Assembly (NCBI RefSeq): GCF_001988955.1
Contig: NZ_CP014263.1
Location: 1,302,001-1,366,000 of the forward strand
From: Spirosoma montaniterrae
Lineage (GTDB): Bacteria; Bacteroidota; Bacteroidia; Cytophagales; Spirosomataceae
Length of the DNA stretch: 64,000 nucleotides
Direction: 5' to 3'
Below are positions 1-64,000 of the stretch, in pieces; position 1 is the stretch's first letter; every line of letters starts with the position of its first letter. A program made the position numbers and the translations under genes. The notes beneath the pieces were generated by a model. It had not been told where the DNA came from. It saw only the letters and a program-made list of their open reading frames with translations, and ran no database searches.

Positions 1-1
1 A

Positions 2-268
2 CCAACACGAAGCCTGGCTCCGACCCGTAAAACTGACGCAGTAAGCCTAACGTTGAGTGTGAGTGGAACGATCAGCAGGCCTGTTGCGCTGGCCGTTGAC
101 CAACTTGCGGCTGACCAAAAGCGGTATCCTGTTCGGCGCGATACGCTGATGGCTGGTACGTATACCAACAAAATTTTTAGCGGTGATTATTACGGCAAAG
201 ACCCAACTGAGTTGATTGTAACGCCCACACCCGGCACAACCGGCTCACTTACAATTGAGAGGTATTGA
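2..268 (+). CDS. C-terminal fragment of an unrecognised protein (cut by window start)
   Basis: The reading frame is open from the left edge, through a possible internal TTG at 53, to a TGA at 266-268, so the start lies outside the window. About 88 residues are visible. They are polar, rich in Thr, Ser and Pro, with alternating hydrophobic b-strand-like stretches and a final Glu-Arg-Tyr. That suits the C-terminus of an exported or surface b-rich protein, but no family motif is recognisable. It is followed after 12 bp by the exported protein at 281, with which it may be co-transcribed. No function is assigned. Confidence 0.5.
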   Translation, partial: PTRSLAPTRKTDAVSLTLSVSGTISRPVALAVDQLAADQKRYPVRRDTLMAGTYTNKIFSGDYYGKDPTELIVTPTPGTTGSLTIERY

Positions 269-280
269 ACTTCCAACGTT

Positions 281-874
281 ATGCATCGTTATCTTTTTTT
301 ACTCGGCGGTTTGCTGCTGTCGAGTTCATTGGCTGCCCAAACGCCAATCAGGAAAGCATCGGTTCGGCTGGGCGTCGATCTAACATCTTTAGAAGCTCCT
401 GATGCTGTTGGGCCGCGCTATGTAGGGCGGCTGGCTCTACACCTTAAACAGGACCGTTTCGTAATTGCCGCCGAAGGAGGGTATATGCACCTCATACGGG
501 CAAACGAATTATTCAATGATGTCGATCCTGGCCCTGACCGTCGTGAACGGTACACCGCCGACCTTACGCTGCTATACGACCTGCTGCCGCAGCCGCGCCA
601 TGCGCTGCGGTTAGGTGCGGGGGTATCGGTCTGGGCGCAGCGCGACGATACATACCGGGCAGCGCGGGCCTTATTTTCGCCGACGGGTTTGCAGGGTATT
701 GCCATCGACCGCCAGCAACGGTTGGCTCTTAATTCAGGTCTGCACGCTGCGGCTGAGTACGAATGGCTGTTTACCCCGCGCTGGGGTGCCGATTTTCGAC
801 TGCGCGTTGTTGAGCTGAACGGAGCCGGTGCGACGAGTATGATGGCAGGCGCGGGTATCAGTCACCGCTTTTGA
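281..874 (+). CDS. Exported outer-membrane b-barrel-like protein, function unknown
   Basis: This 197-residue protein opens with a basic start and a hydrophobic segment ending SSSLAAQ, a typical signal peptide with cleavage near residue 19. The mature part alternates short amphipathic strands (RLGVDL, RLALHL, FVIAAEGGY, HALRLGAGV) and ends with a C-terminal aromatic (ISHRF), as outer-membrane b-barrels do. I infer a small barrel of the PorT/outer-membrane-protein superfamily, but cannot name a substrate. Its last 17 bp overlap tail to tail with the convergent CDF transporter gene. Confidence 0.65.
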   Translation: MHRYLFLLGGLLLSSSLAAQTPIRKASVRLGVDLTSLEAPDAVGPRYVGRLALHLKQDRFVIAAEGGYMHLIRANELFNDVDPGPDRRERYTADLTLLYDLLPQPRHALRLGAGVSVWAQRDDTYRAARALFSPTGLQGIAIDRQQRLALNSGLHAAAEYEWLFTPRWGADFRLRVVELNGAGATSMMAGAGISHRF

Positions 875-1883
875 GCGAGTCGGAAGGGGTGGGCGTCAGC
901 GGCACAAAGTGCTTTTGGTTGAGGGGCAGATTCCCGGCAGTCCAGTCTACGTCGCGGACGAAAGCGAAGGCCCGCACTGGGCAGTCGGCTACGCGGCAGT
1001 AGTGGCAGCATTCTTTCATGCAGGGGTCGGTATGCACGAATATTTCGACTTCGTTGCTGAATCCTTCTTTCAGTGTATCTTCAAAATGATGGACCTCGTC
1101 GTGTACCTGCGTCAGTTCCCAGTAATAGGGTAGGGTCAGGTGGCAGTCGATGTGCAGATCGGCCCCGTATTTCTGAATACGGAGGTTGTGAACATCGATC
1201 CAGTTGCGGTCTTTATGCACGTTCAGCAGCGACACCACCCGGTCGAGCGTAGGGGCGTCGGTTTCGTCCATGAGCCGGGCTACCGATTGCCGAACCAGCC
1301 GAATACCGTTGTAAATAATCACCAGCGAAAGGCCCAGCGACAGAACCGAGTCGATCCAGCGTTGGCCGGTCAGGGCCACAATACCAATGCCCGCCATAAC
1401 GATACCGCTGCTGAAGGTGTCGAGCAGCAGGTGGTGGCCGTCGGCGGTAAGGGCGAGTGAATCGGTTTTCTGGCCGATACGAATCAGCCGCCAGCCTACG
1501 AAAGCGTTGGCCGCAGCGGTCAGGCCAATCAGCACCACGCCCCAGTCGAGGTTGGTGAGTTCGTGAGGTTCAAAAAAGCTTAGAATAGACTGCCACAGAA
1601 TGACAATGCCCGCCGACAAAATCATAGCTCCCTCGAAACCCGACGACAGAAATTCAACCTTTCCGTGGCCGTAGGGATGGTTTTGGTCGCGCGGTTGTCC
1701 GGCTAAGTAAATGCTGTAAAAAGCGAACCCGCTGGCAATGACGTTAACGATGGATTCGATGGCGTCGGTCAGAATGGCCGCCGAGCCGGTAAGGAAATAG
1801 GCTGTAAACTTGATGAGTAACAGTACTACGCTCAAGCCCAACGAAATGCCCATCCAGCGGTATTTAATGCGTTGTGTGAGCAT
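858..1883 (-). CDS. Cation diffusion facilitator (CDF) family metal exporter
   Basis: The protein has the CDF fold: several N-terminal membrane helices, the metal-site pattern of helix 2 (AAILTDAIES), HPYGHGKVEFLSS after helix 2, and ALTADGHHLLLDTFSSG (helix 5), followed by a cytoplasmic C-terminal domain. CDF proteins exchange divalent metals such as Zn, Fe or Co for protons across the inner membrane. The ATG at 1883 is preferred; a TTG at 1922 would add 13 residues and crowd the divergent NUDIX promoter. The C-terminus adds a Cys-rich tail (CMKECCHYC, then DCPVR) not in the classic FieF form. Metal specificity cannot be read. Confidence 0.88.
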   Translation of the reverse strand: MLTQRIKYRWMGISLGLSVVLLLIKFTAYFLTGSAAILTDAIESIVNVIASGFAFYSIYLAGQPRDQNHPYGHGKVEFLSSGFEGAMILSAGIVILWQSILSFFEPHELTNLDWGVVLIGLTAAANAFVGWRLIRIGQKTDSLALTADGHHLLLDTFSSGIVMAGIGIVALTGQRWIDSVLSLGLSLVIIYNGIRLVRQSVARLMDETDAPTLDRVVSLLNVHKDRNWIDVHNLRIQKYGADLHIDCHLTLPYYWELTQVHDEVHHFEDTLKEGFSNEVEIFVHTDPCMKECCHYCRVADCPVRAFAFVRDVDWTAGNLPLNQKHFVPLTPTPSDSLKSGD

Positions 1884-1950
1884 TCGTAAAGATGGTAGCG
1901 TTGCTGTTGATGTGTTTGACAAAGATAACGATTCCTTGCCGGATAGTCTG

Positions 1951-1958
1951 TATTTTTG
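1951..1958 (+). promoter_or_regulatory. Bacteroidota -7 promoter box for the NUDIX gene
   Basis: TATTTTTG matches the TAnnTTTG box recognised by the Bacteroidota primary sigma factor. It ends only 5 bp before the ATG at 1964, so the transcript would have almost no leader. No clear TTTG element is seen at the usual 19-bp spacing upstream. Confidence 0.5.
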
Positions 1959-1963
1959 CCCGC

Positions 1964-2512
1964 ATGAACGAAACCGAAAATCCCTGGCAGACGCTCAACT
2001 CGTCGGTCAAATATGATAATCCGTGGTTAGCTATCCGGCACGAAGAAGTGCTTACCCCCGCCGGTACGCCCGGTATTTATGGCGTGGTTAGTTTCAAAAA
2101 TAAAGCTATTGGTATTGTACCTATCGATGCCGACGGTAACACCTATTTGGTTGGACAATACCGATATCCGCTCAACGAATACTCGTGGGAAATACCCGAA
2201 GGTGGCTGCCCCATCGGCACCGACCCGCTCGACTCGGCCCGGCGCGAACTGCGCGAAGAAACCGGCCTCGAAGCCAAAACGTGGACCAAAATAGCCCGCA
2301 TCCACACGTCTAATTCGGCTACTGATGAAGAAGGGTTTTTGTACATAGCCGAAGATTTGGTGCAGGGCAACCACGAACCCGAAGAAACTGAAGATCTTAA
2401 AATCTGGAAGCTGCCCTTATCTGAAGCTGTTGAGATGGCAATGACCAGCCGCATCACCGATGCACTCAGCGTCAGTGGCTTATTGATGGTTGCAAGATTG
2501 CGGGGCCTCTAA
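1964..2512 (+). CDS. NUDIX hydrolase, ADP-ribose pyrophosphatase type
   Basis: 182 residues. A NUDIX box is visible around residues 75-97: EGG followed by SARRELREETGL, giving the RExxEE core that binds Mg2+ and the diphosphate. The preceding VGQYRYPLNEYSWEIPEGG resembles the ADP-sugar subgroup, which hydrolyses ADP-ribose and similar nucleotide sugars. The ATG at 1964 was chosen because an upstream extension has no conserved character and would pass through the promoter box. The LysE-type gene follows after 11 bp, so the two are probably one transcript. The exact substrate is inferred. Confidence 0.85.
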   Translation: MNETENPWQTLNSSVKYDNPWLAIRHEEVLTPAGTPGIYGVVSFKNKAIGIVPIDADGNTYLVGQYRYPLNEYSWEIPEGGCPIGTDPLDSARRELREETGLEAKTWTKIARIHTSNSATDEEGFLYIAEDLVQGNHEPEETEDLKIWKLPLSEAVEMAMTSRITDALSVSGLLMVARLRGL

Positions 2513-2523
2513 ACGTCATCACT

Positions 2524-3162
2524 GTGTTTCTACCCATACTTTATGGTTTTCTGCTTGGTACGGCCCTGTGCCTGACGTTCGGAACCGTCTTTTTTGCGCT
2601 GATTCAGAATAGTGTGGATAATGGATTTCGCTCTGGGCTGAAAATTATTTTCGGCGTTATCGTGGGCGATGCACTCTTTGTGCTGGCGGCTCTGCTCGGC
2701 ACGTCGTTTATTCCGAAAGTGCAGGGTTTTGAACACCTGATGGCCGTAGTAGGCGTACTGTTCCTGACGGCAATGGGCTTAGTCAATATTTTGAGCGGAA
2801 CGCCCCGGCTGGCTTATCCGCAAACCCGCTTCGGTAACTTTGTGTATTATTTCTCCACCGGCTTTTTCCTGAACGCGCTGAACCCGGTCAACTTCATCTC
2901 GTGGGTAACGATTGTGGCCTACATCCGGTCGCATCTGCACTACGCGCCGGGGCAACAATACGGCTTCATGATAGCCGCGCTGATCGGCGTTTTCGTGACC
3001 GAATCGGCATTGGCGTACTATGCTAACCGACTCAAACGGCTTTTTACGCCCCGCGTTGTTACCCTGTTCAACCGCACAACAGGCTTCGTTTTTCTGGCCG
3101 TAGCCGCCCAGATTGCCTATACGCGCTTGTATCAACCGATCACACAGATGATGAATTGGTAA
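2524..3162 (+). CDS. LysE/RhtB-family amino-acid exporter
   Basis: This 212-residue integral membrane protein has about six hydrophobic helices. The N-terminal half (FLLGTALCLTFGTVFFALI, then GLKIIFGVIVGDALFV) follows the LysE pattern of a Gly-rich helix 1, a short loop with a conserved G-D, and helix 2. Members export amino acids or their analogues using the proton gradient. Translation appears to start at GTG 2524, 11 bp after the NUDIX stop. Its TAA is followed immediately by the left arm of a perfect 36-bp inverted repeat. Substrate unknown. Confidence 0.8.
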   Translation: MFLPILYGFLLGTALCLTFGTVFFALIQNSVDNGFRSGLKIIFGVIVGDALFVLAALLGTSFIPKVQGFEHLMAVVGVLFLTAMGLVNILSGTPRLAYPQTRFGNFVYYFSTGFFLNALNPVNFISWVTIVAYIRSHLHYAPGQQYGFMIAALIGVFVTESALAYYANRLKRLFTPRVVTLFNRTTGFVFLAVAAQIAYTRLYQPITQMMNW

Positions 3163-3247
3163 TTTCAGTGAACAGTTAACAACCAACAGTCAACAGTGGC
3201 CGGTACACAAACACTGTTGACTGTTGGTTGTTAACTGTTCACTGAAA
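3163..3247. repeat. Perfect 36-bp inverted repeat filling a convergent gap
   Basis: Arms 3163-3198 and 3212-3247 are exact reverse complements around a 13-nt loop. The left arm starts on the base after the LysE-type stop codon. The right arm includes the last codons and stop (3231-3233) of the convergent GH3 gene. Each arm is built from ACAGT/AACAAC words. No U-run follows, so it is not a canonical intrinsic terminator, though it may end or protect both transcripts. Confidence 0.9.
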
Positions 3248-4778
3248 GGAACGCTTCCCATTCATTAATCAATCCTTTTTTCAAGACGCGCGGAAATTTG
3301 TGCTGACCGCCCAGCTTTCCTTTCGATTCCATCCATCGGTAAAAGGTAGCTGCGGGTAATACGTTTACCGTGATTTCTTTCAACGCGTGTCGGCGTTCAA
3401 CGGCGTAATCGTCGTTAAGTTCTTTCAGTTTCTGGTCGATGCGATTGCGGAGGTCGGCGGGGTCTACGGCATCGTCGGTGCCTATGTACCAGTTGTGCGC
3501 GAACAGCGTATCGTGCGTTACGCCTGCCACCGTGAACTCGCGTACTGAAATGCCCAACTCATCAGAAACCATCTCGATGGCTTTGTTCATATTGTCGACC
3601 GAGAGGTGTTCACCACACAGGCTCAGGAAATGCTTGGTGCGGCCCGTAATCACGATTTCGGCCCGGCGTTTGTTCACGAACTTAATTGTGTCGCCGATTA
3701 GATACCGCCACGCGCCCGAGCAGGTCGATAGCAGCAGTGCGTATTCTTTGCCTTCTTCCACCTCGTCAATCATCAGCGTTTCGGGATTGGCAACCAAGTC
3801 GCCATCCGACGAAAAATTCTGCTCCGTAAACGGGATAAATTCAAAAAACAGCCCGTTGTTCAGCACCAGTTCCATGCCTTCGGCGTTGGGATGAGTCTGG
3901 TAGGCAATGAAACCCTCGGAGGCCAGATACGTTTCGATATAGGTGATGGGGTGAGCCAGAAGCTTCTCGAAACCAGCCCGATATGGTTCGAACGATACAC
4001 CCCCGTGGCAGAAAACCATCAGGTTCGGCCAGATGTCGTGAATGGTTTTAACCTGATAACGGGCAATGATTTTTTCCATCAGCAACTGAATCCAGGCTGG
4101 CACGCCCACCACGTAGCCAATGTCCCAATCGGCAGCCTGCTCGGTAATTTCGTCAAGCTTCAATGCCCAGTCTCGCTCCTGTGCAATTTCTTTGCCGGGC
4201 TTATAAAACCGCTCGAACCAGAACGGAATTTTGCTGGCCGTAATGCCGCTCAGGTCGCCTTCATAATGCCCTTCCCGAACGTTCAGATCAGTGCTGCCGC
4301 CCAGCATGAGGTAGCCTTTTTCATAGAGCGTAGAAGGCAGGTTCTGATACCGACCCAGGGTAAGAATTTGCCGGACGCCGGTTCGTTGAATGGCTTTTTG
4401 CATGGCCTTCGTGACCGGAATATATTTGGAAGCGGCTTCCGACGTTCCTGAACTGAGCGCGAAATACTTAACCCGGCCCGGCCATGTCACGTCGCGTTCA
4501 CCGCCAAGCGCACGTTTCCACCAGCCATCGAACATCCTGTTGTAGTCGTGGATTGGAACGTGCTGCTTGAATTTTTCGTAGAATTCGCGGTCAGTGCCAA
4601 ACTCAGCCGCGCCAAGGAGTTCGTCGAAGTGGTAGGTTTTGCCAAAATCCGTGTAGCGGGCTTTGCCGATGAGTTTGCGAAATGCTTTGCGCTGTTGCTT
4701 GTAAGCATTTTGTTTGCGTAGTTGAACGGCATTCGTCAGGCGAATGCCATTCTTCAACATGCTGCCGAGAAGTGTCAT
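3231..4778 (-). CDS. GH3 auxin-responsive-promoter family acyl-adenylating protein
   Basis: 515 residues, matching the full length of bacterial GH3-family proteins. An AMP-binding phosphate loop (FALSSGTSEAASKYIP) is near residue 105, and the later segments LLLSTCSGAWRYLIGDTIKF and EIVITGRTKHFLSLCGEHLS correspond to the adenylation core and hinge. Plant GH3 enzymes adenylate small carboxylic acids and join them to amino acids; the role of bacterial versions is not established. The final SVNS-stop is encoded inside the right arm of the hairpin at 3163-3247. SurE lies upstream on the same strand, separated by another hairpin. Confidence 0.85.
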   Translation of the reverse strand: MTLLGSMLKNGIRLTNAVQLRKQNAYKQQRKAFRKLIGKARYTDFGKTYHFDELLGAAEFGTDREFYEKFKQHVPIHDYNRMFDGWWKRALGGERDVTWPGRVKYFALSSGTSEAASKYIPVTKAMQKAIQRTGVRQILTLGRYQNLPSTLYEKGYLMLGGSTDLNVREGHYEGDLSGITASKIPFWFERFYKPGKEIAQERDWALKLDEITEQAADWDIGYVVGVPAWIQLLMEKIIARYQVKTIHDIWPNLMVFCHGGVSFEPYRAGFEKLLAHPITYIETYLASEGFIAYQTHPNAEGMELVLNNGLFFEFIPFTEQNFSSDGDLVANPETLMIDEVEEGKEYALLLSTCSGAWRYLIGDTIKFVNKRRAEIVITGRTKHFLSLCGEHLSVDNMNKAIEMVSDELGISVREFTVAGVTHDTLFAHNWYIGTDDAVDPADLRNRIDQKLKELNDDYAVERRHALKEITVNVLPAATFYRWMESKGKLGGQHKFPRVLKKGLINEWEAFLSVNS

Positions 4779-4786
4779 GTTTCATA

Positions 4787-4892
4787 GTGATGAGCGTTTT
4801 TTAGTGATGAGTGATAAACGATGAGTGATAAGTGGGCTGACGCACAACATTCATCACTCATCGTTCATCGTTCATCACTAAAAACTCATCGT
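4787..4892. repeat. Long imperfect inverted repeat between surE and the GH3 gene
   Basis: Arms of about 40 nt (around 4788-4831 and 4852-4892) are made of GTGATGA/ACGATGA words and pair with a few mismatches. The apex carries GGCTGACGCAC at 4835-4845, a sequence recurring in other hairpins here. It ends one base before the surE stop codon and lies just upstream of the GH3 start, where it could act as a terminator or mRNA processing element. Confidence 0.8.
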
Positions 4893-5669
4893 TTACAGGT
4901 TCCAGTTTCTCAATTCGTTCATCATGCTATACGAGGTTAGGTCGTACTGACACGGCACAACTGAGGTATAATTTTGTGAGAGCGCGTATTCGTCGGTATC
5001 TTCGGCGTGCGCGTCGAAATTTACGAAATCGCCTGCCAACCAGAAGTACCGCCGACCATGCGGGTCGCGCCGTTCGTCAAATACTTCCTGCCATTTGGCA
5101 TTGGCCTGCCGACAGATGCGGATGCCTTTCAACGGTTCGGCGGTGCGGCCCGGAAAGTTGACGTTCAGGGCAGTGCCAGGCTGCACACCCCGCTCCAGCA
5201 CACTGCGGGCAATCGTCAGAATGTGTTCGTGCGTATGCGAAAAATCTGGCTGGCGGGTAAAATCACCGAGCGAGAAACCAATGGCCGGAATACCTTCGAT
5301 AGCCGCTTCGATAGCCGCCGACATGGTGCCTGAATACAGAATGCTGATGGAGGAGTTGCCGCCGTGATTGATGCCACTCACTACCAAATCAGGAGCGCGA
5401 TCTTTCAAAACGTGGTGCTTGGCTAATTTTACACAGTCGGCAGGAGTGCCCGAACACTCGTAAGCGGGTACATCACCAAAAATGTCGGACGGATACAGGC
5501 GTATGGGGTTGGCAATGGTAATAGCGTGTCCCATGCCCGACTGTGGGCTATTGGGAGCCACAACCACTACATTACCAAGTTGTTTCATTAGTTCGACCAG
5601 CGTGCGGATACCGTGTGCGGTAATGCCGTCGTCGTTAGAAATCAGAATCAGGGGCTTCTTATCGGCCAT
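4893..5669 (-). CDS. surE: 5'/3'-nucleotidase SurE
   Basis: 258 residues, the usual SurE size. The N-terminus shows the signature ILISNDDGITAHGIRTL with the metal-binding Asp pair (residues 13-14), followed by APNSPQSGMGHAIT, ECSGTPADCVKLA and the active-site VSGINHGGN. SurE is a cytoplasmic metal-dependent phosphatase that removes 3' or 5' phosphates from nucleoside monophosphates and is linked to stationary-phase survival. The start ATG at 5669 directly precedes MADKKPLILIS, so no extension is needed. Confidence 0.95.
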   Translation of the reverse strand: MADKKPLILISNDDGITAHGIRTLVELMKQLGNVVVVAPNSPQSGMGHAITIANPIRLYPSDIFGDVPAYECSGTPADCVKLAKHHVLKDRAPDLVVSGINHGGNSSISILYSGTMSAAIEAAIEGIPAIGFSLGDFTRQPDFSHTHEHILTIARSVLERGVQPGTALNVNFPGRTAEPLKGIRICRQANAKWQEVFDERRDPHGRRYFWLAGDFVNFDAHAEDTDEYALSQNYTSVVPCQYDLTSYSMMNELRNWNL

Positions 5670-5809
5670 GCACGTGATTTTGTTGGGCGTATCTGTGCCG
5701 CAAAAATACGCAAATACGCCCGAACTGAGACCGAAAGTTTGGCCGTAACCGATGGGTAGGTTAGTCGGCTTCTATTGTTTCAATACTACCTAATAAACAT
5801 CTTACTGGC

Positions 5810-6793
5810 ATGGAAACAATGACCCCGACCATGACGCCCTCAATGGTGCCGAATAATGCCCACAAAGACATTCCTGGCAACCCCTCAACGGCTACCAGCA
5901 GCAAACAATCGCTGAACGACCGCTCTTCTGGCAAACCCCTGCGCGTGCTGTCGGAAGATGACTGGCAATTCTGGAAACACAACGGCTATATTGTTGTCAA
6001 ACAAGCTGTTCCCCGCCAACAGGCCGAACGGCTCGCCAATTTTCTGTGGGAGTTTGAAGAAAAAGACCCCGGCAATTCCGATACCTGGTACGCGCCACCC
6101 CGCGCCGAAATGAAAATGAAAGAACTGACAAACAGCGGCATGGTCGAACTTTACAATCATCAATATGAGTGGGATAACCGACAGACGCAACGCGTGTACG
6201 ACGCTTTCGTCGATATATGGGGTACCGAAAAACTCTGGGTCACAATCGACCGCGCCAACCTGAATTTTCCGATGCGGCCCGGCCATGAGTTCAACGGGTT
6301 TATTCACTGGGATTATGACCCGGAAACCCGCCCGCAAAACGTACAGGGCGTACTGGCTCTGGCCGACCAAACCGATGAAAACATGGGCGGGTTTCAGTGC
6401 ATTCCCGAACTCTACCGAACGTATGACACCTGGAAGCTCACGCAACCCGCCAACCGCGACCGCTTCAAACCCGATACCACCGGTTTCGAGTTTACCAAAG
6501 TGAAGATGGAAACGGGCGACCTGCTGATTTTCAACAGCACCCAGCCGCACGGTATCCGCCCTAATTTATCCAACGATAAAGTCCGTATAGCTCAGTATAT
6601 TTCAATGATGCCTGCCGAAGAAGATAATGAATCCCTGCGGCAGTGGCGCATTACCTCCTGGCGCGACCGCATCGCCCCCGAAGGCTACGCATTCCCCGGC
6701 GACCCCCGCAACTGGGAACGCAACCGCGAAAAAACCGCCGAACTCAGCCCGCTTGGCCGCAAACTGCTGGGAATTGACCGGTGGGAGGGATAA
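5810..6793 (+). CDS. Phytanoyl-CoA dioxygenase (PhyH)-family oxygenase
   Basis: 327 residues. The Fe(II)/2-oxoglutarate facial triad is readable: H166 and D168 in FIHWDYD and H247 in TQPHGIRPN, with an Arg near 259 (KVRIAQY) suited to binding the 2-oxoglutarate carboxylate. PhyH-type enzymes hydroxylate small molecules using 2-oxoglutarate and O2. The first 45 residues are a low-complexity Thr/Pro/Met/Asn leader before the domain begins (LSEDDWQFWKHNGYIVV), so a shorter start is possible. It runs into a perfect hairpin at its TAA. Substrate unknown. Confidence 0.8.
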   Translation: METMTPTMTPSMVPNNAHKDIPGNPSTATSSKQSLNDRSSGKPLRVLSEDDWQFWKHNGYIVVKQAVPRQQAERLANFLWEFEEKDPGNSDTWYAPPRAEMKMKELTNSGMVELYNHQYEWDNRQTQRVYDAFVDIWGTEKLWVTIDRANLNFPMRPGHEFNGFIHWDYDPETRPQNVQGVLALADQTDENMGGFQCIPELYRTYDTWKLTQPANRDRFKPDTTGFEFTKVKMETGDLLIFNSTQPHGIRPNLSNDKVRIAQYISMMPAEEDNESLRQWRITSWRDRIAPEGYAFPGDPRNWERNREKTAELSPLGRKLLGIDRWEG

Positions 6794-6883
6794 GTTAAAA
6801 ATGAAAAGTGCATAATGAAAAATGGGCTGGCGCAGCGATAAGCCGCTTCTGCATTTTTCATTATGCACTTTTCATTTTTAACT
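6793..6883. repeat. Perfect 32-bp inverted repeat from stop codon to stop codon
   Basis: Arms 6793-6824 and 6852-6883 are exact complements. The left arm begins on the last base of the TAA of the PhyH gene, and the right arm ends inside the stop of the convergent SDR gene (6882-6884). The arms are AT-rich words (AAAATGAAAAGTGCATAATG). The apex contains GGCTGGCGCAG at 6825-6835. Confidence 0.9.
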
Positions 6884-7928
6884 ACGCCAGTGCTTCTTCT
6901 ACTTTCGCCTTCCCGTTGTGATATGCGCCGAGTACGGAATCGGCAACGGACGATAGGGCGTTGTTAGCTGAATTGCCCAGTGATTTGGCTTTGTACCGAT
7001 ACCGCATTTTATCGACCGGGCCTAAATTGTTGTAGGCTGATACCAGCGCGTAACCAGCCACGGCAGCCGCCACCACGCCTAAGCCAATAGCCCAGTTAGG
7101 TGTTTTGTCGTCGCTACGGTCTGATTCGTGCTTGGGTGTTAATAACCAGCGCATCATACCGGCCAAGGCTTCCTGGGGCGACAGGTAGGCCATAACCTCC
7201 TGCGCTTTGTTGGCTAAACCGCCCGGCACCACTTTGGCCTCGCCTTTCATCAGGGCTTTGTAGCCATCGCGGGCCACCATCGCCGGGTCGTCCAGCATAC
7301 CTTCTACGTTCAGTTTGGGTGCGTCGGCTTCGCGGAAAAAGTTGGTGGCCGTAGCGTTCGGCATCAGAGCCGTAACCGTTACGTTGGTATCTTTCAACTC
7401 GTTGCGAAGTGACTGTGTCAGGCTCCAGACGTAGGCTTTTGTGGCGGCATACACGGCCATGAGCGGGAAGGGCGTAATCGACACCATCGATGCCAATTGC
7501 AGAATCCGACCTTCGTTGCGGGCTACCATGTCGTTCAGAAACAGCTTGGTCAGCAGCGTAGTTGTCAGCACGTTCAGGTGAACTACCTCTTTTTCGCGCT
7601 CCCAGTTGGTTTCGGTGGCAAACTTGCCATACGTGCTGATACCGGCGTTGTTTACTAAGATATTGACCGTGATTCCTTTGGCCTTCACTTCTTCATACAG
7701 TTCAATGGCTACGTCTTCGCGGGCCAGGTCTTTGTTAATGACCGTAACTGTTTCTGTGCCGTAATTGCTTTCAAACACTTCGGCCAGGCGGTGTAGCGGC
7801 TCTTCGTTATGGTCGACCAGCACCAGATTAAAGCCGTCCTGTGCAAAAAGTTTGGCTAATTCCTGCCCGATACCACTACCAGCTCCCGTAACGAGTGCCG
7901 TTTTCCCAGTTCCCTGTTTCATAATCAT
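6882..7928 (-). CDS. Short-chain dehydrogenase/reductase with membrane-tail extension
   Basis: 348 residues. The Rossmann glycine motif TGAGSGIG is at 14-21, NNAG at about 93-96, the catalytic Ser near 147 and the Y160-xxx-K164 pair in VYAATK, so the NAD(P)-dependent core (about 1-265) looks active. Beyond it lie a single hydrophobic helix (WAIGLGVVAAAVAGYALVSAY) and a basic tail, predicting membrane anchoring. It is paralogous to the SDR at 8697-9734, with which it shares order and tail. A second ATG two codons in (7922) is an alternative start. Substrate unknown. Confidence 0.85.
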   Translation of the reverse strand: MIMKQGTGKTALVTGAGSGIGQELAKLFAQDGFNLVLVDHNEEPLHRLAEVFESNYGTETVTVINKDLAREDVAIELYEEVKAKGITVNILVNNAGISTYGKFATETNWEREKEVVHLNVLTTTLLTKLFLNDMVARNEGRILQLASMVSITPFPLMAVYAATKAYVWSLTQSLRNELKDTNVTVTALMPNATATNFFREADAPKLNVEGMLDDPAMVARDGYKALMKGEAKVVPGGLANKAQEVMAYLSPQEALAGMMRWLLTPKHESDRSDDKTPNWAIGLGVVAAAVAGYALVSAYNNLGPVDKMRYRYKAKSLGNSANNALSSVADSVLGAYHNGKAKVEEALA

Positions 7929-8070
7929 TGGGTGTTTTGTTGAGTCTATGTTTTCTTATTCAACCCCGGCCTGCTAAAGTTGTTTTGAAAACATGCCAGC
8001 GTCAATTACGTTTGCGGCTGTATGACGGGCCTGTCAGCCATCACACATACCATTAAAAATAGAATTGATT

Positions 8071-8613
8071 ATGAAACGAGTTCTTGTAATTGCTGTACTG
8101 CTGCCTGTTTTGGTAGCTGCCTGTTCGCCGTATCGCATCACCCGCAATCAGGCTGATCGGTCGGCTGCGTGGTCGGCCTATCGGACGTTTGCTTTTGTTG
8201 ATACAAGCCGGATTAGTCCGGTGCCGGGCGAAGCCTATCGAACCGCCATGGAGCAGATCAAGCAAGCGGTCAGTGCCGAACTGCGCAACCGGGGCTACCA
8301 ACCTACCCGCGACAATCCGGATTTGTTAGTGAATCTGGGGGCTGTTGTAAAAGAGAAAACGCAAACCCGGCAAACCACCATTCAGGAAGCTCCACGCTAT
8401 ATCGGACAGCGTCGGTATTCATGGCAGAGTCAGGAGGTGCCAGTTGGCACGTATAACGAAGGAACCGTAAACCTCCACGTGGTCGACGCTCAGCGAAACG
8501 CGCTTGTGTGGGATGTAGCTGTATCGAGCGTTCTTTCTCCGAAGGGCGTTAATCAAAAACAAATCAACCAGGCCGTTGCGAAGGTATTCGAGAAATTTCC
8601 CGGAAAAAATTAG
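8071..8613 (+). CDS. DUF4136-type lipoprotein
   Basis: 180 residues from ATG 8071. The signal peptide ends VAAC, a lipobox with acylated Cys near residue 17, so the protein is lipid-anchored. The mature region (FAFVDTS, then AVSAELRNRGYQPTRDNPDLLVNLGAVVKEK, and VNLHVVDAQRNALVWDVAVSS) follows the DUF4136 pattern common in Bacteroidota and Proteobacteria envelope lipoproteins of unknown role. It sits alone on the plus strand between two paralogous SDR genes. Its TAG is the first codon of a perfect palindrome. Confidence 0.8.
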   Translation: MKRVLVIAVLLPVLVAACSPYRITRNQADRSAAWSAYRTFAFVDTSRISPVPGEAYRTAMEQIKQAVSAELRNRGYQPTRDNPDLLVNLGAVVKEKTQTRQTTIQEAPRYIGQRRYSWQSQEVPVGTYNEGTVNLHVVDAQRNALVWDVAVSSVLSPKGVNQKQINQAVAKVFEKFPGKN

Positions 8614-8699
8614 TTAAAAGTGAAAAATGTAAAGTGAAAAATGAAGCTAACACAAATCGACAGCCTCATTTTTCACTTTACATTTTTCACTTTTAACTA
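8611..8699. repeat. Perfect 34-bp inverted repeat including both stop codons
   Basis: Arms 8611-8644 and 8666-8699 pair perfectly. The first three bases are the TAG of the lipoprotein gene and the last three are the TAG (reverse strand) of the convergent SDR gene, so the whole intergenic region is the palindrome plus a 21-nt loop. Arm words are GTGAAAAATG and AAAGTG. Confidence 0.9.
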
Positions 8700-9734
8700 C
8701 ACCAGTGCTTTCTCCACGTTGGCTTTGCTGTTGTGGTAGGCGCTGGCTACGGTGTCAACTACCGAGTCGAGCGCATTTTGAGCTGACTTTTTGGTTCGAT
8801 ACGCTTTATAGCGATACCGGGCGCGGTCGTAAGGGCTGGCGTTACGGTATGTTGCGAGTACAATACCGGCAACGGCGAGGGCTGCTATACCAATGCCAAG
8901 TACCAGAGCCGATGAGCTTTTTTCCTGTTCGGCTTCAGCTTTTGTTTTCATCTGGGCACGGGCAGCGTTGCTCACCACCGAATCGGGCAACACGCGGAAA
9001 GCTGCGGCCTGAAGTTTGGTCTGGAAACCGGCAATGGCCTTGTCTTTGCCTTTCATCAGTGCGTCGTAGCCTTCTTTTGCTACGTCGGCGGGGTCCATCT
9101 GGCGGGCGGTTTCCTGCGCTACAGTGTTCATCGCTCCGGCTTTGTTGAAGAAATCTGTGTCGGTAGCAGGTGGCATCAACACCGTGATGTTCACGTCGGT
9201 GTCTTTCACCTCATTTCGCAGTGCTTCGGAAAACGAATAAATGAATGACTTGGTAGCCCCGTAAACGGCCATCATGGGGTTTGGCATAATCGATGCAATC
9301 GAACCGAGCATCAGAATTTTGCCCTCGTTGCGCGTCACCATGTCTTTCAGAAATAACTTGGTCAGATGTACCAGTGCAGTCAGGTTCACCTGAATCACGC
9401 TCAGTTCTTTCTGTAAATCGGTTTCAGTGGCAAACTTGCCGTATTCACCAAAACCGGCGTTGTTCACCAGCACATTGACCGTGATATTCTGACCCGTCAC
9501 CTCGTCGTATATTTCCTGCGGGGCCGATGGGTTGGCGAGGTCTTTTTCGATGACCGTTACCTGCGAGATACCGAACTGCTGTCTGTATTTATCGGCCAAT
9601 TGCTGAAGTTTGTCTTCGCTGCGGGCAACCAGCACAAGGTTATAGCCATCTTTGGCAAAAAGCGTAGCGAGTTCGCGGCCAATACCGCTCGACGCGCCTG
9701 TAATAAGCGCGGTTTTTCCTGCTTCCGTTGTCAT
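8697..9734 (-). CDS. Short-chain dehydrogenase/reductase, membrane-tailed paralog
   Basis: 345 residues from ATG 9734 (MTTEAGKTALITG). The core has TGASSGIG, NNAG, a serine in LGSIAS and YGATK with the catalytic Tyr and Lys. After residue 265 there is one hydrophobic helix (ALVLGIGIAALAVAGIVLA) and a basic C-terminal tail ending in KALV, as in the neighbour at 6882-7928. The pair must come from a duplication, now separated by a lipoprotein gene on the opposite strand. A TTG start at 9776 would place an operator-like palindrome inside the gene and is disfavoured. Substrate unknown. Confidence 0.85.
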   Translation of the reverse strand: MTTEAGKTALITGASSGIGRELATLFAKDGYNLVLVARSEDKLQQLADKYRQQFGISQVTVIEKDLANPSAPQEIYDEVTGQNITVNVLVNNAGFGEYGKFATETDLQKELSVIQVNLTALVHLTKLFLKDMVTRNEGKILMLGSIASIMPNPMMAVYGATKSFIYSFSEALRNEVKDTDVNITVLMPPATDTDFFNKAGAMNTVAQETARQMDPADVAKEGYDALMKGKDKAIAGFQTKLQAAAFRVLPDSVVSNAARAQMKTKAEAEQEKSSSALVLGIGIAALAVAGIVLATYRNASPYDRARYRYKAYRTKKSAQNALDSVVDTVASAYHNSKANVEKALV

Positions 9735-9742
9735 AACAGTTG

Positions 9743-9776
9743 AGTAAAGTAAACAAATTTGGTTTGCTTTACTCAA
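9743..9776. promoter_or_regulatory. Operator-like palindrome upstream of the SDR gene
   Basis: Two 14-bp arms, TGAGTAAAGTAAAC and GTTTGCTTTACTCA, pair with one mismatch around a 7-bp AT-rich spacer, 8 bp upstream of the ATG at 9734. The size and position suit a dimeric repressor site over the promoter or start of transcription. The binding protein is unknown and no regulator gene is adjacent. Confidence 0.5.
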
Positions 9777-9807
9777 CCAGACAAAAGGGAAGATGTTTGA
9801 AAAAGGA

Positions 9808-9871
9808 AGTAACGCGGCTGGAAAGCCGCAGGTGGATCTATCATTACCTGTAGCTTTCCAGCCGCGTTACT
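9808..9871. repeat. REP-like hairpin with GCGGCTGGAAAGC core
   Basis: Arms 9808-9833 and 9846-9871 (26 nt, two mismatches) form a stem ending just before the stop of the OmpA-type gene. Each arm begins AGTAACGCGGCTGGAAAGC. A close relative lies at 40279-40346, so this is a small dispersed palindromic repeat family. Confidence 0.75.
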
Positions 9872-9874
9872 GAT

Positions 9875-11215
9875 TTATTTGGCAACAACCTTCATATCGA
9901 TCTTACGCAGGGTTGGTTTGGCAACGCCCGACGTGTCTCTTTTGCTAACGCCGGAGCCGCGCCCGATGGCATCGATACGTACAAAATCAATGCCCGACGC
10001 CATCAGTTGCTGTTTTATTTGATTGACGCGTTTGAACGACAGGCTTTTGTTGGTTAGCGCACCCGACGCATCATTGGCATAGCCGATAAGCTGAATCTGC
10101 AAAGCTGGATTTGCTTTGAGCAAGGTTGCCAGTTCATTGATCGTTGCCTGCGAACCCGCCGTCAGGCTAAGCGAACCGGGCTGAAAGGCCACGCCCGTCA
10201 GCGGAAAAATGCGACCTTTAGGCAGTGCTGGATTGCTCACATAAGGCGTAAGTTGCTGCGTTAGACTGCCACCCGCCGAAGAAGCTGTAGCAGTTGGGGT
10301 AGCGGGCGTAACCACCGCCGAAGCCGATTTGGGAGCTGTGCGGGCCGCTGAGTCGGCTGGTACAGCCAATGACCGGGCCACCGTGTCGGACTGAACCGTA
10401 TTGCTCGTCACCGGCGAAACGTCGGTAGTAGGTTCGTTGTCGTTATTGTGCTTCTGCGTATTCTGATATACGTAGTAGCCGACTGCCATCAGCGCAACGA
10501 CCAGTAGACCGCCAATGCCCCATTTCGCCAGTGAACCCGCGTCGTTGTCAGAATCATCAGCCGATTCATAGCTAATGGGTTGCCGCACGGGTTCGCTATA
10601 CGACCGCGAACTGTTGGCAGCCGATTCCACCACCGACCGCCGGGCCGGGGCTGCTACGCCCGCCATTACCTGCTGAAGCCCCACCTTCTCAACCAACCGG
10701 GGCATAAACTCTTCGGGAACGGCGTTCACCAGCGCGTCGCGTTCGGCAAACAGCGACGATGCCAGCGTATCGGCGTCTAACTTCTGGTCTTTTACCCGCC
10801 GACCCAGCATATGCAATACAATGGTTGTGGTTAGCCCCAGCAGCGAAATGGCCGACGAATTGCGGATACCCGCATAGGTCGAAATCATGCTGCCGATGGA
10901 GCTTTTCATAGCGGGCAACAGGTGGCTGATTACGTCGTTGCCCTGCGTAATCAGCGTATTGGTCTGTGCCGGTTCGCGTAGAACCGTGGTCAGATTATCG
11001 AGTAGTGAGCCGTCGTAACGGCCTTTCTGAATATGATTAAAGAGTTGATTGACACCAATTTCGGTAGTGGTACGTTTCATCAGCCCACCCGTAATGGTGT
11101 AAACAAGGCCATTGACAGCTTTGCGTGTTTTATCAACCGGTTCATCGATGTAATCGGCAATGCGCGTTACAACGTCCGGGTTAAGTACATCAGTTAACGA
11201 GTCAAATAAAGTCAT
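9875..11215 (-). CDS. DUF937-OmpA fusion envelope protein
   Basis: 446 residues. The N-terminal 190 residues (YTITGGLMKRTTTEIG, LLPAMKSSIGSMIS, ISLLGLTTTIVLHMLG) match the helical DUF937 module. A single membrane helix (WGIGGLLVVALMAVGYYVY, near 230-250) is followed by a Ser/Thr/Ala-rich linker and a C-terminal OmpA-like domain (about 345-446) with LIGYANDASG and NKSLSFKRVNQIKQQL. OmpA domains bind peptidoglycan, so the topology implied is a cytoplasmic DUF937 region and a periplasmic peptidoglycan-binding end. The start ATG is at 11215. Function beyond envelope tethering is unknown. Confidence 0.8.
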   Translation of the reverse strand: MTLFDSLTDVLNPDVVTRIADYIDEPVDKTRKAVNGLVYTITGGLMKRTTTEIGVNQLFNHIQKGRYDGSLLDNLTTVLREPAQTNTLITQGNDVISHLLPAMKSSIGSMISTYAGIRNSSAISLLGLTTTIVLHMLGRRVKDQKLDADTLASSLFAERDALVNAVPEEFMPRLVEKVGLQQVMAGVAAPARRSVVESAANSSRSYSEPVRQPISYESADDSDNDAGSLAKWGIGGLLVVALMAVGYYVYQNTQKHNNDNEPTTDVSPVTSNTVQSDTVARSLAVPADSAARTAPKSASAVVTPATPTATASSAGGSLTQQLTPYVSNPALPKGRIFPLTGVAFQPGSLSLTAGSQATINELATLLKANPALQIQLIGYANDASGALTNKSLSFKRVNQIKQQLMASGIDFVRIDAIGRGSGVSKRDTSGVAKPTLRKIDMKVVAK

Positions 11216-11302
11216 AAATAGATAATCACAATCAGAGCAATTCCGATATAAAATTAGGCAACGATTAGCTACTGTGCATCGTGTTGTAGCTAAAATACAC
11301 GT

Positions 11303-11491
11303 TTATCGCTTGCCCATACGCTCAATAATCTGCTGATATTCTGTTTCAACCGCCCGTAACCGCGTTTGGCAGAATGTAATCAGTTCAGTAGCCCGGCGTA
11401 TTTTCTCAGGCAGTTCGTCGAGCGGCACCCGCTCGTTCTCAATGTCGTCAACAATCGTTGTCAATTGTTCGTAAGCATCCTGGTATGTCAT
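11303..11491 (-). CDS. xseB: Exodeoxyribonuclease VII small subunit
   Basis: 62 residues with the XseB pattern: an N-terminal YEQLTTIVDDIENERVPLDE followed by a helix (KIRRATELITFCQTRLRAVE). XseB is a short helical hairpin; several copies wrap the XseA tail in the cytoplasmic exonuclease VII, which degrades single-stranded DNA to oligonucleotides. The large-subunit gene lies 74 bp upstream on the same strand, separated by a hairpin of repeated words. Length is slightly short but within family range. Confidence 0.92.
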   Translation of the reverse strand: MTYQDAYEQLTTIVDDIENERVPLDELPEKIRRATELITFCQTRLRAVETEYQQIIERMGKR

Positions 11492-11504
11492 TTTTGAGTT
11501 GCAG

Positions 11505-11580
11505 GGTTGTATAGTTGTATAGTAATGTTGTGGAGAACGGCAGTCAACTTTATAACGCTATAACCCTACAACTCTATAAC
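11505..11580. repeat. Word-repeat inverted repeat between xseA and xseB
   Basis: Left words GGGTTGTATAGTTGTATAG (11508-11526 region) pair imperfectly with the right side ATAACCCTACAACTCTATAAC (about 11560-11580). The right side overlaps the last codons and TAG of xseA. It lies inside a co-directional pair, so if it is a partial terminator it would lower xseB relative to xseA. Confidence 0.55.
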
Positions 11581-12762
11581 TTTCGTAAAAATCGTTCCGT
11601 CGTGCATCTGCACCGTCAGCGTTTCGTTGGGCTGAATGTCAACGGCCTGCGTCAGAATTCGGCCATCGCGCAGCAGCAGGGCATAACCGCGCCGAAGTAC
11701 GTTGGCCGGATCGAGGTGTCGAATCGTAACGGTTTTTTCAGTTAAGTCGGTGTGGCGGTCGCGGAGGTAGTTCTGCGATACAAACCGGAGCCGCTCGGTT
11801 TCAATGTCAATCTGTTGCCGGGCTATTTGCAACGACTCGCGGGCCACCTCGGCCAGCCGGTCGCGCAGGTGCAGGCAGGCTTCTTCGAACTGACGGTTAT
11901 GATCGATCAGAAATGCAGCCGCTTTAGTGGGTGTTTTTACGCTTTCATGGCAGAGCAGGTCGGTAATACTGACATTCCGCTCGTGGCCGATGCCAGCCAG
12001 AATCGGCAGTGCAAATCCCGCCACGGCGTGGCCCAGCGCATACGTATCGAACGAGCCAAAATCTAATTGTGAGCCGCCCCCGCGCACCATCACCACGGCG
12101 TCGTAAGGGATTTCACTGACCCGAATGCGTTCTAACTGAGCACAGATCGCTCGCTCGGCCCCCTGACCCTGTACCTGCGTCAGGTATTCATCGACCAAGA
12201 AGTCATAACCAAAAGAATTCTGAGCCAGTTCGTGCCGGAAATCGCGCCAGCCATCGGAGTTTGGTGCTGTAATCAGCGCGATTCGTTGCATCACCGCCGG
12301 GCGTGGCAGCAATTGGTTGGCGGTGATATACTGCCCGGCTTCGAGCCACACCCGCTCCGGACAGTCGCGCAGGAGGGCATCGAGTACGGCCTGCCGTTCG
12401 CGCTCGAGGTTGCCGAGCGTGTAGGATGGATCGATGGTAAGAATCTCGACGCGCAGTCCATACACCGGATTGAAGCTGACCGCTACCTGCAACAGCAGCC
12501 GGATGTTCCGGGCAAAAGTTATCCCGGTAGCTGCTTCAAAATCGCGAATGGTGTGGTAGTTCCGACGCCAGATACAGGCTTCGAGTTTGGCGAGCGTATC
12601 GGTGCCTTCGCGCTCCACGAGCGTTAGAAAGCAGTAGTTCCGGTCGGGGTAATTCTTGATGTCGCTCGTTTCGGCAATCACCCAAAACGGTTTCTGCCCG
12701 AACGCATCATCAACAACGGCCTCAATCGTAAATGCAAGGTCAGAAAGGCGAATGGGAGTCAT
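11566..12762 (-). CDS. xseA: Exodeoxyribonuclease VII large subunit
   Basis: 398 residues from ATG 12762. It shows the N-terminal OB-fold (FWVIAETSDIKNYPDRNYCFLTL) and the catalytic-domain signature VVMVRGGGSQLDFGSFDTYALG followed by GIGHERNVSITDLLCHESVKTPTKAA, then a long charged helix that binds XseB. The enzyme processively degrades single-stranded DNA in both directions and is involved in repair. An upstream in-frame extension to 12996 would read through a hairpin and the end of pheS and is rejected. The final VIEL-stop is encoded in a hairpin arm. Confidence 0.94.
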   Translation of the reverse strand: MTPIRLSDLAFTIEAVVDDAFGQKPFWVIAETSDIKNYPDRNYCFLTLVEREGTDTLAKLEACIWRRNYHTIRDFEAATGITFARNIRLLLQVAVSFNPVYGLRVEILTIDPSYTLGNLERERQAVLDALLRDCPERVWLEAGQYITANQLLPRPAVMQRIALITAPNSDGWRDFRHELAQNSFGYDFLVDEYLTQVQGQGAERAICAQLERIRVSEIPYDAVVMVRGGGSQLDFGSFDTYALGHAVAGFALPILAGIGHERNVSITDLLCHESVKTPTKAAAFLIDHNRQFEEACLHLRDRLAEVARESLQIARQQIDIETERLRFVSQNYLRDRHTDLTEKTVTIRHLDPANVLRRGYALLLRDGRILTQAVDIQPNETLTVQMHDGTIFTKVIEL

Positions 12763-12763
12763 A

Positions 12764-12843
12764 GTAATTGAGTGATTGAATGATTGAGTAACTGAATGGA
12801 CCGGCTGACCACTCAACCATTCAATCACTCGATCATTCAACCG
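12764..12843. repeat. Word-repeat inverted repeat between pheS and xseA
   Basis: The left side (12766-12800) is composed of GAGTGATTGAATGATT words. The right side (12811-12843) carries the complementary CCATTCAATCACTCGATCATTCAA. Pairing is imperfect but extensive. The apex reads GGCTGACCAC at 12803-12812, similar to the apex of the hairpins at 4787 and 61532. Confidence 0.65.
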
Positions 12844-12844
12844 G

Positions 12845-13903
12845 TTAAAGTCCTTCAAACTGCCGCAGAAAGCGGACATCGTTTTCGGTGTACAGGCGCA
12901 GGTCGTTGACCACGTACTTAAGTTGCGTGATGCGTTCGATACCCATGCCAAAGGCAAAGCCGGTGTATTCTTCAGGGTCGATGCCGCAATTGGCAATCAC
13001 CTGCGGATCAACCATGCCCGAACCGGCAATCTCGACCCAGCCACTGTGTTTGCAGATAGTACAGCCCTTGCCGCCACAAATCTGACATGAGATGTCGATT
13101 TCTGCACTTGGCTCCGTAAACGGAAAATAGGAGGGTCGAAAACGTATACGGGTGCCCGGTTCAAACATCTCCTTGACGAAATGATACAGGGTGTCTTTCA
13201 GGTCTTTGAAGCCCACATTGCGGTCAATGTAAAGCCCTTCCACCTGATGAAACAGGCAGTGTGCCCGCGCCGAGATGGTTTCATTTCGGTACACGCGCCC
13301 CGGCATAATCGACCGAATTGGCTTGAACGCCGTACCCGGCTTTTGTCGCTCCATCAGCCGAATCTGGACATTGGACGTATGCGTCCGTAGCAGCATATCC
13401 TGCGCCGGATCGCCGTTGGGCGATTTGGCGACAAAGAACGTATCCTGCATGTCGCGGGCCGGGTGATTGTCGGGGAAGTTGAGGGCACCGAAATTATACC
13501 AGTCCGATTCTATTTCGGGGCCATCGGCGACGTTGAAGCCGATGCGTTCAAAAATCTGGATGATGCGTTGCCGAACCAGATTGAGCGGATGCCGGGTGCC
13601 CGTCAGATTAGGCAGCACGGGCAGCGTCAGATCGATGGGCGGAGCACTGTTGGCCGATGCATGCTGTTCGTCAATAAATTGACTGAACTGGTCAAAACGT
13701 TCCTGTGCGCGATTTTTCAGGCCATTGAGTTCTTGCCCCACGGCCCGGCGGTCTTCGGCAGGAACGCTCTTTAGCCCCTCAAATAATTCAGTGATTACGC
13801 CTTTTCGGCTGATAAAGCGCAGCCGAAACTGTTCTAACTGCTCTTTCGACCGAACGTCGTATTGATCGATTTCCAGATGTATGTCTCGTACTTTTTCCAG
13901 CAT
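12845..13903 (-). CDS. pheS: Phenylalanyl-tRNA synthetase alpha subunit
   Basis: 352 residues from ATG 13903 (MLEKVRDIHLEI). Present are the N-terminal coiled-coil region, class II motif 1 (LNLVRQRIIQIFERIGF), motif 2 (MPGRVYRNETISARAHCLFHQVEGLYID), FRPSYFPFTEPSAEIDI and motif 3 (GFAFGMGIERITQLKY). A CQICGGKGCTIC insert suggests a bound metal, as in some lineages. The enzyme charges tRNA-Phe in the cytoplasm as a heterotetramer with PheT, which is not in this window. The start further upstream at 13999 adds unconserved sequence and was rejected. Confidence 0.96.
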   Translation of the reverse strand: MLEKVRDIHLEIDQYDVRSKEQLEQFRLRFISRKGVITELFEGLKSVPAEDRRAVGQELNGLKNRAQERFDQFSQFIDEQHASANSAPPIDLTLPVLPNLTGTRHPLNLVRQRIIQIFERIGFNVADGPEIESDWYNFGALNFPDNHPARDMQDTFFVAKSPNGDPAQDMLLRTHTSNVQIRLMERQKPGTAFKPIRSIMPGRVYRNETISARAHCLFHQVEGLYIDRNVGFKDLKDTLYHFVKEMFEPGTRIRFRPSYFPFTEPSAEIDISCQICGGKGCTICKHSGWVEIAGSGMVDPQVIANCGIDPEEYTGFAFGMGIERITQLKYVVNDLRLYTENDVRFLRQFEGL

Positions 13904-14272
13904 TTGGCAACCAGGTTTTCGCCATTCGTAGGCACAAAGGTAGGCAAAAGCAACCAGCCAATTGAGCCTCACTTGCAACGGCATTCGGCGCGATTCCACA
14001 CATTGGCGGAGAAACTACCCAATGTGTAGAAACAGAACGACAGAAAAATAATTTCAAAAATGTTGAGTAAACGGTAAAATAGAATGAAATTTAGGCAGTT
14101 ATACGTAGTAGAGGAACTAAATGTATCTGAAAATATGAAGTAGGTCTGATTCTTGCGCAAAGAGTAGGTAGAGGCTGCATAGGAATTGGGAATTCTACAC
14201 AACGTTTTTGGAAAGTAAGTTTCTGAATGTCAACCTCAAACTTCCAACAATCAAATAACACTCAAGACAATT
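13904..14272. other. Non-coding gap between pheS and the first LytTR gene
   Basis: This 369-bp region holds no convincing gene. It is AT-rich near 14030-14160. An inverted repeat ACACATTGG-N12-CCAATGTGT lies at 13998-14027, about 95 bp upstream of pheS. It may be a regulatory site or weak terminator. The promoters of both divergent genes must lie here, but no clear -33/-7 pair was identified. Confidence 0.4.
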
Positions 14273-14704
14273 ATGAAAGCATTCGCGAACGACTCCCTCT
14301 TTGACTCGATGTCTATGCCATTCCACAAAAATGTGGAAAATATTGCCGATTCAACCTGTCTCCAAAAACTCCTCATCCCATTCTATGACCGCAAGCGTAC
14401 TGTTTCTGTCGACGAGATAGTTCGTCTGGAAGGCTCAGGTAACTACACCAACTTTTTCCTCAAAGACGGAACCAAGATGCTGGTTTCGCGTACTCTGAAA
14501 GAATACGAAACGTTGCTTGATGGGCAAGCCTTCGTTCGGGTTCACAAATCGTGCATTGTCAATCTGGGTTTCGTTCGCAAATTCTTTGTTAAGAAAGAAG
14601 GCGAGCTTGAACTGACCGATGGGCAGCAGGTGAAGATTTCAAGACGGCGTGCCCAGATGTTTATCGACCGCATCCGCGACTTTCGGCCAATTGCAGTAAG
14701 CTAA
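14273..14704 (+). CDS. Stand-alone LytTR DNA-binding protein
   Basis: 143 residues. Residues about 45-140 form a LytTR domain: VDEIVRLEGSGNYTNFFLKDG, MLVSRTLKEYETLL, FVRVHKSCIVNLGFVRKF and LELTDGQQVKISRRR. LytTR domains bind direct-repeat DNA and usually follow a receiver domain; here only a 44-residue unconserved N-terminus precedes it, so phosphorylation control is absent. A second LytTR protein follows 245 bp downstream. Target genes cannot be read from sequence alone. Confidence 0.88.
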   Translation: MKAFANDSLFDSMSMPFHKNVENIADSTCLQKLLIPFYDRKRTVSVDEIVRLEGSGNYTNFFLKDGTKMLVSRTLKEYETLLDGQAFVRVHKSCIVNLGFVRKFFVKKEGELELTDGQQVKISRRRAQMFIDRIRDFRPIAVS

Positions 14705-14752
14705 ACCGTAAGTTTACCCCGCCATCATACAACCGTATATACCCATCGTCTG

Positions 14753-14770
14753 TTACGTAGAAATACGTAA
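14753..14770. promoter_or_regulatory. Candidate operator between the two LytTR genes
   Basis: TTACGTA-GAAA-TACGTAA is an 18-bp palindrome with 7-bp arms. It can also be read as two TACGTA copies in direct orientation 10 bp apart, one helical turn, which suits a LytTR dimer. It lies upstream of a terminator and of the second LytTR gene. Binding is inference. Confidence 0.4.
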
Positions 14771-14817
14771 TAGCGGGGGTACATTCACTCAATTACTTAC
14801 ACTTGTATTTATATTAA

Positions 14818-14880
14818 CGGTTTGATTTTCAGCGGATTATCGTATAAATTGATACCGTATGATAATCAAACCGCTTTTTT
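14818..14880 (+). terminator. Terminator after the first LytTR gene
   Basis: The stem arms CGGTTTGATT (14818-14827) and AATCAAACCG (14864-14873) extend inward with mismatches and are followed by a CTTTTTTT run. It ends the first LytTR transcript just before the -7-like box TAGCTTTG at 14899-14906 of the second. Confidence 0.7.
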
Positions 14881-14949
14881 TGAGCCAACACTGTGAGGTA
14901 GCTTTGTCATATTAAAAACGGTCTAAGACCAACCTGACATAAACCTGAC

Positions 14950-15366
14950 ATGGAAGCTAACCTCTTCGCTACGCTGCAACCTCTTGCGACTCCTCAGTAT
15001 CCGGCAACCTACCAGCGTGGTACACAGCGCATCGCGTTGCCTTACCTTAATCGTACCATCTTCATCGCTGTAGATGACGTACTGTGCCTACAGGGAGAGG
15101 GAAATTATACGTTTCTCTACACCCGCGACCGTAAGCGGTATTTGGTGTCAAAAACGCTCAAAGAATTTGAGAAAACGCTCAGCGGAGACATGTTCCTGCG
15201 CATTCACAAGTCATACATCGTAAATCTGGCGTATGTGCAGCGCAGCGTTTTCAATAAGGAACGCACCGTTCGTCTGGCCGACGGTCGGGAAGTGGCGATC
15301 TCACGCCGACGGATGAAAGACATTTCGCAGCAGCTTGTGCAATACTGGCAGCGGCTGCTGAACTAA
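14950..15366 (+). CDS. Stand-alone LytTR DNA-binding protein, second copy
   Basis: 138 residues with the LytTR domain at about 35-135: VDDVLCLQGEGNYTFLYTRDRKRYLVSKTLKEFEKTL, FLRIHKSYIVNLAYV and ADGREVAISRRRM. It is clearly related to the protein at 14273-14704 and likewise lacks a receiver domain. It has its own -7-like box (TAGCTTTG, 14899-14906) and a strong terminator behind it. Tandem LytTR paralogs could regulate each other or a surface or exopolysaccharide programme, but nothing in the sequence shows which. Confidence 0.88.
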   Translation: MEANLFATLQPLATPQYPATYQRGTQRIALPYLNRTIFIAVDDVLCLQGEGNYTFLYTRDRKRYLVSKTLKEFEKTLSGDMFLRIHKSYIVNLAYVQRSVFNKERTVRLADGREVAISRRRMKDISQQLVQYWQRLLN

Positions 15367-15438
15367 ACAAAACAGCTAAACGGTCAGGCAATTTGGTTTG
15401 CCTCTCTCTACGCTATTTAGTGGGTTAATTAAGCGGAC

Positions 15439-15490
15439 AACCGTTGCTGCAAACTTCCTGCCCGGAAGCGGACAGCAACGGTTTGTTTTT
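15439..15490. terminator. Intrinsic terminator between LytTR and b-barrel genes
   Basis: AACCGTTGCTG (15439-15449) pairs with CAGCAACGGTT (15473-15483), followed by TGTTTTTA on the plus strand. It separates the convergent LytTR gene and b-barrel gene, the latter ending at 15489. Confidence 0.75.
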
Positions 15491-16166
15491 AAAAAATCTT
15501 GTAAGCCAGCGTTACCTGCCACGACTTCATGCGCTGGTTAAATTTGCCACTCGCGTCGTTGATCTGGGCAATGTCGGAAAGGTTGCCTTCATAGCGCACG
15601 TCGAGACCCAGCGAGCCAATATCCAGACCGCCCCCTACCTGGTAGCCGTAGTAGGCTTGCGACCAGGCGTCGTTCAGTGTGCCGTTGGTATACTGCCGAA
15701 TAGCTTCGCCCAACCGCTGATTATCGCCAACCCGAAATGATACAACCGGCCCGGCCATTACCCGAATTGGGCCACCTTTGATGCCAAGCAGCACCGGTAC
15801 GTCGAAACTCGTAGTTTTGACGGTCACGGTTTCGGTTTGACCATTTCGTACAATATCAAATGAACCGGCGCGGGTAGAATACAGCACTTCGGGTTGCAGA
15901 AACAGGTTTTTTCCGAACCGGGCGTAAATCCCGAACGAGGTGCCCATACGGCTGTCGTAACTATCGCTGATGCTGTTACGGAACGTTTGTCCGTCTACGT
16001 TTACATTGGGCGAACCGTTTGGATTAGTACTCGTGGAAACGAAGTTGCCGAACGAGAGTTTCGTGAGGTTGACGCCCCCTTTGACGCCCAACTGAAATCC
16101 GCCCTGCGCGAATGAAAGGCAAGGCAGGAGGGCAAGAGCCAGTACAAAAATTGATTTTTTACGCAT
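15489..16166 (-). CDS. Outer-membrane b-barrel protein (PorT-like)
   Basis: 225 residues from ATG 16166. A basic N-terminus and hydrophobic stretch end in LSFAQ, a signal peptidase I site. The mature chain (FQLGVKGGVNLTKLSFGNF, TSFGIYARFGKNLFLQPEVLYS, GIKGGPIRVMAGPVVSFRVG) is typical of the Bacteroidota outer-membrane b-barrel family and ends with an aromatic (LAYKIF). It is probably a small monomeric barrel. An upstream in-frame extension to 16238 is not conserved in character. No binding partner can be inferred. Confidence 0.82.
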   Translation of the reverse strand: MRKKSIFVLALALLPCLSFAQGGFQLGVKGGVNLTKLSFGNFVSTSTNPNGSPNVNVDGQTFRNSISDSYDSRMGTSFGIYARFGKNLFLQPEVLYSTRAGSFDIVRNGQTETVTVKTTSFDVPVLLGIKGGPIRVMAGPVVSFRVGDNQRLGEAIRQYTNGTLNDAWSQAYYGYQVGGGLDIGSLGLDVRYEGNLSDIAQINDASGKFNQRMKSWQVTLAYKIF

Positions 16167-16246
16167 AACTATCAGGTTGTTATTGGTTAAACGATTCGTC
16201 GGAAACGGCGGTATCCGAGGCCAACTAATTTCGAGCAAACGGCGTT

Positions 16247-16392
16247 GTTAACAGTGAGCAGTCACCAGTTATCAACCAACAGTTTTGACCATTTGGTGGG
16301 TTAGAGCATACATAGTAGGGAAGGGTTTAAGCGCACTACATCTTTTGTTGTTGGTATCTGCATTGTTGGCTGTTGGTTGCTCACTGTTTATT
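16247..16392. repeat. Interrupted inverted repeat upstream of radA
   Basis: AACAGTGAGCA and, after an insertion, CAACCAACAG on the left (16249-16282) pair with CTGTTGGTTGCTCACTGTT on the right (16370-16388). A loop of about 85 nt separates them. The words are the same AACAGT/CAACCAACAG type as the hairpin at 3163. It ends a few bases before the radA start at 16400. Confidence 0.55.
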
Positions 16393-16399
16393 GTAGAAG

Positions 16400-17785
16400 A
16401 TGGCTAAACTGAAAACGTCGTATTTCTGTCAGAGTTGTGGGCAGCAAACCGCCAAATGGATGGGTCGCTGCCCAACCTGTGGCGAATGGAACACCATTGT
16501 TGAAGAACTCGTTACCAAAGATGAACCCGAAAAAGGCGGCTGGCGTAGCCCCTCTGCCGGGCCGGGCGGGCTGAAAGTAGCCGCCAAACCCAAAGCCATC
16601 CACGCCATCAACTACGAAGAGCAGCCGCGCATCAGCACAACCGATGGCGAACTGAACCGCGTACTGGGTGGCGGCATCGTACCCGGTTCGCTGGTGCTGA
16701 TTGGGGGCGAACCAGGCATTGGCAAATCAACGCTGCTATTACAAATTGCGCTGAGCCTGAACGGAATGCGCGTGTTGTACGTGTCGGGTGAAGAAAGCGA
16801 ACAGCAGATAAAAATGCGGGCCGAACGCTTAGACGCGCCCACGTCCGACTGCCATGTGATGACCGAAACGTCTACCCAGAACATCTTTCGCACGGTGGAA
16901 CATTTCGAGCCGGAAATCCTGATTATCGACTCGATTCAAACCATGCAGTCGTCGCTGGTGGAGTCGGGGGCGGGCAGCGTCTCGCAGGTGCGCGAATGCA
17001 CCACCGAGTTCATGAAATACGCCAAAGAGTCGGGCGTACCGGTGTTTATGATTGGGCATATTACCAAAGAAGGCTCACTGGCCGGGCCGAAAGTGCTCGA
17101 ACACATGGTCGATACGGTACTGACTTTTGAAGGCGACCGGCACACGACCTATCGGATTCTCCGCACCACCAAAAACCGCTTCGGTAGCACCGACGAATTA
17201 GGCATTTACGAAATGCTCGGCAGCGGACTTCGGCAGGTAACGAATCCGTCTGAAATCCTGATTTCGCAGCGCGACGAGGCTCTGAGTGGCGTCACGATTG
17301 GTTCGATGCTGGAAGGCAATCGCCCGCTCATGATCGAAACGCAGGCGTTGGTAAGCGTGGCAACTTACGGCACACCGCAGCGCAGCAGCACGGGCTTCGA
17401 CGCCAAGCGGTTGAATATGTTGCTGGCCGTGCTGGAGAAACGGGGCGGCTTCCGGCTGGGACAGCAGGACGTATTCCTGAACATCGCGGGCGGTTTGCGC
17501 GTTGAAGACCCGGCCATTGATCTGGCCGTGTGTGCGGCTGTGGTGTCGAGCTACGAAGACATCGCCATTTCGCCATCGGTGGCATTTGCGGCAGAGATTG
17601 GCCTGGGGGGCGAGGTGCGGGCCGTGAGCCGGATCGAATCGCGCATTGCTGAAGCCGAGAAATTAGGTTTCAAACAGATATTCATCTCGAAATACAATCT
17701 GAAAGGGTTAGATGCCAAAGATTTCAAGATCAGCATCCGGCCCGTTTCGCGCTTAGACGAAGTGTTTCAGGGCGTTTTGATGTAA
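16400..17785 (+). CDS. radA: DNA repair protein RadA
   Basis: 461 residues, full length. An N-terminal zinc finger (CQSCGQQTAKWMGRCPTC, residues 10-27) precedes a RecA-like ATPase with Walker A GGEPGIGKST near 98, then LIIDSIQTM, the RadA-specific KNRFG motif near 255, and a C-terminal Lon-protease-like domain (GGLRVEDPAIDLAVCAA). RadA promotes branch migration during recombinational repair in the cytoplasm. The toxin-antitoxin-like pair begins 24 bp downstream. Confidence 0.96.
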   Translation: MAKLKTSYFCQSCGQQTAKWMGRCPTCGEWNTIVEELVTKDEPEKGGWRSPSAGPGGLKVAAKPKAIHAINYEEQPRISTTDGELNRVLGGGIVPGSLVLIGGEPGIGKSTLLLQIALSLNGMRVLYVSGEESEQQIKMRAERLDAPTSDCHVMTETSTQNIFRTVEHFEPEILIIDSIQTMQSSLVESGAGSVSQVRECTTEFMKYAKESGVPVFMIGHITKEGSLAGPKVLEHMVDTVLTFEGDRHTTYRILRTTKNRFGSTDELGIYEMLGSGLRQVTNPSEILISQRDEALSGVTIGSMLEGNRPLMIETQALVSVATYGTPQRSSTGFDAKRLNMLLAVLEKRGGFRLGQQDVFLNIAGGLRVEDPAIDLAVCAAVVSSYEDIAISPSVAFAAEIGLGGEVRAVSRIESRIAEAEKLGFKQIFISKYNLKGLDAKDFKISIRPVSRLDEVFQGVLM

Positions 17786-17809
17786 AGTTTTGTAAGTTTG
17801 AGGAAAATA

Positions 17810-18055
17810 ATGAAGACAACTATGCGATTGGTTATTGATGTTGACCGGCAGTATAAGAAGCTGTTTATGGAAGTTGCCAAGGTAGCTAAAGCGAAGGTGC
17901 AGGTTGAGGAGCACTACTTGACGGAAGACGAAGAGGACAAAGCATTGTTCCACTTGATGGAAGAAGGGAAGAAGGAAGGGAAATTGAGTGACGCTGAACA
18001 GACCAATTTAAGAAACTGGTTGTTTGTAGAGCGGCACAAAAAAAATGGAGCGTAG
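17810..18055 (+). CDS. Putative antitoxin of a type II toxin-antitoxin pair
   Basis: 81 residues from ATG 17810 (an ATG at 17822 is possible). The protein is highly charged, with an N-terminal b-strand (RLVIDVDRQYKKLF) and a predicted helical body rich in Glu and Lys (TEDEEDKALFHLMEEGKKEGK). I do not recognise a DNA-binding family. The antitoxin role is inferred from its place directly before a RelE/ParE-fold gene and its small size. The pair is more AT-rich than radA, consistent with transfer. Confidence 0.6.
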   Translation: MKTTMRLVIDVDRQYKKLFMEVAKVAKAKVQVEEHYLTEDEEDKALFHLMEEGKKEGKLSDAEQTNLRNWLFVERHKKNGA

Positions 18056-18082
18056 AATAAGGCCAGACCTATATCTAAAGTA

Positions 18083-18119
18083 AATCTTTCTTTGGCAAGG
18101 GGGTTGCCAAAGAAAGATT
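18083..18119. repeat. Perfect 16-bp hairpin between antitoxin and toxin genes
   Basis: AATCTTTCTTTGGCAA (18083-18098) pairs perfectly with TTGCCAAAGAAAGATT (18104-18119) around a GGGGG loop. No U-run follows, so it is not a standard terminator. It lies 24 bp before the toxin ATG and could attenuate transcription or define an RNA end, keeping toxin lower than antitoxin. Confidence 0.7.
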
Positions 18120-18143
18120 CAACAAACGCCGTAGCTTACCCAC

Positions 18144-18434
18144 ATGAAAATACAATCACATGGCTCATTCGAGCGGGATTTGAAGAAGTTACCTGATGCT
18201 GTGCTTGATGAAATTGAGAAGATATACGTAGCAATCGAAGAAGCCCAATCATTAAACGACTTGACCTATTCTGTCAGGAAGATGGAAGGAAACAAGAAGC
18301 TAAAAGCCTTTCGGCTGCGGCTGGGTGAAAATAGCGATTATCGAATTGGGTTTTATCTGGAAGGTGACACCGTCGTTCTATCACGAATATTGAATCGAAA
18401 AGATATCTACAAAAAATTTCCTCCCAAGAAGTAG
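18144..18434 (+). CDS. RelE/ParE-superfamily toxin-like protein
   Basis: 96 residues with the compact RelE-like layout: FERDLKKLPDAVLDEIEKIYVAIEEA (two helices), MEGNKKLKAFRLRLGENSDYRIGFYLEGDTVVLSRILNRKDIYKKFP (b-sheet with the basic RLRLG..YRIGF core and a terminal helix with KDIYKKF). Members are ribosome-dependent mRNA endonucleases or gyrase poisons. An antitoxin-like gene lies 88 bp upstream, beyond a perfect hairpin. Activity is inferred from the fold only. Confidence 0.78.
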   Translation: MKIQSHGSFERDLKKLPDAVLDEIEKIYVAIEEAQSLNDLTYSVRKMEGNKKLKAFRLRLGENSDYRIGFYLEGDTVVLSRILNRKDIYKKFPPKK

Positions 18435-18551
18435 CCGAAACTATTCCCACATCCAAAATAAACAATTCCCTAAATCTGCCCAAAACCATTACGCGTAGCT
18501 ACAGTTAATTCATAGATTAATTAGATCAATGAATTAACCAACATTCTCGTT

Positions 18552-19427
18552 ATGAGCTACATCAAAGCGGGCACCGATGCCCAGGGCAACGACGTTAAAC
18601 TGTTTTACACCGATCACGGAACGGGCAACCCCGTTGTACTGATTCACGGATGGCCGCTGAGCCACGAAATGTGGGATTATCAATTAGCCGAACTGCCCAA
18701 ACACAACATGCGCGTGGTGGCCTACGACCGCCGGGGCTTCGGCAAATCGACCCAAACCTGGGATGGTTACGATTACGATACGTTTGCCGCTGATTTGAAA
18801 GCCGTCCTGGATGAGCTTGACCTACACAATGTTACGCTCGTTGGCTTCTCGATGGGTGGGGGCGAAATAGCCCGTTACATGGCCCGTTACGGCGGTGCCC
18901 GCGTGGCCCGCGTGGCGTTTGTAGGTTCGGTGACACCCTATCTGCTCAAAACCAACGATAATCCTGATGGCGTTGACAAGGGCACGTTCGATACAATGGT
19001 CGAGAACATTAATAAAGACCGGGCCGACTTCCTGCAAACGTTCAGTAAGCAGTTCTACGGCGTTAATTTAATTAGCCACCCGGTTAGTCAGGCGCATTTA
19101 AATGGCGATTTTGCGCGGGCCTACGTGGCTTCGCACAAGGCAACCGTCGATTGTGTACGGGCGTTTTCAGAGACCGACTTCCGGCACGACCTGACGCAAA
19201 TTCACGTGCCAACGCTGATTATTCATGGCGATTCGGACAAAACCGTACCCATCGAATCGTCGGGCGAACTGACAGCCAATGCCATTCCAAACGCACATTA
19301 CATTGTGTACGACGGTGCGCCACACGGCTTGTTTTACACGGAAAAAGATCGGCTCAATCAGGATATCATTGCCTTCGTACAGGAAGGTATTTCAACAGGC
19401 CGAACAGTAGGAGCCACTACGTATTGA
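18552..19427 (+). CDS. Alpha/beta hydrolase, non-heme chloroperoxidase/arylesterase type
   Basis: 291 residues. The fold markers are VVLIHGWPLSHEMWDYQ (oxyanion HG), the nucleophile elbow GFSMGG near 99, and a late Asp and His (IIHGDSDKTVP and GAPHGLF). The YDRRGFGKS segment and cap region match the cofactor-free haloperoxidase/perhydrolase subgroup, which are esterases able to form peracids. Cytoplasmic, with no signal peptide. Its start ATG follows an AT-rich leader. It converges on the AraC-type gene with a 16-bp gap. Confidence 0.87.
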   Translation: MSYIKAGTDAQGNDVKLFYTDHGTGNPVVLIHGWPLSHEMWDYQLAELPKHNMRVVAYDRRGFGKSTQTWDGYDYDTFAADLKAVLDELDLHNVTLVGFSMGGGEIARYMARYGGARVARVAFVGSVTPYLLKTNDNPDGVDKGTFDTMVENINKDRADFLQTFSKQFYGVNLISHPVSQAHLNGDFARAYVASHKATVDCVRAFSETDFRHDLTQIHVPTLIIHGDSDKTVPIESSGELTANAIPNAHYIVYDGAPHGLFYTEKDRLNQDIIAFVQEGISTGRTVGATTY

Positions 19428-19443
19428 TAACCTCAAACAAATT

Positions 19444-20316
19444 CTACATTGCCCGGTAGGTTCGCCTATAGCCCGATGGTGTTTGGCGGGTTATATGGCG
19501 AAACTGCCGGTTGAAATTCGAAAGCGTTCGGAAACCACTTTCGTAGCTCACCTGCGTCACACTCAAATCGCCTTTCATCAATAGCTTGCAGGCATGACCT
19601 ATCCGCACCTCTGATACGAAATCGGAAAACGTTTTATTCGCGCGGGATTTGAAATACCGGCAAAAAGCCGACGCTGTCATTCCCGCCAGATCGGCAACGG
19701 TCTCTAAGCTGATTTCATCGGCGAAGTGTCCCAGCACATAATCGTGAACTACCTGCATTCGGTCGGTTTCGCCGGGCTTTGCGGAATTGCTATAACCGGC
19801 ACTCGACAAAAAACGGTAGTCAGGAGCATGGGCCAACTCATCAAGAAGAGCCAGTAAGTGTAGTACCCGCGTAAAGCCAACAGGTTGTTCCCGGAGTTGC
19901 TGCAAGGCTGTTTCGGCCCGGTGTCGGGTCTTGCCGGTCCATTCCAGCCCCTGCCGGGCGTATGCCAATAGTTGGCGGAGCGGAGCCATTTCAGGTTTGT
20001 TCAGAAACTCACTCCCTAAAAAATCGCTCATGAAATAAACCACGATACCCTTGGTTATCAGGCCACTATTACGGTCGAAATAAGGCTGATCGCTGCGCCA
20101 GAGGTGGGGCAGGTTTGGGCCAAGAAATACCAGATCGCCGGGGCCGAACGGCTGAATCGAATCGCCGATAAAGCGCGTTCCGGTGCCTTCTTCAACCAGA
20201 AACAACTGGTAGTGCGGGTGAAAATGCCAGTTTGGATCGAAGTGCGGCTCTACCAACTCCTTCACAATGAATGAAGCCGCCACCGGCTCCAGGTCTTTAC
20301 GAAGCGGTTTTTTCAT
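19444..20316 (-). CDS. AraC-family transcriptional regulator with cupin sensor domain
   Basis: 290 residues. The N-terminal cupin (HFHPHYQLFLVEEGTGTRFIGD, then GDLVFLGPNLPHLWR) is the likely ligand-binding domain. The C-terminal 100 residues hold two helix-turn-helix motifs of AraC type (EISLETVADLAGMTASAFCRYFKSRANKTFSDFV and LSVTQVSYESGFRTLSNFNRQFRHITRQTPSGYRR). It is divergent from the epimerase/oxidoreductase/ThuA operon across a 134-bp region containing a palindrome, so it probably controls that operon in response to a sugar-like ligand. The ligand is unknown. Confidence 0.9.
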   Translation of the reverse strand: MKKPLRKDLEPVAASFIVKELVEPHFDPNWHFHPHYQLFLVEEGTGTRFIGDSIQPFGPGDLVFLGPNLPHLWRSDQPYFDRNSGLITKGIVVYFMSDFLGSEFLNKPEMAPLRQLLAYARQGLEWTGKTRHRAETALQQLREQPVGFTRVLHLLALLDELAHAPDYRFLSSAGYSNSAKPGETDRMQVVHDYVLGHFADEISLETVADLAGMTASAFCRYFKSRANKTFSDFVSEVRIGHACKLLMKGDLSVTQVSYESGFRTLSNFNRQFRHITRQTPSGYRRTYRAM

Positions 20317-20356
20317 TGACTAACTATTCATTTGCAGACAACAACCATTTTTTGTT

Positions 20357-20385
20357 AAAAACTGGTATAAATACAGTCAGTTTTT
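20357..20385. promoter_or_regulatory. Inverted repeat in the AraC/epimerase divergent promoter
   Basis: AAAAACTG (20357-20364) and CAGTTTTT (20378-20385) are perfect complements separated by 13 bp. They lie 36 bp upstream of the -7-like box TATATTTG (20422-20429) of the epimerase gene and are a candidate site for the AraC-type regulator. Confidence 0.45.
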
Positions 20386-20421
20386 GCCAAGAAAAGCCGA
20401 GAACAGGGTGATTATACCGCC

Positions 20422-20429
20422 TATATTTG
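20422..20429 (+). promoter_or_regulatory. -7 promoter box of the epimerase operon
   Basis: TATATTTG is an exact TAnnTTTG match 21 bp before the epimerase ATG at 20451. No TTTG element is seen 19 bp upstream, which fits an activator-dependent promoter. Confidence 0.5.
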
Positions 20430-20450
20430 TTCACTTTTCGGAGAACAGAT

Positions 20451-21299
20451 ATGAATAAGCTGGGAATGAATTTGTTTGTCTGGACAATGACAATGGACGA
20501 AGACTTGTCTGATACATTGGCGTTTCTAAAAACAAGCGGATTCGACTTTGTAGAAATGCCCGTCAACAATCCCGACGATCTGGCTAAATGGCAGCGCATT
20601 GGTCAGCAATGCACTGATTTGGGCTTAGGGGTTCAGACCTGTACTATCTGCGGCCCCGAACACAGCCTGATTAGCCCCGACGAAACCGTGCGCCGGGCCG
20701 GAATTGATTACCTGAAGGGCGTAGTCGATTGCTCGGCAGCGTCTGGTTCCAGAATCCTGATGGGGCCACTCTTTGCGGGTTTCAAAACCTTTACTGGTCG
20801 CCCGGCTACGGCGCAGGAATGGGCCTGGTCGGTGGCGGGTATGCGTGAGGTGGCCGAACGCGCTCAAACGCAGGGCGTTACGCTGGCTATTGAATCGTTG
20901 AACAGGTTCGAGATTTACCTGCTCACCTGTGCCGACGACGTGCGCCGGTACGTTGAAGCCGTAGATCATCCCAATTGCCGGGCCGCGTTCGATACCTTTC
21001 ATGCTAACATGGAAGAAAAGAAAATAGCCGATGCTATTCGGACACTGGCTCCGTATTTGGTTCATGTGCAGATTTCCGAGAACGACCGCTCCACACCGGG
21101 GCAGGGCCATATCAATTTCGATGAGGTATTTGCTACGCTGGATGAGGTGGGCTACACTGGCCCCATCGCCATCGAAGCTTTCGGTCCAAACCCGCCCGAA
21201 CTCGCAGCCGCCACGCATATTTTCAGGCCCATGTTTTTCTCACCGGAACAGTTAGCAGTGGAGGGGTTGAGGTTTATCAAAGACAAAATAATTGAATGA
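20451..21299 (+). CDS. Sugar phosphate isomerase/epimerase (xylose-isomerase-like TIM barrel)
   Basis: 282 residues from ATG 20451 (a TTG at 20427 lies upstream but overlaps the promoter box). The sequence follows the AP-endonuclease-2/tagatose-3-epimerase family: LGMNLFVWT at the start, FVEMPV, then metal-ligand candidates in LAIESLNRFE, AAFDTFHANME, VHVQISENDRSTPGQGHI and GPIAIEAFG (Glu, Asp/His, His, Glu in order). These enzymes interconvert ketoses or act on keto-sugars. With the next two genes it forms a carbohydrate catabolic unit. The sugar is not identifiable. Confidence 0.88.
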   Translation: MNKLGMNLFVWTMTMDEDLSDTLAFLKTSGFDFVEMPVNNPDDLAKWQRIGQQCTDLGLGVQTCTICGPEHSLISPDETVRRAGIDYLKGVVDCSAASGSRILMGPLFAGFKTFTGRPATAQEWAWSVAGMREVAERAQTQGVTLAIESLNRFEIYLLTCADDVRRYVEAVDHPNCRAAFDTFHANMEEKKIADAIRTLAPYLVHVQISENDRSTPGQGHINFDEVFATLDEVGYTGPIAIEAFGPNPPELAAATHIFRPMFFSPEQLAVEGLRFIKDKIIE

Positions 21300-21377
21300 C
21301 AGAATGATTGACTGGTGGAATGGGTTCATCAGGCCGGTTTTAACCACTTAATCATTCTACCATTCTGTCATTCAATT
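21288..21377. repeat. Inverted repeat between epimerase and oxidoreductase genes
   Basis: A 19-bp perfect arm pair, ATAATTGAATGACAGAATG at 21288-21306 and its complement ending at 21377, is continued inward with partial pairing. The left arm encodes the last codons and stop of the epimerase. It lies within an operon and may process or partially terminate the message. Confidence 0.75.
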
Positions 21378-21397
21378 ATTTAATCATTCAACACATT

Positions 21398-22504
21398 ATG
21401 ATTAACATCGCTATTGTGGGTCTCGGCTTTGGGGCCGAATTTATCCCAATTTATCAGCGGCACCCGAATGCCAACATGTACGCCATTTGCCAGCGCAATG
21501 TCGATAAGCTGAACAGGATTGGTGATACGTTTGGCATCGACAAACGCTACAGCAGCTACGACGAACTGCTCGAGGACCCCGCTGTTGACGCTGTACACAT
21601 CAACTCGCCCATACCGAACCACGCCGAGCAGAGCCTGAAAGCGTTGCGGGCCGGCAAGCACGTAGCCTGCACCGTGCCAATGGCGACGACCGTTGAGGAG
21701 TGCGCCGAGATTGTGCGGGCCACCCGCGAGACGGGCAAAAAGTACATGATGATGGAGACGGTGGTCTATAGCCGCGAATTTCTGTTTGTAAAGGAATTGT
21801 ACGAAACCGGGCAACTTGGTAAAGTGCAGTTTCTGAAGGCCAGCCACCAACAGGACATGGACGGATGGCCCGATTACTGGCCCGGTTTGCCCCCCATGCA
21901 CTACGCCACGCACTGCGTTGGGCCGGTGGCGGGGCTACTGCGCCTACAGGCTGATTACGTGTCGTGCTTCGGTTCGGGTACGATTCGCGACGAACTGGCC
22001 CGGATTCACAACTCGCCGTTTGCGGTCGAGTCGGCGCATATTAAGTTTAAAGACAGCGATTTATCGGCTTACGTGTATCGGTCGCTGTTTGATGTAGCGC
22101 GGCAATATCGCGAGAGTTTCGAGGTGTACGGCGACAAAAAATCGTTCGAGTGGCAGTTGATCGAGGAGGAGCAGCCGGTGATTCATACGGCCAAAAAACC
22201 AGAACCGGAAATCCCCGAAAAAGTGACTGTACCCGATTACGCGCATTTGCTTCCTGCCGAAATTCAACGCTTTACAACCAAAGGCGTGTATGACGCCGAC
22301 GAGAGCCAACACCTATCGTTTACCCAGGGGGGCGGGCATGGTGGTTCGCACCCGCACATGGTTCACGAGTTTCTGTCGGCCATTGTGGAAGACCGCGATC
22401 CGTTCCCCAACGCGGCCCAATCAGCCAACTGGACCAGCGTCGGTATTCTGGCGCACGAATCGGCCCTGCGCGGTGGGGAGATTATGAAACTACCGGCGTT
22501 TTAA
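21398..22504 (+). CDS. Gfo/Idh/MocA-family oxidoreductase
   Basis: 368 residues. The N-terminal NAD(P)-binding motif is IAIVGLGFGAEF (residues 4-15), then VDAVHINSPIPNHAEQSLKALRAGKHVACTVPMATTVEEC carries the usual EKP-equivalent (here TVP, so the catalytic-helper Lys is replaced). The C-terminal a/b domain includes HYATHCVGPVAGLL with the conserved His. Family members oxidise or reduce sugars and their derivatives, often through 3-keto intermediates. It is sandwiched between the epimerase and the ThuA fusion gene, supporting a joint pathway. The absence of the Glu-Lys-Pro triplet is notable. Confidence 0.87.
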   Translation: MINIAIVGLGFGAEFIPIYQRHPNANMYAICQRNVDKLNRIGDTFGIDKRYSSYDELLEDPAVDAVHINSPIPNHAEQSLKALRAGKHVACTVPMATTVEECAEIVRATRETGKKYMMMETVVYSREFLFVKELYETGQLGKVQFLKASHQQDMDGWPDYWPGLPPMHYATHCVGPVAGLLRLQADYVSCFGSGTIRDELARIHNSPFAVESAHIKFKDSDLSAYVYRSLFDVARQYRESFEVYGDKKSFEWQLIEEEQPVIHTAKKPEPEIPEKVTVPDYAHLLPAEIQRFTTKGVYDADESQHLSFTQGGGHGGSHPHMVHEFLSAIVEDRDPFPNAAQSANWTSVGILAHESALRGGEIMKLPAF

Positions 22505-22506
22505 AG

Positions 22507-22588
22507 TTAAACGCAGAGGTAACGGAGGTTACACGGAGTACGCAAAGAAACTCTGTGGTCTCTGCTAAACCTCTGCTTCTCTGCGTTA
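22507..22588. repeat. Imperfect inverted repeat of CAGAG words
   Basis: The left side (22507-22539, containing ACGCAGAGGTAACGGAGG) and right side (22549-22588, ending TTCTCTGCGTTAA) pair imperfectly. It fills the gap between the oxidoreductase stop and the ThuA fusion start. Confidence 0.6.
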
Positions 22589-22592
22589 AAAA

Positions 22593-25500
22593 ATGAGAAA
22601 GCTCTTTTTCTACCTTACTGCATTCCTGCTCACGCAATGCGCCCGTCAGCAAACTACGCAGACGAGCCAGCAGGCTACGAGACCTGGCAACGGCCAACCG
22701 CGCCGGACAGAAATCCTGTTTCTGGGCGATAACGGCCACCACCAACCCCGCGAACGGGTGCCGCAACTGATGGCCGCGCTGGGCAATCGGGGTATCAACA
22801 TCACCTATACCGACCGGCTCGAAGACCTGAACGCCGATAACTTAAATCAATATGATGGGCTGTTAATTTATGCCAACTGGGATAGTATCCCGAAGCCTCA
22901 GGAACGCGCCCTGCTCGACTATGTGGCGTCGGGGCATGGGCTGATTCCGGTGCATTGCGCGTCGTATTGTTTTCGCAACTCGGCGGAATATGTCGATAAG
23001 GTCGTGGGCGGACAGTTCTGGCGACATAAAATGGACACCATTCAAACCCGCTTTACGCAGCCAAATAGCCCGATTACAGCGGGGTTGCCGTCATTCAAAG
23101 CATATGATGAAACATATCTGCACAGCCACTTACAGCCCGACAATAACGTGCTGGCCGTGCGCGACATTAAAGCCGATCAGGCGTCTGATAAGCCCGGCGT
23201 AGCTGAAGAGCCTTATACCTGGACGCGCACGTATGGCAAAGGCCGCATTTTTTACACCGCTTACGGCCACGACGAACGTACCTGGAGTCAGCCGGGTTTT
23301 CACGCCCTGCTCGAACGGGGCATATTGTGGGCCGTTGGCGATGAAGTGAAAAAGCTGTATGATGCGCTGAACCCACAGCCGTTTGCGTATGATGAAGCTA
23401 AATTGCCGAACTATGAAAAGCGACCCGGTCCGCAGCTTCGGCAGAAGCCGCTGTCGCCCGAAGAGTCGATGAAGCACATTCAGGTGCCGGTCGGTTTTGT
23501 GCTCGATTTATTCGCGCATGAGCCGAACGTGATGCACCCTATCGCGCTGGCGTGGGACGAACGCGGGCGGTTGTTCGCGCTGATTACCAAAGACTACCCG
23601 AACGAACGCAAGCCGGAAGGCACCGGCTCCGATTACATTGTTATCTGCGAAGACACCAATGCCGATGGCAAAGCCGACAAGTTCACCAACTTCGCCGAAG
23701 GGCTGAACATTCCCACCGGCATGACCTTCGCCAATGGTGGGCTGTATGTGGCGCAGGCTCCGCACATGCTGTTTTTGCAGGATACCAACGGCGACGACAA
23801 GGCCGACGTGAAAAAGATTGTTTTTACCGGCTTCGGTACGTTCGACACCCACGCCGGGCCGAGCAACCTGCGTTACGGCTTCGACAACTGGATCTGGGGC
23901 AGCATCGGCTATTCAGGTTTTAAAGGCAAGTTCGGACCATCCAGTCCGGGAGCCGACAGCGTGAAATTCGGGCAGGGGTTTTTCCGGTTTAAGACAGACG
24001 GCTCGAAACTCGAATACATCACCAGCACCTCGAACAACACCTGGGGGCTGGCCTTCAACGAGTCGGGCGACGTGTTTGGCAGCACGGCCAACAACGCTCA
24101 CGGCTGGTATGCGCCTATCCCGAACCGCTACTTTTCGGGTGGGCCACACCTGCGCGAGAATGGCAGCCGCCCCACCGACACGCATAAAGACATGAAACCG
24201 ATTACGCCCCGTGTGCGGCAGGTCGATGTGTTTGGCGGGTTTACGGCGGCAGCGGGGCATAATTTTTACACCGCCCGCGCTTTCCCAAAAGAGTACTGGA
24301 ACCGGGTGGCGTTTGTCTGCGAACCAACGGGCCACATTGTACACCAGAACGTGATGCAGAAAACAGGCACCGACTATGAAGACACCGAAGCGGCTGGCGT
24401 TGGGTTCAACCTGATGGCCGGGGCCGACGAGTGGTTCGCGCCCGTTTTCGCCGAAACCGGCCCCGACGGAGCCGTGTGGGTGGTTGACTGGTATAGTTTT
24501 ATCATCCAGCATAACCCGACGCCACAGGGATTTGAAAACGGCAAAGGCAACGCCTACGAAACCAACCTGCGCGATTTTACGCACGGGCGCATCTACCGCG
24601 TTGGCTACAAAAACGCGAAGCCGTATGCGCCGATTTCGCTGAGCAAAGACCGCCCCACCGAATTGCTGGCCGCGCTGAAAAACGACAATCTGTTCTGGCG
24701 CATGACCGCCCAGCGGCTGCTCATCGAGCGCGGCCAGAAAGACGTAGTGCCGCAGTTACTGGACGTGTTAAAAGACACCTCGGTGGATGAATTCGGCAAC
24801 AACCCGGCAGTTATCCACGCGCTCTGGACGCTTGACGGGTTGGGCGAATTGCCTGAAAATCAACTGGAAATGCTGCTGAAGCATCCGGCGTCGAATGTTC
24901 GGAAAACGGCGGTGCAGGTATTGCCCCGCACAAAACAATCGGTTGATGCCCTGTTGCGGGCTGATAAGCTCAACGATACTGAGCCGCTGGTTGTACTGAA
25001 CGCGTTACTTGCCTTATCAGAATCGCCCCGTGATGCAGTAGTCAACGACGCCCTGTTGAGTCGATTAACTAAAGCTACCGAAATGAACGACCGCTGGTTG
25101 CCCGATGCATTTGCGCTGGCGTTGAGCGGGAACGGTGGTCAGTTGCTGAAAGCGTATCTGAAGCAAACGGCACAGAATGTTCCCGCGCAACCGGCTACAG
25201 CACCCGCCGACCATCAACACCACGACCATGTAGCTCCCAAACAGGGTAGTGGCCCCAACCCGCCAGCAGTCAATCAATCTGTCATTCCATCAGTTAATAA
25301 GCCCGATCTTGTTGTCTCGGTCATTCGCACTACGCCCGAATCGCCCGAGGTGCGGCAGGGCGCGAAAGTCGAGGTTTACGTGACCAACATGGGCGATAGA
25401 GAAATACCAGCCGGTACGCCTGTGCCGCTCAATCTGCGTATCGAAGGACCGGCAAAATCGACCGACCCGGCCAAAATTGATTACGTTAGCGTGGCGCATA

Positions 25501-26396
25501 CAACCGGCCTTAAACCCGGCGAAACCGTTACCATCAGCAAGGGAAACAACGGCCCCTGGAGTACTGAATTCTGGGTCAGCTTCGAGCGGGCGGGGCAGTA
25601 CACCATCACAGCCACACTCGACCGCGACAACCAGATTACCGAAGGCAATGAGCGAAATAACACCGCCACGCATACGCTCGTCTACCGCGCTCCCAAAGAC
25701 ATGACGGCCTATGTGCTTGAGCGCGCCAGCCGCAGTTACGCGTCGGTGCAACCCGTCGATTCGGTCGTTGCGCTGCTTCGCACGGTGCAGAAACTCGGCC
25801 CGGCGCAGGGAGCCGCTTTGGTGAAAGGTGTGACGGAAGGTTGGAATCTGAAGCAAAAAGCCACCGTCCGCGATGCCGACAAGCCGTTCTTAGCCAGTTT
25901 GAGCAGCACTGTATCGCCCGAAAACAAAGAACGGCTAACGCGCCTGTACGAAGCGTGGGGCCTTGCTTCCGCCGAACCCACCGACCCAAACGTGCAGGTT
26001 GTTCGACTGAAAACCGTGCGTGAAGAGATGCGTTTCGATCAGAAAACATTCGCTGTGCAGGCTGGTAAACCAGTTGAAATTATACTGGAAAACCCCGACG
26101 CCATGCAGCATAATCTCGTGATCGGCAAACCGAAAAGCATGGACATTATTGGCGCAGCAGCCGACAAACTCATCACGGCCAAAGACGGAGCCGAGCGGGC
26201 TTACGTGCCCAGCATCCCGCAGGTGATTGTTGCCACGCCGTTAGTGAATCCTGACCAAACGTATCGGCTGAAATTTACGGCACCCGCGCAACCCGGCGAC
26301 TATCCGTTTATCTGTACGTTTCCCGGCCATTGGCGGCTCATGAATGGCATAATGAAAGTGAGCAGCGCACCGCCAACCGTGAGTAATGTCAGGTAA
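22593..26396 (+). CDS. ThuA / PVC-type b-propeller / HEAT / CARDB / azurin multidomain lipoprotein
   Basis: 1267 residues. A lipobox ends in LTQC (Cys 16). Order seen: ThuA-like domain (about 38-255; EILFLGDNGHH, GLIPVHCASYCF, WTRTYGKGRIFYTAYGHDERTW), a membrane-bound-dehydrogenase-type b-propeller (about 300-690; PIALAWDERGRLFALITKDYPNE, TFDTHAGPSNLRYGFDNWIWGS), HEAT-like repeats (700-870), a His-rich linker (DHQHHDH), a CARDB domain (925-1040) and a C-terminal cupredoxin. The cupredoxin has H1173, C1241, H1246 and M1250; Cys-His and His-Met spacings of 5 and 4 equal those of azurin. No CxxCH heme motif is present. Probably a periplasm-facing sugar-oxidising enzyme passing electrons to copper. 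Confidence 0.82.
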   Translation: MRKLFFYLTAFLLTQCARQQTTQTSQQATRPGNGQPRRTEILFLGDNGHHQPRERVPQLMAALGNRGINITYTDRLEDLNADNLNQYDGLLIYANWDSIPKPQERALLDYVASGHGLIPVHCASYCFRNSAEYVDKVVGGQFWRHKMDTIQTRFTQPNSPITAGLPSFKAYDETYLHSHLQPDNNVLAVRDIKADQASDKPGVAEEPYTWTRTYGKGRIFYTAYGHDERTWSQPGFHALLERGILWAVGDEVKKLYDALNPQPFAYDEAKLPNYEKRPGPQLRQKPLSPEESMKHIQVPVGFVLDLFAHEPNVMHPIALAWDERGRLFALITKDYPNERKPEGTGSDYIVICEDTNADGKADKFTNFAEGLNIPTGMTFANGGLYVAQAPHMLFLQDTNGDDKADVKKIVFTGFGTFDTHAGPSNLRYGFDNWIWGSIGYSGFKGKFGPSSPGADSVKFGQGFFRFKTDGSKLEYITSTSNNTWGLAFNESGDVFGSTANNAHGWYAPIPNRYFSGGPHLRENGSRPTDTHKDMKPITPRVRQVDVFGGFTAAAGHNFYTARAFPKEYWNRVAFVCEPTGHIVHQNVMQKTGTDYEDTEAAGVGFNLMAGADEWFAPVFAETGPDGAVWVVDWYSFIIQHNPTPQGFENGKGNAYETNLRDFTHGRIYRVGYKNAKPYAPISLSKDRPTELLAALKNDNLFWRMTAQRLLIERGQKDVVPQLLDVLKDTSVDEFGNNPAVIHALWTLDGLGELPENQLEMLLKHPASNVRKTAVQVLPRTKQSVDALLRADKLNDTEPLVVLNALLALSESPRDAVVNDALLSRLTKATEMNDRWLPDAFALALSGNGGQLLKAYLKQTAQNVPAQPATAPADHQHHDHVAPKQGSGPNPPAVNQSVIPSVNKPDLVVSVIRTTPESPEVRQGAKVEVYVTNMGDREIPAGTPVPLNLRIEGPAKSTDPAKIDYVSVAHTTGLKPGETVTISKGNNGPWSTEFWVSFERAGQYTITATLDRDNQITEGNERNNTATHTLVYRAPKDMTAYVLERASRSYASVQPVDSVVALLRTVQKLGPAQGAALVKGVTEGWNLKQKATVRDADKPFLASLSSTVSPENKERLTRLYEAWGLASAEPTDPNVQVVRLKTVREEMRFDQKTFAVQAGKPVEIILENPDAMQHNLVIGKPKSMDIIGAAADKLITAKDGAERAYVPSIPQVIVATPLVNPDQTYRLKFTAPAQPGDYPFICTFPGHWRLMNGIMKVSSAPPTVSNVR

Positions 26397-26439
26397 ACAG
26401 ATTTTTAGTCAGAAGTGGTGAAACTTACGGATGAACAAC

Positions 26440-27366
26440 CTACTTCGACCTACTTACGGACGATTTATCGACTTCGGGGAGAAGGGCCGTTTGCGGAATG
26501 CGAATAGTGAATTCACTGCCTTTGCCAAGTTCACTTTGTACGTCGATGGTCCAATTGTGAGCCAGCACGATACGATGCACATAACTTAACCCCAGTCCAA
26601 AACCTTTCACGCTGGGCTGATTGCGGTCATGTACGCGAAAGAAGGGCTGAAAAATCTGACCGATAAACTGGGCCGGAATTCCTACGCCCTGGTCACGAAC
26701 GGCAATAAGCAACCCCCCAGCCGTTTCCTCGGCTCGTAGGGTAATAATGGGTTCAGTGGGACTGTATTTAACGGCATTATCCAGCAAGTTATGGAGTACA
26801 TTGGTTAAATGCAGCCGGTCGGCCAGAAAATGCGCGTTGGTAGCAGGCAGGCAAAGCTGTAAATAATCAGCGTGGCGTTCGGCTACGGATGATAGCAATT
26901 GATAAACTGAAACGGGTTCATTGTTCAGGATCAGGGTATTGCGCTCCGCACGGGCCAGCGTCAGCATGGTTTCTACCTGATGTTGCAGGCGTTCTGACTC
27001 TTCGCGGATAATGCGAATGTATTTATCCGAACGTTCGGGCTGATTACGGGCAATGGGCGAGTCAAGAATGTCGGCAGCCATACGTATGGCTGCAATGGGC
27101 GTCTGAAATTCATGCACTAACGAGTGCAGTACTTCAGTATGTATAACGGCGGAGCGTGGCTGTAGCAGAATGCGCCAGATGAGAAAACCCAGGGTAATTT
27201 GCGAGGCTATGGTAAGTAATACCAGTGCCCACGAACGGGTAGTTGGTGAAATACCCAGGGTAGTACCGGACAGAGGAGACCAGTCGATAAAAAGCAACAC
27301 GGCGGATGCAATTGTCAGCAGCAATGCAGCGACAATAAACGGCAATGCAGTAGTGCGGTTAGCCAT
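26440..27366 (-). CDS. Orphan sensor histidine kinase
   Basis: 308 residues. Two N-terminal membrane helices (LPFIVAALLLTIASAVLLF and WALVLLTIASQITLGFLIW) flank a short periplasmic loop. The H-box LVHEFQTPIAAIR (His near 96) is followed by the N-box LHNLLDNAVKYSP, the G1 motif VRDQGVGIPAQ, F-box and G2 GFGLGLSYVHRIV. It is a standard HisKA/HATPase_c kinase, complete in its ATPase motifs. No response regulator lies nearby, so its partner is elsewhere. It converges on the ThuA fusion gene with a 43-bp gap. The sensed signal is unknown; the loop is too short for a large ligand domain. Confidence 0.9.
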   Translation of the reverse strand: MANRTTALPFIVAALLLTIASAVLLFIDWSPLSGTTLGISPTTRSWALVLLTIASQITLGFLIWRILLQPRSAVIHTEVLHSLVHEFQTPIAAIRMAADILDSPIARNQPERSDKYIRIIREESERLQHQVETMLTLARAERNTLILNNEPVSVYQLLSSVAERHADYLQLCLPATNAHFLADRLHLTNVLHNLLDNAVKYSPTEPIITLRAEETAGGLLIAVRDQGVGIPAQFIGQIFQPFFRVHDRNQPSVKGFGLGLSYVHRIVLAHNWTIDVQSELGKGSEFTIRIPQTALLPEVDKSSVSRSK

Positions 27367-27481
27367 AAAAGTGGCAATTTCATGGGGTCAGGAAGAGAAA
27401 CGGTTGCGTACTTATCCAAAGTAATTCAGTAAGGACGGACCGTTGGTGTGAAAGTCACATGAAATTACGGCAATTTTTTAG

Positions 27482-27525
27482 TTACACAAAAAAAGCCTAC
27501 TATTCAGTAGGCTTTTTTTGTGTAA
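27482..27525. terminator. Perfect bidirectional intrinsic terminator
   Basis: 20-bp arms 27482-27501 and 27506-27525 pair perfectly around a 4-nt loop. The GC core AGTAGGC is flanked by seven A residues on one side and seven T residues on the other, giving a U-run on both strands. It ends the histone-like gene (stop at 27542). Confidence 0.9.
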
Positions 27526-27541
27526 GGTATTGCAAATACCT

Positions 27542-28036
27542 TTATGCTTTCTCGGCTGGCGTTTCGCTAACGGGGGGTGTGCTGGCCGGTGATGCTGGTT
27601 TGGGGGTAGCTGGCTTGGCGGGTGCTGCTTTAGGGCCGGAAGCTGGTTTAGCTGGCGAAGGTTTGGGGCTGGAAACGGTTGGGCTGGTCTTGGTTTCAGG
27701 CGTTGCTTCGGTGGCAACAGGTGCTACGACAACCGGCTTTTGTGTTTTCTTGTTAACGGCGCGTTTTGCGTTTTTCTCAGCCTTGGCTGCGTTCTTTTTC
27801 GCTTTGGTAGCCTCTTTTTGGGCTTTCTTTTGCGTATCTTTTGCCGGTTTGGCCTTCTTCTTTTCGTCTTTAGCCATCAATTTAGATAGCTTCTTCGCCA
27901 GTTTCTCTGCCGACTTCTCGATGGATTTTTTCATCTTCTTGGTTGCTTCGCCTGCTTCACCAAGTTTGGTTTCTATCGAGCTGATAATGTCTGACGTCAG
28001 CGACTGCTGTTTGCTTTTGTTGATTTTGGTTGCCAT
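27542..28036 (-). CDS. Histone H1-like Lys/Ala/Pro-rich protein
   Basis: 164 residues in two parts. Residues 1-55 are an amphipathic helical region (SLTSDIISSIETKLGEAG, then Lys-rich KKMKKSIEKSAEKLAKKL). Residues 55-164 are almost only Lys, Ala, Pro, Thr and Ser (KPAKDTQKKAQKEATKAKK, then PKPSPAKPASGPKAAPAK). This resembles the C-terminal tail of eukaryotic H1 and the Hc1/AlgR3-type bacterial DNA-condensing proteins. A nucleoid role is inferred from composition alone. The opposite-strand frame (203 codons) is a shadow of the biased composition. Confidence 0.75.
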   Translation of the reverse strand: MATKINKSKQQSLTSDIISSIETKLGEAGEATKKMKKSIEKSAEKLAKKLSKLMAKDEKKKAKPAKDTQKKAQKEATKAKKNAAKAEKNAKRAVNKKTQKPVVVAPVATEATPETKTSPTVSSPKPSPAKPASGPKAAPAKPATPKPASPASTPPVSETPAEKA

Positions 28037-28111
28037 AGTTTATATAAGAAAAAAATTTACAAAGAAATAGCTTTTTTAAATGAGAAAAGCAAGTTCAATG
28101 TTAAATTTATA

Positions 28112-28642
28112 TTATCTTTTTTGGAGGTAATCCCAGCAAATAATCCCTGCTGTAACGGCAATATTGAGCGAATGTTTCGTGCCAAACTGAGGAATTTCCA
28201 GCACGGTATCGGCCTGCTGTATTACGTCATTTCGTACACCAGTCACTTCATTGCCCAATACAAACGCGTACTTTCGGTTCGGTTCCGGCTGGAAGTCGGT
28301 CAGCGACGTGCTGCCTTCCGCCTGTTCGACGGCCACTATCAGCCAGCCGCTCTGTTGTAATTGTTTGGTCAAAACCAGTATATCGGGAGCGTATGTCCAG
28401 CTAACGGATTCAGTAGCGCCGAGAGCGGTTTTGGTAATGTCGCGGTGGGGTGGCTGACCAGTAATGCCGCATAGATACAGTTGCTCAGCCCGGAAAGCGT
28501 CGGCTGTTCGGAACACCGAACCTACGTTGTTGAGGCTGCGAACATCATCTAAAATCAGGCAGTAAGGAAATTTTTCGGCGGTTTTAAATTCATCGACCGA
28601 GAGCCGGTTCAGTTCATCGAGAGCGAGTTTACGGGGAGACAT
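28112..28642 (-). CDS. TrmH/SpoU-family RNA 2'-O-methyltransferase
   Basis: 176 residues from ATG 28642. All three SPOUT motifs are visible: motif 1 SLNNVGSVFRTADAF, motif 2 FVLGNEVTGV and motif 3 IPQFGTKHSLNIAVTAGII. These trefoil-knot enzymes use S-adenosylmethionine to methylate ribose 2'-OH in tRNA or rRNA. There is no N-terminal substrate-binding domain beyond about 20 residues, which is closer to TrmH than to RlmB. The exact RNA target cannot be assigned. A longer start at 28717 would overlap the HigB promoter and is disfavoured. Confidence 0.9.
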   Translation of the reverse strand: MSPRKLALDELNRLSVDEFKTAEKFPYCLILDDVRSLNNVGSVFRTADAFRAEQLYLCGITGQPPHRDITKTALGATESVSWTYAPDILVLTKQLQQSGWLIVAVEQAEGSTSLTDFQPEPNRKYAFVLGNEVTGVRNDVIQQADTVLEIPQFGTKHSLNIAVTAGIICWDYLQKR

Positions 28643-28707
28643 AATAGTGTATCGTGGAATTATTAGGCAAAGAAACGTCAGAAGAGGAGAAATAGTTAGT
28701 TTTGGGG

Positions 28708-29061
28708 ATGCAATCACCGATTCGGGAAGTTGTTAGTTATAAGCACTATTTCAAGGAATTTAATGACCGCCAAACCTCAACCGTACAACGAAAGATTGAG
28801 TATGTGCTTGACTTGATTCGCTACGTTCAGCGCGTTCCCGAGAAGTTTTTGAAACACGTAGAAGGGAGCAAAGGTATTTATGAAATACGCGTCGAGGTCA
28901 GTAGCAATATCTACCGAATTTTTTGTTTCTTCGATGAAGGCCAGTTAGTTATTCTAATGAATGGCTTCCAAAAGAAATCCCAGAAGACACCAAAGAACGA
29001 AATCGAATTGGCCGAGCGTTTAAAAGAGGAGTACTTTGTAGAAAAGTTAACGGAGCTATGA
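28708..29061 (+). CDS. HigB/RelE-type toxin
   Basis: 117 residues from ATG 28708. The pattern FKEFNDRQTSTVQRKIEYVLDLIRYVQRVPEKFLKHVEGSKGIYEIRVEVSSNIYRIFCFFDEGQLVILMNGFQKKSQKTPKNEIELAERLKEEYF, given here only as the order of its blocks in words, is a helical pair, then KGIYEIRVEVSSNIYRIFCF, then NGFQKKSQKTP. This is the typical phage-derived Gp49/HigB form, an mRNA endonuclease acting on ribosomes. The stop overlaps the antitoxin start (ATGA, 29058-29061), so toxin precedes antitoxin as in higBA loci. A -7-like TAGTTTTG lies at 28697-28704. Confidence 0.85.
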   Translation: MQSPIREVVSYKHYFKEFNDRQTSTVQRKIEYVLDLIRYVQRVPEKFLKHVEGSKGIYEIRVEVSSNIYRIFCFFDEGQLVILMNGFQKKSQKTPKNEIELAERLKEEYFVEKLTEL

Positions 29062-29363
29062 TTATCGCAACAGACCACCCCAACGTAACAACGTTTGAGC
29101 AGCATTTAGAAGAGAAATACGGTAAGCGGGGAACGATGGCCCGTGATTCGTATGAAGCAGAAGCGCGTGCATTCAGAATTGCCGAGATGCTGAAGGAAGA
29201 ACGCCGACTGGCTAAACTAACACAGGAAGAACTGGCTCAAAAAACAGGCACTCAGAAAAGCTTGATTGCCCGATTGGAGCGGGGAAAAATTGAACTGTCA
29301 ACGGCGATGCTGAATGTACTGTTCGAAGCTGGTTTTGGAAAGGCGTTTCAGTTGCAGAAATGA
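29058..29363 (+). CDS. HigA/XRE-family antitoxin
   Basis: 101 residues. An XRE helix-turn-helix occupies about residues 47-97: LTQEELAQKTGTQKSLIARLERGKIELSTAMLNVLFEAG. The N-terminal part (EQHLEEKYGKRGTMARDSYEAEARAFRIAEMLKEERR) matches HigA-type antitoxins. It neutralises the adjacent HigB-type toxin and probably represses the operon. Translation is coupled through the 4-bp ATGA overlap. No operator palindrome was identified with certainty. Confidence 0.87.
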   Translation: MIIATDHPNVTTFEQHLEEKYGKRGTMARDSYEAEARAFRIAEMLKEERRLAKLTQEELAQKTGTQKSLIARLERGKIELSTAMLNVLFEAGFGKAFQLQK

Positions 29364-29483
29364 AAAGTTTGTTTCGCTTCGTAAATAAAGTCCTCCCATT
29401 GCATAAAGAGCTGCACATAACAAGGTAGTAAATCAAAACAACATGTATACGTAGAATAATGCCTTAAATCCTTTGTCGATTTT

Positions 29484-29508
29484 ATAACTTTTATAGTTAT
29501 TATTTTTG
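29484..29508 (+). promoter_or_regulatory. Palindrome and -7 box upstream of mutS
   Basis: ATAACT-tttat-AGTTAT (29484-29500) abuts TATTTTTG (29501-29508), an exact TAnnTTTG match, about 100 bp before mutS. The palindrome sits where a repressor or activator would contact the promoter. Besides this, 29364-29605 is an AT-rich gap with no gene. Confidence 0.4.
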
Positions 29509-29605
29509 TTTATTAAGTGTATTTGCGAATGGCTCACTATAAGACGTCAGTTTCTTCTTTTCACTAAATTGGTTAAATTTGTTAGAAAAAGAAAGGTAAA
29601 AAACA

Positions 29606-32251
29606 GTGAAGACAGCCGCTGCCGCAAGTCCGCAAAAAAAGAAGAACGAAACGCCCCTAAACCGTCAATACAACCAGATTAAAGCCAAATACCCCGGTGC
29701 GCTGCTGCTCTTTCGCGTCGGTGATTTTTACGAAACCTTCGGCGATGATGCAGTAAAAGCCAGTAAAATTCTGGGTATTACGCTTACCAAACGTAACAAC
29801 GGCGGAGCCAACGAAGAACTCGCCGGATTTCCTCATCACTCGCTCGATACGCATCTGCCCAAACTGGTTCGGGCAGGCGAACGCGTTGCCATATGCGATC
29901 AGCTCGAAGACCCGGCGCAGGCTAAAGGCATAGTCAGGCGGGGCGTTACCGAACTCGTTACGCCGGGCGTGTCGTTCAACGACAACGTTCTGGACATGCG
30001 CCGGAACAACTACCTCGCGGCTGTGCATTTTGGTAAAACAGACGATCAGTTCGGTGTCTCGTTCCTCGACGTATCGACGGGGGAGTTTCTGGCATCGCAG
30101 GGTAATTCGGCCTATGTCGATAAATTGTTGCAGAGTTTCAATCCCTCGGAGGTGCTATACTGCAAGCGCAACCGGCAGGAGTTCGGCACGTTGTTCGGCG
30201 ACAAGTTTCATACTTATACGCTCGAAGACTGGGCTTTTACGTATGACTTTGGCTATAACTACCTCAAACAGCATTTTCAGACTACTTCGCTGAAGGGTTT
30301 TGGTATTGAGGGACTCCCCGATGGTATCATCGCAGCCGGCGTAATTCTGCACTACCTTAATGAGACCGAACATAAAGACCTTCAGCACATTACCCGCGTT
30401 ACGCGGCTCGAAGAAGACCGTTATGTATGGCTCGACCGGTTTACTATCCGTAACCTCGAACTAACAGCCGCACAGCAGGAGGGGGGCGTGCCGCTGATTC
30501 ATATTCTCGATCAGACCGTTACGCCGATGGGGGCGCGGCTGCTTCGTAAGTGGCTCAATCTCCCACTCAAAGAAAAGGCCCTGATCGATGAGCGGCTGAA
30601 TATGGTTGAACTGCTCGTGAACGACATCGAGCTGGCCGACGTGATGGTGAATCATCTTCGGCAGATCGGTGATTTGGAGCGGTTAGTCTCCAAAGTAGCG
30701 GTTCGGCGCATCAACCCCCGCGAGTTGGTACAACTAAAGCGGTCGCTGCAACACGTGTTGCCGATCAAAGAGATGCTGATTACGGCACTCAGCCAGAATG
30801 AGTCGCTCTCGCTGAAAAAATACGCCGATCAGCTTAATCCAGTGGCGTTTTTGATTGATCGTATCGACGCTGAATTGCGCGACGACCCGCCTGCACTCTC
30901 GAACCAGGGCAATATGATAAAGCCTGATATCAACGCCGAATTAGACGCTCTGACCGCTATTGCTTATTCGGGTAAAGATTACCTGTTGCAGTTGCAGGAG
31001 CGTGAGATTCAGCGCACGGGTATTGGCTCACTTAAAATATCGTACAATAAAGTATTCGGTTATTATCTGGAAGTAACGCACGCCCACAAAAATCGCGTAC
31101 CCGACGACTGGATCAGAAAGCAAACGCTCGTCAATGCCGAACGCTACGTAACGCCTGAACTGAAAGAATACGAGGAGAAAATCCTGAATGCTGAAGAGCA
31201 GATTTTTCAGATCGAAGCCCGCATGTTCAACGAACTGGTGGTGGCTGCTGGCGAATATGTCGGTGCTATTCAGCAAAATGCACGCGTACTGTCGGTACTC
31301 GACGTGCTGTCGTCGTTTGCGCGTGTAGCCGTTCGGAATAAATACGTGCGTCCGCAGATTAATGAAAGCAAAGTGCTGACTATCAAAGACGGACGGCACC
31401 CGGTTATTGAGCAGCAACTGCCGCCCGGCGAACCCTATATTCCCAACGATATTTATTTAGACGACGAAACGCAGCAGATTATCATCATTACGGGGCCAAA
31501 CATGGCCGGTAAATCGGCTCTGTTACGGCAAACGGCTCTGATTGTGCTGATGGCGCAGTCGGGTAGTTTCGTACCGGCGTCGATGGCCGAGATTGGCTTG
31601 GTCGATAAAATTTTTACGCGCGTGGGAGCCAGCGATAACCTCTCGCGGGGCGAAAGCACGTTCATGGTCGAGATGACCGAAACGGCCAGCATTCTTAATA
31701 ACCTGAGCGAACGCAGTTTGGTGTTGATGGACGAAATCGGGCGTGGCACCAGCACGTATGACGGTGTCTCGATTGCCTGGGCCATTACCGAATACCTGCA
31801 CAACCAAACCGACTGCCGACCCAAAACGCTGTTCGCCACCCACTACCACGAACTCAACGATCTGGCCGCCGACAACCCGCGCATCCGAAACTTCAATGTG
31901 GCCGTGAAGGAAATGGGTAACAAAGTGATTTTTCTACGAAAACTGAAAGAAGGCGGCTCGGAACACAGTTTCGGTATTCACGTGGCGCAGATGGCTGGTA
32001 TGCCGTCGCAGGTCGTGAACCGGGCCGGGCAAATTCTGAAGCAGTTGGAAGCGTCGCACGTTCGCGAGAATAACAAAGAGCGCATTCGCGAAGCCGCCCC
32101 TGCCGAGCGGGAATTAGCCCTGCGTATCATTGAAGCAGGCGACCCCAAATCGGAAGCTATCAAAGAAAAACTCCGCACCATCGACGTGAACCGCCTGACG
32201 CCCATTGAGGCTCTCCTGAAACTAAACGAGTTGCTGAAGATGCTGGAGTAG
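29606..32251 (+). CDS. mutS: DNA mismatch repair protein MutS
   Basis: 881 residues, full length. The N-terminal mismatch-reading motif is FRVGDFYETFGDDA (Phe-Tyr-Glu), followed by the connector, the lever/clamp, and the ATPase with Walker A ITGPNMAGKSALLRQ, Walker B LVLMDEIGRGTSTYDG and the signature ATHYHEL. MutS recognises base mismatches and small loops as a dimer and recruits MutL. Translation starts at GTG 29606; residues 1-14 are a Lys/Ala leader. The next 450 bp contain a folD relic rather than the usual neighbour. Confidence 0.97.
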   Translation: MKTAAAASPQKKKNETPLNRQYNQIKAKYPGALLLFRVGDFYETFGDDAVKASKILGITLTKRNNGGANEELAGFPHHSLDTHLPKLVRAGERVAICDQLEDPAQAKGIVRRGVTELVTPGVSFNDNVLDMRRNNYLAAVHFGKTDDQFGVSFLDVSTGEFLASQGNSAYVDKLLQSFNPSEVLYCKRNRQEFGTLFGDKFHTYTLEDWAFTYDFGYNYLKQHFQTTSLKGFGIEGLPDGIIAAGVILHYLNETEHKDLQHITRVTRLEEDRYVWLDRFTIRNLELTAAQQEGGVPLIHILDQTVTPMGARLLRKWLNLPLKEKALIDERLNMVELLVNDIELADVMVNHLRQIGDLERLVSKVAVRRINPRELVQLKRSLQHVLPIKEMLITALSQNESLSLKKYADQLNPVAFLIDRIDAELRDDPPALSNQGNMIKPDINAELDALTAIAYSGKDYLLQLQEREIQRTGIGSLKISYNKVFGYYLEVTHAHKNRVPDDWIRKQTLVNAERYVTPELKEYEEKILNAEEQIFQIEARMFNELVVAAGEYVGAIQQNARVLSVLDVLSSFARVAVRNKYVRPQINESKVLTIKDGRHPVIEQQLPPGEPYIPNDIYLDDETQQIIIITGPNMAGKSALLRQTALIVLMAQSGSFVPASMAEIGLVDKIFTRVGASDNLSRGESTFMVEMTETASILNNLSERSLVLMDEIGRGTSTYDGVSIAWAITEYLHNQTDCRPKTLFATHYHELNDLAADNPRIRNFNVAVKEMGNKVIFLRKLKEGGSEHSFGIHVAQMAGMPSQVVNRAGQILKQLEASHVRENNKERIREAAPAERELALRIIEAGDPKSEAIKEKLRTIDVNRLTPIEALLKLNELLKMLE

Positions 32252-32354
32252 GCTGATTTATGTGATTTGATAAGTTAAATTTGAAATAATTAACACATAT
32301 AAAGGCCATTAAGAAAGTGGAGTCATATCACTCACTTTGTAGGAATGGGTTTTC

Positions 32355-32387
32355 AATGTCGCAAATTATTGCAAAATTTGCGACATT
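32355..32387. promoter_or_regulatory. 13-7-13 palindrome near the accessory cassette border
   Basis: The arms AATGTCGCAAATT (32355-32367) and AATTTGCGACATT (32375-32387) are perfect complements around a 7-bp spacer. The 11-bp core arms with a short spacer resemble both a dimeric operator and a tyrosine-recombinase site. It lies between mutS and the folD relic. No second copy was seen up to 33950. Confidence 0.5.
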
Positions 32388-32411
32388 AATTGGAACGCAC
32401 GAGCCATCGCG

Positions 32412-32680
32412 AGAGTGTTCGAGGCTGTGCAGAACGTAAAAAACAACCCCGATATTGACGGGCTGATTGTGCAGTTATCGCTCCCCAAACACATCAACCC
32501 CGACCGTGTGATGGAGACCATCGACCTGACCAAAGACCTCAAGGGCTTTCACCCCATCAACATTGGCCGCATGGCGAGGGGCTGCCTGCCTACGTATCGG
32601 CCACTCGCGTGGGCCTGATGACCATCTGTTCGCTGATGCAGAATACGCTGAAAGCCGCACGGGGCGAGCTGTACAGGTAG
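32412..32680 (+). pseudogene. folD: folD relic (methylenetetrahydrofolate dehydrogenase/cyclohydrolase), truncated and frameshifted
   Basis: The first frame reads FEAVQNVKNNPDIDGLIVQ, then LSLPKHINPD and KDLKGFHPINIGRMA, the middle of FolD including the DGLIVQLPLP signature and FHPxNxGRMA. At about 32575 the frame must shift by one base to continue as EGLPAYVSAT and VGLMTI, again FolD-like. Both the N-terminal 90 residues and the whole NADP-binding C-terminal half are missing (normal length about 290). So this is decay after a deletion or insertion, not a gene. A functional folD is probably elsewhere. Confidence 0.8.
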
Positions 32681-32706
32681 GTTCATTCTATTAAATTCAC
32701 GCAGCC

Positions 32707-33165
32707 GTGTATAGTTTTATCGTTAGTTTAAGACCGAAATCCTACAATAGTTGGGGAAAGTTGCCTGAGCCAAAGAAAAGTGCTTACAAAGAATCCCTGC
32801 GGAGTGCTTTTAATGCGAATCATGGGGGGCATATACCAGTTGGGGGAGAGTTATACGGGTTGGTTTACCATTTTTATCGAGAGGATAATGGTATTGATGC
32901 CGACAACTTAAGCAAACCAATATGGGATTGTTTAAAAGGTGTACTTTTTGAAGACGACAGGCAAGTAAAACTGCGTATTGCTGGTAGTTTTGACTTAACT
33001 AAAAACGACTTTGCTAAAATTGATAGCACAGGTTTGCCAGGATTAATAGTAACACAGTTTCTGGACGCTTTGAATAATGAAACCGAAAATCACATTCTGT
33101 ATGTTGAGTGTGGTGTGTTTAATGCTGACATGGTTAAATTGAACATGAACAGATATGGAAATTAG
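32707..33165 (+). CDS. RusA-like Holliday junction resolvase
   Basis: 152 residues starting at GTG 32707. The RusA core is clear: DADNLSKPIWDCLKGVLFEDDRQ at residues 64-86, with acidic D64, D66 and D83/D84 equivalent to the metal-binding Asp residues of RusA (DxDN...DDxQ). RusA enzymes are phage-derived endonucleases that cut four-way DNA junctions. The codon use is more AT-rich than flanking genes. It overlaps the PD-(D/E)XK gene by 11 bp, implying coupled expression. The C-terminal 50 residues are unrecognised. Confidence 0.83.
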   Translation: MYSFIVSLRPKSYNSWGKLPEPKKSAYKESLRSAFNANHGGHIPVGGELYGLVYHFYREDNGIDADNLSKPIWDCLKGVLFEDDRQVKLRIAGSFDLTKNDFAKIDSTGLPGLIVTQFLDALNNETENHILYVECGVFNADMVKLNMNRYGN

Positions 33166-33784
33166 ACAACAATACCTGCAGCGTTATCTGCACGATATAG
33201 CCATTGACCAGCTTGTTGCTGATTACCAGACTAAAGGTTATTTAGTTGCCAAAGAAGAGAAAATTGGGAACCATAAAGCTGATTTAGTTGCCCGAAAAGG
33301 TGATGAGGTTATTGTTGTTGAAGTCAAGACAGGTAGAATGACGCCCAAAAAGCGAGAACAGATAGTCGCATTGGGAGACTACGTGCGTAGTCATGATAAC
33401 TACAAATTTATGGTGGTAGTGGCTTTGCCGCCCAAGCGGAAAAAAATAGACGTTCCGAACATAGATCATTTGTTGTTCGATTATCTGGTTCATCGTGCAA
33501 GTATGCCTGATGAACTTAACAGACTGTCCTCAAACACTCGAATTACCGGAGTAGAGGAAGCTACTATCGACGAATTGACAGTCTCGGAAGAGAATAGTAT
33601 AATGGCGAAAGGAAGCGGTGTGGTAGAAGTAGAACTTCAGCATGGTTCGGGAAACGATAAAACTACTATAACTGACGCTTTTCCTCTCACCTTTGACGTT
33701 GTGCTCAAATACAATGAACACCAGGAGTTATTTCTTGCGAATGCAAAATCTATTGAGATAGATACCGCGTCTTTTTACGAGTAG
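33155..33784 (+). CDS. PD-(D/E)XK nuclease-like protein of unknown role
   Basis: 209 residues. The N-terminal half has a restriction-endonuclease-like core: HKADLVARKGDEVIVVEVKTG, giving D43, E56 and K58 (D-x12-EVK), preceded by a helix with a possible Glu and followed by KKREQIVALGDYV. This matches PD-(D/E)XK nucleases. The C-terminal region (about 120-209) is b-rich and unrecognised. It is translated with the RusA-like gene and shares its AT-rich codon use. A terminator lies 36 bp downstream. A DNA-processing or defence role is inference. Confidence 0.72.
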   Translation: MEIRQQYLQRYLHDIAIDQLVADYQTKGYLVAKEEKIGNHKADLVARKGDEVIVVEVKTGRMTPKKREQIVALGDYVRSHDNYKFMVVVALPPKRKKIDVPNIDHLLFDYLVHRASMPDELNRLSSNTRITGVEEATIDELTVSEENSIMAKGSGVVEVELQHGSGNDKTTITDAFPLTFDVVLKYNEHQELFLANAKSIEIDTASFYE

Positions 33785-33819
33785 TTATTGTTGAAAGCCA
33801 GCCTTAACAAACTTTAACA

Positions 33820-33850
33820 GCCCCGCCCAACCCGGTGGGGCGTCTTTTTT
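33820..33850 (+). terminator. Intrinsic terminator after the nuclease cassette
   Basis: GCCCCGCC (33820-33827) pairs with GGTGGGGC (33834-33841), allowing one G-T pair, around CAACCC, and is followed by GTCTTTTTT. Confidence 0.85.
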
Positions 33851-33853
33851 GCG

Positions 33854-33895
33854 TATTTTTGGACCGGTCTGAATGAATATGGTCGGGATAATCCC
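33854..33895 (+). promoter_or_regulatory. -7 box and 13-bp palindrome upstream of the DUF2723 gene
   Basis: TATTTTTG (33854-33861) matches TAnnTTTG. CGGGATAATCCCG (33883-33895) is a perfect palindrome in the inferred leader, with two copies of CCGGTCTGA around it. It could be an operator or a small RNA stem affecting translation from ATG 33949. Confidence 0.4.
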
Positions 33896-33948
33896 GGTCT
33901 GAGAAATTATTCTTTACACAAAAGTAGTTCCGTTAATTCTTCACTTGT

Positions 33949-36906
33949 ATGCAATCATTTAAACGCCTGAACACCCTCATTGGCTGGGTTTTGTTTGCGG
34001 TGGCGTTGTTTACCTACGCCAGCACCGTTGAACGGACAGCCAGTTTCTGGGATTGTGGCGAATTCATTGCGTGTTCGTTTAAACTCCAGGTGCCGCACCC
34101 ACCCGGTGCACCGTTTTTCCTGCTGTTGGGTCGCATTTTCTCCATGCTCTCGTTTGGCGATGTGCTGAGCGTGGCGTACTGGGTCAACATGGCGTCGGTG
34201 CTGGCAAGCGCGTTTACCATCCTGTTTCTGTTCTGGACCATCACCATGCTGGCCCAGAAACTGCTGGGCCGGGCCGAGAGCGACTATAGCACCGCCGATA
34301 CGCTGCTGGTGATTGGCACCGGAGCGGTGGGCGCATTAGTCTACACGTTCTCTGACACATTCTGGTTTTCGGCAGTTGAGGCTGAAGTGTACGGAATGTC
34401 GTCATTTTTTACGGCCATTGTGGTGTGGGCCGCTTTCCGCTGGGAACGTATCGACGATTCTGCTGCGGCCAATCGCTGGCTGATTTTCATTGCTTATCTC
34501 ACCGGCCTGTCTATCGGCGTTCACTTGCTGAACCTCGTGACGCTGCCCGCGCTGGCATTGATTTATTACTTTAAGAAAAAGGCTAAACCCACTTTCTGGG
34601 GTGGGGTTATGGCGGCTGGTATTGGTTTGCTGGTACTGATGATCATCAATGCGGGTATTATTCCGGGCCTGCCAGGGATGGCTTTCTTCGTAGAACGTAT
34701 CTTCGTTAATTCGCTGGGGCTGCCTTTTAACTCTGGGGTTATTTTCTTCACGGTAGTCTTTCTGGGGACTATTGTTTACGGGATCATCTGGTCGGCACGC
34801 ACAGGGCGGACAATCTGGAATACTTCGCTGCTGTCGCTGGCGTTTGTGCTGATTGGTTATGCTTCATACATGCAGGTGCTGGTGCGGGCCGATTTCAATC
34901 CACCCATCAACGAGAACGACCCCAGCGATGCGCTGAACTTTCTGTCGTATCTGCGTCGCGAGCAGTATGGTAGCCGCTCGCTGCTATACGGACCTGTGTT
35001 TACCTCGCGGCCTATCGACCAGAAGCGCGGTGCACCGATGTGGAAGAAAGAAGGTAATAAATATGTGATCTTCGACTATCAGCCGGAGTACATCTATCAG
35101 CCTGGCGACGAAATGCTGTTTCCCCGCGTGTACAGTTCGCAGCAGAATCACCCGCAGTTGTACCGGCAAATGCTGGGGCTGGCCGAAGGGCAAAAACCCA
35201 CAATGGGCGATAATTTAGCGTTTCTGTTCAGCCACCAACTGGGGCATATGTGGTGGCGGTATCTGATGTGGAACTTCGCCGGTCGCGAATCCGACGAAGA
35301 AGGTGCCGGGTATCTGCTACCGTGGTCGTCGGACGAAAACGCACCGGATCTGCTCAGGAATAACAAAGCCCGCGATAATTTTTATATGCTGCCGTTTCTG
35401 CTTGGGCTGTTCGGCATTGTGTTCCAGTATTTCCGGCGTCGGCGCGATTTCCTGATTGTAGCCTTGCTGTTTCTGTTTACTGGAATCGCGCTGCAAATCT
35501 TCCTGAACTCGCCCCCGTCGGAACCCCGCGAACGTGATTATATCTACGTCGGATCGTTCTATTTCTTCGCCATCTGGATTGGTTTGGGCGTAATGTCTAT
35601 TGCCGAAGGGTTGCGGCAGTACCTGAAAGCCGATACGATGCGTAACGGATTGATTGTCGGGCTAAGTTTGCTCGTGCCGGTGATGATGGGCGCGAAAAGC
35701 TGGGATAATCACAACCGCAACAACCGCTACCAATCGGTCGATTTTGCCAAGAATCTGCTGAATTCCTGCGCGCCAAACGCTATTCTGTTCACGGGGGGCG
35801 ACAACGACACGTTCCCGCTCTGGTATGTGCAGGAGGTTGAGGGATTCCGGCGCGACGTGCGGGTGTGCAACCTGAGCCTACTGGGTACGGAATGGTACAT
35901 CCAGCAGATGAAGCGCAAAACCTACGAATCCGACGCACTGCCGATTTCGCTGGAGTTCGACAATTTCAACAAAGGTAAAAACGACATTGTGCCCTTCTAT
36001 GAAGTGCCGGGCGTGAAAAGCGGTATCGACCTGAAGCAATACATCAGTCTGATCAAGAGCAACAGCCCGGCCATTCAGGTGCCGCTGACCAACGGCGACA
36101 TGACGAGCGTGCTGCCTTCGTCGGTACTGTTTATGCCTATCGACAAGGCGGCTGTTGATAAGGCTAATTTCGTACCGGCATCGCTGCGGCCTTTGGTGAA
36201 AGATACCTTGCAGTGGACTATCGGTAAGAAAGACCTCTACAAGCCCGACCTGATTATGCTCGACATCATTGCAACCAATAACTGGCAGCGGCCCGTTTAT
36301 TTCTCGAGCACATTAGGGGGCGAAAATTACCTGAGTCTGAAGCCATACATGCAGTTGGAAGGCTACGCGTATCGGCTGATGCCTGTGGCCGTGCCGGGCG
36401 CGTCGGATGGTTATGTCAACACCGACATCATGTATAACAACATGCTGAAGAAGACCTTCTGGCGCGAGTTTGATAACCCGGACGTGTATTATGACGAAAC
36501 GTATAAAGGCCCGCCGGTGATTTCGGCCCGTATCGCGTTCTTCCGACTGGCCGATCAGTTGATTCGCGAAGGCAAAAACGACAAAGCCCGCGAAGTGCTG
36601 AACTACTCGATGAAGGTCATTCCCGATAAAAGCATTCCGTATGACCAGATTTCATCGAACTACGTGCGGTTCCTGTTTGCGGTGGGCGACAGCAAAAAAG
36701 CCCTCGAAGTGGCTGATACTATGGCAATTCGGGCCGACCAGAACCTGACATACAACAAAACTGGCAATGGTAACCGCTTCGGCAACCCCGACGCTGATTT
36801 GTACATTCTGCAAACTATTGTCGAAGCCTGCAAGGAAGCCAAACAAACCGCAGCCGCCAGCAAATACGACGCCATCTTCCAGAAGCACATCAACGCGTTC
36901 GGTTGA
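33949..36906 (+). CDS. DUF2723 multi-pass membrane glycosyltransferase-like protein
   Basis: 985 residues. The N-terminal signature FWDCGEFIACSFKLQVPHPPGAPFFLLLG includes the acidic and PHPPGAP residues of DUF2723 proteins (related to human TMEM260 O-mannosyltransferases). About ten or more membrane helices occupy residues 12-300 and 470-590; SEPRERDYIYVGSFYFFAIWIG is the second conserved block. The soluble C-terminal third (about 600-985) is periplasmic and contains helical TPR-like repeats. A GT-C type transferase acting on exported proteins or lipids is inferred. A strong terminator follows. Confidence 0.85.
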   Translation: MQSFKRLNTLIGWVLFAVALFTYASTVERTASFWDCGEFIACSFKLQVPHPPGAPFFLLLGRIFSMLSFGDVLSVAYWVNMASVLASAFTILFLFWTITMLAQKLLGRAESDYSTADTLLVIGTGAVGALVYTFSDTFWFSAVEAEVYGMSSFFTAIVVWAAFRWERIDDSAAANRWLIFIAYLTGLSIGVHLLNLVTLPALALIYYFKKKAKPTFWGGVMAAGIGLLVLMIINAGIIPGLPGMAFFVERIFVNSLGLPFNSGVIFFTVVFLGTIVYGIIWSARTGRTIWNTSLLSLAFVLIGYASYMQVLVRADFNPPINENDPSDALNFLSYLRREQYGSRSLLYGPVFTSRPIDQKRGAPMWKKEGNKYVIFDYQPEYIYQPGDEMLFPRVYSSQQNHPQLYRQMLGLAEGQKPTMGDNLAFLFSHQLGHMWWRYLMWNFAGRESDEEGAGYLLPWSSDENAPDLLRNNKARDNFYMLPFLLGLFGIVFQYFRRRRDFLIVALLFLFTGIALQIFLNSPPSEPRERDYIYVGSFYFFAIWIGLGVMSIAEGLRQYLKADTMRNGLIVGLSLLVPVMMGAKSWDNHNRNNRYQSVDFAKNLLNSCAPNAILFTGGDNDTFPLWYVQEVEGFRRDVRVCNLSLLGTEWYIQQMKRKTYESDALPISLEFDNFNKGKNDIVPFYEVPGVKSGIDLKQYISLIKSNSPAIQVPLTNGDMTSVLPSSVLFMPIDKAAVDKANFVPASLRPLVKDTLQWTIGKKDLYKPDLIMLDIIATNNWQRPVYFSSTLGGENYLSLKPYMQLEGYAYRLMPVAVPGASDGYVNTDIMYNNMLKKTFWREFDNPDVYYDETYKGPPVISARIAFFRLADQLIREGKNDKAREVLNYSMKVIPDKSIPYDQISSNYVRFLFAVGDSKKALEVADTMAIRADQNLTYNKTGNGNRFGNPDADLYILQTIVEACKEAKQTAAASKYDAIFQKHINAFG

Positions 36907-36917
36907 TAGCAGGGAAA

Positions 36918-36968
36918 CAGTAATAAAAACGGCCCGGAGCGCATTGCTCCGGGCCGTTTTTATTACTG
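36918..36968. terminator. Perfect 23-bp bidirectional terminator
   Basis: Arms 36918-36940 and 36946-36968 pair perfectly around GCATT. The GC-rich core CGGCCCGGAGC is flanked by A/T runs on both strands, so it serves the convergent DUF2723 and b-barrel genes. Confidence 0.92.
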
Positions 36969-36983
36969 ACAACACGAATATGT

Positions 36984-37625
36984 CTACCGGTATTTCCCTA
37001 CAAACATACCCGCCGTAACGCTGAACATCCGATTGCTTAAGCTCTTACTTCGTAAACCTGCGTTGTAGTTCAGGCCAAGTTGCCAGCGTTGGCGAATATC
37101 GAAACCTACCGCTAAACTACCACCCAAATCAAACTGGCTGAACAGTGCGTTGCGGCCAAATTTAGCGTCCAAACCCGAACTGCCGAATATCGCTGGCGCG
37201 TCGTTCAGCAGCCTGCCTCCAATACCAACCGCCATGTATGTTCCTGCGCCGACGTAAGCCCGCAACGACTTGCTGACGTCAAATTTATGGACTACCAGAA
37301 CAGGCATTTCTACATAAAGCGGACGCAGGCTGTAATTGATTGGCCGCACAACTTCACCCGTATTCCCGTTGATTAACAATGCTTTCGAGTTGAAGCCCCT
37401 GCTGGTGAGCAACAACGCTGGTTGCAGATAGAATGATTTCCCAACGGGCATATCGCCAAACAGCCCCGCCTGCCAGCCTATTCGATACGAGTCCTGAGCA
37501 CCGAACGATGAGCGGGCTACCCCACTAAACGTAGGGCCAGCTTTCAGGCCGATTGCTACCTGCGCAACTGTCGGCGAGGTGGCTATGACAAATAATGCCA
37601 GAGTTATTTGGTAAGCATTTTTCAT
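36984..37625 (-). CDS. Outer-membrane b-barrel protein
   Basis: 213 residues from ATG 37625. The signal peptide ends in TVAQ. The mature chain (VAIGLKAGPTFSG, YRIGWQAGLFGDMPVGKSFYLQPALLLTSRGF, YVEMPVLVVHKFDV) is a typical Bacteroidota small b-barrel of the PorT/OMP_b-brl_2 type. An extension upstream to 37748 would overlap the E2 gene start and has no signal peptide. The E2 gene lies 37 bp upstream on the same strand. Function unknown. Confidence 0.8.
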   Translation of the reverse strand: MKNAYQITLALFVIATSPTVAQVAIGLKAGPTFSGVARSSFGAQDSYRIGWQAGLFGDMPVGKSFYLQPALLLTSRGFNSKALLINGNTGEVVRPINYSLRPLYVEMPVLVVHKFDVSKSLRAYVGAGTYMAVGIGGRLLNDAPAIFGSSGLDAKFGRNALFSQFDLGGSLAVGFDIRQRWQLGLNYNAGLRSKSLSNRMFSVTAGMFVGKYR

Positions 37626-37662
37626 AAATGAGTATAAGTGGTACGCATAGCGGCAATTCAAT

Positions 37663-39105
37663 CTACAACCCACTAAGAACCCCTTGCGGGTTAAACTGCT
37701 CCAGATAATCGGCCACGCGCCGAACAAACTGCCCGCCCAATGAACCATCGACTACACGGTGGTCGTAGGAGTGAGAAAGAAACATCAACTGCCGGATACC
37801 GATAAAATCGCCCTGCGGGGTTTCGATAACGGCGGGTTTTTTTACAATGGCCCCGAACGCCATGATGGCTACCTGGGGCTGCAAAATAATAGGCGTTCCC
37901 ATCAGATTTCCGAAGGTGCCGATGTTCGAGATGGTGTACGTGCCACCGGCCAGATCGTCGGCGGTAAGTTTGTTTTCGCGGGCGCGTTTGGTCAGATCGT
38001 TCACGCGCTTCGTCAGGCCCACAAGGTTATACTGGTCCGCATTGTGAATAACCGGCACAATCAGGTTGCCGTTGGGAAGGGCAACAGCCATGCCGATATT
38101 CACGGCCTTTTTCACGATAATCGAATCACCATCGACCGAAACGTTAATCATCGGGAAATCTTTGATGGCCTTGACAACGGCTTCGACCAGAATGGGCGTG
38201 TAGGTCAGGTTTTCGCCGGTTTGTTGCTTAAACTGATCTTTCACACGGGTGCGCCACTGTACAACCGGCGTCATATCGGCTTCAACGAACGAACTGACGT
38301 GGGGCGAAATCTGCTTCGATTCTACCATTCGCTGCGCAATCATCTTCCGCATCCGGTCCATCTGCACAATGTCGGCCTGACCGTTCAGCGAACGAGGTGC
38401 GGGGGACGAAGGAGTAGGGGGTAATGTGGGGGTAACAGGGGGTTGGATGGTTTCCGGTTGCCTTACTTCCTGTATATCTTGCTCCTTATTCCTTTCCAGA
38501 TAAGCCAGAATGTCTTTCTTCGTTACCCGGTTATCGGCACCGGAACCGGGAATTTGGTCGAGTTCGTCGCGGTTTATGCCCTCTTCTTTGGCAATCTTTA
38601 GCACCAACGGCGAATAAAAGCGGTCAGTGAAGGCAACAGACGAATCGGCTACCGTTTCAACAGAATCGGCAACGGCTGTTTCGGGCGTGGGGGCCGCCCG
38701 GCTGCTCATAGCCGCAATACTGGTTTCTAACTCCCGTACCGACTCCGATACTTCATGCAGGTCGGGTTGATCTTTGCCTGTGTTGGCAACGTCGCCAATG
38801 CCAACGGGCAACTGCTCCGTATCATTAGTAGGGGTGGGCGAGGAGGTATCACCCGCAGCAGCGACGTCGGTTTCGATGCGGGCAATGGGAGCACCGACAG
38901 CTACTACGTCGCCGTTATTTACTAAAATTTCTTTCAGAATGCCCGATTCCAACGCCGGCACTTCAGTGTCAACCTTATCGGTTGCCACTTCCAGTATCGA
39001 CTCATCGGCTTCGATTCGGTCGCCGGGCTGTTTGAGCCAGGCAATGACCGTACATTCCATTATACTTTCGCCCATTTTGGGCATAACCATGTTGATGAGT
39101 GCCAT
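37663..39105 (-). CDS. 2-oxo acid dehydrogenase E2 (dihydrolipoamide acyltransferase)
   Basis: 480 residues. The N-terminal lipoyl domain (1-80) has the lipoylated Lys in EVATDKVDTEVPA. A linker of acidic and Ala/Pro/Thr stretches leads to the peripheral-subunit-binding domain (SPLVLKIAKEEGINRDELDQIPGSG, about 170-205). A second linker (PVTPTLPPTPSSPAPRS) precedes the catalytic domain with MRKMIAQRMVESKQISPHV and the HxxxDG motif SHSYDHRVVDGSLGG. E2 transfers acyl groups from E1 to CoA in the cytoplasm. The long ESI..MECTVIAW form suggests a branched-chain or unspecific E2. The E1/E3 genes are not in this window. Confidence 0.93.
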   Translation of the reverse strand: MALINMVMPKMGESIMECTVIAWLKQPGDRIEADESILEVATDKVDTEVPALESGILKEILVNNGDVVAVGAPIARIETDVAAAGDTSSPTPTNDTEQLPVGIGDVANTGKDQPDLHEVSESVRELETSIAAMSSRAAPTPETAVADSVETVADSSVAFTDRFYSPLVLKIAKEEGINRDELDQIPGSGADNRVTKKDILAYLERNKEQDIQEVRQPETIQPPVTPTLPPTPSSPAPRSLNGQADIVQMDRMRKMIAQRMVESKQISPHVSSFVEADMTPVVQWRTRVKDQFKQQTGENLTYTPILVEAVVKAIKDFPMINVSVDGDSIIVKKAVNIGMAVALPNGNLIVPVIHNADQYNLVGLTKRVNDLTKRARENKLTADDLAGGTYTISNIGTFGNLMGTPIILQPQVAIMAFGAIVKKPAVIETPQGDFIGIRQLMFLSHSYDHRVVDGSLGGQFVRRVADYLEQFNPQGVLSGL

Positions 39106-39130
39106 AGTTTTTGGTATTCTTCATTTTTCC

Positions 39131-39160
39131 GCAAGGGGGCGAATTAATTCGCCCCCTTGC
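39131..39160. repeat. Perfect 30-bp palindrome between E2 and ATP-grasp genes
   Basis: 15-bp arms, GCAAGGGGGCGAATT and its complement, meet without a loop at 39131-39160. It sits 17 bp past the stop of the ATP-grasp gene and 25 bp upstream of the E2 start. Without a U-run it may be an operator or a processing hairpin for the E2 transcript. Confidence 0.7.
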
Positions 39161-39177
39161 AGAAGACCGGAGCGTTT

Positions 39178-40275
39178 TTACTTTTTCGCCTTTTTCGGCT
39201 TTTCCTCTTTCTCGGCTTCTTTCTTCGGCTTCTCAGTCTTCGGAGCTTTTTCGGCTTTCGCTTCTTTTTCTTCCTTTGCCGGTTTTTCAGCCTTTGGAGC
39301 TTTCGCCGGAGCGTCGGGTACAATACTGGTGCCCATCACGGAACCGCGTACAAACGTGCCCCATGTGAGGTTGTCTTTGCCTTTCTGCACGCGTTTGGCT
39401 CGCTCGATTGCCATGTTGGCAGCCGCTTCAACCACCCAGTCGAAATTGGCTTGCCCAACCGAATGCACGTCGGCGTCGGGGGCGGGGTTGCAGAAATCGA
39501 TGGCAACGGGGATACCGTCGCGCACGGCAAACTCAACCGTGTTGAAGTCATAACCGAGGGCGTGGTTCAGCTTCAGCACGTAGTCGGTCATGGTTTCGAG
39601 GAGTTTTTTGCCCGCGTCGCCCGTTGTTTTCATCTCGGCGGCATAGCGCAGGTGGTGCGGGTTACGCGGCTCGTAAGGCATAATGCGAACGTCTTTGCCG
39701 CCAATGCAGTAACACCGGAAATAATCTTCAAAATCAATGGCTTCCTGATACAGCATCACCAACTGCCCGGTTTCGTCGTACGACCGGAACATCTGCTCCG
39801 GGTTATCGACTTTATACACGCTTTTCCAGCCACCACCCGCGTGGGGTTTCATGAACGCCGGGAAACCGATGTGGTTGAAAATGGCATCCCAATCCATGTG
39901 CCGCAGGTTGCGAAACGAATTGTGGTTAGTGTCGTCGGGGCGTTCTTTGGAGGGCAGCAGAATGGTTTTGGGCACCGGCACGCCAATCTGAACGGCCAGC
40001 GCATTGTTGAAAAACTTCTCGTCGGCGGCCCACCAGAAGGGGTTATTCACCACGGCGGTGCCGGTGAGGGCTGCGTTTTTCAGGAACGCTTTATAGAAGG
40101 GCACGTCCTGCGAAATCCGGTCGATAATTACGGCGTACTCGGTAGCAACGCCCTGTTCAACGCGGTCGATGCTGACAAATTCAGCCGGAAATTCGCTTTG
40201 TTTTTCATTTACGCGGTCAATGAAGGCTTGTGGGAACGTATTTTCCTGACCGAAAAGGATGCCTATTTTTTTCAT
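39178..40275 (-). CDS. ATP-grasp family enzyme with Lys-rich C-terminal tail
   Basis: 365 residues. The N-terminal part (KKIGILFGQENTFPQAFID) precedes the ATP-grasp domain: FPAFMKPHAGGGWKSV (ATP-binding Lys and Gly loop), DYFRCYCIGGKDVRIMPYEP and VEFAVRDGIPVAIDFCNPAPDADVHS (metal-binding Glu/Asp/Asn). Such enzymes join a carboxylate to an amine or thiol through an acylphosphate. Residues about 318-365 are a low-complexity Lys/Ala/Glu/Pro tail, rare for the family. It lies just downstream of an esterase on the same strand. The substrates are unknown, but a peptide- or amide-forming role is plausible. Confidence 0.82.
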   Translation of the reverse strand: MKKIGILFGQENTFPQAFIDRVNEKQSEFPAEFVSIDRVEQGVATEYAVIIDRISQDVPFYKAFLKNAALTGTAVVNNPFWWAADEKFFNNALAVQIGVPVPKTILLPSKERPDDTNHNSFRNLRHMDWDAIFNHIGFPAFMKPHAGGGWKSVYKVDNPEQMFRSYDETGQLVMLYQEAIDFEDYFRCYCIGGKDVRIMPYEPRNPHHLRYAAEMKTTGDAGKKLLETMTDYVLKLNHALGYDFNTVEFAVRDGIPVAIDFCNPAPDADVHSVGQANFDWVVEAAANMAIERAKRVQKGKDNLTWGTFVRGSVMGTSIVPDAPAKAPKAEKPAKEEKEAKAEKAPKTEKPKKEAEKEEKPKKAKK

Positions 40276-40278
40276 AAA

Positions 40279-40346
40279 AGTAGCGCGGGTGGAAACCCGC
40301 TTTGATGTGTTGATAAACAGACGGGCGGCTTTCCAGCCGCATTACT
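40279..40346. repeat. REP-like palindromic repeat upstream of the ATP-grasp gene
   Basis: AGTAGCGCGGGTGGAAACCCGC (40279-40300) and its partner ending GCCGCATTACT (40325-40346) pair with a few mismatches; the right arm overlaps the esterase stop (40345-40347). Each arm is internally palindromic. The right arm closely matches the repeat at 9808-9871. Confidence 0.75.
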
Positions 40347-41049
40347 AAATCATACTCAGATACCTCGGAAATTGTTCTTTCCAGACGGGCCAGTCATGGT
40401 CTCCCCACGGCACCACGTCGAGGTGATGCCGGATGCCTTTGCGGTTCAGAATATCCGACATGTGGTAATTGTCGGGTTTACAGAAATCGTAGGCCGACGT
40501 ACCCAGCACGATGTTCATGTGGTAGAACTCCGGATTCTGTGCGTTCGGCATATAATCGGGCGGGTTGTTGAAATATACATTGTCGTCGTAGTAGCCACCC
40601 AGAAACGACCGAATATCGTAGGCCGCGCCCATCGTAAGCAGGTGCCCCACCTGATCGGGATGCCGAAAGGCAAAGTTCAGCGCGTGGTAGCCGCCGAACG
40701 ACGCGCCCGATACGCCGATTTTGCGAACGTTGCATTCGCGTTGAATACCTGGCACAAGTTCTTCGCTCAGAAAACGATCATACAACATGTGGTTCCAGAT
40801 GCGCGTGCCGGGGTGCAGGTGTTTGGCATACCAGCTATCGCGGTCGATGCTGTCGATGCAGTAGAGTTTTACCTTGCCCGACTCCACGAACCCGCGAACC
40901 GTTTCGATCAGACCAAAGTCCTTATACTCGTAATAATGGCCCATAGACGTTGGGAACAGCAGCACCGGGTAGCCCCAGTTGCCATATACCAGCATCTCCA
41001 TGTCGCGGCCTAAGTGGTGCGAGTACCACCGTCGATAGTCTTGTTGCAC
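40345..41049 (-). CDS. Esterase-D-like alpha/beta hydrolase
   Basis: 234 residues, starting at GTG 41049. The chain VLLFPTSMGHYYEYKDFGLI, the nucleophile elbow GVSGASFGGYHALNFAF (Ser near 120) and the C-terminal DVVPWGDHDWPVWKEQFP (His in GDHDW) match the putative esterase family related to esterase D and antigen 85. There is no signal peptide. It lies 69 bp upstream of the ATP-grasp gene on the same strand and divergent from another esterase at 41154. The natural ester is unknown. Confidence 0.83.
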   Translation of the reverse strand: MQQDYRRWYSHHLGRDMEMLVYGNWGYPVLLFPTSMGHYYEYKDFGLIETVRGFVESGKVKLYCIDSIDRDSWYAKHLHPGTRIWNHMLYDRFLSEELVPGIQRECNVRKIGVSGASFGGYHALNFAFRHPDQVGHLLTMGAAYDIRSFLGGYYDDNVYFNNPPDYMPNAQNPEFYHMNIVLGTSAYDFCKPDNYHMSDILNRKGIRHHLDVVPWGDHDWPVWKEQFPRYLSMI

Positions 41050-41153
41050 AGGCTGAGAAGATTGCGTGTTGCGATAAAATTTGGGTTGAAATTAGACCAA
41101 AGCCGTAGAAACCACAACCTTCGATACCGAACGAGCCGAAAAAAATACCTATT

Positions 41154-42047
41154 TTGCACCTTGTGATCACCGTACTTCTGTTACTTGGTTTGTTTATGAA
41201 CGACCCTCTACCGGGCCATGATGTATTTCTTTTGCCTGCCGTAACGACGCGGCACGACGATTCGTTGGTGTCTGTACCGCTTAAACGCACGGTTCATTTA
41301 GACATTATTTTGCCAACTGGCTACCAATCGCTCGATAGTAAGCCAGCGCAGCAACGCCTGCCCGTGCTCTACCTCAATGACGGTCAGGACCTGCCCCGGC
41401 TCCATATGACTCGCCTGCTCGATTCGCTCTATCAGCAGCAGGCTATTCAGCCTTTCGTGCTGATTGCCATTCATGCCGGCGACCGTATTCAGGAGTATGG
41501 CACTGCGGCCCAGGCCGATTATATGAAGCGGGGCAGCAAAGCCAATCTGTACGCCGATTTTGTGTTGACCGAACTGCTGCCCTACGTGAAAAAGCACTAT
41601 CCTGTCAGCCAGAAACCCGACGACAGCGTATTTGCCGGGTTTTCGCTGGGCGGTTTGTCGGCCTTTGATTTGGTGTTTCATCACCCCGACCGTTTCTCAA
41701 AAGTGGGCGTTTTTTCGGGGTCATTCTGGTGGCGCAGCAAGAAGTTCGACAGTGCATACCAGGAAGATCGAGACCGGATTATGCATAACCTCATCCGGCA
41801 AGGTACGTACAAGCCAAACCTGACGTTCTGGCTGCAAACCGGCACCGACGATGAAACCAGCGACCGAAACAACAACGGCGTGATCGACTCCATTGACGAC
41901 ACGCTCGACATCATCAATGAACTCGAAGCCAAAGGCTACGACCGCAATACCGATATTCGTTATGTAGAGGTAGAAGGCGGTCAGCACAATCAGGAAACCT
42001 GGAGTCAGATTATGCCTGATTTCCTGAGGTGGGCGTTTGGTTATTGA
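41154..42047 (+). CDS. Secreted or membrane-associated esterase-D/Fes-like alpha/beta hydrolase
   Basis: 297 residues from TTG 41154; GTG 41163 is an alternative, and both leave a hydrophobic stretch VITVLLLLGLF that may be a signal peptide. The body has RLPVLYLNDGQDLPRL, the elbow FAGFSLGGLSAFDLVF (Ser in GFSLGG), and a final His in VEVEGGQHNQETWSQ. It is a member of the esterase D/enterochelin-esterase fold. The divergent neighbour at 40345-41049 is of the same superfamily. Function unknown beyond ester hydrolysis. Confidence 0.78.
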   Translation: MHLVITVLLLLGLFMNDPLPGHDVFLLPAVTTRHDDSLVSVPLKRTVHLDIILPTGYQSLDSKPAQQRLPVLYLNDGQDLPRLHMTRLLDSLYQQQAIQPFVLIAIHAGDRIQEYGTAAQADYMKRGSKANLYADFVLTELLPYVKKHYPVSQKPDDSVFAGFSLGGLSAFDLVFHHPDRFSKVGVFSGSFWWRSKKFDSAYQEDRDRIMHNLIRQGTYKPNLTFWLQTGTDDETSDRNNNGVIDSIDDTLDIINELEAKGYDRNTDIRYVEVEGGQHNQETWSQIMPDFLRWAFGY

Positions 42048-42132
42048 GTGGTTGAATGGTTGAATGATTGAATGATTGAATGATTGAATGGGGTACTGCA
42101 CATCATTCAACCATCCAATCATTCAACCACTC
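42046..42132. repeat. Hairpin containing tandem TTGAATGA repeats
   Basis: The left side is a run of about five 8-bp TTGAATGA/T units (42050-42090). The right side (42104-42132) is complementary to the first copies. It overlaps the esterase stop and ends 5 bp before the GH16 start. It belongs with the word-repeat hairpins at 12764 and 21288. Confidence 0.7.
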
Positions 42133-42137
42133 TATTT

Positions 42138-43004
42138 ATGCACAAAATTATGAAACCTATGCTTTTCCTCTTCATCGTTCTCCTGTTCGTTGCCTGCAAA
42201 GGGCCGCAGGCTACGCCCGCCGTACCGGTGCAGCCGCCCGTGACGGTAACACCACCGACCAGCGTAACTACAGCTCCGGTGGTGCGAAAATTAGTTTGGT
42301 CCGATGAGTTCGATACGCCCGGTCTGCCCGATACCACCAAATGGGGCTACGATGTGGGTGGCAACGGCTTCGGCAACAACGAACTCCAGTTTTACACCCG
42401 CCGACGTGCCGAAAACGCCCGTATTGAAGCCGGTAAACTGATTATCGAAGCCCGTAAAGAAAATTACCAGGGCAGTGCCTACACCTCGGCCCGGCTCCTG
42501 ACCCGCGACAAAATCACCTGGACCTACGGGCGTATTGAAGCCTACGCCAAACTCCCCAAAGGACGAGGCACGTGGCCCGCCGTATGGATGCTCGGTAAAA
42601 ACATTTCAACCGCTGGCTGGCCCCGCTGTGGCGAAATCGACATCATGGAACACGTCGGCTTCGATGAGGGCGTGGTTCACGCATCGATTCATTCCGAGAC
42701 GTACAACCACGTAAAAGGCACGCAAAAAACCAGCAAAACGATTGTTCCAGATGCGGTGAGCGCGTTTCACCTGTACGCCGTGGAGTGGACCGCCGATCAG
42801 ATGGAGTTTTACGTGGACGACAAACTGTATTATACCGTGCAGCGGTCAACGCTGGGCAGCACGGATGCCCAATGGCCGTTCACCCAACCGTTTTTCCTGA
42901 TTCTGAACGTGGCCGTAGGCGGCAACTGGGGCGGGCAGAAGGGCGTTGATGAAACCATCTGGCCGCAGCGCATGGAGGTTGACTATGTGCGGGTGTATCA
43001 GTAG
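42138..43004 (+). CDS. Glycoside hydrolase family 16 b-glucanase lipoprotein
   Basis: 288 residues from ATG 42138. A lipoprotein signal ends LLFVAC, followed by a Pro/Thr/Val linker to residue 50. The catalytic domain (55-288) has WSDEFDTPGLPDTTKW, FYTRRRAENARIEAGKLIIEARKE, WPAVWMLG and the GH16 active site GEIDIMEH with two Glu and an Asp. GH16 enzymes cleave internal b-1,3 or b-1,3/1,4 bonds as in laminarin or lichenan. Outer-membrane anchoring facing the periplasm or surface is expected. It is downstream of a tandem-repeat hairpin. Confidence 0.9.
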   Translation: MHKIMKPMLFLFIVLLFVACKGPQATPAVPVQPPVTVTPPTSVTTAPVVRKLVWSDEFDTPGLPDTTKWGYDVGGNGFGNNELQFYTRRRAENARIEAGKLIIEARKENYQGSAYTSARLLTRDKITWTYGRIEAYAKLPKGRGTWPAVWMLGKNISTAGWPRCGEIDIMEHVGFDEGVVHASIHSETYNHVKGTQKTSKTIVPDAVSAFHLYAVEWTADQMEFYVDDKLYYTVQRSTLGSTDAQWPFTQPFFLILNVAVGGNWGGQKGVDETIWPQRMEVDYVRVYQ

Positions 43005-43060
43005 GAAGGGACAAGGGTGTAGGGTATGAGGGGCAGGGGATGTTCGGCAGAGGGCTGGGC

Positions 43061-43108
43061 ATCCCCCTTTTATGGGATGGTTGGTTGAAGCTGTGGATTA
43101 TACTTTTG
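43061..43108 (+). promoter_or_regulatory. Regulon site 1 (operator plus -7 box) of the subtilisin-like operon
   Basis: ATCCCCCTTTTATGGGAT (43061-43078) is the best copy of the repeated 18-bp element, with ATCCC/GGGAT arms around 8 bp. After 22 bp comes TACTTTTG (43101-43108), matching TAnnTTTG. The gene starts at 43131. The site centre would lie about 45 bp upstream of transcription, a usual activator position. Confidence 0.75.
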
Positions 43109-43130
43109 TACAGATAAATGCCAAAACGCT

Positions 43131-44453
43131 ATGACTACGATTAAGCAGGGAAACTATGTACTATTCGAAGATATCGAATCTGTCAAAGAATTATACCGCG
43201 CTGGCGAAGCAAGTGCCTACAATAAGGCTCAATTGGGCCAATTGTTAGGCGAAGAACCTGTTGCTGCTACAAGTACTGCCTATATGCATTGGGCATTTGA
43301 AGACCGGGCTGTAGAAATAGAAAAGTTGGATCAGGAAGATAGGTACTACTTCCTTCGATTATTTTATTTGAAAGAAGATAAAACCGCACGTATCTATCAA
43401 CTTGTCAATGAGCAAAGTATGCGCATTAGGTACGGTTTATCTGGAAACGGTAGGAATGGCTGGATGATACGTTGGGAGCGGCTTAAACCCGATTTGCTTC
43501 AATTTAGACGGGAACGATTCCAAATTGAACGAGATCAAATAAGTCACGTTCATCCCCGCCCCTTGCTTTCTCAAATTCATCTGCAAGAGATGCTGAGACC
43601 GATTGCGATAAAACCCGAAGTTCAGCAACTTGTGCACCTTACAAGCACTTCAGGGTTTGATCTTGAAGATGAGTCAAATCAGTCGGCTGATGCGGCATTT
43701 CGTCTTTTAGACAATTTACGAGAAGACCATGTAAGTGAACACGGGCGAGATGCAATGCAAGTAGCGCGTTGGACCATGAATCTTGATTCGCAGGTTCAAT
43801 GCCACTTTTGTAGTACACAATATCCGAGGTATGAAGAAATGGTAGATAGAGATCCATTTGGAATAAAGACCAGATTTAATTATGCTTTCAGTAGCCAGAG
43901 AGTATTGAACCTAACCGAAGGGGATGTGCTGTTTATAACAACATCATTTAAGCAAGGCAATACGTATTGTACAGCATTGTTCGATCTGGCAGTGTTTCAT
44001 ATTACGCGATGGCTGGAAGAGAAAGGCGTCATTGTTTTATTCTCGGCTGGGGGAGGTAGATCAGGAGAGGGATTTGTATCTTATGAAGAGCTATTTCAGG
44101 AACTGACGGTCGCTTATAATGCAACAAATTGGCCGGGTATTGTTGTGGGTGGTATCAATCCAAACGCCCTGTGTATTGAGAGTAATTATGCATCGATAGT
44201 GACATGTTATGCTCCACCCCACGAAAAAAAACCGGATTTTGATGAATCATCGGGAGCTACCTCAGTTATAGCCGGTCTGGTAGTGCGAGCGCAACAGTAC
44301 GCTCAAACAACGGGCCGTCAGTATTTGAAACCTGCCGAAATAAAAAATCTGCTTAAGACCTGTGGGCGCAGGCTAACTGTTCAACCCGTGGGCGACATTT
44401 GTCTGCCCGATTGGGAGTCAATCAAAGCGGGCATTGCGGAATTATTGCCCTAA
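43131..44453 (+). CDS. Divergent intracellular subtilisin-like (S8-type) protein
   Basis: 440 residues, no signal peptide. The first 165 residues are unrecognised and charged. The second half follows subtilases: a possible H204 in SEHGRDAMQVA, the strand VIVLFSAGGG (300-309; the oxyanion Asn of AAGN is Gly here), PGIVVGGINPNALCIESNYASIVTCYAPP like the usual VGA..FSNYG..VDVAAPG, and S374 in ESSGATSVIAGLVVRAQQY matching GTSxATPxVAG, then LKPAEIKNLL. The catalytic Asp motif is not clear (STSGFDLED is a candidate), so activity is doubtful. It heads an operon of unknown genes with a regulon site. Confidence 0.7.
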   Translation: MTTIKQGNYVLFEDIESVKELYRAGEASAYNKAQLGQLLGEEPVAATSTAYMHWAFEDRAVEIEKLDQEDRYYFLRLFYLKEDKTARIYQLVNEQSMRIRYGLSGNGRNGWMIRWERLKPDLLQFRRERFQIERDQISHVHPRPLLSQIHLQEMLRPIAIKPEVQQLVHLTSTSGFDLEDESNQSADAAFRLLDNLREDHVSEHGRDAMQVARWTMNLDSQVQCHFCSTQYPRYEEMVDRDPFGIKTRFNYAFSSQRVLNLTEGDVLFITTSFKQGNTYCTALFDLAVFHITRWLEEKGVIVLFSAGGGRSGEGFVSYEELFQELTVAYNATNWPGIVVGGINPNALCIESNYASIVTCYAPPHEKKPDFDESSGATSVIAGLVVRAQQYAQTTGRQYLKPAEIKNLLKTCGRRLTVQPVGDICLPDWESIKAGIAELLP

Positions 44454-44486
44454 CACAATTCATTACAATTTTTCAACCACACAATT

Positions 44487-45302
44487 ATGCGACAAAGCGA
44501 AGCTGCATCTCTTCGGGAAGCCTTTAGTTTCTTTACGAACTACGAGGGTCATCCAAATCAGGACGTCTCTTACGCCGACAAAATGAAGAACCTGGCAACA
44601 GGGCCTAACCGCTTGTACGACTTCTTTGCGTTTCTGCGCTACTTCGTGCGCCGATCTCGGAAAGAACTGGCAATCACCGATTGTGAACACCTTCCCAAGG
44701 TGCTCACATTAACGGTTAGCAAAGGGAATGTCTTGCAAACGCTTGCTTATTTCGACAATGCTAAATGCCTGAATATAAAAATCTGCTTCGGGATGGATGA
44801 ATGTCTGATACCGCAATTGGTGGTGTCGGGTTCGTTCTGCTGCGATGACCAGGGACCTTCGGTGGACTTAGTGGATCAACCCTACCGCAAGCAAACTGAA
44901 GATGGGCAGGCTGGACATTATGTACTGAATTTCGGCGACGAAATAAGTGTTGACGAAGCTCGTACATTGCTAAATCGATTTGAGGAGATTGTAACACGCG
45001 ATTTGTCTGACCCTGTTGATCTACGGGGATATGCACTCGACATAAAAACGTTTCGCCATTTGCTTAGTGACGATGTGTATTTAGGGCAGGCCGAAGAGAT
45101 ACGTATTCGCATGGGCATGAATAACGACGGCTTTGACGACTCCATTCCTAACTCAGGTAGTGTTCGTATCATGATGCTTGAGTTCTCTGATGTGAATGAA
45201 GACGTGGGTACGCCGTTTTATATGTGCAGCGGACGCGTGAAGGACGATTCTGACCCAACGGAGTGCCCACCGCGCCAACCGTGCAACGCCACCATCAGCT
45301 AA
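44487..45302 (+). CDS. Unrecognised 271-residue protein in the subtilisin-like operon
   Basis: No signal peptide or membrane segment is visible and no family is recognised. The N-terminus (LREAFSFFTNYEGHPNQDVSYADKMKNLATGPNRLYDFFAFLRYFVRRSRKEL, in blocks) is helical and conserved-looking; the middle alternates b-strands (LTLTVSKGNVLQTLAYF, NIKICFGMD) with several Cys; the end is polar (VKDDSDPTECPPRQPCNATIS). It lies 33 bp after the subtilisin-like gene and 11 bp before the membrane protein, so all are likely co-expressed. An interaction with the subtilisin-like protein is inference from position only. Confidence 0.6.
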   Translation: MRQSEAASLREAFSFFTNYEGHPNQDVSYADKMKNLATGPNRLYDFFAFLRYFVRRSRKELAITDCEHLPKVLTLTVSKGNVLQTLAYFDNAKCLNIKICFGMDECLIPQLVVSGSFCCDDQGPSVDLVDQPYRKQTEDGQAGHYVLNFGDEISVDEARTLLNRFEEIVTRDLSDPVDLRGYALDIKTFRHLLSDDVYLGQAEEIRIRMGMNNDGFDDSIPNSGSVRIMMLEFSDVNEDVGTPFYMCSGRVKDDSDPTECPPRQPCNATIS

Positions 45303-45313
45303 CGAATAAGACT

Positions 45314-45952
45314 GTGTCAATATATGACATTCTTGATTGGCTTTGGTATGGATTTACAGCGGTGGTTCTGGTGCCAATCGTAGCAGGACTCTTACACTGG
45401 CGTTTGTTAAACAAGTCAGAAAGAAGCCTTGTCTGGTTTCTGATAGCTATGTTAATGCTTGAAGTAGTTGCTACTACTTTACGCTTCAATGCAATCAGAA
45501 ACCATTTTATACATTATTTCCAGACATCATCTGTGCTATGGATTGGCACCCACTTTTATACAGAACGAATTGGCTGGGGAAATTGGCCGATGATAATAGC
45601 GGTTGTTGTTGCGATTACTATACCAGTAGAAGTTTTCGGCTGGGTAGGTTTTAATCATATTAACACTGCTACTGAAACAGTAGCCTGGCTGCTGATTGCG
45701 CTATATGCATTCGTCAGTCTTGTACATGTACTAGAACAACCGCTTGATCGTTCTATTCGCCGTGATGGGATGGTGTACCATCATGCTGGCTTTTTATTGA
45801 TAGGTTTCTTCAAAGCAGGAAGAGCCTGTTTTTTAAACTACTTCATTGAGACGTCTGTTGATTTATACTTTTTCATAGACACGTTGGTCGTTATAATTGG
45901 CGCAGTAGTGTATGGGCTGTTCACAATAGGGTTTACGCTTAAAGAACGATAA
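45314..45952 (+). CDS. Multi-pass membrane protein (about 7 helices), function unknown
   Basis: 213 residues from GTG 45314; a GTG at 45263 would overlap the previous gene by 40 bp. Hydrophobic stretches, roughly WYGFTAVVLVPIVAGLL, LVWFLIAMLMLEVVATT, SSVLWIGTHFY, WPMIIAVVVAITIPVEVFGW, VAWLLIALYAFVSLVHVL, HHAGFLLIGFFKAG and LYFFIDTLVVIIGAVVYGLF, give six to seven helices without an enzymatic motif. It sits 10 bp before the histidine kinase at 45963 and could be its sensory partner, in analogy with 7TM-linked sensors. That is inference. Confidence 0.6.
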   Translation: MSIYDILDWLWYGFTAVVLVPIVAGLLHWRLLNKSERSLVWFLIAMLMLEVVATTLRFNAIRNHFIHYFQTSSVLWIGTHFYTERIGWGNWPMIIAVVVAITIPVEVFGWVGFNHINTATETVAWLLIALYAFVSLVHVLEQPLDRSIRRDGMVYHHAGFLLIGFFKAGRACFLNYFIETSVDLYFFIDTLVVIIGAVVYGLFTIGFTLKER

Positions 45953-45962
45953 ACCTACGGAT

Positions 45963-47072
45963 ATGACACGCTGGGTATTTTGGCTAACTGGACTAATTTT
46001 TACCTGTGAGCAGCCTTACGTTCAGGCGCAAATCATCTTGATTACTAAGGTTGAAACAATCCAGCGGCCTTACACAGAGCAATTGCCATTTCGCTTTCAT
46101 CAGGGAGATTCGATAATACATGTGAGTTACCGGAATAATAATGTACTTGTTCATTTTGATTCATCAATCCCCAATACTGCGTTCAAATACAACATAAAGG
46201 CATTATTGCCACGCTCTGTCATCACCCGTGATACGTTTATTGTACTGCCTGACTTGCCGAATGGTGAACTGGTGCTTGAAATCTCTGACGCTCAACGCAC
46301 TTACGTCAAACCTGCCCGCCTAAAGATCGTAGTTGAATCACCGCTCTGGCTACGCTGGTGGTTTCTTCCGATGATGTTTCTGTACGGACTTGTTTTCGTA
46401 AGTGCCTGTCTGTATCTGCTCTACCGCTACCGTATCCGCCAGTTCTTGCGTCTGCAACACACCCGCGACCGGATTGCCCGCGATTTGCACGACGATATGG
46501 GCAGCTACCTTAGCAGCATCAGCATTCTGAGCCAGACGGCCCAGCGGTCGGCCCTGAAAGACCCCGCCAAAACCCAGGCCACCCTCGAACGCATCGGCCA
46601 AACGGCCCGGCAGGTCATGGACTCGATGGGCGATATTGTCTGGAGCATCAACCCCACTCACGACAGCATGACCAATGTAGCCGCCCGCATGACCGACGTG
46701 GCTGCCAGCCTGTTCACCGACCAGCCTGTTGACTGGCACGTGGTTGTCGATGATGACGTAAAACGGCTTAGTTTGTCGGCGGAACACCGGCGCGATTTTT
46801 TTCTGATTTACAAAGAAGCCATTACCAACGTGGCCCGCTACGCCGAAGCGCATCAGGTGACGGTGCGGCTGCAACGGCAGACAGGCGATCTGGTACTGAC
46901 CGTGCAGGACGACGGACGGGGCTTCAACACCGAACAGCCAGTCAAACGCAATTCAACTGGCGGCAATGGCTTGCGAAACATGCAAAACCGGGCTGTGCTG
47001 CTGGGGGGTACGCTGACGGTAGAATCGGTAGAGAGAAAAGGTACATTAATCAGATTACAGTTTCCGATCTGA
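45963..47072 (+). CDS. NarL-type sensor histidine kinase with Y_Y_Y-like sensor end
   Basis: 369 residues. A signal-like N-terminus (WVFWLTGLIF, QAQ) leads to a periplasmic region of about 105 residues whose end (NGELVLEISDAQRTYVKPARLKIVVE) resembles the Y_Y_Y domain of hybrid sensors, but without b-propellers. One membrane helix (FLPMMFLYGLVFVSACLYLL) precedes the HisKA_3 site IARDLHDDMGSYLSSISILSQ (H176) and HATPase motifs NVARYAEA and VQDDGRGF, NGLRNMQNRA. It is related to the kinase at 48493-49932 and close to the response regulator at 47196, so the three form one signalling set. Confidence 0.88.
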   Translation: MTRWVFWLTGLIFTCEQPYVQAQIILITKVETIQRPYTEQLPFRFHQGDSIIHVSYRNNNVLVHFDSSIPNTAFKYNIKALLPRSVITRDTFIVLPDLPNGELVLEISDAQRTYVKPARLKIVVESPLWLRWWFLPMMFLYGLVFVSACLYLLYRYRIRQFLRLQHTRDRIARDLHDDMGSYLSSISILSQTAQRSALKDPAKTQATLERIGQTARQVMDSMGDIVWSINPTHDSMTNVAARMTDVAASLFTDQPVDWHVVVDDDVKRLSLSAEHRRDFFLIYKEAITNVARYAEAHQVTVRLQRQTGDLVLTVQDDGRGFNTEQPVKRNSTGGNGLRNMQNRAVLLGGTLTVESVERKGTLIRLQFPI

Positions 47073-47097
47073 TTAATACGTCAATCTGAAAACAAAT

Positions 47098-47146
47098 ATC
47101 CCCCTTTTATGGGATAGATGGTAACACGCCGTACTGCTTACCTTTG
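47098..47146 (+). promoter_or_regulatory. Regulon site 2 upstream of the response regulator
   Basis: ATCCCCCTTTTATGGGAT (47098-47115) is identical to sites 1 and 4. After 23 bp (one more than the others) comes TACCTTTG (47139-47146), an exact TAnnTTTG. The regulator gene starts at 47196. Autoregulation is implied if the regulator binds this element. Confidence 0.75.
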
Positions 47147-47195
47147 CTTATAGGCCGAAGGCTTTGTTCAATTCCAACTTTATCGATCCGAAGTT

Positions 47196-47819
47196 ATGGC
47201 CGTTCGCGTTCTGCTTTACGAAGACAATGCCCCGTTGCGCGAGGCTCTCAGCACCCTTATAGCTGATACCGAAGGCTTCTCGCTGGTGGGTGCCTTCGGC
47301 GATTGCCTGCGGGCCAACGACCAGACCTACCAACTCCAGCCCGACGTGGTGCTGATGGACATTGACCTACCCGGTCGGGATGGCATTCAGGCCGTGCAGG
47401 CGTTACATCGCGAGTTCCCGTCGGTCGATGTGCTGATGCTCACTGTTTTTGACGACGACGACCGCGTGTTTCGGGCACTTTGCGCAGGAGCATCGGGCTA
47501 CCTGCTCAAACAAATCCCGCCCGATCAGTTGATAGACGCTATTCAGTCAGTTTATGCGGGGGGCGCGCCTATGTCGCCCAGCATTGCCCGCAAGGTTATC
47601 CGCACGTTTCCGGCTCAGGCGGGGCAGTCGGCCAATCTCGACCAGCTTACGGGCCGCGAAAGTCAGGTGCTGCATTACCTGGCGCAGGGCATGAGTTATA
47701 AGCTCGTAGCCGCCGAACTCGGTATCGGCATCGAAACCGTCCGAACGCATATCAAGCGGATTTACGAAAAACTGCACGTGCATTCGGTGACGGAGGCTAT
47801 CGCCAAGTATCGGCCATAA
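47196..47819 (+). CDS. NarL/LuxR-family response regulator
   Basis: 207 residues. The receiver domain (1-120) has acidic E9/D10 and phospho-acceptor D55 in VVLMDIDLPGRDG, with the Thr and Lys switch residues (LTVF, YLLKQ). The C-terminal LuxR HTH is LTGRESQVLHYLAQGMSYKLVAAELGIGIETVRTHIKRIYEKL. Such regulators bind short inverted repeats as dimers. It is the only response regulator between the two NarL-type kinases and carries regulon site 2 in its own promoter, so it is the likely binder of the 18-bp element. A terminator follows. Confidence 0.92.
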   Translation: MAVRVLLYEDNAPLREALSTLIADTEGFSLVGAFGDCLRANDQTYQLQPDVVLMDIDLPGRDGIQAVQALHREFPSVDVLMLTVFDDDDRVFRALCAGASGYLLKQIPPDQLIDAIQSVYAGGAPMSPSIARKVIRTFPAQAGQSANLDQLTGRESQVLHYLAQGMSYKLVAAELGIGIETVRTHIKRIYEKLHVHSVTEAIAKYRP

Positions 47820-47851
47820 AACCCGAACCAAACATGGGGCAGAGGCATAGC

Positions 47852-47888
47852 AGGGTCAGATTCGCACGAATCTGACCCTATTGTTTTT
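47852..47888 (+). terminator. Intrinsic terminator after the response regulator
   Basis: AGGGTCAGATTCG (47852-47864) pairs perfectly with CGAATCTGACCCT (47867-47879) and is followed by ATTGTTTTTAG. Confidence 0.85.
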
Positions 47889-47915
47889 AGCGGAAATCTG
47901 CCAGACCGTTACAGT

Positions 47916-47963
47916 GTCCCATGATTATGGGAGAGCGTAGCATTCGGGCCGTGGCGAACTTTG
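47916..47963 (+). promoter_or_regulatory. Regulon site 3 upstream of a small exported protein
   Basis: GTCCCATGATTATGGGAG (47916-47933) keeps the TCCC/GGGA arms and the TTATGGGA half. After 22 bp comes GAACTTTG (47956-47963), a -7-like box with the TTTG conserved. The gene starts at 48026. Confidence 0.65.
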
Positions 47964-48025
47964 ACGAGTCAGTCAGGCTAATCACCTACGCAAACCCAAT
48001 ACCAAACAATTTCTTGCTACCATTT

Positions 48026-48406
48026 ATGAAAACGCTTCTGCTTTTAGTGAGCCTGCTTACAGGCTACGTGCTTAACACCCACACCGCCGACTATTCCGGC
48101 AACTGGTACAGCCGCTCCAACGGCATAACCATGCAGTTGCAACAGCACGGCACCGTTCTGTCGTGCCACTTCCGCACCGCAGACTATACCCATGAGGCCG
48201 AAGGGCCGGTTTGGGTCAACGCCAGTGGTCGGCAAGTTGGCCGATGGCTTGTCAAACGCACCGCTCCCGATGGCTGTATCACCTTTATCGATTGTCGGAT
48301 CACGTTTCTGAGCGATACGCAAATGCAGATTTCGGCCTCGGCTGTCGATACGAATTGTGACTTGCCAGCCACCTGGCGCGAAACTATTATTTATGAGCGG
48401 CAATAA
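48026..48406 (+). CDS. Small exported protein with lipocalin-like b-strand pattern
   Basis: 126 residues from ATG 48026. A signal peptide (MKTLLLLVSLLTGYVLNTHTA) precedes a mature part of alternating strands: YSGNWYSRSNGITMQLQQHG, VLSCHFRTADYTHEAEG, RQVGRWLVKRTAPDGCITFIDCRITF, with four Cys that could form disulfides. The GNWY opening and size recall lipocalin-like Bacteroidota domains, as does the protein at 56003. No function is claimed. Control by regulon site 3 is inferred from position. A long hairpin follows its stop. Confidence 0.65.
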   Translation: MKTLLLLVSLLTGYVLNTHTADYSGNWYSRSNGITMQLQQHGTVLSCHFRTADYTHEAEGPVWVNASGRQVGRWLVKRTAPDGCITFIDCRITFLSDTQMQISASAVDTNCDLPATWRETIIYERQ

Positions 48407-48412
48407 ATCTTT

Positions 48413-48487
48413 TTCAACGCATACCAAATGAAACCGTTTATGGCACCTTGCTGACGCTATAAACGATTTCATTTGGTATGCGTTGAA
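48413..48487. repeat. 31-bp inverted repeat between convergent genes
   Basis: Arms 48413-48443 and 48457-48487 pair with two mismatches; the arms begin TTCAACGCATACCAAATGAAA. The apex reads TTGCTGACGC at 48448-48457, resembling the apex of other hairpins. It sits 6 bp from each flanking stop codon. Confidence 0.85.
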
Positions 48488-48492
48488 CAACA

Positions 48493-49932
48493 CTATACGA
48501 CAACTGCAATCGGCGGGGCTTTGGAAGGGTGTACAGATTGGTTCACGGGCAGATTTGCACCTACACAAGCCGCCCAAACTACCTCAACATACGTGCCCTG
48601 GCCGGGTTCTGATTCGATGTGCAGCGTGGCACCCAGCCGCTCGGCCCGAAGGCGCAAATTGCTCAGACCCAAGCCGCTGCTCGGGCGGTCAGAGTCGAAA
48701 CCGCGTCCGTTGTCCTGAATGCGGAGTACCAGGCCGGTGGGTTCGCGTTTCAGGCTAATCCAGACGGTTTGGGCGTTGGCGTGGCGCAGGATATTGGTCA
48801 GGCATTCTTTGGCAATCAAAAACAACTCGCGTCGATGCCGGTGGCTGAGATTGAGCGGCTGCTCGTCGGCGGTAAGGCTGACGTGCAGCCGCACGGGGCT
48901 ATCCTCGAAGAGGATGGTGGCTGTTTCGCGGATGCGCTGGCCCACGTCCTGCAACGAATCGCTGGCCGAGTTGAGGCTCCAGACAATCTCGCGCATCGAA
49001 TCCATCACCTGCCGGGCCGTTTGCCCAATAATAACCAGCCGGTGGCGGGCGCGTTCGTCGTCAACATAGCGGGTGGTAGTCTGGCTCAGAATGCTGATGC
49101 TGCTCAGTTGCGATCCCATCTCGTCGTGCAGGTCGCGGGCAATTTCGTCGCGCAGGTTGTTGAGCCGGGCTTGCTTGGCTTCGTTCTCGCGCAGTTGCTC
49201 AATCAGTTGGGCCTGATACTGAATTTTCTCGCGCTCGGTTTGGCGGTTCAGAAATGAGATGGCTATGGTAAACAGGAGCGACTCGATAATGATGCCCAAC
49301 TGCATGACAGTCAGTGGATAACTAAACGGTTGTTCGGGGATACGCGCTGCAAAGCCAAACAGATTCAGCGTAACGGCCAGAATGGAACCGCCCACAAAAA
49401 AGGCGGTTCCGGCAATAAAAAACGACGAAACCACATCGCGCAGCCGCAGCATACGGGGCACAATCATAAACGTTAACCCCGCCATGACGTAGCGATTCAG
49501 GTCGGTCAGTAGACTACGCCATTCGGTGACTACTGCCGATGAACCCAGCCACAAGCCCCCCGAGTCGATGAGTTGCCCGGTGGCCAGCACGAAGAGCATG
49601 TAATTGGTGAGCCGGAAACTGAACGGGTCGCGTCGGCGCAGGTTGAGCAGCGTACGGGCAAAGTGAATATAAAAGATGAAGGCAACGGTTTGTATCGAAA
49701 CCTCCAGCCACTGCGCCAGTGCTACTGCCGATTCTGGCGCGTGCTGATCCTGTAGTTGATGGGCTTTATCGTTGAAATACAGGTTGGCAATCATGCCCAG
49801 CAGGTAGAGGCCGTACCAGGCGTAGAGTAGCTTGTGGTGCCAGATGAACGTAGCAAAAGCGTACAGGGTCATCATCAGCAGCATACCATCGAGAAACAGC
49901 CGCAGCGTGGGGTAAGTGATATGGAGCAGCAT
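48493..49932 (-). CDS. Membrane-bound NarL-type sensor histidine kinase (7TM-type sensor)
   Basis: 479 residues from ATG 49932; an upstream in-frame start at 50007 lies close to the next promoter. The first 230 residues form seven hydrophobic helices (LRLFLDGMLLMMTLYAFATFIW to LGIIIESLLFTIAISFLN), like the 7TMR-DISM sensor class. A coiled-coil segment (ERE...IEQLRENEAKQARL) leads to HisKA_3 with EIARDLHDEMGSQLSSISILSQ (H269), and HATPase motifs ILRHANA, IQDNGRGF and GLGLSNLRLRAE. The transmitter core is highly similar to that at 45963, implying a common response regulator. Confidence 0.87.
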   Translation of the reverse strand: MLLHITYPTLRLFLDGMLLMMTLYAFATFIWHHKLLYAWYGLYLLGMIANLYFNDKAHQLQDQHAPESAVALAQWLEVSIQTVAFIFYIHFARTLLNLRRRDPFSFRLTNYMLFVLATGQLIDSGGLWLGSSAVVTEWRSLLTDLNRYVMAGLTFMIVPRMLRLRDVVSSFFIAGTAFFVGGSILAVTLNLFGFAARIPEQPFSYPLTVMQLGIIIESLLFTIAISFLNRQTEREKIQYQAQLIEQLRENEAKQARLNNLRDEIARDLHDEMGSQLSSISILSQTTTRYVDDERARHRLVIIGQTARQVMDSMREIVWSLNSASDSLQDVGQRIRETATILFEDSPVRLHVSLTADEQPLNLSHRHRRELFLIAKECLTNILRHANAQTVWISLKREPTGLVLRIQDNGRGFDSDRPSSGLGLSNLRLRAERLGATLHIESEPGQGTYVEVVWAACVGANLPVNQSVHPSKAPPIAVVV

Positions 49933-50013
49933 AATTGAGTGGGGATAGTTTGCTATTAGTCGAAAGGTAGTACCACAAGGCAAACACGAATTATACAAAT
50001 GTGACATTCGGTT

Positions 50014-50061
50014 ATCCCCCTTTTATGGGATTTCGGCGCAGATAGCCGTTCCCGAAGTTTG
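50014..50061 (+). promoter_or_regulatory. Regulon site 4 upstream of the 331-residue secreted protein
   Basis: ATCCCCCTTTTATGGGAT (50014-50031) is followed after 22 bp by GAAGTTTG (50054-50061). The secreted-protein gene starts at 50098. The same region is the promoter side of the divergent kinase, but no -7 box with the right spacing is seen in that direction. Confidence 0.72.
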
Positions 50062-50097
50062 TAGCAACCAATCCGGCTTTCGGCTTCTATCTCTACC

Positions 50098-51093
50098 ATG
50101 AAAACGTTATTGCAGACAATCTGCCTTGTTGTTGCGACGCTAACAATCTCGCTGGCGCAACGACTCAATCAGCCCTACCTGCTGATTCAGCTTACCACCG
50201 GGGGCGACGACCTGCGGGGCGGTCAATCGGTAAAAGCCAGTGTTTATTTTCACAATCGGGCCAGTATGGCTGGCCTTGATCTGAACGAAGGCGAAGGCTG
50301 GGCCAATAATACGACCCATACCTATCAGATTGAAGCCTATGACTTCAAACCCAGCGATTTGCGGGCTATTACCCTATTTCACGATGGGCATCCGACGCAG
50401 ACGTTTCAGAGTTACGACAACTGGAATCTCGACCGGATACGGGTCACATTCGTCAGCCCCGGCAAGCAGCCCCGCAACACGATATTGCTGAACCGGTCGG
50501 GACAACCCCTGATGCGCTTCACGGGCAACGAAGATGCACAAAGCTGGACATTTGATGCGGTAACAGATCCCGTTAGTCCCGGCCAGGCAGACGCGGGTGC
50601 CAGTAGCGGGTATCCGGCTGGCAGAACCGAACGGGTGCGAGTTGTGCGCTGGATTTCGCCCGCTACGAAAGATTTTGAGTCGATGCCCGAAGGTCGCCAC
50701 ACTGACCAGCAACTGCAAAGCTGGGGTTATACCGATAAGCTCTACCAGTATTCGGCCTACCGCAACCGTCCCAGCGGCCCCAATGCTGTTGCCGTCTATC
50801 GCTGGACGATGCCCAATTGCGCGGGCAGTATCCTGTTTGGTGAACACGAACTGACGGATGCCCAACTGCAAAGCTGGGGGTACAAAGACAAAGAATTTCA
50901 GTTCTGGGCCTTCCGGCAACCGCCCAGCGACGGACGCCGGTACGTAGCCGTGTATCGCTGGATTAACGCCCACCCCCAGGGCGACCCCTGCCGCGATTTC
51001 ACGCTCACCGTTGCCGAAACCGAGCTGACCGATGCCCAACTTACCAGTTGGGGCTATACCGAAAAACGGCTACAGTTTTACGCGCTGCCGTGA
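50098..51093 (+). CDS. Secreted protein with triplicated EL/QLxSWGY repeats
   Basis: 331 residues. The signal peptide ends SLAQ. Residues 22-150 are b-rich (QPYLLIQLTTGGDDLRGGQSVKASVYFH) and may form a PLAT/C2-like module. The C-terminal half has three copies of a repeat: HTDQQLQSWGYTDKLYQYSAYR, HELTDAQLQSWGYKDKEFQFWAFR and ETELTDAQLTSWGYTEKRLQFYAL, with VAVYRW linkers, similar to the DUF5648-type surface repeat. No enzyme motif. It heads a four-gene run under regulon site 4. Confidence 0.7.
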   Translation: MKTLLQTICLVVATLTISLAQRLNQPYLLIQLTTGGDDLRGGQSVKASVYFHNRASMAGLDLNEGEGWANNTTHTYQIEAYDFKPSDLRAITLFHDGHPTQTFQSYDNWNLDRIRVTFVSPGKQPRNTILLNRSGQPLMRFTGNEDAQSWTFDAVTDPVSPGQADAGASSGYPAGRTERVRVVRWISPATKDFESMPEGRHTDQQLQSWGYTDKLYQYSAYRNRPSGPNAVAVYRWTMPNCAGSILFGEHELTDAQLQSWGYKDKEFQFWAFRQPPSDGRRYVAVYRWINAHPQGDPCRDFTLTVAETELTDAQLTSWGYTEKRLQFYALP

Positions 51094-51197
51094 CGGGGGA
51101 AGCGCGCGCGAGGTGCATCGTGTATAACCATTTAAAAGAAGTGTTTTGCCGAGTTAGTAGTGCTAAACAGTATTCACACCAAAAACTTACCAAAACA

Positions 51198-51725
51198 ATG
51201 GCTGTTGCAAAAACCAATGAGTGGGAAGTGTTAATGATTGGCTGTCAGGCTGCCGGGGCCGCACCTGCTGCTGCTTTGGCGCGGTATATGCCCCTTCTGG
51301 AGAAGGCAAGGGATGCCTTAAATCTGCATGAACTACTTATGCCAGGCCCGGCTGTCGATTTTCAGCTCTGTAACTTTCGGCGCAGAGATGAAGGCTATCG
51401 TGGTATTTCACGAATGTTTGTTTTTGCCGGCGTAGGCATTGGCATTGGTATGGGGGCTAATGGTTCGGCCAACTATACCGATCTCAGACCTTTCATACAG
51501 CGTCCATTTAATTCCGACGATTTAAACTACTCCATGGGAGCGATGGCAAATGCTGGTATTGGGTATGTGGCTGGAGGAAGTTTATCCTCTATATGGGCTT
51601 GGAATACCGGAGGAAACTTATTTGGTACAGGTCTTAACAGGCAACAGGCAACGGGAGCCAATGGCGACGTAATAGTAGGGGCACAGGCAACAGCAACCAT
51701 TGGTATCTGGATAAAAGTATCCTGA
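51198..51725 (+). CDS. Glycine-rich unknown protein with VGIGIG segment
   Basis: 175 residues from ATG 51198. There is no signal peptide at the start; residues 85-110 are a glycine-rich hydrophobic stretch (MFVFAGVGIGIGMGANGS), and later YVAGGSLSSIWAW and VIVGAQATATIGIWIKV are similar. The C-terminal half alternates in a b-barrel-like way. The VGIGIG element is echoed in the protein at 52727. No family recognised. It lies 104 bp after the secreted-protein gene and is likely in the same transcript. Confidence 0.55.
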   Translation: MAVAKTNEWEVLMIGCQAAGAAPAAALARYMPLLEKARDALNLHELLMPGPAVDFQLCNFRRRDEGYRGISRMFVFAGVGIGIGMGANGSANYTDLRPFIQRPFNSDDLNYSMGAMANAGIGYVAGGSLSSIWAWNTGGNLFGTGLNRQQATGANGDVIVGAQATATIGIWIKVS

Positions 51726-51764
51726 TTTCCAAACCGTTTTCGCACTTTCCGCTGTGCACCCCCC

Positions 51765-52226
51765 ATGCCCGCCTACACAACGCCCCTGCCGCAAACTGTA
51801 CTCTGGCGCGACCTCGACACGCTGGCCGACGAGCAGGCCGTGCTGGCCCTCTTCCGCGAGCCGCAACACCGCTATGCCGTAGAAACCAACCCGCCTGCGT
51901 TTCAGATTCAAAAGGCAAGGCCGCTCAAGTTCGAGACTATTTACTGGACTGTAGCAACGGGCCGCATCCGAAGCGAAGCCGGGCAAACGCAGGTCGAACT
52001 GCGTGTGGGCTTCACCAGCGAAGCCCACACGCGGAATTGGGTGGGAGCGGTGTTTCTGCTGGTGTGGCCCCCGCTCTGGGCTATGTTCCTGATGCCCAAC
52101 GCCTGGGTGTGTGCGTTGCCCGTCACAGTGGTTCTTGGCAGTATCGTAGCCGCAACCATCTACTGGCCCGTTTGGCGATTTCGTCAGTTTTTGCGGGAGC
52201 GGTGGCAATTAACGCTTACGAAATAA
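51765..52226 (+). CDS. Small two-helix membrane protein, unknown function
   Basis: 153 residues from ATG 51765. An N-terminal soluble part (residues 1-85, with YAVETNPPAFQIQ and RIRSEAGQTQVELRVGF) is followed by two hydrophobic helices (WVGAVFLLVWPPLWAMFLM and WVCALPVTVVLGSIVAATIYW) and a short basic tail. No enzymatic motif or known family. It is 39 bp downstream of the glycine-rich gene and 42 bp upstream of the next gene, consistent with one operon. Confidence 0.55.
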   Translation: MPAYTTPLPQTVLWRDLDTLADEQAVLALFREPQHRYAVETNPPAFQIQKARPLKFETIYWTVATGRIRSEAGQTQVELRVGFTSEAHTRNWVGAVFLLVWPPLWAMFLMPNAWVCALPVTVVLGSIVAATIYWPVWRFRQFLRERWQLTLTK

Positions 52227-52268
52227 CAGCGATAACTACATCGCGTACTCATTCATCCAATAAATTCT

Positions 52269-52700
52269 ATGAATTTATACAGACCTTCCCGCCAGTTACT
52301 GCCCGTCGATAACGCTGTTGCTCAGCAGATTAATACCCTGATAGCCGATGCGAGTCGGGGGTATGGGGGCCGGGTTGCCCGTCTCGAAGTACTGCGTACA
52401 GCCTGGTCTGTAGCCGTGCAATACCGGGAGCGAACAGGAGCTAACGACGTGGTCTCGGTCTGCACGGAGCATTATTTATATGCCCGCTATAGAAGTGCCG
52501 AGGGGGCGTATGGTGAGTTTGAGCAATCTGTGCTGATTTTTGTTTACCCGTTTTATAAAACGGCTATGCCCGTATATGCGGGCCAGCGTCCTCCCTCGCT
52601 CTATGATTTTTTACATAGTTACTGGGAGTTAAAGGGCGTTCGGGCCGGACACGACGACCGAGCGCATTCGCTGGAGCCAATAGCCCGGATCACACCCTGA
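52269..52700 (+). CDS. Unrecognised 143-residue protein
   Basis: The protein is soluble and basic, with a helical N-terminal half (AVAQQINTLIADASRGYGGRVARLEVLRTAWSVAVQYRERTG, in blocks) and a more aromatic second half (YLYARYRSAEGAYGEF, VLIFVYPFYKTAMPVY). No signal peptide or motif is recognised. It is the last gene of the run starting at 50098 and converges on the gene at 52727, only 26 bp away. No function is assigned. Confidence 0.5.
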   Translation: MNLYRPSRQLLPVDNAVAQQINTLIADASRGYGGRVARLEVLRTAWSVAVQYRERTGANDVVSVCTEHYLYARYRSAEGAYGEFEQSVLIFVYPFYKTAMPVYAGQRPPSLYDFLHSYWELKGVRAGHDDRAHSLEPIARITP

Positions 52701-52726
52701 AAACCTATCCTACCGCCTGAGGGCAA

Positions 52727-53668
52727 TTAATCATAGCCCATCTCAACGGCCAGGCCCGGATTGTTATCTAAAAATCGGGCGATGCGCCGGGCCAGTTCTT
52801 CGCGGTCGATGTGAATCGTGTTGGCTCCGCCACGAGAGCCTCGTTGCCGAAGTTGCCGCTGAATGTCGGCGTCGTGGCGGAAATAGTTGTGAATAATATG
52901 GGTCCGTAAGTCGCGCCCTTCGTGGTCAATAACCGACCGCATCCGGTCGGCGGCATTGATACCAGCAATGTAGCGATTACGGTCGCGTTCTTCCATCAGG
53001 GAAGCGGATTGCCTGACGTCCATGAACAGCGACTGAACGTATCCCCGCGCAAACCAGAGGTTGCCGTATTCGGGCAGCGGGTCGGTAATTACTTTCCAGA
53101 TGCCAATCATACCCGTTACGCCGGTGGTAAACGAAACGCCGGAATCGAACGAACCCGTCGCAAAAAACCACCGGTTTAATTGAAAGGCACAAACACCGTC
53201 GCCACTGACCGACGCGCCCACGCCGGCTTCTATTTTGCCGAACCCCCCCTGTGCCATGTTCAAATCGCGGGCACTAAACGCCTGATGACAGGTTAGGCGG
53301 GTGCCTCCGCCCGGAGTGAGGGCCGACGTGGCATCAGAAAATCGGGATGCGTCGCCGGTGCGCTGTTCAATCCGTCTACCAAGTCGTTCGGCAGCGTGGG
53401 AAAGTTGCGACCGCTGCCGGTTGGCTGCTTCCAGTGCACTACCTTTTAACCCAAAGGCCCGGCCCTGTGCGCTCGCCGAGAATATACCGGCTGAAACCCC
53501 AATGCCTACTCCAATGAAAAGAGCTGTGAGCGGACTTTCGCCTGTGAAACCAGCCCCGTTGCTTGTAAAATCAAACTGATATACACCAGCCTGAACAAAC
53601 TCGCCAAGCTGCAACGACCTTCCCTTGCTAATCTTCCAATCGGTACAAGGTTGCCAAAACGCGCCCAT
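52727..53668 (-). CDS. Unknown protein with glycine-rich membrane-like segment, regulon member
   Basis: 313 residues from ATG 53668. Start is uncertain: the frame is open to 53779 but that would include the -7 box. Residues about 40-65 have LTALFIGVGIGVSAGIFSASA, echoing the VGIGIG of the 51198 protein, and residues 150-190 alternate as b-strands (GFGKIEAGVGASVSGDGVCAF). The C-terminal 110 residues are helical, with NRYIAGINAADRMRSVIDHEGRDLRTHIIHNYFRHDADIQRQLRQRG in blocks. No family recognised. Regulon site 5 lies upstream in the correct orientation. Confidence 0.55.
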   Translation of the reverse strand: MGAFWQPCTDWKISKGRSLQLGEFVQAGVYQFDFTSNGAGFTGESPLTALFIGVGIGVSAGIFSASAQGRAFGLKGSALEAANRQRSQLSHAAERLGRRIEQRTGDASRFSDATSALTPGGGTRLTCHQAFSARDLNMAQGGFGKIEAGVGASVSGDGVCAFQLNRWFFATGSFDSGVSFTTGVTGMIGIWKVITDPLPEYGNLWFARGYVQSLFMDVRQSASLMEERDRNRYIAGINAADRMRSVIDHEGRDLRTHIIHNYFRHDADIQRQLRQRGSRGGANTIHIDREELARRIARFLDNNPGLAVEMGYD

Positions 53669-53764
53669 AGTAAGCAGGATAAACCACGTATCGCGGCAGT
53701 ACAAATGTTTGGTTCTTCTCTTCCCGGTTTTGCCAAACAGTCGCAAACGACCGAAGAGGTTAGG

Positions 53765-53812
53765 CAAAGTAATACACAATTCCCCCCGAAGACTATCCCA
53801 TAAAAAGGGGAT
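53765..53812 (-). promoter_or_regulatory. Regulon site 5 (reverse strand) for the gene at 52727
   Basis: Read on the reverse strand, ATCCCCTTTTTATGGGAT (53812 to 53795) is followed after 22 bp by TTACTTTG (53772 to 53765), keeping the TTTG. The inferred leader to ATG 53668 is about 90 nt, longer than at the other sites. Confidence 0.65.
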
Positions 53813-53817
53813 AGGGT

Positions 53818-53865
53818 ATCACCCGTTCATGGGATTTCAGGCTGCACCGCAGCCGCCGACTTTTG
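53818..53865 (+). promoter_or_regulatory. Regulon site 6 for the exported barrel-like gene
   Basis: ATCACCCGTTCATGGGAT (53818-53835), 5 bp from site 5 and facing the other way, is followed after 22 bp by GACTTTTG (53858-53865). The gene starts at 53888. Sites 5 and 6 make this a divergent control region. Confidence 0.7.
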
Positions 53866-53887
53866 AGCCAGCTAAACCACCTTAATC

Positions 53888-54394
53888 ATGAAAACTTCTG
53901 GCTTACTTCTCGCTTTTGTACTGTTCTTCACTACGACCCAGGCGCAGGAACTGCCCCACCGGATGCGCGTGGGCCTGTCACTGGATTTGGTCGGCAATAC
54001 GCTCGGCATCGGTACGCAATTGCACGGCTCCTTCCGCTTTTCCGACGATTACCGGGCTTTCGACGACGTGCATCATTACGTCAATGCCGGCATAGGCGTT
54101 GGAGCCTCTTTTTCGAGTGGGGTTTCAATAGGAGCCACCGTACCGCATTATTTGACGGTTGGCATTGGGCGTGGGCGAGCTATGTGGGAGTTTGGGCTGG
54201 CAGGTGTCAGACGCGAACATATGATTTTCGATTCGTATACCGACCCGCAAACCGGGCAACGACTGCGCGACCGGCGCACCGAATGGCGGTATTTGCTGCT
54301 GCCTTTAGTGGGCTACCGCTACACGGCCTACAGCGGGTTTATGTTCCGCATCAACGGGCCGGTGCCGGGTATCGCCTTCGGCTGGATGTTTTGA
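53888..54394 (+). CDS. Exported b-barrel-like protein, regulon member
   Basis: 168 residues. The signal peptide (SGLLLAFVLFFTTTQAQ) is followed by alternating strands: MRVGLSLDLVGNTLGIGTQLHG, YVNAGIGVGASFSSGVSIG, HYLTVGIGRGRAMWEFGLAGV and YLLLPLVGYRYTAYSGFMFRI, ending in an aromatic (WMF) as in outer-membrane barrels. It is a small barrel of unknown role. Its promoter has regulon site 6, and site 7 for the next gene begins 41 bp after its stop. Confidence 0.7.
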   Translation: MKTSGLLLAFVLFFTTTQAQELPHRMRVGLSLDLVGNTLGIGTQLHGSFRFSDDYRAFDDVHHYVNAGIGVGASFSSGVSIGATVPHYLTVGIGRGRAMWEFGLAGVRREHMIFDSYTDPQTGQRLRDRRTEWRYLLLPLVGYRYTAYSGFMFRINGPVPGIAFGWMF

Positions 54395-54435
54395 TCGGCA
54401 ATTGGCCCGACCCGTTTGAGCGAACGGTCAACGCT

Positions 54436-54483
54436 GTCACCCTTTTATGGGATTTCGGCCCGTGTGCCGCGTGGCGACCTTTG
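54436..54483 (+). promoter_or_regulatory. Regulon site 7 for the lipoprotein operon
   Basis: GTCACCCTTTTATGGGAT (54436-54453) is followed after 22 bp by GACCTTTG (54476-54483), with TTTCGGC directly after the element as at site 4 and GAGCCAG after the box as at site 6. The operon starts at ATG 54543. Confidence 0.72.
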
Positions 54484-54542
54484 AGCCAGTCAAACAAGTC
54501 GAACGCGACCCCGGCCGCTTTCCGCTTTTATCGCACACAGTC

Positions 54543-55982
54543 ATGAAACGCATCCTTCTTCTCTCGCTCTGGTTGGGCCTGTTGCTAACCTTCGGGCTGG
54601 GTCTGCAAAACTGCAAAAAAGACCCCGACCCTACGCCCACCAAACCACCCGTTACGACCACGCCCGGCAGCACTACTACGTCGCCTGGCACCAGCACCAC
54701 CGCTACAACCAGCACCGCCCCCGGCATCAGCACCGCTACAGCTCCTACGGCAACGGGCGTTACGTCGGCCTCGGCGCGGGTGTCGGCGGTGATTGAGGGC
54801 AACGGGGGCGCGGCCATCAGCCAGCACGGTTTTGTGTACAGCAAAACCAGTCAAACGCCCACGCTCAACGACAGCAAAACCGAGTTGGGAGCCACCAGCG
54901 GGCCGTTTCCGCTCACCATCAGTAGCAACCTGACGGGTCTCGAAGGCAATGCCAGGTACTACGTGCGGGCTTATGCAACGAACGCAACCGGGACGAGTTA
55001 CGGGGGAGGAGGAGCGTTCACTACCTTACCCGCTGGTACTTCTTTTAGTAGAGTATCGTGGGAGGTGCATTCGAGTGCTTTCCCCAAAGTGGGGCTTATC
55101 AATCCGATTGTAGTTTCTCACAATAATAAGCTATATACAGTCGGTGGCTCTTTTCCTGCGGCCAACCAGGCAAACGCTGGAAACTTCACCTACAATAATG
55201 AATTTTGGGAATACGATATCGCGTCGAAAAAATGGACTCAATTAGTCAACGCGCCAGGACAGGTGTTTGCAAACACAGGATTTGCTTCCCGATTTATCTA
55301 CAACAACAATCTTTGGGTAGCCGATTTCACTCAATTCTACGAATATGATTTCACAAAAAAGGTGTGGTCCGTGAAGTTTAATCTTCCCAAAATCAACGGG
55401 AGTCGAACTCAGGCCCTTGTAGGCGATAAGCTCTATCTGATTTCAATCTTTGCGAGTCAGCCAACACAAGTGGTTGATTTGAAGAACGGTACACTCGCTG
55501 AAATCCCGGCGCTACGAACCGAAGCAGGAAACTGGTTCCCCAGCAATGCGACGTTTGTGAAAGATAAACGCATCTACTTCTGGGCCACTACAAACACCAA
55601 TAACGTGCCTGATGTCAAGATGTACACGTACTATCTCGACACCGAGACCAACACGTACACTAATCTGGGTATGCCCAACAACCTGGCCCCTGTCACAGCC
55701 CGGCAGTTAAGCCCAAATACGCTCTACGAAAAAGACGGCATTCTATACATCATGGCGAATGTGGGGGGCGTTGCGAATTATTTCTCCTACAATCCTGCCA
55801 CTAACATGTATGCCCCCCTGTCCTTTAACAACAGTCCTATTGTGGCTGATACAAGAAATGTATATGCTGGTAATGGAGTGATGTATAGCGTGTTAGGGCA
55901 AGACAAAAATTCAGGTTCAGGTACCGCGCCCAACAATCCAGCCCGTTACGATAAGAATATCTACCAGGTTCGATTTGAGTAA
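54543..55982 (+). CDS. Kelch-type b-propeller lipoprotein
   Basis: 479 residues from ATG 54543. A signal ending GLGLQNC with Lys-Lys after the Cys suggests lipidation, followed by a Thr/Pro-rich tether. Residues about 50-155 are a fibronectin-like module (GVTSASARVSAVIEGNGGAAISQHGFVYS, then TELGATSGPFPLTI). Residues 165-479 contain Kelch-like repeats (VSHNNKLYTVGGSFPA, NEFWEYDIASKKWTQL, YEYDFTKKVWSVKF). The first 150 residues are near-duplicated in the lipoprotein at 56441. A surface-exposed binding role is likely. Confidence 0.78.
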   Translation: MKRILLLSLWLGLLLTFGLGLQNCKKDPDPTPTKPPVTTTPGSTTTSPGTSTTATTSTAPGISTATAPTATGVTSASARVSAVIEGNGGAAISQHGFVYSKTSQTPTLNDSKTELGATSGPFPLTISSNLTGLEGNARYYVRAYATNATGTSYGGGGAFTTLPAGTSFSRVSWEVHSSAFPKVGLINPIVVSHNNKLYTVGGSFPAANQANAGNFTYNNEFWEYDIASKKWTQLVNAPGQVFANTGFASRFIYNNNLWVADFTQFYEYDFTKKVWSVKFNLPKINGSRTQALVGDKLYLISIFASQPTQVVDLKNGTLAEIPALRTEAGNWFPSNATFVKDKRIYFWATTNTNNVPDVKMYTYYLDTETNTYTNLGMPNNLAPVTARQLSPNTLYEKDGILYIMANVGGVANYFSYNPATNMYAPLSFNNSPIVADTRNVYAGNGVMYSVLGQDKNSGSGTAPNNPARYDKNIYQVRFE

Positions 55983-56002
55983 CCCCTTTAACCATCACCA
56001 TC

Positions 56003-56398
56003 ATGAAAACAACCAAATCACCCAGCCCCTTTGTAGGCTGCTGGGAAACCAAATGGAGCGTTTGCAACGGCGGCTGGGCCGGGGCGTGGCTGGCCCTGAA
56101 AGCAGACGTAGTAAACCCCACTCAACTCACCGGCGCGTGGGGCGGCCACACCGATGCCAACGGCTACGAACACAGCGGCTTCCTCGTCGGCAAACTCGAC
56201 AAAGCGGGGAAAGTGCTGGCCGGTACGTGGTACGAGATTATCTACGAGGATAACCTCGCTTGCCCTACCCTGAGCTATTCAGGTACGTTCCGGTTCACGC
56301 TCACGGGGCCGGATGCTTTCGCGGGCGAATGGACCGATGCCGATGGGCCAAACAAAGGCTGCACGAACAAGATGCAGTGGAACGGAACGCGGGTTTAA
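56003..56398 (+). CDS. Small b-rich protein of lipocalin-like pattern
   Basis: 131 residues without a signal peptide. It reads FVGCWETKWSVCNGGWAGAWLAL, TGAWGGHTDANGYEHSGFLVGKL, LAGTWYEIIYEDN and YSGTFRFTLTGPDAFAGEWTDADG, a succession of strands with Trp-Gly turns typical of calycin-like folds. Four Cys are present. It lies between the two paralogous propeller lipoprotein genes (20 and 42 bp gaps) and is in their operon. No ligand is known. Confidence 0.6.
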   Translation: MKTTKSPSPFVGCWETKWSVCNGGWAGAWLALKADVVNPTQLTGAWGGHTDANGYEHSGFLVGKLDKAGKVLAGTWYEIIYEDNLACPTLSYSGTFRFTLTGPDAFAGEWTDADGPNKGCTNKMQWNGTRV

Positions 56399-56440
56399 AC
56401 AGGAACATTCTGCTAATTCATATCTATCCACAGCATCATC

Positions 56441-58219
56441 ATGAAACGTATTACGTTCTTCGCGCTTTGGCTGAGCCTGTTGCTCGCCTGTACGCTGGGT
56501 CTGCAAAACTGCAAGAAAGCCCCCGACCCTGCGCCCACCAAACCGCCTGTTGCCACCACGCCCGGCACCAGCACGACCGCTACAGCCACTACTATTCCCA
56601 GCCTCACCGCCGTTACGGTGACGGGTATTAGCAGCACCTCGGCGCGGGTGTCGGCAGTGATTAACGGCAATGGGGGCGCAGAAATCACTTACCACGGATT
56701 TGCCTACTACGTCGATAATATCGCCAATGCAAAACAGGTTGAACTCGGTGCCACCAGTGGCCCGTTTCCACTGACGTTTACGGCCCCGCTGACGAACCTA
56801 CTGCCCAACACAACCTATACGGTAGTAGGCCGGGCCGATAACGCAAAAGGCAGCCAACAAACCATAGTCAAATTTACAACGACAGCAGCCGTCGTGTCGG
56901 CAGTAGCTGACTGGAAATCGGTATTCACGATAGCTGACGGATTCAATCAATTAGACGTTTCTATTGACACAGATGGCAATGGGAACGTTTATGTTGTCGG
57001 TTCTTACGAGGGGGCTGGCAAAATGGGATCAGCTACGCTCACTGCGCAGCGTGGCAGAGATGGTTTTCTGGCAAAAATTGACCCGCTCGGTAAACCTATC
57101 TGGGTTACTGAATTGAAAAGCATCGGTCCGGATTATGTCTCCATAGTTGATATAGATGCTGCCGGGAACATCTATACTAACGTATTTGCCGGTAACACCG
57201 GAGGTAAATTTGGGACTATGAGTTTGTCCAGATCTGGCAGCAGTTTTGCCAAAGTTACGCCCGATGGCAGTGTAGAATGGATACGCACTCCTGGCCGAAA
57301 TGAAGATGCGGTCACAAGTATTGATGGGCAGGGTAGTATTTATGTTTCAGGTGCATTACGCGGCAATCAGAGTGTCACACTGGGGAGTGTCACGTTGAGA
57401 TCAACGGATACAAACCCTGTTGATAACACATTCGATTCGTTTATAGCAAAATTCGACCGCGATGGGACTTTTCAATGGGCGCGTCAGTTCTCGGGTCCTG
57501 GTCAGCAATCTATTTTGTATGATGTTGACGAAAATGGAGCCGTTTATTTGGCGGTCGCGTCTGGAGCAGGTGCCGCTACCGTTGGCACTACCACCCTGTC
57601 ATCGGCGGGCGAGTATTTGCTCAAACTGTCGGCTTCGGGCGAAATGGAGTGGAATAAATTTGTAGGAAATGTACCCAGTAATGGGGGTGTTGGGAATTTA
57701 ATGGTCATACGCTGTACGGCCCCAAATGAGTTTGTCGCTCAAGCTCGGGCACCGGCTGGCACCAGCGGTTTTTCATTTGGAGGTGCCACCACTACAGGAG
57801 CTAACTCAGCTATAGTAGCCGTTTTTGGGCAGGACGGGACACCCAAATGGGCCTTAGCCACGCGCCCATCATCTGTTTTCGACCTTGATAAAGCTGGAAA
57901 TCTGTACATGGCTGCCATGGGTAGTAGAGGAAGCCCCTTTACTATTGGCGATATCACACTGCCAGCTCAATCGCCGGAAAATAAGGAATATTGGGGCGTA
58001 GCCAAGTACAGTACAACACAGCGCAGATGGCTGTGGGCGGTTCGAAACCGTAGCGTATCGACACTCTATCTCCCTGATAGACCGGCGCTAACTATTTCAG
58101 CTACTGGTGTTCCTACTATGGGGTTTGTCTGTTCAAAAGGCAGTACGCAATTCGGGCAAACTACGGTTGATATTACTGGTACCTATGGTTTGGTTTTGGC
58201 AACCATCGAGCAGAAATAA
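56441..58219 (+). CDS. SBBP-type b-propeller lipoprotein, paralog of the 54543 product
   Basis: 592 residues. The signal end TLGLQNC-KK, the Pro/Thr tether and the fibronectin-like module (VTGISSTSARVSAVINGNGGAEITYHGF, ELGATSGPFPLTFT) are close copies of those in the protein at 54543. From residue 160 the sequence differs: SBBP propeller repeats such as VDIDAAGNIYTNVFAGNTGGKFG, SIDGQGSIYVSGALRG, FIAKFDRDGTFQWARQF and YLLKLSASGEMEWNKFVGN. So one lipid-tethered module carries two different propellers. Extracytoplasmic binding is likely. Confidence 0.8.
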   Translation: MKRITFFALWLSLLLACTLGLQNCKKAPDPAPTKPPVATTPGTSTTATATTIPSLTAVTVTGISSTSARVSAVINGNGGAEITYHGFAYYVDNIANAKQVELGATSGPFPLTFTAPLTNLLPNTTYTVVGRADNAKGSQQTIVKFTTTAAVVSAVADWKSVFTIADGFNQLDVSIDTDGNGNVYVVGSYEGAGKMGSATLTAQRGRDGFLAKIDPLGKPIWVTELKSIGPDYVSIVDIDAAGNIYTNVFAGNTGGKFGTMSLSRSGSSFAKVTPDGSVEWIRTPGRNEDAVTSIDGQGSIYVSGALRGNQSVTLGSVTLRSTDTNPVDNTFDSFIAKFDRDGTFQWARQFSGPGQQSILYDVDENGAVYLAVASGAGAATVGTTTLSSAGEYLLKLSASGEMEWNKFVGNVPSNGGVGNLMVIRCTAPNEFVAQARAPAGTSGFSFGGATTTGANSAIVAVFGQDGTPKWALATRPSSVFDLDKAGNLYMAAMGSRGSPFTIGDITLPAQSPENKEYWGVAKYSTTQRRWLWAVRNRSVSTLYLPDRPALTISATGVPTMGFVCSKGSTQFGQTTVDITGTYGLVLATIEQK

Positions 58220-58251
58220 CCTTGTCTTTCCACATAACCAATTTCAATACT

Positions 58252-58932
58252 ATGAAAACCTACGCCCGTTTTCTGTTTGCCGCCTTCACCGCAGCCGCGC
58301 TGCTGGGTGGAGTTACGTCCTGTAAGAAGGACGAAGCCGCGCCGGGCCTGTCGGCCAAAATTCAAAACATTGTGCCACAAGCCGCCTTAGACGACATGAA
58401 GGCGAAGGGGCTGGTTATCAACGAGGGGAATACACCGCCCAACATCGAAGGTGTTTTTGAAGTCTCACCATTTACCTTATTGGCTCCTTATAGCTCAGAA
58501 GACACGTATTCTAAAGGCCGCGTTGTTTCCAACTATCGCTACCGGTTCACAGCTCAGAACGGAGACGAAGTGAAAATGGAAGAGAAGCAGGTAGGTGGCA
58601 GCAACACCGGAACCGGCACGGCTTCGTTTCTGTCGGGGTCGGGTAACAAGTTTACCCTTTTCGGGCAGGTCGTCGGGACATCGAGCGGTATTGCTAACAA
58701 ATACCTGACCGTTATTACCGGTGAGATGACAGCGACGGGCATCAAGGATTTTCAGTATGCTACGCTAATCACTGAGAAAACCGGCGATGTAGACAACCTC
58801 AGACTGATTCCAGTCAATAAATCTCGCGTCTGGATTGATGGTAACCAGTTAGCCAGCAAAACCAATGCGTTCCGTTTAGCGGCTCCAGACCCCCAGCTTA
58901 TCGACGGTGGGTCGGGCGCATTGAGCCGGTAA
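58252..58932 (+). CDS. Lipoprotein of unknown function
   Basis: 226 residues from ATG 58252. A signal peptide with lipobox VTSC-KKDE places the acylated Cys near residue 23. The mature part has no recognised domain; it includes AKIQNIVPQAALDDMKAKGLVINEGNTPPNIEG (blocks) and b-strands (VSNYRYRFTAQNGDEVKMEEKQVGG, FTLFGQVVGTSSGIA, YLTVITGEMTATG). It is 32 bp after the SBBP lipoprotein and is the last gene of that run. Function unknown. Confidence 0.7.
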   Translation: MKTYARFLFAAFTAAALLGGVTSCKKDEAAPGLSAKIQNIVPQAALDDMKAKGLVINEGNTPPNIEGVFEVSPFTLLAPYSSEDTYSKGRVVSNYRYRFTAQNGDEVKMEEKQVGGSNTGTGTASFLSGSGNKFTLFGQVVGTSSGIANKYLTVITGEMTATGIKDFQYATLITEKTGDVDNLRLIPVNKSRVWIDGNQLASKTNAFRLAAPDPQLIDGGSGALSR

Positions 58933-58977
58933 ATACTTGTCAATGACGCCACTTACTCAATTCCTGACACAAAAAGT

Positions 58978-59035
58978 ATCCGGTTGCGCTTAGTTTACGA
59001 CCAATTGCAGTAAACTAAGCGCAACTGGATATTTG
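58978..59035. promoter_or_regulatory. 21-bp inverted repeat abutting a -7 box
   Basis: Arms 58978-58998 and 59010-59030 pair with one mismatch (ATCCGGTTGCGC and GCGCAACTGGAT ends) around 11 nt. GATATTTG (59028-59035) overlaps the right arm. The ATG of the membrane-protein gene is at 59051. It could be a repressor operator or the terminator of the upstream lipoprotein operon. Confidence 0.6.
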
Positions 59036-59050
59036 TAACCTTCCTCACCC

Positions 59051-59734
59051 ATGACAAGCCGACGATACGCTTATTTCAAAGTGCTGGCCGTGCTGAGCTT
59101 CGCGGTCTGGTTCACGCTGCTCACGATTGGTATTACCATTAACTCGGCCAATTATTTAGAGGCTATAGGCGATGAACGGGGGACACTCTACGATTTCCTG
59201 ATGGTCATGCTGTCATATACGCCTACCAACGTGGCTCTGATGGCCGTGTGGGCGGGGTTGTCGGGTGGGCTAACCAGTAATCTGGCCGCCGAAAATTATT
59301 TCAGGCACGTAGACCGGCAGAAACTCGACCCAGCCTCACCCGATTTTCAGCGGCTGATTTATATGACCGAAAGCCCGATTGTATCGGCGTTGCGCGGGTT
59401 TATGGTCTACATGATTTTTATTGTCGGGGCTAATTTATCGCTGACCTCAAACAATGATTCGGTGACGAACATCTTCAACATGGCGAGCAAAGTGGCCGAG
59501 AAAAAGGAACGAGCCGAAGCGCAGCAGGCCACTGCCGGAACAGACAAAACGGCACTGCCGGAGAACAAAAAAGAACAAGTCGAAAACACAGCCCCGCCCC
59601 TGTATTACCGCTTTGCACTGACTATCTCATTGCTGGCGTTTCTGGTTGGTTTCGACCCGTCGCGGCTTGGTGGCTGGATCAACTCGGTGCCACTTGTTGG
59701 CAGTAGACCGGGCGGCTCCGGGGGGACACCGTAA
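59051..59734 (+). CDS. Membrane protein of unknown function (about 4 helices)
   Basis: 227 residues. Hydrophobic stretches YFKVLAVLSFAVWFTLLTIGITI, TNVALMAVWAGLSGGLTSNLA, ALRGFMVYMIFIVGANLSL and FALTISLLAFLVGFDPSRLGGW suggest four membrane helices. Between helices 3 and 4 is a charged segment of about 60 residues (VAEKKERAEAQQATAGTDKTALPENKKEQVEN, in blocks). There is no recognised family. Its promoter is probably the -7-like box at 59028 inside the hairpin region. Function unknown. Confidence 0.65.
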   Translation: MTSRRYAYFKVLAVLSFAVWFTLLTIGITINSANYLEAIGDERGTLYDFLMVMLSYTPTNVALMAVWAGLSGGLTSNLAAENYFRHVDRQKLDPASPDFQRLIYMTESPIVSALRGFMVYMIFIVGANLSLTSNNDSVTNIFNMASKVAEKKERAEAQQATAGTDKTALPENKKEQVENTAPPLYYRFALTISLLAFLVGFDPSRLGGWINSVPLVGSRPGGSGGTP

Positions 59735-59799
59735 CGATGCCGTATAGCAGCAATTGGTTTTTTGCGTAGTTTGAGGGCGCAACCAATCCTACAACTTTC

Positions 59800-61530
59800 A
59801 TGAACCGATTGCTACTCTGTTTTGCTGCCTGGGTTTTTTATGCACAGGCGTGTGCCCAAACCACGTTTTCCGTTTCATTTCCTGCCGCCCAAAGTACCGC
59901 CCCGCTCGACGGGCGCGTGCTGCTGATGCTGGCTAAAACTGCCAGCCCGGAGCCACGCAATCAGGTGAGCGATGCCGTTGAAACGGCGCAATTGTTTGGG
60001 ATTGATGTCAACGGGCTGAAACCCGGTCAGGCGGCTGTGGTCGATGCCAGTGTGTTCGGCTACCCAAAACGCAGCCTGCGCGATTTGCCGCCCGGCGATT
60101 ATTATGTGCAGGCGGTGTTGCACAAGTACGAAACGTTTCAGGTGAAAAACGGCCCGAATGGTACGCGCCGGACGGTGAAGCTGCCAATGGATAGGGGCGA
60201 AGGACAGAACTGGCGCACAGCCCCCGGCAACCTGTTCAGCAAGCCGCAGAAGATTACGCTCAAAGCTGGTGGCAAACAAGCCTTTGCGGTCGTGATGGAC
60301 CAGGTGAACCCGCCCATTCAGGAGCCGAAAGACACGAAATTCATCAAACACATCAAAATTCAGAGTCAGAAACTAACCGAGTTCTGGGGCCGACCGATGT
60401 ACCTCGGCGCTCACGTACTGTTGCCCGCCGGGTTTGATGAGCACCCCAACGCCCGCTATCCGATCTGCATCAATCACGGCCACTTTCCCGCCGACTTCGA
60501 CGGATTCAGCGAAACGCCCCCGCCCGCCAACATGGACACGACCGACTATATTGCCCGGTTCAATCTGCGCGGCTATAACAAGATTGTGGCGCAGGAAGCC
60601 TACGATTTTTACAAGAAGTGGACCGGCCCCAACTTCCCGCGTATGCTGATTGTGGAAATTCAGCACGCCAACCCCTATTACGATGATTCGTATGCCGTGA
60701 ACTCCGAAAACCTTGGTCCTTATGGCGACGCCATCATGTATGAACTGCTACCCGAAATCGAGAAGCAGTTTAGAGGTATTGGGCAGGGCTGGGCGCGGTT
60801 TACCTACGGCGGCAGCACAGGCGGCTGGGAAGCTCTGGCTGTGCAGGTGCTCTACCCCGACGAGTTTAACGGCTGTTTTGCCGCCTGCCCCGACCCCATC
60901 AGCTTCGACGCCTACACGGTGTTTAATCTGTATAAAGACAAGAACGCGTACTACAGCGAAGGGCCGTTGCGTCGAACTCCCCGCCCCAGTCAGCGCAACT
61001 ATCTCGGTCAGGTAAAAGTAACGATGGAGGAAACCAACCACCGCGAACTGGCCTTAGGCACCAACAGCCGCTCCGGCGATCAGTTCGATATCTGGGAGGC
61101 TGTGTACTCACCCGCCGGACCGGATGGCTATCCCAAACGCATCTGGAACAAACTAACCGGCGAAATAGACGCAACCGTAGCGGCTTACTGGCGCGAACAC
61201 TACGACCTGCTGCACATCCTGAAACGCGACTGGAAAACCCTCGGCCCTAAAGTAACCGGCAAAATCCACCTCTACTGTGGCGACATGGACAACTATTACC
61301 TCAACAACGCCGTGTACCTGATGGAAGATTTTCTGAAGAAGGTTGAAAATCCGGCAGCACGCGCCGAGGTGGCCTACGGCGACCGCTTTGAGCACTGCTG
61401 GAACGGCGACCCCAACGTGCCGAACTACATTAGTCGACTGCGTTATAATACGATGTACGTCGACAAAATCCTGAAGCGCATCGAAGCCAACCACCCACAA
61501 GGTGCCGATTTGACAAGCTGGCGGTATTAA
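59800..61530 (+). CDS. Secreted esterase-type alpha/beta hydrolase
   Basis: 576 residues. The signal peptide ends ACAQ. Residues 21-180 are a b-rich N-terminal domain (LDGRVLLMLAKTASPEPRN, SLRDLPPGDYYVQAVLHKYETF). The hydrolase domain (190-576) has YPICINHGHFPADFDGF, LIVEIQHANPYYDDSYAVNS, and the nucleophile elbow FTYGGSTGGWEALAVQVLYPDEFNG with Ser in GGSTGG, plus a late HCWNGDPNVPNY His region. This is the enterochelin-esterase/antigen-85-like fold. The substrate is unknown. It ends immediately before a compound hairpin. Confidence 0.82.
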   Translation: MNRLLLCFAAWVFYAQACAQTTFSVSFPAAQSTAPLDGRVLLMLAKTASPEPRNQVSDAVETAQLFGIDVNGLKPGQAAVVDASVFGYPKRSLRDLPPGDYYVQAVLHKYETFQVKNGPNGTRRTVKLPMDRGEGQNWRTAPGNLFSKPQKITLKAGGKQAFAVVMDQVNPPIQEPKDTKFIKHIKIQSQKLTEFWGRPMYLGAHVLLPAGFDEHPNARYPICINHGHFPADFDGFSETPPPANMDTTDYIARFNLRGYNKIVAQEAYDFYKKWTGPNFPRMLIVEIQHANPYYDDSYAVNSENLGPYGDAIMYELLPEIEKQFRGIGQGWARFTYGGSTGGWEALAVQVLYPDEFNGCFAACPDPISFDAYTVFNLYKDKNAYYSEGPLRRTPRPSQRNYLGQVKVTMEETNHRELALGTNSRSGDQFDIWEAVYSPAGPDGYPKRIWNKLTGEIDATVAAYWREHYDLLHILKRDWKTLGPKVTGKIHLYCGDMDNYYLNNAVYLMEDFLKKVENPAARAEVAYGDRFEHCWNGDPNVPNYISRLRYNTMYVDKILKRIEANHPQGADLTSWRY

Positions 61531-61531
61531 C

Positions 61532-61637
61532 GTAGAGACGCAAGATGTTGCGTCTCATTTCCCGGATGGCTTCTGGCTGACGCACGAGGAGACGCAATGG
61601 CTGACGCACGAGGAGACGCAACATCTTGCGTCTCTAC
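61532..61637. repeat. Compound palindrome with two 24-bp direct repeats
   Basis: GTAGAGACGCAAGATGTTGC begins the 25-bp left arm (61532-61556); its exact complement is at 61613-61637. Each arm is itself near-palindromic. Between them are two identical 24-bp units (61574-61597 and 61598-61621) starting TGGCTGACGCACGAGG. The right arm overlaps the acyl-CoA reductase stop at 61634-61636. Confidence 0.88.
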
Positions 61638-62671
61638 AAATTTCCCAGGAACGCCATCGTATCCACGCCGTCGGCGTAATCTGTAAGCGCGGGTTGCTGG
61701 GTTTGGCCGAATGCTACGCCGGGCAGACTAATACTGTTGGCAAGCCAGTTCTGGGCCGACGCTACAACCTGAATCTGTTCGGCGCGGTCGGTTAACCACT
61801 GTTTGGCTTCATCGAGCGTTGCGTAAGTCTGGTAATAAACGGCTGAAATAGGGGAAACTAAGCCTTCATTTTCAGTGACAAGCAGGTAGCCGTTGTCGTA
61901 ATGCGGCACTGCGTTGATCAGATAAATCGATTTGTTATAATCGTAATTGTTCTGGTACTTGTGGTTGTCTAAAAACAACTTCGCCTGCGGTTCGAGCGTT
62001 CGGAGCAGGGGTATGAAGTCGTAGTTTTCCGGCACGAGCAGCGTTGAAACGTTGCGGCAACCGAGTCCATAATAGTCCGAAATATCGTGACCAAGTTTCA
62101 GTAGCTCGTCGTCGGCTTCTTCGCCCATGAGCAGCCCAACGGATGTACGGTTTCGGCGGATGATGCTGGGTTTCCGACCAAAATAATACTCGAAATACCG
62201 GGCGGTATTGTTGCTGCCCGTAGCAATGTAGGCGTCAGCCGCATTTAGCCGCTCTACTTCGTCGATATAATCGACGAAGCCCGGATTAATCTCCTTTAAT
62301 TTTTGTATTAAATAATGAATAAGTACAAAATCTTGACTGCTGAGTTTTGCGAGCAGTTTATGACCACTCATCAATACACATAATAAATCATGAAACCCGA
62401 CCGCCGGAATATTGCCTGCCATTACTACGCCAACAGCGCGTGGCGAACCACTCGGTTCGGGCTGATACCGACTGGCCCAAACCCTCAGCTTATCGGCGTC
62501 GAGAAACTGTTTGGCAATAGAATGTAAGGCTTTCAGCGAGTTATCGGGCGTAAACCAATTATTTTTATGGTAAGCGCGTTGGGCGATTTCGTCAAGTTCT
62601 GGCTGGGCATCGGCTGAACGCAGGAAGTTACCGAGGGCCACGAACGTTTGCAGGCGTTCTGCTTGTAACAT
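61634..62671 (-). CDS. LuxC-like acyl-CoA reductase family protein
   Basis: 345 residues. It contains GVVMAGNIPAVGFHDLLCVLMSGHKLLAKLSSQD, ADAYIATGSNNTARYFEYYFG, PSIIRRNRTSVGLLMGEE and YYGLGCRNVSTLLVPENYDF, where the Cys is the expected catalytic thiol of the aldehyde-dehydrogenase-like LuxC fold. LuxC enzymes reduce acyl groups to aldehydes with NADPH. Here it is divergent from the ferredoxin gene at 62807; the pair is commonly adjacent in Bacteroidota, so a role in acyl-chain reduction supported by the ferredoxin is inference. The ATG is at 62671. Confidence 0.88.
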   Translation of the reverse strand: MLQAERLQTFVALGNFLRSADAQPELDEIAQRAYHKNNWFTPDNSLKALHSIAKQFLDADKLRVWASRYQPEPSGSPRAVGVVMAGNIPAVGFHDLLCVLMSGHKLLAKLSSQDFVLIHYLIQKLKEINPGFVDYIDEVERLNAADAYIATGSNNTARYFEYYFGRKPSIIRRNRTSVGLLMGEEADDELLKLGHDISDYYGLGCRNVSTLLVPENYDFIPLLRTLEPQAKLFLDNHKYQNNYDYNKSIYLINAVPHYDNGYLLVTENEGLVSPISAVYYQTYATLDEAKQWLTDRAEQIQVVASAQNWLANSISLPGVAFGQTQQPALTDYADGVDTMAFLGNL

Positions 62672-62723
62672 GAAAGGAATAAACGAATGGAATACTCCAT
62701 CAACTAAAGGAAATTAAATTTAG

Positions 62724-62754
62724 TTTGCGGTCAACCTTTAAATAATTATATTTG
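62724..62754 (+). promoter_or_regulatory. Full -33/-7 promoter of the ferredoxin gene
   Basis: TTTG (62724-62727) is followed after exactly 19 bp by TATATTTG (62747-62754), the Bacteroidota consensus TTTG-N19-TAnnTTTG. The ferredoxin ATG is at 62807, giving a leader of about 45 nt. This is the cleanest promoter in the window. Confidence 0.8.
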
Positions 62755-62806
62755 TTGTTTAAATCAAGAATCTTAATCGTTTACAGTTTATAAATTTGTA
62801 CTGCCC

Positions 62807-63157
62807 ATGGCAATCATGATCACTGACGAGTGCATCAACTGTGGTGCCTGCGAACCCGAATGCCCCAATACGGCCATTTACGAAGGTGGTGTTGAGTGGA
62901 CCTGGGGAGGAGGGACTGAACTTACCGAAGTTGATTTCGGCGATGGCACGGTAATTAGCGGCAAAGCACCTCAGGCACCCGTCTCCAACGAATTTTATTA
63001 CATCGTCAGTGACAAATGCACCGAGTGTATGGGCTTTCATGAAGAGCCACAATGTGCGGCTGTTTGCCCTGTCGATTGCTGTGTGCCTGACCCCGATCAG
63101 GTAGAAGATGAAGAAACGTTACTGGCCAAAAAAGCCTGGTTGCACGCTGAAGCCTGA
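62807..63157 (+). CDS. 4Fe-4S dicluster ferredoxin
   Basis: 116 residues. The first cluster motif is [12 protein letters not shown] (CxxCxxCxxxCP) near residues 8-19. The second is [22 protein letters not shown] (CxxC-x8-CxxxCP) near 69-90, with a longer loop as in the YfhL-type ferredoxins. So two 4Fe-4S clusters are expected. Residues 91-116 form an acidic helical tail. It carries electrons in the cytoplasm. It is transcribed from its own full promoter and ended by a perfect terminator. Confidence 0.93.
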
Positions 63158-63170
63158 CATACCTATAATT

Positions 63171-63226
63171 CCGTTACCTAAAAAAAGCCCTGACAAATGT
63201 TTGTCAGGGCTTTTTTTAGGTAACGG
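63171..63226. terminator. Perfect 27-bp terminator after the ferredoxin
   Basis: Arms 63171-63197 and 63200-63226 pair perfectly around a TG centre. The GC core GCCCTGACAAA is flanked by seven A and seven T residues, which would give a U-run on both strands. The following 256 bp (63227-63482) are AT-rich with no gene seen. Confidence 0.92.
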
Positions 63227-63482
63227 CTAATCAAAAACGAATAATTTTCAATCAAAATAATATTCTGCGATAAAATCAATTTGCAAAATTTCTTGTAATA
63301 AGGAAATATTTTAGAAAATAGGGATTTTACGTTTAAAAACTATAAAATTTTAAATAAATTTGAGGTAAAACCAGAAAAAATGCATTTTGTTTTGATGTTG
63401 CACTTGCTTTATTACAATTGAGTGGTAAAATTTGCTTCAGAATTTATACCACAGACAAACATCGCTCCACAAAACAAACCAC

Positions 63483-64000
63483 ATGAAAAAAACAATTTTA
63501 CTTCTAAGTTCTTTGCTTATTGGTTATGGTGTTCAGGCACAGGACTCGACTACTGCCGCGCCAGGAAAATTCACGTTTGCGGGCTACCTCGACACCTACT
63601 ACTTTGCCAATTTCAACAACCCGCAAGACCGCATGAACACGGGCGTTTTTGGAGCTGCCCGAGCATTCGATCAGCGGGCGGGGCAATTTCAGTTAGGCAT
63701 TGTGCAGGCACGAGCCAACTATACGTCCGACAAAGTTGACGCCGTGATGGACCTCGCCTTCGGTAACAACGCTGACCTCGGTAACTACGGCAACACCGTA
63801 TCGCTCAATTCGGGGGCTGCCACCTCTACTGCATTGGTTATCAAGCAGGCGTACCTGACCATGAAGGCAAGCCCGAAGCTCTCGTTCACGGCGGGGCAAT
63901 TTGGTACACACATTGGCTACGAAGTCATCGATGCGCCAGTCAACTACAACTACTCGCTCTCGAACCTCTTCAACAATGGGCCGTTCTATCACCTCGGTCT
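63483..64000 (+). CDS. Porin-type outer-membrane b-barrel, partial (cut by window end)
   Basis: The frame from ATG 63483 is open to the window edge, 172 complete codons. A signal peptide (KKTILLLSSLLIGYGVQAQ) is followed by KFTFAGYLDTYYFANFNNPQDRMN, FQLGIVQARANYTSDKVDAVMDLAFG, ALVIKQAYLTMKASPKLSFTAGQFGTHIGYEVIDAPVNYNYS. The pattern of strands matches the Bacteroidota porin family with the BBP2-like fold (OmpL-like), where FTAGQFGTHIGYEVIDAPVN is a characteristic segment in many members. The C-terminal half is missing. A porin role is likely; its solute is unknown. Confidence 0.85.
   Translation, partial: MKKTILLLSSLLIGYGVQAQDSTTAAPGKFTFAGYLDTYYFANFNNPQDRMNTGVFGAARAFDQRAGQFQLGIVQARANYTSDKVDAVMDLAFGNNADLGNYGNTVSLNSGAATSTALVIKQAYLTMKASPKLSFTAGQFGTHIGYEVIDAPVNYNYSLSNLFNNGPFYHLG

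What the first reader, a model, noticed from the sequence alone, without database searches (positions are those of the whole stretch)
43061..54483. Seven-site regulon: 18-bp inverted element at fixed distance from a -7 box
Seven copies (43061, 47098, 47916, 50014, 53795 reverse, 53818, 54436) read RTCMCCC-N5-ATGGGA(T/G), with ATCCC/GGGAT arms in the best copies. In six the gap to the next nAnnTTTG-type box is exactly 22 bp, in the seventh 23 bp. Each precedes a different gene: a subtilisin-like protein, the response regulator, a small exported protein, a repeat-containing secreted protein, two unknowns and a lipoprotein operon. Fixed spacing in both orientations is strong evidence for an activator site just upstream of the promoter. 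The binder is inferred to be the regulator at 47196.
Basis: partly seen in the sequence, partly recalled or inferred. Interest (0 to 1): 0.92.

Follow-up and report, generated by a model that had tools for sequence, protein, structure and literature searches.

The report
Two-component regulon reaching a T6SS
A bacterium of the Spirosoma group appears to use one sensor-regulator pair, acting through a rigidly spaced 18-letter DNA tag, to control a local set of cell-surface genes together with its distant type VI secretion machine, whose gene control in this phylum seems hardly studied.

Summary
Seven copies of RTCMCM-N5-ATGGGAK lie at the stated places; the TTTG of a -7-like box starts 26 bp downstream in six and 27 bp in one. 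The written 19-letter consensus is slightly wrong (0 hits). Genome-wide there are 10 exact copies, 7 of them here. One of the other three sits before the tssB-tssC-hcp-vgrG operon with the same spacing; a one-mismatch copy precedes an operon with clpV. The remaining two look accidental. So the regulon is this locus plus a type VI secretion system.

The link to the regulator at 47196 is strong comparative evidence. In 222 family genomes the strict site-plus-box pattern occurs in 15 and its reversed control in none; all 15 carry the regulator, one cut by a contig end. A site, often degenerate, precedes the regulator gene in 21 of 23 orthologues. Regulators with an altered recognition helix sit beside sites with altered arms. 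Most likely a NarL/FixJ-type response regulator activates from about -43.5, autoregulates, and drives its own kinase operon. Binding, direction of control and transcription starts are inferred, not measured.

The parts
43061..43108 (+). site ATCCCCCTTTTATGGGAT + 22 bp + TACTTTTG; promoter of the subtilisin-like/kinase operon
   Evidence: predicted +1 43113
43131..44453 (+). degenerate subtilisin-like protein, 440 aa, first gene of the kinase operon
   Evidence: no Pfam family above its cut-off; predicted fold of the C-terminal part matches subtilisin-like proteases (best E 2.7e-5, but TM 0.35-0.39 by query length and mean pLDDT 58.6); His and Ser positions invariant among 6 aligned homologues, Asp and oxyanion Asn not (my reading)
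44487..45302 (+). 271-aa protein of a rare family, no known domain
   Evidence: no family; 5 clusters including itself in the protein database; model unusable
45314..45952 (+). membrane protein upstream of the kinase (GTG start assumed; scanned from 45320)
   Evidence: no confident family
45963..47072 (+). histidine kinase, HisKA_3 + HATPase_c
47098..47146 (+). site + 23 bp + TACCTTTG; autoregulatory promoter of the response regulator
47196..47819 (+). NarL/FixJ-type response regulator (receiver + GerE); inferred binder of all sites
   Evidence: orthologues
47916..47963 (+). site GTCCCATGATTATGGGAG + 22 bp + GAACTTTG; before small exported protein 48026-48406
48493..50007 (-). second histidine kinase, 7TMR-DISM + HisKA_3, no site of its own; homologues lie beside the regulator in many relatives
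50014..50061 (+). site + 22 bp + GAAGTTTG; before exported repeat protein 50098-51093
53765..53812 (-). site (53795-53812, reverse) + 22 bp + TTACTTTG; before gene 52727-53668 (-)
53818..53865 (+). site ATCACCCGTTCATGGGAT + 22 bp + GACTTTTG; before exported protein 53888-54394
54436..54483 (+). site GTCACCCTTTTATGGGAT + 22 bp + GACCTTTG; before the Kelch-type lipoprotein gene 54543 and the genes after it
   Evidence: Two further members lie outside the window, on the minus strand of the same contig at 3520987-3521034 (tssB operon) and 3527496-3527543 (clpV operon)

Best explanation
The seven sites are operators of the NarL/FixJ-type response regulator encoded at 47196. Step 1 (inferred): one or both neighbouring HisKA_3 kinases phosphorylate it. 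Step 2 (strong comparative evidence, not measured): a dimer binds the 18-bp dyad ATCCC-N8-GGGAT. Step 3 (inferred from geometry): bound at about -52 to -35, centre -43.5, it contacts RNA polymerase at a Bacteroidota sigma-A promoter that has a -7-like box but no conserved -33 element, and activates transcription. Step 4 (shown by site placement only): targets are its own gene, the operon that ends in its kinase, several exported or lipoprotein genes here and, 2.2 Mb away, the tssB-tssC-hcp-vgrG operon and a DUF7452-caspase-clpV operon of a Bacteroidota-type (T6SSiii) type VI secretion system. The result would be a self-reinforcing switch that makes the secretion machine and a surface-protein set together.
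For: Fixed spacing: 46 of 47 distinct exact sites in 52 fetched loci have TTTG/TTTA at 25-27 (32 at exactly 26); the one miss is the reverse reading of a near-palindrome. Caution: nine of those loci were fetched because they matched the composite pattern, and the two own-genome exact copies without a box were not in this set, so the fairest whole figure is 46 of 49. Co-occurrence: 10 of 99 relatives, exactly the ten with the best regulator orthologue; 15 of 222 family genomes, controls 0 of 222; 14 have the regulator at E<=1e-70 and in the 15th the site abuts a contig end that cuts the regulator gene. Autoregulation: 21 of 23 orthologues have a site (<=3 mismatches) and box in the 170 bp before the start, against 23 of 2188 random windows (criterion loosened after seeing the sequences, same for both); 20 of 48 further regulator loci not used for training against 2 of 926. 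Co-variation: three regulators with helix IDTVRTHIRRIYEKL sit beside sites with at least one ATCGC/GCGAT arm; a Saprospiraceae homologue with D and R has ATGCGAT. One genome, G027, holds both regulators, each beside its own motif version (L100, L116). T6SS: 5 of 5 regulator-bearing loci with the own-type clpV (>=74% identity) carry a site, 0 of 2 regulator-less ones, 0 of 19 other loci.
Against: No binding, expression or start-site data. The T6SS contrast 5/5 against 0/2 is small (Fisher p 0.048), and the clpV cut-off was chosen after looking; by TssC (>=86%) it is 4/4 against 0/2, and the G206 locus (TssC 52%) becomes another-type locus with a site. Twelve of the 19 other T6SS loci are in regulator-bearing genomes and have no site, so T6SS control is lineage-specific. 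Within the genus, T6SS presence is not enriched in genomes with the strict pattern (8 of 9 against 22 of 27, counted). In the altered-helix clade several sites keep ATCCC or GGGAT on one side; G002 keeps GGGAT with an R in the helix, so there is no one-residue rule. Two orthologues (G002, G144) lack a site directly before the regulator. 28 of 48 further regulator loci score below 17. Two T6SS sites have weak boxes (GTCTTTTA, GTTTTTTG).
Confidence: 0.8

Rival explanations
1. Same regulator and sites, but it represses: bound at -52 to -35 it blocks polymerase, and the kinase signal relieves this.
For: The position adjoins where a -33 element would be; geometry alone does not give the sign, and there are no expression data.
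Against: Among the 26 positions after the site only the A of the box exceeds 55% for one base, so a conserved -33 element seems absent, as expected of activator-dependent promoters; rigid phasing to the box fits polymerase contact better than simple blocking (inference).
Confidence: 0.12
2. The element is the upstream half of an alternative (ECF) sigma-factor promoter, not a regulator operator.
For: One arm, ATGGGA(T/G), is invariant in the window and at fixed distance from the start-proximal box.
Against: The box resembles the sigma-A -7 box TAnnTTTG (PMC9723704, passages); the left arm is about as conserved; a 22-bp gap is long for an ECF pair (recall); in the altered-helix clade either arm, and in some sites both, change; presence follows the regulator gene in 15 of 15 genomes.
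Confidence: 0.04
3. A different DNA-binding protein whose gene travels with this locus binds the sites; the regulator at 47196 is only a co-regulated target.
For: A site before a gene shows that the gene is a target, not that its product is the binder; no binding assay exists.
Against: Among 19 window proteins scanned with Pfam only the regulator has a DNA-binding family above cut-off; neighbours other than the kinases vary between genomes while the regulator is constant; helix-arm co-variation.
Confidence: 0.04

Closest known systems
NarL/FixJ (LuxR-type) response regulators such as VraR, NarL, DesR, DevR
   Same: Receiver plus GerE domain; the best solved relatives over the full length are VraR, NarL, ChrA, DesR and DevR; an inverted-repeat operator is usual for the family (recall).
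   Different: Operator ATCCC-N8-GGGAT coupled at 22 bp to a Bacteroidota -7 box; I recall no described operator of this kind, and the listings showed none.
Response-regulator control of T6SS in Proteobacteria (RcsB, ChvI; VxrB in Vibrio)
   Same: A two-component system switches on T6SS operons (RcsB and ChvI: PMC10482370, passages; VxrB: PMC4441509, listing and start of abstract).
   Different: Other phylum, promoter type and T6SS class. The letters 'bacteroid' do not begin any word of that review's held text.
T6SSiii of Bacteroidota
   Same: Own locus has TssB-like, TssC, TssD/Hcp, VgrG, gp25-like, TssG, TssN and a ClpV-type ATPase; T6SSiii in Spirosoma is known (PMC10781749, passages).
   Different: The finding concerns transcriptional control, which the 12 passages that I read there do not treat.

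Membership tests
NarL/FixJ-type response regulator | Receiver domain followed by GerE helix-turn-helix | tested here: met
   PF00072 E 1.2e-23, PF00196 E 1.2e-16
NarL/FixJ-type response regulator | Conserved phospho-acceptor Asp region in orthologues | tested here: met
   PDV-LMDIDLPG-type block in all 14 aligned regulators
NarL/FixJ-type response regulator | Specific binding to the 18-bp dyad | not testable with these tools
   only co-occurrence and co-variation
Class II-type activator promoter | Operator centred near -41 to -44, fixed relative to the start | tested here: inconclusive
   centre -43.5 (-44.5 at 47098) if the box lies at -12 to -5 as in PMC9723704; starts not mapped
Class II-type activator promoter | Sigma-A -7 box TAnnTTTG at each site | tested here: inconclusive
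   TTTG at 26/27 in 7 of 7, but full TAnnTTTG in only 2 of 7: first base G in four, A replaced by T in one
T6SSiii | TssC of the Bacteroidota class (PF17541) and TssN (PF17555) | tested here: met
   E 2e-208 and 1.3e-37
T6SSiii | Complete membrane complex TssN-Q-O-P-R | tested here: inconclusive
   only TssN recognised by Pfam; not every gene of the locus was scanned

The most novel reading that the evidence does not exclude
The locus is a dedicated arming switch for the T6SS. The pseudo-subtilisin, its 271-aa partner and the membrane protein form an unusual sensor that feeds the kinase; positive feedback makes the response all-or-none; the fast-changing exported proteins between the sites are T6SS-associated cargo or surface factors co-deployed with the machine.
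Probability: 0.25. Interest if true: 0.8.

Novelty: new member of a known kind. Interest (0 to 1): 0.66.

Why it matters
How Bacteroidota decide to build a type VI secretion machine is, as far as the listings I saw show, little described. Here is a candidate regulator, its operator, nine own promoters and natural variants of helix and operator, testable with one deletion and one gel shift. It also offers a Bacteroidota promoter with rigid activator spacing, and a pair of regulators in one genome that seem to keep separate specificities.

Tried and rejected
Bare pattern at <=2 mismatches: noise, 425 hits against 658 in the reversed control. Copied-promoter idea: rejected, gaps 27-28% identical. 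T6SS presence as evidence: not informative within the genus. Defence-system reading: PADLOC gives only weak or generic matches to the regulator and a caspase match. NCBIfam gives nothing useful for the exported proteins scanned. Structure of the 271-aa protein: pLDDT 44.7, unusable. Structure of the subtilisin-like protein: only parts of the C-terminal 280 residues are confident. Alternative dyad with a box before tssB/clpV in the two regulator-less T6SS loci: none found by the criterion, which also misses the own tssB site. Of the 80 loci, 54 were examined and 48 of these (the six training genomes left out); 26 (L235, L260, L263, L266-L288, mostly the least similar) were not examined.
Full report
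OBSERVATION. The window is part of a 5.80-Mb single-contig genome. Aligned, they read RTCMCM-N5-ATGGGAK, and TTTG starts 26 bp after the site end in six and 27 in one. The -7 box TAnnTTTG of flavobacterial sigma-A lies at -12 to -5 (PMC9723704, passages), which would put the site centre at -43.5 (-44.5 for 47098), with leaders of 18 to 58 nt to the ATG codons I assigned for the six forward sites. Only two of the seven boxes are full TAnnTTTG.

CHANCE. Exact copies in the genome: 10, of which 7 here. Loosened, the bare 18-mer is not above chance. With the box added, a relaxed pattern gives 10 hits against 0 in control: the seven, two T6SS sites, and one inside a coding frame at 2490424. The two exact copies without a box are 1764428, inside a coding frame, and 5406883, with no gene downstream on its strand.

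THE SECOND LOCUS. Site 3521017 (minus strand, GTCCCCCGAATATGGGAT, box CAATTTTG at gap 22) lies 147 bp before the start of a 149-aa TssB-like gene, followed by TssC (PF17541, E 2e-208), TssD/Hcp (PF17642), a 214-aa gene and VgrG. The TssB match itself is below cut-off. Site 3527526 (one mismatch, box GTCTTTTA) lies before a DUF7452 protein, a 270-aa gene, a caspase-domain (C14) protein and a ClpV-type ATPase. Further on are gp25-like, TssG and TssN genes. So the regulon, by site placement, joins the window locus to a T6SSiii.

WHO BINDS. In 99 relatives the strict site-plus-box pattern hits 10 genomes, which are exactly the ten with the best orthologue of the 47196 product (E <= 8.4e-85); controls 0 of 99. 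In 222 family genomes it hits 15, controls 0; the regulator (E <= 1e-70) is in 21, and 14 of the 15 overlap. In the fifteenth, G255, the site lies before the first part of a regulator gene cut by the contig end (one search lists 79% identity over residues 1-105). The seven regulator-bearing genomes without a strict hit are G032, G016, G144, G146, G050, G225 and G236; each has a site of relaxed form at the regulator or, in G144, at the head of its operon.

AUTOREGULATION. In 21 of 23 orthologues a site (<=3 mismatches) and a box stand in the 170 bp before the regulator, against 23 of 2188 random windows of the same loci. I set that criterion after seeing the sequences. The exceptions are G002 and G144. 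In 48 further regulator loci not used for training, down to about 44% identity, 20 score 17 or more in the 200 bp upstream, against 2 of 926 control windows; nine of those 48 are genomes already counted above, and 26 of the 80 loci were not examined.

CO-VARIATION. Most orthologues near GGGAT sites have the recognition helix ETVRTHIKRIYEKL or close to it. Three regulators with IDTVRTHIRRIYEKL (G032, G016 and the second regulator of G027) are flanked by sites with at least one ATCGC or GCGAT arm, some with both, most with TTTG/TTTA at the same distance. A Saprospiraceae homologue with D and R has ATGCGAT (L259). Against a simple rule: G002 has E with R and keeps GGGAT, and several D-with-K homologues show other arms.

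SYNTENY. In most relatives the order is kept: glycosyl hydrolase 16 - site - variable first genes (often the subtilisin-like protein and its partner) - membrane protein - HisKA_3 kinase - site - regulator - opposite-strand second kinase - site - exported or lipoprotein genes. The exported genes differ between genomes. In three genomes (G027, G004, G020) the same-strand run after the last site includes a TssD/Hcp homologue (PF17642 E 7e-27 for the one tested), and the G236 regulator locus has a DUF7452 protein 58% identical to that of the own T6SS operon, though no site was scored directly before it. These are further hints of a link between locus and T6SS.

T6SS TEST. Twenty-six T6SS loci from 23 genomes were scanned with the matrix at score 13 or more. 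Seven have a ClpV at least 74% identical to the own one: five in regulator-bearing genomes (own, G029 = Spirosoma terrae, and G042, G206, G207 = Fibrella species), all with a site; two in genomes without the regulator (G006, G017), neither with a site, though their TssC is 90-91% identical to the own. In G029 the site lies before a 134-aa gene next to tssB, in the Fibrella genomes before clpV. Of the other 19 loci (12 in regulator-bearing genomes; TssC at most 60%; six without any ClpV match in the stretch; two on contigs of about 4 kb) none has a site. The ClpV cut-off was set after seeing the data; 5/5 against 0/2 has p 0.048. Sorted by TssC instead it is 4/4 against 0/2, with G206 (TssC 52%) as a locus of another type that has a site.

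MECHANISM. The best account is a NarL/FixJ-type regulator activating from a class II-like position, with positive feedback on itself and on its kinase operon. The gap has no conserved column apart from the box, so a -33 element seems absent. What signal is read is unknown. The first gene of the kinase operon encodes a protein whose C-terminal part has a subtilisin-like predicted fold (modest scores), with His and Ser positions kept but, by my reading of the six-sequence alignment, without the usual Asp and oxyanion Asn, hence probably not an ordinary protease.

LITERATURE. Nine searches listed up to 20 papers each; none of the listed titles or abstract beginnings describes a transcriptional regulator of a Bacteroidota T6SS. 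I read passages of three papers (PMC10781749, PMC9723704, PMC10482370) and no paper whole. Most subscription journals are not in the library, so this is not proof of absence.

NAMES. The genus is Spirosoma by its relatives (contig lengths and positions agree: G005 S. profusum, G020 S. panaciterrae, G029 S. terrae, G009 S. validum; G042, G206, G207 Fibrella).

Noticed in passing
own genome 3520962-3520973 and 3527461-3527472 (minus); L148, L155, L156: A 12-mer CCGTTCGCTCAA lies downstream of the predicted start in both own T6SS operons; it or near variants lie upstream of tssB or clpV in G029, G006 and G017, whether or not the regulator is present. Six exact copies in the genome, control 0; at least one of the other four is in a coding frame. 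It may be a second control element of the T6SS.
   Followed up: partly
L042:11547-12662: A caspase-domain (C14) protein is encoded in the clpV operon under a site; related proteins are in the G029, G017 and G006 T6SS loci.
   Followed up: no
window 43131-44453 and L104:17480-18994: The first gene of the kinase operon is a degenerate subtilisin-like protein in several genomes but is replaced by other genes in others, as if the sensor input were modular.
   Followed up: partly
L177 (G204): A more distant regulator (67%) is surrounded by four sites of another form, CCCC-N6-GGGG, with TTTG at nearly the same distance.
   Followed up: no
L111 and L112 (G002): This draft genome has one regulator with a site downstream of it and, on another contig, a site before what looks like a broken or truncated second regulator.
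   Followed up: no
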